In this document: piece by piece, positions 1 through 22,916 of the stretch
Layout of the letters: each line of letters opens with the position of its first letter
Position numbering within the stretch: position 1 is the first letter of the stretch
Source: a virus
Virus record (IMG/VR): IMGVR_UViG_3300048549_000939
Coordinates: 1-22,916 of that record
Strand: one strand, 5' to 3'
Length of the DNA: 22,916 nt
Notes under the pieces: model-generated
Databases searched by the model: none
The model's input: the letters and a program-made list of their open reading frames with translations, nothing else
Told to the model about the DNA's origin: nothing
Program-made: the position numbers and the translations under genes

Positions 1-221
1 ACCAGATTCGACAGAGTCTTAACGAAGCAATTAAGCTTGCTTCTGGAGAAAAAGAAGTTAAGAGTATGAAAGTTGGAAAAGGAAAAAAGTTTCCAGCTGT
101 TATTACTAAGAAAGGATCTGCTTTTATAGCATATATTGATGGTGATAAACTAGATCAGTTTAAGAACCAAAAAGAAGCAGAAAAAGCAATTATGGATTTT
201 ACTAAGTTGATGGACAAATAA
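1..221 (+). CDS. 3' end of an unidentified gene, possibly a prohead core protein
   Basis: An open frame enters from the left edge (codons start at base 3) and stops with TAA at 219-221, two bases before the gp21 ATG. The visible 72 residues are lysine-rich, with a stretch reading KVGKGKKFPAV and a helical, charged C-terminus ending TKLMDK. I do not recognise the family from sequence. In T4 the genes just before 21 are the small prohead core genes 67 and 68, and position alone makes a core or scaffold-associated protein the best guess. The start lies outside the window. The tight spacing suggests co-transcription with gp21, gp22 and gp23. Confidence 0.6.
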   Translation, partial: QIRQSLNEAIKLASGEKEVKSMKVGKGKKFPAVITKKGSAFIAYIDGDKLDQFKNQKEAEKAIMDFTKLMDK

Positions 222-223
222 AA

Positions 224-859
224 ATGAAGTTAATCACGGAACATATCGAAGACGTACAGGTTATTACCGAAGCTAAAAACGATGGTAGTAAAAAGTACAT
301 CATTGAAGGCATTTTTATGCAGGCCAATAAGCCTAATAGAAATGGTCGTATGTATCCTCGTGAAATCCTAGAATCAGCGGTTAACAAATATGTAACCGAA
401 CAAGTTTCCAAAGGTAGAGCCGTTGGTGAGCTAAATCACCCTGAAGGACCTACCATTAATTTGGATAAAGTATCTCACAAGATTACTGAACTTTCGTGGG
501 ACGGTAATAATGTTGTGGGTAAGGCAACTATTTTGGATACTCCAATGGGTTTGATCGTACAAGGTCTGCTCGATGGTGAGGTTCAAGTGGGTGTCTCAAG
601 TCGTGGAATGGGTAGTCTTGCTAATAAAGGCGGAGTGAATGTCGTAAATAATGACTTCATGTTAAATGCCGTGGATATCGTACAAGACCCATCTGCACCA
701 GAAGCTTTCGTCAATGGCGTAATGGAAGGTGTAGAATGGATCTTTGAAAATGGTATATTCAAACAGCAAGAAATTGAACAGTTCGAGACAGAGATCAAAA
801 GAGCTCCAAGTGCAGATATGCAAATGAAAGCCTTTAAAGATTTCCTCTCAAAACTTTAA
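224..859 (+). CDS. 21: Prohead core scaffold protease gp21
   Basis: This is a 211-aa serine protease of the T4 gp21 type. It is assembled inside the prohead, where it cuts scaffold and capsid proteins before DNA packaging. The N-terminal block YIIEGIFMQANKPNRNGRMYP is typical of the family. The likely catalytic His is H72 in GELNHPEGP, and the likely nucleophile is in GVSSRGMG at residues 123-130 (S125 or S126). Acidic residues D151 and D155 follow in AVDIVQDP. The length matches T4 gp21 (about 212 aa). It is followed by the scaffold gene 22 and capsid gene 23, its expected substrates. The start ATG lies 2 nt after the preceding stop. Confidence 0.95.
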   Translation: MKLITEHIEDVQVITEAKNDGSKKYIIEGIFMQANKPNRNGRMYPREILESAVNKYVTEQVSKGRAVGELNHPEGPTINLDKVSHKITELSWDGNNVVGKATILDTPMGLIVQGLLDGEVQVGVSSRGMGSLANKGGVNVVNNDFMLNAVDIVQDPSAPEAFVNGVMEGVEWIFENGIFKQQEIEQFETEIKRAPSADMQMKAFKDFLSKL

Positions 860-878
860 CTCTGAGGGAGTAAAATAA

Positions 879-1907
879 ATGTCTGATGAAAATCAAATAG
901 ACATCGAAGATACACTCCAAGATGAACTCGTGACTGATACTGTTGAAGTTTCTAATGAGGATAATCTTGAAGAAGCTGCTGCCGCCGATCCTAAAGCCGA
1001 TGGTGTAAAAGCTGCTGACGAGACAGACAAAGCAATTGATGCGTCTGCTCCTAAGCAAGCTCCAGTGCCAAAGACTAAGGCTGGGATGGTAAATGCTATG
1101 TACAAAGAGATGTCAAAAATGAATAAAGAAAAGCTCACTGCATCCTATAATAAAGTGATGAATAATGAGAGCACAGAAGCTGATGATGCCGAAGGAATCT
1201 TCGAAGAAGATCTTACTGCATTGGTTGATTCTGAAGCTACATTGTCTGAAGGTTTTAAGGATAAGGCTGAGATCATTTTTGAAGCTGCACTTAAGTCAAA
1301 GATCGGAGAGCACGTTGAGCGTCTCGAAGAATCTTATGCTGAAGAGCTAGCCGAAGAAACAACTCGAATCCACAACGATCTCGTAGAGAAAGTTGATGGC
1401 TACCTTAACTACGTCGTAGAAAACTGGATGGAAGAAAATAAATTAGCGATCGAAACTGGTCTTCGTACCGAGATCTCTGAGTCTTTCATGAAGTCGTTAC
1501 ACGGTGTATTCACTGAGCATTACATTGATGTTCCTGAAGGTAAAGTCGATTTAGTTGATGAATTATCAACTGCAAAAGACAACCTTGAAGAGCAGGTTAA
1601 TGCCACAATCGCTGATAACGTTGCACTTAAAGAGCAAGTTGAAAAACTTAATCGTACCGTTATCGTTAACGAAGCTTCTGCCGGTCTTTCTGAGGCCCAA
1701 GCTGATAAGCTTAAGTCTTTGGTATCTGATATCGATGCTGATGACGCCGATGCATTCGCTGCAAAGGTTGAGTCTGTAAAGGAATCATATTTCAAGACTA
1801 AAGTAACCTCAAATGATGCTACTGAAGAAGTTATTGCCGAAGGCGCCGATCAAGAGATCGAAGTTTCTGGTTCAATGGCTCACTACTTAGCAGCACTTAA
1901 CAAATAA
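879..1907 (+). CDS. 22: Prohead core scaffolding protein gp22
   Basis: A 342-aa highly acidic protein rich in Glu, Asp, Ala and Lys, with long predicted helices. The N-terminus (residues 1-60) is low-complexity and acidic. The central part contains VDGYLNYVVENWMEENK, a stretch I recognise from T4 gp22. A probable coiled coil lies around residues 220-270 (LEEQVNATIADNVALKEQVEKL). The protein forms the internal scaffold around which the capsid assembles and is then degraded by gp21. Several Leu-x-Glu sequences, the gp21 cleavage pattern, are visible. A GAGGGAG ribosome site precedes the ATG. Position between 21 and 23 supports the call. Confidence 0.93.
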   Translation: MSDENQIDIEDTLQDELVTDTVEVSNEDNLEEAAAADPKADGVKAADETDKAIDASAPKQAPVPKTKAGMVNAMYKEMSKMNKEKLTASYNKVMNNESTEADDAEGIFEEDLTALVDSEATLSEGFKDKAEIIFEAALKSKIGEHVERLEESYAEELAEETTRIHNDLVEKVDGYLNYVVENWMEENKLAIETGLRTEISESFMKSLHGVFTEHYIDVPEGKVDLVDELSTAKDNLEEQVNATIADNVALKEQVEKLNRTVIVNEASAGLSEAQADKLKSLVSDIDADDADAFAAKVESVKESYFKTKVTSNDATEEVIAEGADQEIEVSGSMAHYLAALNK

Positions 1908-1927
1908 TCCATAGGGAGAAACTAATC

Positions 1928-3286
1928 ATGTTTACTACTGATAAACTTCTCGAGAAATGGAACCCAGTACTCGACGTAGATGGCGATTTGAATGATCGTT
2001 ATAAGCGTGGTGTAACTGCTACTGTTCTCGAAAATACCGAAAAAGCTCTTGCTGAAGAGCGTGGTCACGGCCAGTTCCAACTGAACGAAGCCGCTCCAAC
2101 TAACGCAACCGGCTCGAACATCGGCAACTGGGATCCAATTCTGATCTCTTTAGTACGTCGTTCTATGCCTAACCTTATTGCTTATGATATCGCTGGCGTT
2201 CAGCCAATGACTGGTCCAACAGGACTTATCTTTGCAATGAAATCTAAGTACGGCACACAGGGTGGTGATGAGGCTTTCTTTAACGAAGCTGATACTGACT
2301 TCTCTGGTGTTGGTTCAGGACACCTTGGTGGTTCTTCATCTCTCGTAGGTGATATTAACCCTCCAGGTCAATCTGGCCAATCTTCTGCTGACGCTAACAG
2401 CGACGGTGTAGAAGACGTATTTGGTGCAGGTCAGCCTGCTGCTACAGCTAAGGCTGAGGCTCTTGGTGATGGCTCTGTATCTGGTATGGGTACTGGTGGT
2501 CACTTTAATGAAATGGCATTCTCAATCGAAAAAGCAACCGTTACTGCGAAGTCACGTGCGCTTAAGGCTGAGTACTCCATGGAATTGGCCCAAGATCTTA
2601 AAGCAATCCACGGCTTGGATGCTGAATCAGAGTTGGCAAACATCTTGTCTGCTGAGATTCTTGCAGAAATTAACCGTGAGATCGTTCGTACAGTTAACGT
2701 AAAAGCCAAGCGTGGTTCTCAGCAAGCTGATATCACTGCTGCTGGTACTTTCGATGTTAACGCTGACTCAGATGGCCGTTGGTCAGTTGAGAAGTACAAA
2801 GGTCTTTTAGTCCAGACTATGCGTGAAGCTAATGTTATTGCTAAAGAAACACGTCGTGGTAAAGGTAACTTTATCCTGTGTTCTTCAGACGTAGCTGCTG
2901 CACTGAGCGCATCAGGTATGCTTGACTATACACCTGCTCTTGCTGGTAACGCTAACCTTACTGTAGACGATACAGGAACAACTTTCGCCGGTACACTTTC
3001 AGGTGGAATGAAGGTCTATATCGATCCATATGCAAACGTAGATTATATCAACGTCGGTTATAAGGGTGCAAATCCTTATGATGCTGGTCTTTTCTACTGC
3101 CCATACGTTCCATTAACAATGGTTCGTGCAGTTGGTGAGAACACCTTCCAGCCGAAAATCGGCTTCAAGACACGTTACGGAATGGTTGCAAACCCATTCG
3201 TTGGTTCAACACCAGGTAACGACACAGGTACCGATGCTACTAACCAGTACTATCGTATCACAAAAATTACAAACATCCTTTCATAG
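1928..3286 (+). CDS. 23: Major capsid protein gp23
   Basis: This 452-aa protein is the T4-type major head protein and forms the hexamers of the elongated or isometric head. Typical gp23 blocks are visible: NWDPILISLVRRSMPNLIAYD near residues 68-88, GVQPMTGPTGLIFAM next to it, and PYVPLTMVRAV with GFKTRYGMVANPF near the C-terminus. It is somewhat shorter than T4 gp23 (521 aa), as in other marine relatives. A gp21-type cleavage site, LNE followed by AAP, occurs at residues 52-54, so the mature protein would begin at A55. The ribosome site GGGAG precedes the ATG. A strong hairpin terminator follows at 3308-3334, ending the head module. Confidence 0.97.
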   Translation: MFTTDKLLEKWNPVLDVDGDLNDRYKRGVTATVLENTEKALAEERGHGQFQLNEAAPTNATGSNIGNWDPILISLVRRSMPNLIAYDIAGVQPMTGPTGLIFAMKSKYGTQGGDEAFFNEADTDFSGVGSGHLGGSSSLVGDINPPGQSGQSSADANSDGVEDVFGAGQPAATAKAEALGDGSVSGMGTGGHFNEMAFSIEKATVTAKSRALKAEYSMELAQDLKAIHGLDAESELANILSAEILAEINREIVRTVNVKAKRGSQQADITAAGTFDVNADSDGRWSVEKYKGLLVQTMREANVIAKETRRGKGNFILCSSDVAAALSASGMLDYTPALAGNANLTVDDTGTTFAGTLSGGMKVYIDPYANVDYINVGYKGANPYDAGLFYCPYVPLTMVRAVGENTFQPKIGFKTRYGMVANPFVGSTPGNDTGTDATNQYYRITKITNILS

Positions 3287-3307
3287 GTCTTGTAATTCAA
3301 TATTGAG

Positions 3308-3334
3308 AAAGGCGGCCTTCGGGTCGCCTTTTTT
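3308..3334 (+). terminator. Rho-independent terminator after gp23
   Basis: The stem is formed by 3308-3317 and 3322-3331 (AAAGGCGGCC with GGTCGCCTTT, one G-T wobble), closed by a C(UUCG)G tetraloop at 3318-3321 and followed by a T-run to 3334. The structure and position directly after the highly expressed capsid gene make it a convincing intrinsic terminator. Confidence 0.93.
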
Positions 3335-3339
3335 GTTTG

Positions 3340-3347
3340 TATAAATA
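3340..3347 (+). promoter_or_regulatory. T4-type late promoter (TATAAATA) for the tail protein gene
   Basis: An exact TATAAATA box, the T4 late promoter consensus recognised by gp55-RNA polymerase, lies just after the gp23 terminator. It is 18 bases before the ATG of the next gene, which has its own AGGAG ribosome site. Terminator followed by late promoter re-starts transcription for a structural gene. Confidence 0.85.
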
Positions 3348-3365
3348 GATCTATAGGAGTTAAGA

Positions 3366-3902
3366 ATGCCGTATAATATATCTGTAGACTTTAAAGATAA
3401 TCTCAGCCAAGGTAGTGTTGCTGCTTTGAACTTTGTAAATCCAACTGCGTTTAAGTTAGTGATTGATTCACAAAAGTATAAGAATGCTCAGTTTATGGCC
3501 CAGACTATTGCTTTGCCTGATATGTCTGTAACAGGAGCTGTATTCAATACAAGAAATCGCAATATTGTAGAAGCTCCAGATAAAATCGAATATGGTACAT
3601 TTGATATGACTTTTCTTATTGATGAGTATCTTCTCAACTATAAAGAGTTGCATGATTGGATGCTAGGTCTTGTAACTGAAGATGACCAAGGTGTTCGCAA
3701 AGAAAGAGATATGACACTGCAGATCTTAAGCAGTCATAACAATGTAATATCTGAAATACAGTTTACAAATGCAATTCCAATTAATTTAAGTTCTTTACCA
3801 TTTGATGTTAAATCAACTGACGTAGAATACTTAACTGGCAATGTGACCTTCCAATATAACTACTTTAAGTTCCTTACGAAAGGGTTTAACGGAGGCGTAT
3901 AA
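3366..3902 (+). CDS. gp19/gp54-fold tail tube-like protein
   Basis: A 178-aa structural protein. The order of elements (NFVNPTAFKLVID, then an ALPDMSV strand, then DKIEYGTFDMTFLIDEYL followed by an amphipathic helix YKELHDWMLGL, then a C-terminal beta region GNVTFQYNYFKF) is that of the contractile-tail tube family containing T4 gp19 and its paralogue gp54. The main tube gene 19 would be expected upstream near 18 and 20 in T4-like phages. This copy beside uvsY could therefore be a tube-initiator or baseplate paralogue. In related marine phages the slot between 23 and uvsY is often called gp3, the tail completion protein, so the exact role is uncertain. It has its own late promoter, consistent with a virion protein. 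Confidence 0.7.
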   Translation: MPYNISVDFKDNLSQGSVAALNFVNPTAFKLVIDSQKYKNAQFMAQTIALPDMSVTGAVFNTRNRNIVEAPDKIEYGTFDMTFLIDEYLLNYKELHDWMLGLVTEDDQGVRKERDMTLQILSSHNNVISEIQFTNAIPINLSSLPFDVKSTDVEYLTGNVTFQYNYFKFLTKGFNGGV

Positions 3903-3905
3903 ATA
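3898..3905 (+). promoter_or_regulatory. T4-type late promoter (TATAAATA) for uvsY
   Basis: An exact TATAAATA overlaps the stop codon of the upstream tail gene (TAA at 3900-3902) and lies 19-22 bases before the two candidate uvsY starts. The spacing matches the late box at 3340-3347. This would give uvsY, uvsW and the Sm-like gene late expression. Confidence 0.7.
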
Positions 3906-3927
3906 ATTTTACATAATGAGGTGAATG

Positions 3928-4371
3928 ATGAATTTAGATGATATATTTGAAATGTGGAAAAGGGACTCTCAAATCGATGAGAATAACCTAGATCAAGCCA
4001 CGCTTGAGAATGCTAAACTGCACTCAAAATACTTAGAACTACATTCCAATGCCAAACTACAAGTTAAGCGTAAAGAACTTGCTTTCAAGATCTTGCTTAA
4101 AGACAAGTGGTTATGGTATAATGGAAAGATGACTCAAGAAGAAATGACAGCCAAAGGCTGGAGTTTTGATCCACTTAACGGACTTAAAATATTGAAAGGT
4201 GAGATGGACTACTATTATGATTCTGATAAAGAAATTCAAGAGTCACAGGCCACTATTGAGTACTGGAAAACGATTGAAGAGGCTTTAAAAGAAATTATGG
4301 ATACTATAAAATGGCGTCATCAATCTATTAAAAACATGATTGAATGGCGGAAGTTCACCTCAGGTGTCTAA
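3928..4371 (+). CDS. uvsY: Recombination mediator UvsY
   Basis: A 147-aa helical protein corresponding to T4 UvsY (137 aa), which loads the UvsX recombinase onto gp32-coated single-stranded DNA. Shared features are the N-terminal pattern of a short helix followed by D-x-x-x-L, the motif LHSKYLELHSNAK (T4 LYSKWLNKHSSIK), and a C-terminus SIKNMIEWRKF closely matching T4 IKHIQDMRAF. Two ATGs are adjacent, at 3925 and 3928. GAGG at 3918-3921 leaves only 3 nt to the first but 6 nt to the second, so 3928 is preferred. The stop overlaps the uvsW start as TAATG. UvsX itself is not in the window. Confidence 0.9.
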   Translation: MNLDDIFEMWKRDSQIDENNLDQATLENAKLHSKYLELHSNAKLQVKRKELAFKILLKDKWLWYNGKMTQEEMTAKGWSFDPLNGLKILKGEMDYYYDSDKEIQESQATIEYWKTIEEALKEIMDTIKWRHQSIKNMIEWRKFTSGV

Positions 4372-5879
4372 TGCCCACAATTATTAAGATTAAGAAAAAG
4401 AATCATGCAATGATTGTAGTTGATTCAGAGCCGAGTGTTTTGAATGAGCTATCTGACTTCTTTACTTTCTATGTCCCTGGATATAAGTTTATGCCAGCAT
4501 ACAAGAACAAAGTATGGGATGGAAAGATACGGTTGTTTGATATAAGAACTCATGAGTTATATGCAGGTCTCTATAGGTATGTAAAAGAATTTGCAAATGC
4601 CGAAGGTAGAGACTATGCTATTGAGTTAGAGCATGATAATTATTATGGTTACCCAGAAACAACTGGTGAACCTGATATGAGTTTCTTAAATGACTATACA
4701 CTCACTGGTAACAAAGGTGAGAAGATCGAGCCAAGAGATTATCAGATTCGTGCTATAGAACACGGTTTAAGAACAAAATCGGCAATGTTGATATCACCTA
4801 CTGCATCTGGTAAATCACTTATTATCTATTGTTTGATGCGTTGGTACTTAGAAAACCATGATAAGAAAGTTCTTATTGTAGTACCAACAACTTCTCTTGT
4901 TGAACAAATGTATTCTGATTTTGAAGCTTACAGTAAGTATGATGACAATTTTGATAATAGCATTTGCCAAAGAATCTATTCTGGTGCACCTAAACATAAC
5001 GATCCCGCAAGGGTTATTATATCGACTTGGCAATCAATCTATAAACTGCCTGGTACTTGGTTTTCGCAGTATGGTGCAGTATTTGGAGATGAGGCGCATA
5101 ACTTTAAAGCTAAATCATTAACCAGTATTCTTACAAAATTAAGAGATGCTGAATATAGATTTGGAACAACGGGTACTTTAGATGGAACACAAACACATAA
5201 ACTAGTATTGGAAGGACTATTTGGTCCAGCTTTCTATGTAACTACAACTAAAACTTTAATGGATAGCAATGATCTAGCTCAATTAGATATTAAGGTCTTA
5301 TTGTTGAAATATAAAGACGAGCACTGTCGTGTAGTGAATAAATATAAGTATCAGGACGAAATTGATTGGATTGTAAGATACGAAAATCGTAATAACTTTA
5401 TTTCTAACCTAGCTCTAGATCAAGATGGTAACACATTAGTTCTATTTCAATTTGTAGAAAAACATGGAAAACCTTTATACGATTTGATTTTGAAAAAAGC
5501 ACATAAGAGAAGAAAAGTCTTTTATGTTTCCGGTGAAACTGATACTGACACAAGAGAACATGTACGTAAGATAACAGAGGAACAGAAAAATGCTATCATT
5601 GTCGCATCTTTGGGTACTTTTAGTACTGGCATTAATATTCGGAATCTACACAATATTATCTTTGCGTCACCTTCAAAGAGTCAGATCAAAGTTCTTCAAT
5701 CAATTGGACGAGGATTAAGAAAGAGTGATGATGGTAAGAATACCATATTGTATGATATTGCAGATGACTTACATTGGAAGAGTTCTAAAAACTATACACT
5801 TTTACATGCAGCTGAAAGAATTAAAATATACACCAAGGAACAGTTTACTTTTAACATTATAGAGATCCCATTACCATGA
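4371..5879 (+). CDS. uvsW: DNA/RNA helicase UvsW
   Basis: A 502-aa superfamily 2 helicase, almost the same length as T4 UvsW (503 aa). In T4 it unwinds R-loops and branched recombination intermediates and drives the switch from origin to recombination-dependent replication. The N-terminal substrate-binding domain contains FFTFYVPGYKFMPAYKNKVWDG. Walker A is SPTASGKS (residues 142-149), the DEAH box is at about 240-243, SAT-like TGT follows, and motif VI is QSIGRGLRK at 443-451. A longer reading from 4344 overlaps uvsY by 28 nt. The ATG at 4371, overlapping the uvsY stop, fits the family's N-terminus and the local TAATG coupling, so it was chosen. Confidence 0.95.
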   Translation: MPTIIKIKKKNHAMIVVDSEPSVLNELSDFFTFYVPGYKFMPAYKNKVWDGKIRLFDIRTHELYAGLYRYVKEFANAEGRDYAIELEHDNYYGYPETTGEPDMSFLNDYTLTGNKGEKIEPRDYQIRAIEHGLRTKSAMLISPTASGKSLIIYCLMRWYLENHDKKVLIVVPTTSLVEQMYSDFEAYSKYDDNFDNSICQRIYSGAPKHNDPARVIISTWQSIYKLPGTWFSQYGAVFGDEAHNFKAKSLTSILTKLRDAEYRFGTTGTLDGTQTHKLVLEGLFGPAFYVTTTKTLMDSNDLAQLDIKVLLLKYKDEHCRVVNKYKYQDEIDWIVRYENRNNFISNLALDQDGNTLVLFQFVEKHGKPLYDLILKKAHKRRKVFYVSGETDTDTREHVRKITEEQKNAIIVASLGTFSTGINIRNLHNIIFASPSKSQIKVLQSIGRGLRKSDDGKNTILYDIADDLHWKSSKNYTLLHAAERIKIYTKEQFTFNIIEIPLP

Positions 5880-6268
5880 CATACAGTTTAGACGATATCA
5901 ATATTCAATTATTCAAACTATCATCAGGAGATGAGATTATCTCTCTTGTATATGAAGAGCCTGGAGGTGTTCTTATCGGATTAGAAAGTCCACTTCTTCT
6001 TCATACGAAAGTAACTGCCGAAGCTCATTCATATGCTTTTAGTGATTGGGCTCCGATGTCTAAGAGTAGAGGTAAAATTAATCTCAATCCAAGTCATGTT
6101 ATATCTCAATCAGAAGCAGATGATGAGATTAAAGAACGATATATAAGAATGTGCTTAAGGATAAGGGAAGATGAGATGGAACTAGAAGATGATGATCACG
6201 ATCCTCTAAGAGATGAGCAACTAGAACAGTTCTCAAAATTAGTACCTAAGAAAGCTTCTATACACTGA
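5876..6268 (+). CDS. Small Sm-like (LSm/Hfq-fold) protein, first copy
   Basis: A 130-aa protein that starts in an ATGA overlap with uvsW, so it is probably translationally coupled to it. Residues 8-36 (INIQLFKLSSGDEIIS, then a glycine turn and a hydrophobic strand) look like the first strands of an Sm fold. Residues 67-90 (KINLNPSHVI followed by EIKERY) look like the Sm2 strand plus helix. It aligns by eye with the 95-aa protein at 20146-20433 (IKIVRLTTGEELIC and MFVVEPVTELKNQY). The C-terminal 40 residues are very acidic (ELEDDDHDP). Sm-like proteins of putative cyanophage origin are known to me. RNA binding is inferred, not shown. Confidence 0.6.
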   Translation: MTYSLDDINIQLFKLSSGDEIISLVYEEPGGVLIGLESPLLLHTKVTAEAHSYAFSDWAPMSKSRGKINLNPSHVISQSEADDEIKERYIRMCLRIREDEMELEDDDHDPLRDEQLEQFSKLVPKKASIH

Positions 6269-6303
6269 CTGTGGGTATCCTCCCCTCCTCAGCCTACTCT
6301 CTT

Positions 6304-6332
6304 ATTATATCATACTTTTGGAGTTTTGTAAA
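6304..6332 (-). promoter_or_regulatory. Minus-strand sigma70-type promoter (antisense)
   Basis: Read on the minus strand, TTTACA (6327-6332) is followed by a 17-bp spacer and TATAAT (6304-6309). The spacer ends in AAAAGTATGA, identical to the spacer end of the plus-strand promoter at 13110-13138. It would fire leftward at about position 6297, antisense to the Sm-like gene and uvsW. No convincing minus-strand ORF follows, so the product would be a non-coding or antisense RNA. Confidence 0.7.
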
Positions 6333-6377
6333 CCCCTAATTTCATTTATTTTCAATTTATTTTACATAAAATATTCC

Positions 6378-6406
6378 TTTACAAATGGATAGAATTGTGT
6401 TATAAT
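6378..6406 (+). promoter_or_regulatory. Sigma70-type promoter for the gp55-47-46-thyX operon
   Basis: TTTACA at 6378-6383 and TATAAT at 6401-6406 with a 17-bp spacer, in an A/T-rich stretch. It shares TCCTTTACA with three other promoters in this window. It lies 34 bases before the 65-aa gene that opens the operon. The whole gap 6269-6440 holds this promoter, the divergent one at 6304-6332 and otherwise unstructured A/T-rich sequence. Confidence 0.85.
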
Positions 6407-6440
6407 AATAGTATTAAAAATGAAATAAAGGATTAAACAT

Positions 6441-6638
6441 ATGGACATAAACTTACAAACCCACTTCAGGGATTTTCAATCAATCACGGATATTGACCTT
6501 AAAATGAAATACCTTAAGGACAATATGGATGATTTGTCCACATACAACATACATGTTCCTAATCTAATTAAGGCTTGGGAATCTAACTCTTGGCCATGGA
6601 ATAGGCCTAAACAACTAGGGGAGTCTGAAACGGTATGA
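6441..6638 (+). CDS. Small conserved-position protein of unknown function before gp55
   Basis: A 65-aa protein not recognised as a known family. It has a good ribosome site (AAAGGA, 8 nt spacing) and is the first gene after the promoter at 6378-6406. Its stop overlaps the gp55 start as ATGA, so it probably couples translation into the sigma factor. The sequence has a hydrophilic helical first half (DIDLKMKYLKDNMDDL) and a Trp/Pro-rich C-terminus (AWESNSWPWNRP). There is no signal peptide or membrane segment. A role linked to gp55 or the host polymerase is only a suggestion from position. Confidence 0.7.
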   Translation: MDINLQTHFRDFQSITDIDLKMKYLKDNMDDLSTYNIHVPNLIKAWESNSWPWNRPKQLGESETV

Positions 6639-7222
6639 AACCAAAACAAAAACCACACTATGTAAATAACAAAGAGTTTTCGCAATCTGTGGTTGACTAT
6701 GTGAAACTCGTAAATGAAGCACAGGCACAAGGAAAACCCTTACCTGTAGTAACTGATTATATTGCAACTTGCTTTTTAAAGATCGCACAGGGCTTGTCAC
6801 ACAAGGCCAATTTTATTCGCTATACATATCGCGAAGAGATGGTAATGGACGCGGTAGAAAACTGTTTAAAAGCAATTACCAATTATAATATTGAAGCGGC
6901 TACTCGTACTGGTAAGCCAAATGCATTTGCATACTTTACACAAATATGTTACTATGCATTCTTACGAAGACTTGCAAAGGAGAAGAAACAGCAAGATATC
7001 AAGTTTAAGTACATTGAAAAAGCTGGTATTGAAGATTTTATTATGGGTGCAGATACCGATAGTACTATTGATTCTACCACAAGAGCCTTTGTTGACCAAT
7101 TAAGAGATCGTATTTCTGTAGTACGTTCAAATGATGGTGCAATCAAAGAATTTGCAAAAGAAGAAAAGAAGAAAGAAAAGGCTCGCAAAGCGGAAGGCCT
7201 GGAACTCTTCATGGGAAACTAA
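6635..7222 (+). CDS. 55: Late-transcription sigma factor gp55
   Basis: A 195-aa minimal sigma factor like T4 gp55 (185 aa). It binds host core RNA polymerase and recognises the TATAAATA late boxes. Matching elements are YVNNKEF at residues 9-15 (identical in T4), the helical block GLSHKANFIRYTYREEMVMDAVENCLKAI aligned with the T4 core-binding region, and NPHAY-like PNAFAYFTQICYYAFLRRL. The C-terminus EGLELFMGN has the hydrophobic/acidic composition of the T4 C-terminal tail (LDFLYE) that contacts the gp45 sliding clamp. The gene starts in an ATGA overlap, and gp47 follows with no gap. The late boxes in this window are its likely targets. Confidence 0.93.
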   Translation: MKPKQKPHYVNNKEFSQSVVDYVKLVNEAQAQGKPLPVVTDYIATCFLKIAQGLSHKANFIRYTYREEMVMDAVENCLKAITNYNIEAATRTGKPNAFAYFTQICYYAFLRRLAKEKKQQDIKFKYIEKAGIEDFIMGADTDSTIDSTTRAFVDQLRDRISVVRSNDGAIKEFAKEEKKKEKARKAEGLELFMGN

Positions 7223-8284
7223 ATGAAAATAGCAGTCTTGAATGACACCCACGCTGGTGTTAGAAATAGCTCAGACATATTTCTAAATTATCAAAAGAAG
7301 TTTTACGAAGATCAGTTCTTTCCATATTTGAAAGAACATGGTATTAAACAGATCTTGCATCTAGGCGATTACTATGACCATCGTAAGTTTATTAACTTCA
7401 AAACACAAAACGAAAATAGAAAGATGTTCCTTGAACCTATGCGTGAGCTAGGTATTACAATGGACATTATTCCTGGCAACCATGATGTATTCTATAAGAA
7501 TACGAACGACTTATGTTCTCTTAAAGAACTACTTGGTTACTATACAACTAACGTTAACATTATTATGAAGCCTACTGTAGTAGATTATGACGGTCTACGT
7601 ATTGCATGTATTCCATGGATCAATAACGAAAACTATGAATCTACTATGAAGTATCTTGCTAAAGTAGATGCTGACTGGGTAGGATCTCATTTAGAGCTTG
7701 AAGGCTTTGAAATGATGAGAGGCGTAACTAATACGCATGGTATGAGTAAAAATACGTTTAAACGATTTGAATGTGTTATGTCAGGTCACTTCCATACTAA
7801 ATCAGCACAGGACAATATACATTACCTAGGCTCACAGTTCGAGTTTACATGGGCAGATGCTAGTGATCCTAAGTACTTTCATATTATCGATACTGAAGAC
7901 CGCTCACTTACACCTGTCAGAGTAAATCAAACTCTGTTCAAAAAAGTCCTTTACAATGACGACAAAATAGATTATAATAACTATAATTGTAATGAACTAA
8001 TAGATAAGTTTGTTAAAGTCGTTGTAGTAAATAAGGCAGATCATTTTATGTTTGATCGGTTTATTGACCGTATTCAGAGCATTGATCATCATGACCTAAA
8101 GATTGCAGAGACCTTTGATGAATATCTTGGTGAAAATGTAGTTGATGAAGGTATCTCAGTTGAAGATACTACTGAATTGCTAGACTCATATGTTGAAGCA
8201 GTTGAGACCGAGTTAGATAAGGAAAGGATGAAAGCCTTAATGAGAGGTCTATATGTTGAAGCACAAAATAGTGAGGTGCTATGA
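7223..8284 (+). CDS. 47: Recombination nuclease subunit gp47 (Mre11-like)
   Basis: A 353-aa metallophosphoesterase nuclease (T4 gp47 is about 339 aa). It works with gp46 to resect DNA ends for recombination-dependent replication and host DNA breakdown. The metal-binding motifs are in order: D8 and H10 in NDTHAG, D49 in LGDYYDHR, GNHD at 85-88, GSHLE near 155 and SGHFH with H189 and H191. The ATG directly follows the gp55 stop. The end overlaps the gp46 start as ATGA, so the two complex subunits are probably made in coupled fashion. Confidence 0.96.
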   Translation: MKIAVLNDTHAGVRNSSDIFLNYQKKFYEDQFFPYLKEHGIKQILHLGDYYDHRKFINFKTQNENRKMFLEPMRELGITMDIIPGNHDVFYKNTNDLCSLKELLGYYTTNVNIIMKPTVVDYDGLRIACIPWINNENYESTMKYLAKVDADWVGSHLELEGFEMMRGVTNTHGMSKNTFKRFECVMSGHFHTKSAQDNIHYLGSQFEFTWADASDPKYFHIIDTEDRSLTPVRVNQTLFKKVLYNDDKIDYNNYNCNELIDKFVKVVVVNKADHFMFDRFIDRIQSIDHHDLKIAETFDEYLGENVVDEGISVEDTTELLDSYVEAVETELDKERMKALMRGLYVEAQNSEVL

Positions 8285-9996
8285 TTAGATTTAAGTCAGT
8301 CCAGTGGAAGAACTTTCTTTCAACTGGTAATAATGTAACGCGTATCGATTTAGTAAAGTCGCCATCCACATTAGTGGTTGGTCAGAATGGTGCTGGTAAG
8401 AGTACTTTACTAGATGCACTTTCGTTTGGATTGTTTGGTAAACCCCACCGAGCGATCTCTAAAAATCAGCTAGTCAATACTATAAACAAGAAGCAGTGTA
8501 TTGTTGAAGTTGAATTCGATGTTGGTGTTCATAAGTTTAAGATTGTCCGTGGCATTAGTCCTGGCAAGTTTGAGATTTGGCAGAACGGTAATATGATTAA
8601 TCAATCATCAACTGCTCGTGACTATCAGAAGTTCCTTGAGACTAACATATTGAAATTAAACCATAAATCCTTCCACCAAATTGTCGTGCTTGGATCATCA
8701 TCGTTTATCCCATTTATGCAGTTAAACTCTGGTAACCGTAGAGATGTTATTGAAGACCTATTAGACATTCAAGTATTCTCTAAGATGAATAGTATTCTTA
8801 AAGATAAGATCTCTAAAAATAAAGAAGAGATCAATGATGCTAATTATCGTCTTGAATTGGCTAAAGAGAAAATTACCATGCAAAGGAAGTACATAAGGGA
8901 TATTACTGAGATTAATGATGAAGTAATACGTGAGAAGGGAGTTCTGATTGAGCAGAACAGAGATGAATGGGTATCTTTACAACAAAGTAACTCAGAATTG
9001 TTCAGCGTAATCGAAAAAGAAGAATCCCCTCTAAATAATAGTCTATCAACCTTTCATGACAAAAAACAGTCTCTTTTAGGATACTCTGCTCAATTTAAGC
9101 AACAAATGCAGGGTGTAGTCAAGGATGCAAAGTTCTATGAGGACAATGAGAATTGCCCTACTTGTCAACAAACAATAAATGACGATTTAAGGCAAAATAA
9201 GCTTAAAAGTGCTAAAAGTCGAGCCAAAGAATTACAAGAGGCTATGGATAAAATCTCTAGTGAGGGAGCTGAGGTAGAAAGCTCTATTGGTAATATCAAT
9301 GATGAGTTATCTAAAATCCGTGAGATGCATTCTACAATTAGTGCTAACAATATGGCTATTAGTCGATTACAAAAAGAGATCTCTGCTTTAGAAGCTGATA
9401 TAAATAAACTTACCGGCAATGAAGGTGATCTAGGCCAAGCAAATAAAGACTTGGCTACTGTGGTATCTGAACGTGATACTCTTGGTGAGCTTAAACTTAG
9501 GCTCATGGAAGAAAAAAGCTATTCAGATGCAGCCGGTGAAATGCTAAAAGATACTGGGATTAAAACAAAAGTAATTAAGCAGTATCTTCCGGTCATGAAC
9601 AAGTTGGTTAATCAATACCTTCAAGTTCTTGACTTCTTTGTTTCGTTTAATCTCGATGAGAATTTCAACGAGGTGATTAAGTCAAGACATCGTGATGCAT
9701 TTAACTATGCGTCATTTTCTGAAGGTGAAAAGCAGAGAATCGATTTATCACTGTTATTTACTTGGAGGCAAATTGCGAAGATGAAAAACTCTACTTCTAC
9801 GAATCTCTTGATTCTTGATGAGACTTTTGACTCTTCGTTAGATCATGATGGTATTGACAATTTGATGAAGATACTTGGTACTCTTGAAGACGATAGTAAT
9901 GTATTTGTGATTTCGCATAAAGGTGATTTGCTGGACGGTAAGTTCAGATCCAAGATCGAATTTGTTAAAGAACACAACTTTTCAAAGGTAGCATAA
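8281..9996 (+). CDS. 46: Recombination ATPase subunit gp46 (Rad50-like SMC)
   Basis: A 571-aa SMC-type ATPase (T4 gp46 is about 560 aa), partner of gp47. Walker A is GQNGAGKS (34-41). Long coiled-coil arms flank a zinc hook CPTC at residues 292-295. The ABC signature is FSEGEKQRI (about 479-487), and Walker B is LLILDETFD with D513 and E514. A late switch histidine is seen in VISHKGD. All motifs are intact. The gene begins inside the gp47 stop (ATGA) and ends in a TAATG overlap with thyX. Confidence 0.96.
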   Translation: MIRFKSVQWKNFLSTGNNVTRIDLVKSPSTLVVGQNGAGKSTLLDALSFGLFGKPHRAISKNQLVNTINKKQCIVEVEFDVGVHKFKIVRGISPGKFEIWQNGNMINQSSTARDYQKFLETNILKLNHKSFHQIVVLGSSSFIPFMQLNSGNRRDVIEDLLDIQVFSKMNSILKDKISKNKEEINDANYRLELAKEKITMQRKYIRDITEINDEVIREKGVLIEQNRDEWVSLQQSNSELFSVIEKEESPLNNSLSTFHDKKQSLLGYSAQFKQQMQGVVKDAKFYEDNENCPTCQQTINDDLRQNKLKSAKSRAKELQEAMDKISSEGAEVESSIGNINDELSKIREMHSTISANNMAISRLQKEISALEADINKLTGNEGDLGQANKDLATVVSERDTLGELKLRLMEEKSYSDAAGEMLKDTGIKTKVIKQYLPVMNKLVNQYLQVLDFFVSFNLDENFNEVIKSRHRDAFNYASFSEGEKQRIDLSLLFTWRQIAKMKNSTSTNLLILDETFDSSLDHDGIDNLMKILGTLEDDSNVFVISHKGDLLDGKFRSKIEFVKEHNFSKVA

Positions 9997-10697
9997 TGCA
10001 AGTAAAATTAGTAAGTCATTCAGTTCCGACTGAAGAATATCGTATACAAGGAATTGAAGACACGCAAGACTTGGTAGCATACACAGCTCGTGTATCTAAT
10101 CCAGGCAATCAAACAAACAAGCAGACTGCTGATAAGCTTATTAAATATCTAATGAAGAATGACCATTGGTCTCCATTGGAAATGGCAAGTGCTTGTTTAG
10201 AAATAACAACAACCCGTGATATTGCCCGTCAAATCCTACGGCATCGCTCGTTCTCATTCCAAGAGTTCTCTCAGCGTTATGCCAATCCGGATAAAGAACT
10301 GGCAGGGGCTTTTGTGACCCGTGAAGCAAGGTTACAAGATCCAAAAAATAGGCAGAACTCTATTGAGATCGAAAATGATCCTAATATTCAGTTGAATGCC
10401 GCACAACAAGAGTTAGTGACTGATTGGCAAAGACGTCAGCATTCAGTCACTAATGCAGCTAAAACCGCTTATGAGTGGGCTATTGAAAATGGTATTGCTA
10501 AAGAACAAGCAAGAGCAGTATTGCCTGAAGGTATGACTGTATCTCGTATGTACATGAATGGTACCCTTAGATCATGGGCTCATTTTATTAGCTTACGATC
10601 AGGAAATGGAACACAAAAAGAATGCATGGAAGTAGCAAAAGCGTCCGCAAAGGCATTAGAACCAATATTTCCGATGATAGTGGACTTCGTAAAGTAA
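9996..10697 (+). CDS. thyX: FAD-dependent thymidylate synthase ThyX
   Basis: A 233-aa flavin-dependent thymidylate synthase that converts dUMP to dTMP using methylene-tetrahydrofolate and NADPH. The diagnostic ThyX motif RHRx7S is present as RHRSFSFQEFS (residues 82-92). The substrate-binding region near the C-terminus (RMYMNGTLRSWAHFISLR) is also typical. T4 uses the unrelated ThyA-type td enzyme, while marine T4-like phages commonly carry thyX. It is the last gene of the gp55-47-46 operon, joined by a TAATG overlap. It supplies dTTP for phage DNA synthesis. Confidence 0.96.
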   Translation: MQVKLVSHSVPTEEYRIQGIEDTQDLVAYTARVSNPGNQTNKQTADKLIKYLMKNDHWSPLEMASACLEITTTRDIARQILRHRSFSFQEFSQRYANPDKELAGAFVTREARLQDPKNRQNSIEIENDPNIQLNAAQQELVTDWQRRQHSVTNAAKTAYEWAIENGIAKEQARAVLPEGMTVSRMYMNGTLRSWAHFISLRSGNGTQKECMEVAKASAKALEPIFPMIVDFVK

Positions 10698-10703
10698 CAT
10701 ATA

Positions 10704-10750
10704 CTCAAAGGGACTGGGACCGAACTGTCGGTTGGGGCTCAGTCCCTGAG
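10704..10750 (+). other. Folded RNA element after thyX
   Basis: Two nested stems are visible. The outer stem AGGGACTGGG (10709-10718) pairs with CTCAGTCCCT (10738-10747, one G-T wobble), extended by CTC (10704-10706) with GAG (10748-10750) across a two-base bulge. The inner hairpin ACCGA (10719-10723) pairs with TCGGT (10728-10732) around ACTG. A purine-rich TGGGG remains unpaired. No T-run follows, so it does not look like a standard terminator. It may protect the mRNA 3' end, be processed, or act as a small structured RNA. The remaining bases to 10870 hold only the next promoter and leader. Confidence 0.6.
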
Positions 10751-10792
10751 AAATATAAATTGAAAAAAAGTGAAAAAAAATCAAAATAGTCC

Positions 10793-10821
10793 TTTACAAT
10801 TACGCAAAAGTGTGATAGAAT
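10793..10821 (+). promoter_or_regulatory. Sigma70-type promoter for the cobT-like gene
   Basis: TTTACA (10793-10798), 17-bp spacer, TAGAAT (10816-10821). The spacer ends AAAAGTGTGA and the preceding bases are TCC, as in the sister promoters. It is preceded by an A-rich tract at 10761-10788 that could act as an UP element. Confidence 0.85.
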
Positions 10822-10870
10822 ATACATAATGGAAAATTAAATGTTTTCCGTTTAATGGAAGGAGACTAAG

Positions 10871-13012
10871 ATGATTGCAAATAACTCAAAATCGATATTG
10901 GCTAAACTATTGGCCAAAGAGAACATTACTATAGTTCATGGTAACTATAGGACTGCTTTCTTTGATGTTGAAAAGCGTACCCTAGGTTTACCACTATGGA
11001 ATAACCTTGAAGATGTATATGACCTGTTGGTCGGACATGAAGTGGGTCATGCTCTTGAAACACCACCTGAAGGCTGGCATGATGCTGATGTAGAAATACC
11101 TGGTTGCCCACGTAGCTACATTAATGTTGTGGAAGATGTTCGTATCGAAAAGTTAATTCAACGTCGCTATCCTGGTTTGGTATCATGCTTTAAGCGTGGT
11201 TACCAAAAGCTATATGATGATGACTTCTTTGGTGTTAATGAAATACCAGAGTTAACTTCTGATTATGTAAACTTGATTGATAGGATTAATCTAAAAGCTA
11301 AGCTACGTGAACTAATCACTGTTGAATTTACAAGCAGTGAAAGGGATCTAGTTAATGAAGTCTTTGCAGTGGAAACTTGGGAAGACGTGCTTGAGGCTTG
11401 CAGAAAGCTTTATTCACATGCGTTAGAAAATCAAACAAAGTCTCCTTCCATACATAATAATAGCAATGAGGAACAAGATGGAAATATGGACCCGACTGCT
11501 GAGACATCTGAGACTAGCTCTGATAAACCTAGAAGCATGGATGATAATGACGAAGGTGAAGCGGAAAGTCAGAAAAGCGCAGGCAGCTCGAATGAAGAAA
11601 ATGAAGAACAAGACGAGAGTGATGAAGTAGAAACCTTAAGTAATGAAGGTGGAAACGATTACGATCAAACTGAATCTCAGACTGATAAAGCTTTTCGTGA
11701 TAATGAGCATAAGCTTTTAGATCAAGATGAAAACGGCAGAGTTGTAGATGTATGCAATGGATTTACTGAAACTCAAATATCTGAAATGATGTTAGACTAT
11801 TCATATGTTGAAAAATGCAGAGATCATATTGATGCACACTGTACCTATGAGTATAAAGCAACTCGTTACCGTAAATCACTTGATGACTCTTTTAACGATT
11901 TTATGAATGAGAATAAGAAGATCGTTCAAATCATGGCTAAAGAGTTTGAGATGCGTAAGGCAGCTTGGAGATCTACAAGGGCTCAAACTGCTCGTTCAGG
12001 CTCTTTAGATGTTAATAAGTTGTATGCATACAAATACACCGATGACATCTTTAAGCGTATGACTAATTTGCCTGATGCTAAAAACCATGGTATGTTTATG
12101 ATGGTTGACTATTCTGGCTCAATGGCAAATACACTTGGTTCTGTTATTAAACAGATTCTAGTGCTTACAATGTTCTGTCGTAAGGTTAACATTCCATATG
12201 AAGTGGTTGGTTTTACATCACAACGTACTAACCGTTTACAAGATGCTTATATTCCATACGGAAGTGTAGATCACCGTGATGTTAAACTTATCCCACTTGC
12301 TTCTTCTTCTCTTAAAAAAGTTGATCAAGACAAGTGCATCCGTCAGTTATATAATAACTGCTATAGATTAGATAACAGGATCTATCCATATCAATCATCC
12401 GCTGAAGAGTTTGGTGGTACACCACTAGATGAAGCTCTAATGGCTGTTCCTAGTTTGATCAACAAGTTTACTAAGAAGTATAATATTCAAAAGACTAATT
12501 TTGTACTTCTAACAGATGGAGCTGGTGGTAGAATTCAAGTTAAGCGTCATGAAAAAGAAATGGAAGTAACTTCTTATAATCGTGCTGGATATGCTATCAA
12601 TGTAAGTGGTAATTTGGTAAAAGCAGATAAAGGTGATAGACTTACTTCTGCTCTTTTAACTAATCTTAAAAAGCATTACTGTTCTTCTATTACTGGTTAT
12701 TTCTTAGCTAATGCTAGACATGACTTCAACTATGCTCTAACACAAGCAGATAATAGTATCTCATGGGATCAGACTAATCAAGCTCGTAGAACATTCATGA
12801 AACAAAAGTTCTACTCATTGGACAATGTATTAGGTTATGATCGCTATTTCATACTTCGTAATGATCGTAAGTCACTTGATACAGCTAATGAAGATTTCGA
12901 AGTACGTGATAATGCTAAGAAAGGTGAAATAGCTAGAGCATTTAAGAAGTATGCTGGTTCAAAGAAAGCTAATAGAACATTGGCAGTTAAGTTCGCCGAG
13001 ACGGTCGCATAG
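10871..13012 (+). CDS. CobT-like protein: HExxH zinc-peptidase-type domain plus VWA domain
   Basis: A 713-aa protein usually labelled CobT or peptidase in T4-like phages. The N-terminal domain carries HEVGH at residues 56-60, and a downstream ED in VVEDVRIEKL (E88, D89) may supply the third zinc ligand, as in gluzincin peptidases. Residues of about 190-280 are an acidic, Ser/Asn-rich linker. A VWA domain starts near residue 405 with an intact MIDAS: DYSGS (413-417), the Thr of GGTPLDEAL, and LLTDG. It is followed by tRNA-Arg and a MoxR/CobS-like AAA+ ATPase, the usual partner of VWA proteins. Cobalt chelation is not supported by the HExxH domain. A AAA+/VWA remodelling or proteolytic role is more likely. 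GGAG precedes the ATG by 6 nt. Confidence 0.85.
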   Translation: MIANNSKSILAKLLAKENITIVHGNYRTAFFDVEKRTLGLPLWNNLEDVYDLLVGHEVGHALETPPEGWHDADVEIPGCPRSYINVVEDVRIEKLIQRRYPGLVSCFKRGYQKLYDDDFFGVNEIPELTSDYVNLIDRINLKAKLRELITVEFTSSERDLVNEVFAVETWEDVLEACRKLYSHALENQTKSPSIHNNSNEEQDGNMDPTAETSETSSDKPRSMDDNDEGEAESQKSAGSSNEENEEQDESDEVETLSNEGGNDYDQTESQTDKAFRDNEHKLLDQDENGRVVDVCNGFTETQISEMMLDYSYVEKCRDHIDAHCTYEYKATRYRKSLDDSFNDFMNENKKIVQIMAKEFEMRKAAWRSTRAQTARSGSLDVNKLYAYKYTDDIFKRMTNLPDAKNHGMFMMVDYSGSMANTLGSVIKQILVLTMFCRKVNIPYEVVGFTSQRTNRLQDAYIPYGSVDHRDVKLIPLASSSLKKVDQDKCIRQLYNNCYRLDNRIYPYQSSAEEFGGTPLDEALMAVPSLINKFTKKYNIQKTNFVLLTDGAGGRIQVKRHEKEMEVTSYNRAGYAINVSGNLVKADKGDRLTSALLTNLKKHYCSSITGYFLANARHDFNYALTQADNSISWDQTNQARRTFMKQKFYSLDNVLGYDRYFILRNDRKSLDTANEDFEVRDNAKKGEIARAFKKYAGSKKANRTLAVKFAETVA

Positions 13013-13079
13013 CTCAGCTGGATAGAGCGCTGGTCTACGAAACCAGAGGCCGGGAGTTCGAATCTCTCTGCGACCACCA
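13003..13079 (+). tRNA. tRNA-Arg (anticodon ACG)
   Basis: A complete cloverleaf: acceptor GGTCGCA (13003-13009) with TGCGACC (13069-13075), D-stem GCTC/GAGC, anticodon stem CTGGT/ACCAG with a seven-base loop holding ACG at 13037-13039, T-stem GGGAG/CTCTC with TTCGAAT loop (one G-T pair), discriminator A and encoded CCA at 13077-13079. The anticodon, probably with A34 modified to inosine, reads CGT/CGC/CGA Arg codons, and CGT is frequent in these genes. The first ten bases overlap the last codons and stop of the cobT-like gene, and a promoter follows directly. Confidence 0.97.
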
Positions 13080-13109
13080 AAAAAAAGTGAATTATATTGA
13101 AAATAATCC

Positions 13110-13138
13110 TTTACAATGGGCAAAAAGTATGATATAAT
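13110..13138 (+). promoter_or_regulatory. Sigma70-type promoter for the cobS-gp45 operon
   Basis: TTTACA (13110-13115), 17-bp spacer, TATAAT (13133-13138), with TCC before the -35 and AAAAAGTATGA before the -10. It has consensus -10 and near-consensus -35 hexamers. It sits between the tRNA and the CobS-like gene. Confidence 0.88.
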
Positions 13139-13183
13139 ATACTTACAAAATGGAAAAAGACTACTTGATTTGGAGACTATATT

Positions 13184-14347
13184 ATGAACAAAGAACTTAC
13201 ATTTTCACAAAGAGCACTGCTCGAAAAGGTTGCGGCAACTTATCCTTCAAAGGTAGAGTTTCGTAAACCTGAACTCAAGATTATTGCTGATCAAATGAGT
13301 ATCTCTCATAAAGACGTAGACCGGATTTTCAATCTTGGCTCTAAAGTTCGTTATGGTGTATACAACTTGCAAGCACAAATCTTGCCTTTTCAAAATAAAC
13401 CTACTACTCAGGAGAAGCCTCAAGTGCCAACTAACGTTCAATCAATTATGAACGATGAGATCTTCATTCCAAGTGTAGATCAGTACTTTGTACAATGGGG
13501 TCATTTTAGTGATATCAAAGCTATTATTGCCTCTAATTCTTTCTATCCAACTTATGTTACAGGTCTTTCAGGTAATGGTAAGACTATGATGATTGAGCAA
13601 GCTTGTGCTAAAGCAGGTAAGCATTACATCAGAGTTCAGATCACTCCTGAAACTGACGAAGACGATTTGATTGGTGGATTCCGTTTGGTCAATGGTGAAA
13701 CTGTTTTTGCCGAAGGCCCAGTCATTAAAGCTATGAAACAAGGTGCGTTACTTCTTATTGACGAACTTGATCGTGGTTCAAATAAGATTATGTGTCTTCA
13801 GGGTGTCCTTGAAGGTAAGCCCGTTCTTATTAAAAAGACTGGTGAAGTTGTAACACCTGCCTCAGGGTTTAACGTTATGGCTACTGCAAACACTAAAGGT
13901 AAAGGATCAGAAGATGGTAGGTTCATAGCAGCCAACATCATTGATGAAGCCTTCCTTGAAAGGTTTACAATCACAATGGAACAGCCTTATCCTACTTCTG
14001 GTACTGAAAAGCGTATCATTGTTAAGCATATGGAAAAGTTTAATAAGAAAGATCTTGAATTTGCAGAGCTACTTACTATCTGGTCTGAAACGATTCGTAA
14101 AACATTTGAAGACGGTGGTGTAGATGATCTAGTCTCTACAAGACGTCTTTGCCATATTGTTCAAACATATTCGATCTTTGGTGATCGCAATAAAGCTATT
14201 GAGCTTTGCGTTAATAGATTTGATCAAGATACTAAAGAAGCCTTTATTGATCTATATCAAAAAGTGGATGGTACAACATCTGAACAAGAACCAACTGTTG
14301 AGACCAATCAAGATACTCTCAACGAAATAATTGAGGAAATCGTATAA
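13184..14347 (+). CDS. CobS/MoxR-like AAA+ ATPase
   Basis: A 387-aa AAA+ protein of the kind annotated CobS in marine T4-like phages. After an N-terminal helical domain (1-95) come Walker A GLSGNGKT (127-134), Walker B ALLLIDELD (188-196), and a sensor-1 region FNVMATANTKGKG. The sequence ETDEDDLIGGFRLVNGETVFAEGPVIKAM is typical of MoxR/CobS ATPases that work with VWA-domain partners, and the CobT-like VWA protein is the preceding protein gene. A role in cobalamin synthesis is the traditional label, but no other cobalamin gene is here. A chaperone-like function is inferred. GGAG lies 8 nt before the ATG. The end overlaps the next start (TAATG). Confidence 0.88.
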   Translation: MNKELTFSQRALLEKVAATYPSKVEFRKPELKIIADQMSISHKDVDRIFNLGSKVRYGVYNLQAQILPFQNKPTTQEKPQVPTNVQSIMNDEIFIPSVDQYFVQWGHFSDIKAIIASNSFYPTYVTGLSGNGKTMMIEQACAKAGKHYIRVQITPETDEDDLIGGFRLVNGETVFAEGPVIKAMKQGALLLIDELDRGSNKIMCLQGVLEGKPVLIKKTGEVVTPASGFNVMATANTKGKGSEDGRFIAANIIDEAFLERFTITMEQPYPTSGTEKRIIVKHMEKFNKKDLEFAELLTIWSETIRKTFEDGGVDDLVSTRRLCHIVQTYSIFGDRNKAIELCVNRFDQDTKEAFIDLYQKVDGTTSEQEPTVETNQDTLNEIIEEIV

Positions 14348-14724
14348 TGGTAGAATATAAATTCAATGAAGGTACTCTTATCAGAGAACTAAAAGAGTAT
14401 ATTGACGGAACTTACAATGGTCACTACTCAAAAAATAAATTTCAATCAACTGAATTTATTATTGACTGTGGTCATGGTATGGGATTCGCTTTAGGTAATG
14501 TTCTAAAGTATGCCCAAAGATACGGCAAGAAAGATGGTGCAAACCGTAAAGACATTATGAAAATCTTGCACTATGCCCTTATTGCTTTACATCAGCATGA
14601 CGAAGATATGAAAGAAAATGATTTTGAAAAAGGTCAAGCTGAGTGCACTTTTGGGGTTTACAATTCACCTCAAATGGTATATAATACTAATTACAATATG
14701 AAAATCAATGGAGATACTAAATAA
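14347..14724 (+). CDS. DUF3310 (SaV-like) protein
   Basis: A 125-aa protein whose middle (GMGFALGNVLKYAQRYGKKDGANRKDIMKILHYALIAL, about residues 49-86) matches the DUF3310/SaV-like pattern of a GFxxGNxxKYxxRxGKK block followed by a helical DxxKAxxYL block. The family is common in phages and its function is not settled; nucleotide-related roles have been proposed. It has TAATG overlaps with both the CobS-like gene before it and gp45 after it, so it is embedded in the clamp operon. Confidence 0.75.
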   Translation: MVEYKFNEGTLIRELKEYIDGTYNGHYSKNKFQSTEFIIDCGHGMGFALGNVLKYAQRYGKKDGANRKDIMKILHYALIALHQHDEDMKENDFEKGQAECTFGVYNSPQMVYNTNYNMKINGDTK

Positions 14725-15407
14725 TGAAACTATCTAATGAAACCCGTGATGTACTAAAAAACTTTGCATCAATTAATTCAAATATCGTATTTAACGGTGG
14801 AAATGAAATCAAGACTATGAGTGAGGCAAAGAACATTATGTCTACTGCCACTGTAGCTGAAACTTTCCCCGACAATCTATTAGGTATCTATGACCTAAAC
14901 GAGTTCCTCGGAGTCATGAGCATGTTTGATGATCCTGAGTTGCAGTTCTCAGCTGATTATAATTCTGTCAAAATTGTACAGGATCGTAAATCAGTTAATT
15001 ACTACTTCTCAGATCCTTCCATTTTAACATCTCCATCAAAGGTCATCACCATGCCTGACCCCGAGGTCACACTTACGCTGACTGCCGATAATATCGCCCA
15101 AATGCGAAAGGCAGCCTCAGCTCTTGGAGTTAGCGATGTAGTCATCACTGCTAATCCAGGCGATGCACACATCACGATTCGGGTAACTGATGTGGAAGAT
15201 GCTACAGCCAATAACTTTGAGCTGGCCGTTGATGGTCCCCCAGCGAGTGCACCATATCGGTTCATCTTTAACATCGCTAACTTCAAGATTATTCAAGGCG
15301 ACTATAATGTTCGTATCTCGTCTAAACTAATTTCTAGTTGGACTAATGAAAACACAGCGGTAGAATACTTTATCGCTTTGGAAAAGGCTTCTAACTATGG
15401 AGGATAA
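14724..15407 (+). CDS. 45: Sliding clamp gp45
   Basis: A 227-aa trimeric DNA polymerase clamp, the same size as T4 gp45 (228 aa). The start MKLSNETRDVLKNFASINSNI mirrors T4 MKLSKDTTALLKNFATINSGI. The IYDLNEFLGVMSMF block and the C-terminal VEYFIALEKAS also match. It provides processivity to gp43 and, in T4, activates late transcription through gp55 and gp33. Base use is a little richer in C at third positions than in the neighbouring genes. It starts in a TAATG overlap. Confidence 0.96.
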   Translation: MKLSNETRDVLKNFASINSNIVFNGGNEIKTMSEAKNIMSTATVAETFPDNLLGIYDLNEFLGVMSMFDDPELQFSADYNSVKIVQDRKSVNYYFSDPSILTSPSKVITMPDPEVTLTLTADNIAQMRKAASALGVSDVVITANPGDAHITIRVTDVEDATANNFELAVDGPPASAPYRFIFNIANFKIIQGDYNVRISSKLISSWTNENTAVEYFIALEKASNYGG

Positions 15408-15408
15408 T

Positions 15409-15642
15409 ATGCAAGAAGCACCACAACTAAACATTGGTGATCTTTTTTCAGTTATAAAGATCATTGATGCATGCTCTGAACGAGGAGCGTTCAAAGGTAA
15501 TGAAATGGCATCTGTTGGAGCCGTACGAGACCGTATTGCTGCCTTTGCCGAAACAAACCAGCCAGTGGAGGAAAGTAATGAAGACCTTGGTGATACTGAC
15601 GACGGGGATGCTTTTGTCGACACAGACATTAGCGACGACTAA
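15409..15642 (+). CDS. Small acidic protein downstream of gp45, function unknown
   Basis: A 77-aa protein. The ATG at 15409 is preceded by GGAGGA at 15399-15404, inside the gp45 end. A start at 15397 would sit on top of that ribosome site and is less likely. The core IKIIDACSERGAFKGNEMASVGAVRDRI looks conserved in my memory of small proteins following gp45 in marine T4-like phages, but no function is known to me. The C-terminal 25 residues are strongly acidic (DTDDGD, DISDD). Its last 65 nt overlap the next gene in another frame. Confidence 0.75.
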   Translation: MQEAPQLNIGDLFSVIKIIDACSERGAFKGNEMASVGAVRDRIAAFAETNQPVEESNEDLGDTDDGDAFVDTDISDD

Positions 15643-16099
15643 TTGTAAGTACACACACCAAGTAGGTGGAAACTTTACGCATAAGATTGAGTCAATGACC
15701 AATTATCAGCGTAAGGTTTTTCCTTACATAGAAGATACCAGAGCTTGTGTAGTTTCAATGAATGTTAAAATTGAAGGAACAGAATATCACACTAAAGGTA
15801 AATTCGTATTTGGTCCTGATCAAACTGAAACAAATGCTTGTATGCATGCTGAAGTAAGGGCTAAAGAGAATATCATTAAAATTGTTTCACCTGAAATATT
15901 AACTGGTACTACAACCATGGATTGTACTCCAGATGAGACGCCCGTAGTAGTAAGTCAAAAAGACGAAGTAATTGATTTTACTGAGACTGAAGACTTTATG
16001 AAAGGTTGGGCAAAACCAGTTCCACAAAAGTCGAATAGAGTATTCAACTTTGGAAACATGGCTAGTAGCATTGGGTTGCTAGTGACTATATTGAAGTAG
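15578..16099 (+). CDS. Exported cysteine-containing protein, unknown function
   Basis: A 173-aa protein with a clear signal peptide: MKTLVILTTGMLLSTQTLA, probable cleavage after A19. The start at 15578 has a strong GGAGGAAA site and is preferred over 15464, which would add 38 residues shadowing the 77-aa gene. The mature part contains four cysteines (NCKYTH, RACVVS, NACMHA, MDCTPD), suitable for two disulfides in the periplasm. The C-terminus ends in a hydrophobic segment (FGNMASSIGLLVTILK). No family recognised. It is the first of three consecutive envelope-targeted genes inside the replication operon. Confidence 0.75.
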   Translation: MKTLVILTTGMLLSTQTLATTNCKYTHQVGGNFTHKIESMTNYQRKVFPYIEDTRACVVSMNVKIEGTEYHTKGKFVFGPDQTETNACMHAEVRAKENIIKIVSPEILTGTTTMDCTPDETPVVVSQKDEVIDFTETEDFMKGWAKPVPQKSNRVFNFGNMASSIGLLVTILK

Positions 16100-16105
16100 T
16101 ATATT

Positions 16106-16762
16106 ATGGAGAGAAAATTGAAATCATACTTCCTAACCTTACCACTTGCAGCGGTTGCTCTTGCTGCATGTAGTAGTAATGAAAAAATCACTCAAGCAGT
16201 TGTTATTGAAGAACAACGTGAGATGGTTGAAGAGCAAATTGATAGAATGCCTAAATGGTTTACTAAAATTCCTGTAAAAGACGAAAGCATCTTTGCAGTA
16301 GGTACTGCCGTAACTCCTGATTTACAGTTAAGTTATGATATTGCAGTACTTAATGCTAAGACGACTTTGGCTGATAGGATTAATGGTAAAGTTCGTTCTC
16401 AAACTAAAAACTTTATTGCTAAAGTAGGATCAACTGATCTTGATGTAGCAACACTAAATGAAGTTGAAAAGGTCACTAAGAATATTATTGCTGATGTAGA
16501 TGTTGCAGGTTATGCAGTATCAGAAGCTGAAGTATTCCCTGATGGTACTCAATACCGTGCGTTTGTTCTTCTTGAGTATAATGACCTTGAAGCAAATAAG
16601 ATTATTGTGAATCGTCTTCGTAAAGACCGTTTGCTTTATTCTAAGCTAAGATCAAATAAGGCATTCAAAGAGCTAGACAATGCAGTAGACGAAGTCAAAG
16701 AAGACGAATCTAAGCAGTCTGAAATGAACCTAATTTTAGAAGGATTGGTACCAAATGGTTAA
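16106..16762 (+). CDS. LPP20-like outer-membrane lipoprotein
   Basis: A 218-aa protein with a lipoprotein signal: hydrophobic stretch YFLTLPLAAVALAAC with lipobox LAAC followed by SSN. The mature protein begins near C22, and the absence of Asp at +2 favours the outer membrane. After a helical spacer, PKWFTKIPVKDESIFAVGTAVTPDLQLSYDIAVLNAKTTLADRI has the WF...P...G.A......A...A...A...LA pattern of the LPP20 family. The ATG at 16106 has no obvious ribosome site. An in-frame TTG at 16118, preceded by GGAGAG, would give a more standard signal peptide and may be the true start. It overlaps the next gene by 8 nt. Confidence 0.75.
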   Translation: MERKLKSYFLTLPLAAVALAACSSNEKITQAVVIEEQREMVEEQIDRMPKWFTKIPVKDESIFAVGTAVTPDLQLSYDIAVLNAKTTLADRINGKVRSQTKNFIAKVGSTDLDVATLNEVEKVTKNIIADVDVAGYAVSEAEVFPDGTQYRAFVLLEYNDLEANKIIVNRLRKDRLLYSKLRSNKAFKELDNAVDEVKEDESKQSEMNLILEGLVPNG

Positions 16763-17171
16763 ACAAATAACAATTGCTAGTTTGATGACACTGGGTGCGT
16801 GTCATCCAGCTTTAGCACATGAACCTAATGTGACAGATTATAATAAGTCTGTGATTAATCAAGTTCCTTACAAAGTCGAAGTTTGTAGGGATGTAACAGT
16901 ATCTGGTGATAAAACCGGTGATATGCTTAAAGGTGCTATCATTGGTGGTATTATCGGTAACAACGTAACTAAAAACGTAGACAATGGAGGAACAGTTGGA
17001 GCATTACTTGGTGGTATGCTTGGGCATTCAAATAGTAACGCTAGTGGTGGTACTAAGAGAGTGTGCAATATTGAAACGCGCTATAAAGAAGAGTCTTTAA
17101 CTCTTTACTCACATAGCAAAATTACTTTTGAGTGGATGGGAAAAACCTATACGGTACAGTTTCAAAAATAA
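16755..17171 (+). CDS. Exported glycine-zipper (17-kDa antigen-like) protein
   Basis: A 138-aa protein with a signal peptide (MVKQITIASLMTLGACHPALA, cleavage near A21). The middle GDMLKGAIIGGIIGNNVTKNVDNGGTVGALLGGMLGH (about residues 54-90) is a double glycine-zipper 2TM domain of the Rickettsia 17-kDa antigen type. It is flanked by cysteines C38 and C103, which could form a disulfide. The C-terminal TYKEES-like basic/beta region is also typical. It starts 8 nt inside the lipoprotein gene, so the two are co-translated. Such proteins usually insert in or associate with the cell envelope. Its presence between clamp and clamp-loader genes is unusual compared with T4. Confidence 0.8.
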   Translation: MVKQITIASLMTLGACHPALAHEPNVTDYNKSVINQVPYKVEVCRDVTVSGDKTGDMLKGAIIGGIIGNNVTKNVDNGGTVGALLGGMLGHSNSNASGGTKRVCNIETRYKEESLTLYSHSKITFEWMGKTYTVQFQK

Positions 17172-17174
17172 CTG

Positions 17175-17203
17175 TTTACAATCACTCAAAAGTGTGATAT
17201 AAT
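17175..17203 (+). promoter_or_regulatory. Sigma70-type promoter for gp44-gp62-regA
   Basis: TTTACA (17175-17180), 17-bp spacer ending AAAAGTGTGA, TATAAT (17198-17203). It starts only four bases after the stop of the glycine-zipper gene and 25 bases before gp44. Unlike its sisters it has CTG rather than TCC before the -35. Confidence 0.88.
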
Positions 17204-17227
17204 ATATTTTTATGATGGAGAAAGTGA

Positions 17228-18160
17228 ATGAGTGTTGAATTCCTATGGGTTGAAAAGTATCGCCCACAAACAATTAATGATTGTGTTCTTACTGATGAAA
17301 TGAAGAACACATTCCAAGCTATCCTAGATACAGGTGAGCTTCCTAATATGATGTTTTCTGGCTCTGCTGGTACGGGCAAAACCACAGTTGCAAGAGCATT
17401 ATGTAATGAACTAAATCTAGACCATATTGTAGTCAACGGATCTGAAGAAGGTAACATTGACACACTACGTGGTAAGATTAAACAGTTCGCCTCTTCTGTT
17501 TCACTGCAAGGTGGGTACAAGGTAGTAATTCTGGATGAGGCTGATTACCTTAATCCTCAATCAACCCAACCCGCCTTGCGTGGATTCATTGAAGAGTTTT
17601 CAAACAATTGTAGGTTTATCCTTACATGTAACTTCAAAAATCGTATCATTGAACCACTTCATTCAAGGTGTTCAGTATATGACTTTAGTATTCCAAAAGA
17701 GTACAAAGCTGGTATTGCTCATAAGTTCTTTGTTAGACTACAAAAGATTTTGCAAGACGAAGGTGTTGAAGCTGAACCAGCTGTAGTTGCTAATATTGTT
17801 AACAAGCATTTCCCAGACTTCCGTAGAGTACTTGGTGAATGCCAACGTTACAGTGTATCTGGTAAAATTGAAGCAAGTTCAGTTACTCTTATTCAAGATC
17901 AAACTGAATTAACCAACCATCTTAAAAACAAAGACTTCAAAAAGATGCGTTTATGGGTTGCTAATAATATTGATGTTGAACCACAACAAATCTTTAGAAT
18001 GATTTATGACAATATGGCCACTATGGCTAAACCACATTCAATTCCACAACTAGTTCTTATTCTTGCTGACTATCAGTATAAGAATGCATTTGTAGCCGAC
18101 CATGAATTAAACATGGTTGCTTGCATGACGGAGCTTATGGCCAATGTCGAGTTTGCTTAG
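17228..18160 (+). CDS. 44: Clamp loader large subunit gp44
   Basis: A 310-aa AAA+ clamp loader ATPase (T4 gp44 is 319 aa) which with gp62 opens and loads the gp45 clamp. Opening motif LWVEKYRPQTINDCVL, Walker A GSAGTGKT (45-52), Walker B VVILDEAD (99-106) and the SRC arginine-finger motif (146-148) are all present. The rest is the helical collar domain. GGAG sits 7 nt before the ATG. The 3' end contains the start of the hidden 58-aa gene. Confidence 0.96.
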   Translation: MSVEFLWVEKYRPQTINDCVLTDEMKNTFQAILDTGELPNMMFSGSAGTGKTTVARALCNELNLDHIVVNGSEEGNIDTLRGKIKQFASSVSLQGGYKVVILDEADYLNPQSTQPALRGFIEEFSNNCRFILTCNFKNRIIEPLHSRCSVYDFSIPKEYKAGIAHKFFVRLQKILQDEGVEAEPAVVANIVNKHFPDFRRVLGECQRYSVSGKIEASSVTLIQDQTELTNHLKNKDFKKMRLWVANNIDVEPQQIFRMIYDNMATMAKPHSIPQLVLILADYQYKNAFVADHELNMVACMTELMANVEFA

Positions 18161-18320
18161 TACAATGTGGAGAATATGGGCTAAGACAATTGGCAGCAAG
18201 ATTGGCGATACTAAAGAAAGCGATATTGCTGCTATTCTAAGAACTGTTTGGGTTATAACTCACCTTGTTGCGTGTTTCTTTATTATTGCGCACAATGGTA
18301 TAAAATTAGGATGGTTTTAA
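18144..18320 (+). CDS. Small membrane protein between gp44 and gp62
   Basis: A 58-aa ORF reading MSSLLSTMWRIWAKTIG at the N-terminus, then a hydrophilic stretch, then one hydrophobic segment (VWVITHLVACFFIIAH, about residues 36-51) and a short C-terminus ending GWF. It fills exactly the gap between gp44 and gp62, overlapping gp44 by 17 nt and ending 1 nt before the gp62 ATG. The start at 18144 has GGAG at 18130-18133. An internal ATG at 18165 is an alternative, without a visible ribosome site. I recall similar MWRIWAK proteins in related marine phages, but the function is unknown. A single-pass inner-membrane protein is inferred. Confidence 0.72.
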   Translation: MSSLLSTMWRIWAKTIGSKIGDTKESDIAAILRTVWVITHLVACFFIIAHNGIKLGWF

Positions 18321-18321
18321 T

Positions 18322-18702
18322 ATGAATCCGTTTGAATATCTAAATGCTATCAACAACACCAAAAAAGATCTTATGGTGGATGAAGAAGCTGAAAAGAAGT
18401 ATAGTGCATTTATGGTTAATAGAGGTCTATCATACTTTTATGATACAGCTTTGTTAGCTAATGAGATGAATCGTAATCACCACTTGGATAATCGCCTCCA
18501 ATTTGATTTTCTTATAAATACAATTAGGAAACAAAAGCGTTTTAGCAAGTGGTTGAAAGCTGATAAGACTGACTCATTAGAAGCAGTCAAAGAATATTAT
18601 GGTTATAGCAATGAAAAAGCTCGCCAAGCTCTCACCTTACTAAACGATGAACAGATTAATGTATTGAAACAAAAGGTGACTAAAGGTGGAAGATCAAAAT
18701 AA
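18322..18702 (+). CDS. 62: Clamp loader small subunit gp62
   Basis: A 126-aa protein in the standard slot between gp44 and RegA. T4 gp62 is 187 aa, and shorter forms are usual in marine relatives. It begins NPFEYLNAINNTKKDLM, typical of the family's opening (an FxxLxxIxxxK pattern), followed by an LSYFYDTALLANEMNR block and basic KRFSKWLKADK. It forms a complex with four gp44 subunits to load gp45. Its end overlaps the preferred RegA GTG start by 17 nt. Confidence 0.85.
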   Translation: MNPFEYLNAINNTKKDLMVDEEAEKKYSAFMVNRGLSYFYDTALLANEMNRNHHLDNRLQFDFLINTIRKQKRFSKWLKADKTDSLEAVKEYYGYSNEKARQALTLLNDEQINVLKQKVTKGGRSK

Positions 18703-19105
18703 CGAAGTACAGGAGTGGACACCAGCTATGATGCTGGAAGTCGTGCTTAATGAACCAGATGATTTTCTTAAAGTGCGTGAAACACTTACTCGTATTGGCG
18801 TAGCATCTCGTAAAGATAATATGCTATATCAATCTTGCCATATCTTACACAAACAAGGCAGGTATTTTATCACACACTTTAAAGAACTCTTTTTATTGGA
18901 TGGGAAACCATCTAATCTTATGGAGAATGATATTGAACGTAGGAACACAGTTGCGACGTTACTGTCGGACTGGGGACTTATAACTATTGTCAACAACGAG
19001 CAAGCAAAAGAAAAAGCTCCATTACGACAAATCAAAATCATTTCCTATAAGGATAAAGATCAATGGCAACTCTGTCCCAAGTATAATATTGGAACAAATA
19101 AGTAG
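18686..19105 (+). CDS. regA: Translational repressor RegA
   Basis: A protein of up to 139 aa matching T4 RegA (122 aa), which binds mRNA start regions and represses early phage genes. LEVVLNEPDDFLKVRETLTRIGVASRKDN aligns almost residue for residue with T4 EITLKKPEDFLKVKETLTRMGIANNKDK, followed by LYQSCHILHKQGRYFITHFKELFLLDG and ERRNTVATLLSDWGL. The start is uncertain. GTG at 18686 has AAAGG nine bases upstream and overlaps gp62. ATG at 18728 (AGGAG, 12 nt spacing) gives the T4-like N-terminus. The extra 14 residues (up to TPA) are absent from T4. Confidence 0.92.
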   Translation: MEDQNNEVQEWTPAMMLEVVLNEPDDFLKVRETLTRIGVASRKDNMLYQSCHILHKQGRYFITHFKELFLLDGKPSNLMENDIERRNTVATLLSDWGLITIVNNEQAKEKAPLRQIKIISYKDKDQWQLCPKYNIGTNK

Positions 19106-19115
19106 TCATAGATTG

Positions 19116-19134
19116 CAAGTAAGTAATTTGCTTG
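19116..19134 (+). other. Short hairpin after regA
   Basis: CAAGTAA (19116-19122) pairs with TTGCTTG (19128-19134; one T-G wobble) around a five-base loop. It directly precedes the late box. No T-run follows, so it is at best a weak terminator or mRNA 3'-end stabiliser for the gp44-regA transcript. Confidence 0.35.
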
Positions 19135-19142
19135 TATAAATA
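19135..19142 (+). promoter_or_regulatory. T4-type late promoter (TATAAATA) for hsp20
   Basis: An exact TATAAATA lies 62 bases before the Hsp20 ATG in an intergenic region. It is the third intergenic copy of the late box in the window. It implies that Hsp20 and the micro-genes after it are made late, unlike the replication genes on either side. Confidence 0.8.
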
Positions 19143-19147
19143 AAACT

Positions 19148-19168
19148 GGATGCCGCGCAAGCGGGTCC
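19148..19168 (+). other. GNRA-loop hairpin in the hsp20 leader
   Basis: CCGC (19153-19156) and GCGG (19161-19164) close a GCAA tetraloop. GGA (19148-19150) and TCC (19166-19168) add a lower stem across a small internal loop. It would lie at or very near the 5' end of the late transcript and could stabilise the mRNA or respond to temperature. The ribosome site AGGAGG (19194-19199) is outside it. Confidence 0.5.
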
Positions 19169-19204
19169 TTAATATAACCTTGCTTAAGTCATAGGAGGTA
19201 ACAC

Positions 19205-19681
19205 ATGACAGGTAATTTCGCATATCCACGAAACGCATTTTTAGGTTTCGATCACATCTTTGATAGGCTTGAATCAATTCAGGCTCATGCAAAGGATACA
19301 TATCCCCCACATAACGTAGTTAAAGTCAATCAAATGAACTACATTGTCGAGCTCGCAGTAGCTGGATTTAATGAAGAACATATTGATCTTGAAGTAAAAG
19401 ACCACGTGCTTACAATTACTGGAGATCGTCCTCAGCGGAGATCACAGGATGAGTATGTTCATAAAGGGATTAGTGCTCGTAAATTTAGTAAATCGTATCG
19501 CTTAAGCGAATACACGGAAGTCACTGGTGCAGAAATGAAGGATGGGATTCTCACTGTCAATTTAGAAGTGATCCTACCGGAAGAGAAGCGACCTCGTAAA
19601 ATCAAAATCAATTCTAATTACGAGGAAAACAATGACAGCAATAGCACTACAAAGCCTGAACTTCTCAGGGAAAATACTTGA
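19205..19681 (+). CDS. Small heat-shock protein Hsp20
   Basis: A 158-aa IbpA-like small heat-shock chaperone. Residues 1-35 form the N-terminal arm (FLGFDHIFDRLESI). The alpha-crystallin domain runs from about 38 to 135: VVKVNQMNYIVELAVAGFNEEHIDLEVKDHVLTITG, then RKFSKSYRLSEYTEV, ending with the signature MKDGILTVNL. A C-terminal RKIKI follows as the I-x-I-type tail. Marine T4-like phages commonly carry hsp20 next to the polymerase. It has an AGGAGG ribosome site and its own late promoter. Its role in capsid or host protein folding is inferred. Confidence 0.95.
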   Translation: MTGNFAYPRNAFLGFDHIFDRLESIQAHAKDTYPPHNVVKVNQMNYIVELAVAGFNEEHIDLEVKDHVLTITGDRPQRRSQDEYVHKGISARKFSKSYRLSEYTEVTGAEMKDGILTVNLEVILPEEKRPRKIKINSNYEENNDSNSTTKPELLRENT

Positions 19682-19859
19682 GAAATTTCTCAATTCGATT
19701 AAAGCCACTCTCAGGAGTATGATGATTGGTTATATGATTGGTCGACAAAAGTCTGCTAATCGTATGATTGCCGAACAACTTATTTGTGAGTATCGAGGCC
19801 ATACAGTGGAATCACTTACGGCTGAGCTTAATGCTAAAACATTAAGAGACTATCAATGA
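19632..19859 (+). CDS. Small basic protein overlapping hsp20, unknown
   Basis: A 75-aa ORF starting 50 nt inside hsp20 in another frame, with a good ribosome site GAGGA at 19622-19626. It has an amphipathic, partly hydrophobic helix (ILEKFLNSIKATLRSMMIGYMIG, residues 15-37) that could associate with a membrane, then RQKSANRMIAEQLI and an acid/base-mixed C-terminus. I do not recognise the family. It ends in an ATGA overlap with the next micro-gene. Confidence 0.6.
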   Translation: MTAIALQSLNFSGKILEKFLNSIKATLRSMMIGYMIGRQKSANRMIAEQLICEYRGHTVESLTAELNAKTLRDYQ

Positions 19860-19990
19860 TTGGTCTATTAAAAAGGTGGTGGAAGACTACTAGGATGAGT
19901 CCTATTGAAAGGTACCTAGCACAATCTTCCGACTTAGTTGAATTGGAAAGGCGCCAGCGTCAACTTCAATTGAAGGGATTCAAGCTATGA
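19856..19990 (+). CDS. DUF3563-like micro-protein
   Basis: A 44-aa basic protein. SPIERYLAQSSDLVELERRQRQL (residues 15-37) fits the DUF3563 pattern E-x-YLAx-x-x-DLx-x-LERR seen in small proteins of proteobacteria. The N-terminus MIGLLKRWWK is amphipathic and tryptophan-rich. Its function is unknown. It begins in an ATGA overlap with the 75-aa gene and ends in an ATGA overlap with the next ORF. Its likeness to cellular micro-proteins suggests host acquisition. Confidence 0.6.
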   Translation: MIGLLKRWWKTTRMSPIERYLAQSSDLVELERRQRQLQLKGFKL

Positions 19991-20088
19991 GATCATTCAT
20001 GGCTAGTATCTTCAAATCATTTGAAGCGCATAGGTTAGCATCAGTCGGTAAGTTTGACGAAGCTAGAGACCTTATGCTTGGTAAATAA
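19987..20088 (+). CDS. 33-aa micro-protein ending the hsp20 operon
   Basis: A 33-aa ORF beginning MRSFMASIFKSFEAHRL and ending DLMLGK. It starts in an ATGA overlap with the DUF3563-like gene and has AAGGGA 8 nt upstream. Its stop is 8 nt before the terminator stem. The overlap, ribosome site and position argue that it is real, but no family is recognised and its short length leaves doubt. Confidence 0.5.
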   Translation: MRSFMASIFKSFEAHRLASVGKFDEARDLMLGK

Positions 20089-20096
20089 ATATCTTT

Positions 20097-20125
20097 GAGA
20101 GCCGTTTCGGCGGCTCTCATTCTTT
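20097..20125 (+). terminator. Rho-independent terminator after the hsp20 operon
   Basis: GAGAGCCG (20097-20104) pairs perfectly with CGGCTCTC (20111-20118) around TTTCGG, followed by ATTCTTT. The stem is strong. The U-tract is interrupted, so some read-through into the next gene (20146) is possible and may be its main source of late transcription. Confidence 0.8.
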
Positions 20126-20145
20126 ATAACATGGGAGTCTATATT

Positions 20146-20433
20146 ATGGACAATATTAAAATCGTACGTCTTACAACAGGCGAAGAGCTTATTTGCTCAA
20201 CTAAAGTTTCTTCTACAGGCTACACTCTTAAAGATGTGGCAATCCTAATACCAACACAAAACAATCAACTAGGTTTAGCTCCATTCATGGCGTATTCAGA
20301 TGCTAAAGATGGAATTGAAACACAGTCTAAGAATGTTATGTTTGTTGTGGAACCCGTAACTGAACTTAAAAACCAATACCAACAAATGTTTTCAAAACTA
20401 GTAACACCTGCAAATAGTAAGCTAATTGTGTAA
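20146..20433 (+). CDS. Small Sm-like (LSm/Hfq-fold) protein, second copy
   Basis: A 95-aa protein with GGGAG 8 nt before the ATG. A longer reading from 20095 starts inside the terminator and was rejected. IKIVRLTTGEELICSTKV (residues 4-21) resembles the opening strands of Sm folds, and NVMFVVEPVTELKNQY (residues 64-79) resembles the second Sm motif plus a helix. By eye it is a paralogue of the protein at 5876-6268 but lacks that protein's acidic tail. RNA binding and ring assembly are inferred from the fold suggestion only. It sits immediately before the polymerase promoter. Confidence 0.62.
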   Translation: MDNIKIVRLTTGEELICSTKVSSTGYTLKDVAILIPTQNNQLGLAPFMAYSDAKDGIETQSKNVMFVVEPVTELKNQYQQMFSKLVTPANSKLIV

Positions 20434-20441
20434 AAAAGTCC

Positions 20442-20470
20442 TTTACATTTGCGTAAAGATGTGATATAAT
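20442..20470 (+). promoter_or_regulatory. Sigma70-type promoter for gp43
   Basis: TTTACA (20442-20447), 17-bp spacer ending GATGTGA, TATAAT (20465-20470), with TCC before the -35. It lies 27 bases before the polymerase start. Confidence 0.88.
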
Positions 20471-20497
20471 ATACTTACATTATGGAGGTTTACCCTA

Positions 20498-22916
20498 TTG
20501 AAATTCTATACATCTATTAATCGTTATGGCAATCAGCTTCTTTACCGTGGTTATGAAAATAATCAGCAAGTAATGAAGAAGATTAAATATGAACCAACAC
20601 TCTATGTCAAGTCACAAAAGCCTGAAACTGGCTTTACTAGTCTTGATGGTGTGGTAATTGAACCACGTCTATTTGATAATATGCGTCATGCTCGTGATTT
20701 TGTAAAAACATATGAGGATGTTGACAGCTTTAACATCTATGGTTCTACCAACTATGTGAATGCATATATTGCTGAACAGGAAGAATGGAAAGACGATATT
20801 GAATTTGATCGTGATCGTATTAATATCACTTCAATTGATATCGAAGTCCAGTCTGATAACGGGTTCCCAGAGCCTGATGAGGCTGCACAACCTATTATCT
20901 CTATTGCATGCAAAAACAATATTGACAATGTCTATTTTGTCTGGGGTTTTGGTGACTATGATGTCTCAAAATCTATTATGCAAGACTGTGAAGTCGTCTA
21001 TCGCAAAATGGATAATGAAATCCACTTATTGTCTGACTTTCTTAAGTGGTGGAACTCACCAGCACATTGTCCTGATGTAATCACAGGCTGGAACGTACGT
21101 GGGTTTGATGTGCCATACATGGTAAATCGTATTACTAAAATCCTAGGTGAAGGTCAAGCCAATCGTCTCTCACCTTGGGAACACGTCAATGAACGCGTTA
21201 TGAAGTTCAAAGGTCGTGATCTTACTACTTATGAGTTGTATGGTATTGTCACACTTGACTATATGGATATGTTCAAAAAGTTTGGATATGCATATGGTCC
21301 ACAAGAATCGTATTCACTAAACCATATCTCACACGTGGTACTTGGTGAAAAGAAACTGTCTTATGAAGAACATTCTTCTTTGTTTGGTTTGTACAAAGCT
21401 GACTTCCAAAAGTTTATCGATTATAATATCAAGGATGTTGAGTTAGTTGATCGCCTTGAAGATAAAATGGGTCTTATCACTTTGGTAATGACCATTGCAT
21501 ACAAAGCTGGTATTAACTATATGGATACGTTTGGTACCACATCAATGTGGGATACTATCATCTATCGTACTCTTGCTAAAAAGAATGTATTCCCAAATAT
21601 TCAAAAGATTCCTGGTAACACTGACTATGTAAAAGCTGGCAGTGTAGAAGGTTCTTTTACTCATGATACAACCAATGGAATACGCAATGGTGAAAAGAAA
21701 GATCCTGGTTTTGCTGGCGGCTATGTTAAAACTCCACAGGTTGGTTTGCATGAATGGGTTGTATCTTTTGATCTAAACTCACTGTATCCTAACTTAATTG
21801 TCCAATGGAACATGTCACCCGAAACTATTATATCTGGTACTACACTTGGTGTAACACCTGACACGTGCCTTGGTGGCTACAATACTGAAAACCCAGACAA
21901 ATCTACATCTATGGCTGCCAACGGTGTTCACTTTAAGAAAGATACTGTTGGTGTTCTACCTTCTTTGATTATCGACTATTATGCTGAACGCCGTATCATT
22001 AAAGATAAAATGCTTGCTGCCCAACAAGAACGTCAGGGTATTGACCCAAGCCAAAAGCAAGAAATCTATCGTATTGAACGTGATATGAACCGGTATGAAA
22101 ACCAGCAAATGGCTATTAAGATTATGATGAACAGTCTTTATGGCGCACTTGGTAACAAGTGGTTTCGTTATAATGACATATCTATGGCTGAAGCTATTAC
22201 ACTATCTGGTCAAATGGCTATTCGTTGGGCTGAAAAGACAGTTAACAAACACATGAATAAGTTACTTGAAACTGATAAAGACTATGTCATTGCAATCGAT
22301 ACTGATTCGTTATATGTTAACTTTGGTCCATTGGTTAAGAAACTGAATCCAAAAGATCCAGTAGCTTTCCTTGACAAAATCTGTTCTGAAAACTTTGAAG
22401 ATGTTATTAAAAAGTCTTATGCTAAAATGTTTGATCAAATGGACTGTGCTCGTCCTCGTATGGAAATGGGCCGTGAGGTTATTGCAGATGTCGGCATTTG
22501 GACTGCAAAGAAAAGGTATATCCTAAATGTTCACAACAATGAAGGTGTGGCTTATGCTCAGCCTAAGCTCAAGATTATGGGCATTGAAGCAATTAAATCC
22601 TCAACTCCGTCTCAGTGTCGTGATGCTCTTAAAGCACTTTTCAAAGTTATTGTAACTGGTTCAGAGTCTAAGACACAAGAAGCAATTCGCCAATTCAAAC
22701 AGCACTTCTTTAGTCTACCAGCTCATGAAGTTGCATTCCCTCGTGGTGTAAGTGATATTGACAAATGGACTCGCAAAGATGGATATGCTAAAGGTACACC
22801 AATTCATGTTCGTGGTGCTATTCTTCATAATCAAGCTGTTAAGTCGAGATCTCTTACAAGTAAGTATGAACCTATTCGCAACGGTGATAAAGTCAAGTTC
22901 TGTTACCTTAAGAAGC
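20498..22916 (+). CDS. 43: DNA polymerase gp43 (family B), 3' end beyond the window
   Basis: The first about 806 residues of a T4-type replicative polymerase (T4 gp43 is 898 aa). It starts at TTG (20498) with GGAGG at 20484-20488. The N-terminus MKFYTSINRYGN then mirrors T4 MKEFYISIETVGN. Exonuclease motif I is DIEV with D114 and E116, and the third exo motif is YNIKDVELVDRLE. Polymerase motif A is SFDLNSLYP (D425), motif B is KIMMNSLYGALGN, and motif C is DTDS at about 601-604. All catalytic residues are intact. No ATG in the right frame lies near the ribosome site. The nearby ATG at 20482 opens only a 12-codon frame. Confidence 0.96.
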   Translation, partial: MKFYTSINRYGNQLLYRGYENNQQVMKKIKYEPTLYVKSQKPETGFTSLDGVVIEPRLFDNMRHARDFVKTYEDVDSFNIYGSTNYVNAYIAEQEEWKDDIEFDRDRINITSIDIEVQSDNGFPEPDEAAQPIISIACKNNIDNVYFVWGFGDYDVSKSIMQDCEVVYRKMDNEIHLLSDFLKWWNSPAHCPDVITGWNVRGFDVPYMVNRITKILGEGQANRLSPWEHVNERVMKFKGRDLTTYELYGIVTLDYMDMFKKFGYAYGPQESYSLNHISHVVLGEKKLSYEEHSSLFGLYKADFQKFIDYNIKDVELVDRLEDKMGLITLVMTIAYKAGINYMDTFGTTSMWDTIIYRTLAKKNVFPNIQKIPGNTDYVKAGSVEGSFTHDTTNGIRNGEKKDPGFAGGYVKTPQVGLHEWVVSFDLNSLYPNLIVQWNMSPETIISGTTLGVTPDTCLGGYNTENPDKSTSMAANGVHFKKDTVGVLPSLIIDYYAERRIIKDKMLAAQQERQGIDPSQKQEIYRIERDMNRYENQQMAIKIMMNSLYGALGNKWFRYNDISMAEAITLSGQMAIRWAEKTVNKHMNKLLETDKDYVIAIDTDSLYVNFGPLVKKLNPKDPVAFLDKICSENFEDVIKKSYAKMFDQMDCARPRMEMGREVIADVGIWTAKKRYILNVHNNEGVAYAQPKLKIMGIEAIKSSTPSQCRDALKALFKVIVTGSESKTQEAIRQFKQHFFSLPAHEVAFPRGVSDIDKWTRKDGYAKGTPIHVRGAILHNQAVKSRSLTSKYEPIRNGDKVKFCYLKK

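Follow-up and report, generated by a model that had tools for sequence, protein, structure and literature searches.

Exported P1 and P2 genes and a separate glycine-zipper gene between the clamp and clamp-loader genes of a marine T4-like phage: candidate early envelope cargo

Spackle of phage T4 is an early periplasmic protein that blocks a second infection (PMC7677548). In bacteria, SlyB is a lipoprotein that forms rings and guards the outer membrane (PMC13067283), and in the basal-disk protein FlgP, of the SHS2-like group, a beta-hairpin that forms rings follows the SHS2 helix and precedes the second strand (PMC12222027). For marine phages, two reports describe a CsgGF curli cluster of outer-membrane genes in pelagimyophages, the purpose of which is unexplained (PMC7029224, PMC9004378), and the second of these introduces Melnitz, a cultured phage of OM43. 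SAR11 and OM43, the hosts of phages of this group, are abundant marine bacteria. The curli genes aside, very little is known, to our knowledge, of what these phages do to the host envelope.

The window analysed here, a whole stretch of 22,916 nt, comes from a T4-like marine phage and covers part of its genome. Methylophilales phage Melnitz and Pelagibacter phage HTVC008M (Kyanoviridae) are among its closest named relatives, to which the gp45 of the window is 45–46% identical. Four genes, P4, P1, P2 and P3 in order, lie between those of the sliding clamp gp45 (14724..15407, + strand; phrog_223, E 1.9e-68) and the clamp-loader large subunit gp44 (17228..18160, +; phrog_168, E 2.3e-117). P4 (15397..15642, +; phrog_13789, E 1e-12) is an ordinary non-exported gene of 81 aa. 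It is followed by P1 (15578..16099, +), predicted from the signal rule and family alignments to be a Sec-exported protein of 173 aa with four invariant cysteines; by P2 (16106..16762, +), a predicted 218-aa lipoprotein, recognised by its lipobox and by an Lpp20/SHS2-like fold in the structure model; and by P3 (16755..17171, +), a predicted exported glycine-zipper 2TM protein (PF05433) of 138 aa with two invariant cysteines. P1 overlaps P4 by 65 nt, a gap of 6 nt separates P1 from P2, and P2 and P3 overlap by 8 nt. The first-pass annotation of this DNA had placed three envelope genes from 15578 (start of P1) to 17171 (end of P3), and these coordinates are correct, but it had P1 directly following gp45, a position that is in fact taken by P4, as is also seen in sister clades and in phage C48C1. 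Further along the window, a 58-aa protein with a likely membrane segment is encoded at 18144–18320, between gp44 and gp62 (phrog_1679); a relative is found at the same place in a sister clade, and Melnitz has a small gene there.

The gp45 gene is preceded by an early-type sigma-70-like promoter, TTTACA-17-TATAAT (14657..14685, +; 11/12 matches), which scores 11/12 likewise in 4/4 other window-clade contigs tested. The promoter of gp44 (17175..17203, +; TTTACA-17-TATAAT, 11/12), which is seen in all tested window-clade and sister-clade contigs, marks the downstream border of the cargo. Nearly identical promoters of this type, all 11/12, precede cobS, gp45, gp44 and gp43, and shuffled stretches reach this score in 7 of 2000 cases. 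A scan of 15408–17171 for promoters gave nothing better than 9/12, and no terminator-like site was found there either. As the gp45 and gp44 promoters flank the cargo with nothing strong in between, the cargo forms the end of the gp45 unit, before the promoter of gp44. The promoter anatomy thus supports candidate expression of P1–P3 within the early-type gp45 transcription unit, in agreement with the earlier proposal that they share a transcript with the clamp. In a scan of the window, no T4-type late motif (ATAAATA) was found near P1–P3; the motif is present just upstream of the virion gene gp19 and also before uvsY, though over the whole window its number does not exceed the chance expectation.

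Other regulatory features of the window include divergent promoters at 6304–6332 (minus strand) and 6378–6406 (plus strand), each with 11/12 matches. The minus-strand promoter faces the end of a 130-aa gene (5876–6268) and has no obvious gene behind it; production of an antisense or small RNA is possible. A strong terminator-like hairpin of 10 pairs (20096–20119) is located a few hundred bases upstream of gp43, and a tRNA-Arg(ACG) at 13003–13079, shortly before the cobS promoter, overlaps the cobT-like gene at its end.

Export of the three proteins was assessed with a crude signal rule (K/R, a hydrophobic core, and an AxA site or lipobox). The rule is positive for 3 of the 30 window genes, and these are exactly P1, P2 and P3. 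It is also positive for 14/149 Melnitz genes and for 3/43 spurious minus-strand ORFs, and at such background rates a triple of this kind would occur anywhere in the window by chance in about 2% of cases. The main support for export comes from signal conservation rather than from the crude rule: the lipobox Cys is kept in 80/80 unique P2 relatives, and the AxA site is found in 52/56 P3 relatives and 54/76 P1 relatives. The export signals first noticed on all three proteins are thus borne out, as far as conserved sequence can predict export. The three genes are under purifying selection, with dN/dS values of 0.15 (P1), 0.10 (P2) and 0.17 (P3), compared with 0.07 for gp45 and gp44; diversifying selection is not indicated by these values for P1–P3.

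The four cysteines of P1 (C23, C57, C88 and C116) are invariant in alignments across the P1 family. No family in Pfam, PHROGs or NCBIfam matches P1 above cut-off, matches to Herpes gp350 and Gp5_C being below it, and no relatives turned up among 84,980 genomes of bacteria and archaea. P1 therefore appears to be a phage-only four-cysteine family. In structure models computed from alignments with rows from the window and IMG/VR loci only, the moderately confident core of P1 (residues 29–110, pLDDT about 80) consists of strands and one helix. It matches no more than beta-alpha arrangements of the Rad52 and dsRBD type (Z 8.5 at most), which are uninformative for function, and in BFVD the model matches a phage protein without a name (E 1.9e-7). 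Structure prediction, which the first-pass annotation had suggested for these proteins, is informative for P2, whose model has an Lpp20-like fold, but not for P1. A sequence search of the PDB with the P1 and P2 profiles gave no significant match.

P2 carries the lipobox LAAC with Cys22 as the predicted acylation site. Its true start may be TTG 16118 instead of ATG 16106, because GGAGAG, a candidate ribosome-binding site for the TTG, overlaps the ATG. The P2 model (pLDDT 70.3) has a beta-alpha-beta-beta core, and its best solved match is Lpp20 of H. pylori (5ok8; Z 8.7, rmsd 3.7, 103/114 residues), which scores 2.4 Z above the next match, with dodecins following near Z 6. There is no Pfam match of PF02169 (LPP20) to P2 at E<=1, and the family weakly matches 2/12 P2 relatives (best E 0.0044). 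As PF02169 does not recognise P2, we call the protein Lpp20-like and not a family member; of the initial designation as an LPP20-like lipoprotein, lipobox and fold are retained, but membership in the Pfam family is not. The ring-forming beta-hairpin of FlgP is absent from the P2 model, which has helices 114–124 and 127–130 there instead. We also considered P2 as part of a spanin pair, and rejected this, as no inner-membrane partner with a long periplasmic coiled coil and a nested or overlapping gene is found beside it; the small membrane peptide beside P2 in relatives is about 45 aa long, and P2 relatives match spanins only weakly (E 0.0068 at best). PADLOC gave no match, and a weak match to the superinfection exclusion protein Cor was seen in one P2 relative only (E 0.053). 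In cellular genomes there are just two matches to P2, both on MAG contigs that also carry phage gp32 and gp33 close by.

P3 scores 27.6 bits against PF05433 (glycine zipper 2TM; cut-off 24.2), which confirms its initial identification, and 25/25 of its relatives match this family at E<=0.01. Two cysteines, C44 and C104, flank the zipper and are invariant in 25 relatives. A lipobox-like LGAC is present at Cys16 of P3, but a lipobox is found in only 11/56 relatives, with the AxA site predominating. Among host proteins, P3 is similar to lipoproteins of the SlyB and YiaD class, its profile giving a weak match to SlyB (7ojf; E 0.019) that spans the zipper and the preceding strand. The hit of P3 to phrog_1277, a “DNA methyltransferase”, looks like a mislabelled zipper match and was disregarded. 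In three contigs, the place of P3 is taken by a zipper-less exported gene of 76–82 aa (7179–7409 in L009 and L013, 7180–7428 in L014) with similar ends and a P3 profile score of about 1 bit; we only suspect that it is a P3 from which the glycine zipper has been deleted. Members of the P3 family are found in many different surroundings, with ribonucleotide reductase and mazG as examples of nearby genes, and the sequence comparisons strongly support P3 as a separate, widely distributed family that travels apart from P1–P2.

P1 and P2 by comparison keep together. Profile searches of IMG/VR yielded 365 confirmed stretches with P2 and 111 with P1, and P2 is located just downstream of P1 in 59/59 unique loci with enough sequence. 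The order small lipoprotein, P1, 45-aa membrane peptide, P2 is found in 47 loci, and the gene downstream was surveyed in 47 P1–P2 loci, among them window-clade contigs: in 31 of these, the first gene to be recognised past P2 encodes a SleB-type cell wall hydrolase like Melnitz gp77 (PF07486 Hydrolase_2, E 1.1e-21), a member of the PHROG lysis class with an export-like N-terminus. In the window clade, P1–P2 are found at the gp45–gp44 site without the two small genes, and P3 is present as well. There is therefore strong support, at the level of gene order, for P1–P2 being the conserved unit and the core of a marine phage module, with the three-gene set being less fundamental. In the literature searched on phage proteins of the LPP20 or glycine-zipper kind, we found this module nowhere described, and the accessible portions of the pelagiphage and methylophage papers discuss the curli genes but not P1–P2.

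Comparison of related phages suggests how P1–P3 came to their present place. The order gp45-P4-P1-P2-P3-gp44 belongs to the window clade, with the zipper-less gene for P3 in the three contigs above. A sister clade (nine contigs, gp45 mostly 73–76% identical) has P4 and then gp44 directly, without P1–P3, as expected if these genes were inserted between clamp and clamp loader, as originally claimed. In six contigs with gp45 about 50% identical, P3 adjoins gp44 without P1–P2. At one further locus (L266), this interval is filled by other genes and one for a ribosomal S21 protein; phage C48C1 has a tRNA-Thr and, at 9349–9900 of its locus (L109), an alternative oxidase annotated as hypothetical (PF01786, E 2.1e-66); and Melnitz and HTVC008M have nothing between gp45 and gp44. 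As the contents differ by lineage, we regard the interval as a cargo site and the P1–P3 cluster as the load of one lineage. Conserved co-occurrence of all three genes at this site, which was to be sought in other marine phages, does not extend beyond the window's own clade. The first-pass annotation had also named what would speak against its reading, namely homologues scattered over unrelated loci and belonging to virions. Homologues do turn up away from this site, among other places in the accessory region of Melnitz and close to ribonucleotide reductase, but they sit among early or accessory genes, and none was seen adjoining head, tail or other virion genes in the loci read.

We propose, giving it about an even chance, that P1–P3 are early envelope-conditioning cargo that serves superinfection exclusion, outer-membrane reinforcement or both, the joint function being our inference. 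These two uses are the likeliest for the module, and sequence does not separate them. The first-pass annotation had likewise suggested a joint early role in the envelope, for superinfection exclusion, stabilisation or preparation for lysis; the idea is reasonable, though sequence does not decide among these uses. P2 would be anchored in the outer membrane soon after infection, oligomerising through its Lpp20/SHS2 domain, with P1 as its disulfide-bonded periplasmic partner, and P3 would insert as a SlyB-type zipper oligomer. The combined effect would be to strengthen or re-seal the outer membrane and the periplasm; the infected cell could then remain whole while replication proceeds, and injection by later phages could become harder. 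The purifying selection on P1–P3 counts against a rapidly diversifying exclusion gene. Moreover, since P3 is often found without P1–P2 nearby and has a zipper-less substitute in three window-clade contigs, P1, P2 and P3 do not necessarily work jointly. Should the module prove to exclude competitors or to guard the membrane, abundant ocean viruses would have in it one of their main means of taking over the host, and it can be tested in Melnitz.

The SleB neighbour makes control of a wall hydrolase the main rival explanation. P1 and P2 might localise or restrain the exported peptidoglycan hydrolase, setting when or where the wall is cut, and the frequent position of a gp77-like gene after P2, its lysis class and its export-like N-terminus would fit wall cutting or lysis control equally; the small lipoprotein and the membrane peptide could complete an envelope-spanning unit. 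In the window clade, however, P2 is followed by P3 or the zipper-less gene and then by gp44, with no hydrolase at this site; the window's phage may encode one at another place. The promoter of the unit is also of the early type. Melnitz, furthermore, has overlapping Rz/Rz1-like genes at 24173–24565 and 24501–24908 of its locus (L107; phrog_739, E 5.3e-17, and phrog_812, E 4.6e-15), listed as hypothetical in the record and not mentioned in the accessible portions of the Melnitz paper. With this ordinary spanin pair and a GH108 endolysin elsewhere in the genome, P1–P2 are not its classical lysis cassette, and we consider hydrolase control unlikely. A broader idea, which we think rather unlikely, is that small lipoprotein, P1, membrane peptide, P2 and SleB hydrolase are parts of one undescribed envelope-spanning machine, assembled early in infection by marine T4-like phages. 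It would combine an outer-membrane assembly of the Lpp20 type with a peptide of the inner membrane and a wall hydrolase under control, and would remodel the envelope of SAR11- and OM43-type hosts.

The metabolic cargo in the C48C1 slot, and the likeness of P3 to host SlyB/YiaD-class lipoproteins, would suit auxiliary nutrient or stress genes that aid the envelope of a starved marine host, for example through outer-membrane uptake or structural repair, with no anti-phage role. Against this, P1 has no detected cellular relative and the two cellular contigs with P2 carry phage genes nearby, so that P1 and P2 look like long-standing phage genes and not recent host acquisitions; this reading seems quite improbable to us. 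Some phages do place lipoproteins in their virions, but we found nothing that favours P1–P3 being structural proteins with chance hydrophobic N-termini; given the conserved lipobox and AxA sites, a late motif upstream of gp19 but not near P1–P3, and the lack of head or tail genes beside their relatives in the loci read, we find this highly improbable.

The nearest counterparts are in Melnitz, where gp74 resembles P1 (50% over residues 23–137), gp76 resembles P2 (61.5%) and gp58 resembles P3 (56%), all annotated as hypothetical. Unlike the window genes, they are found in an accessory region (34.9–42.2 kb), with gp75 between the P1 and P2 homologues and the P3 homologue about 5.5 kb upstream of that of P1. 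Pelagibacter phages HTVC008M (gp178) and Mosig (gp167) have P2-like lipoproteins with about 30% identity to P2, in the order exported cysteine protein, membrane peptide, P2-like protein, which is reminiscent of the P1–P2 module; however, the exported protein at its head differs from P1, and the gene after the P2-like one encodes a thioredoxin or glutaredoxin. The CsgGF cluster is found in the same phage group, but consists of other genes and lies elsewhere in Melnitz (from 50.7 kb).

Among bacterial proteins, the SHS2-like lipoproteins Lpp20 of Helicobacter pylori and FlgP of Campylobacter have a beta-alpha-beta-beta domain in common with P2, without a sequence match above the Pfam cut-off. 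SlyB and 17-kDa antigen proteins share the glycine zipper (PF05433) with P3, but the P3 family mostly has a signal peptidase I site in place of a lipobox, and two conserved cysteines flank its zipper. No family match linking Spackle to P1–P3 was found; as an early exported protein of a T4-like phage, Spackle is nevertheless the closest functional analogue of the role proposed here.
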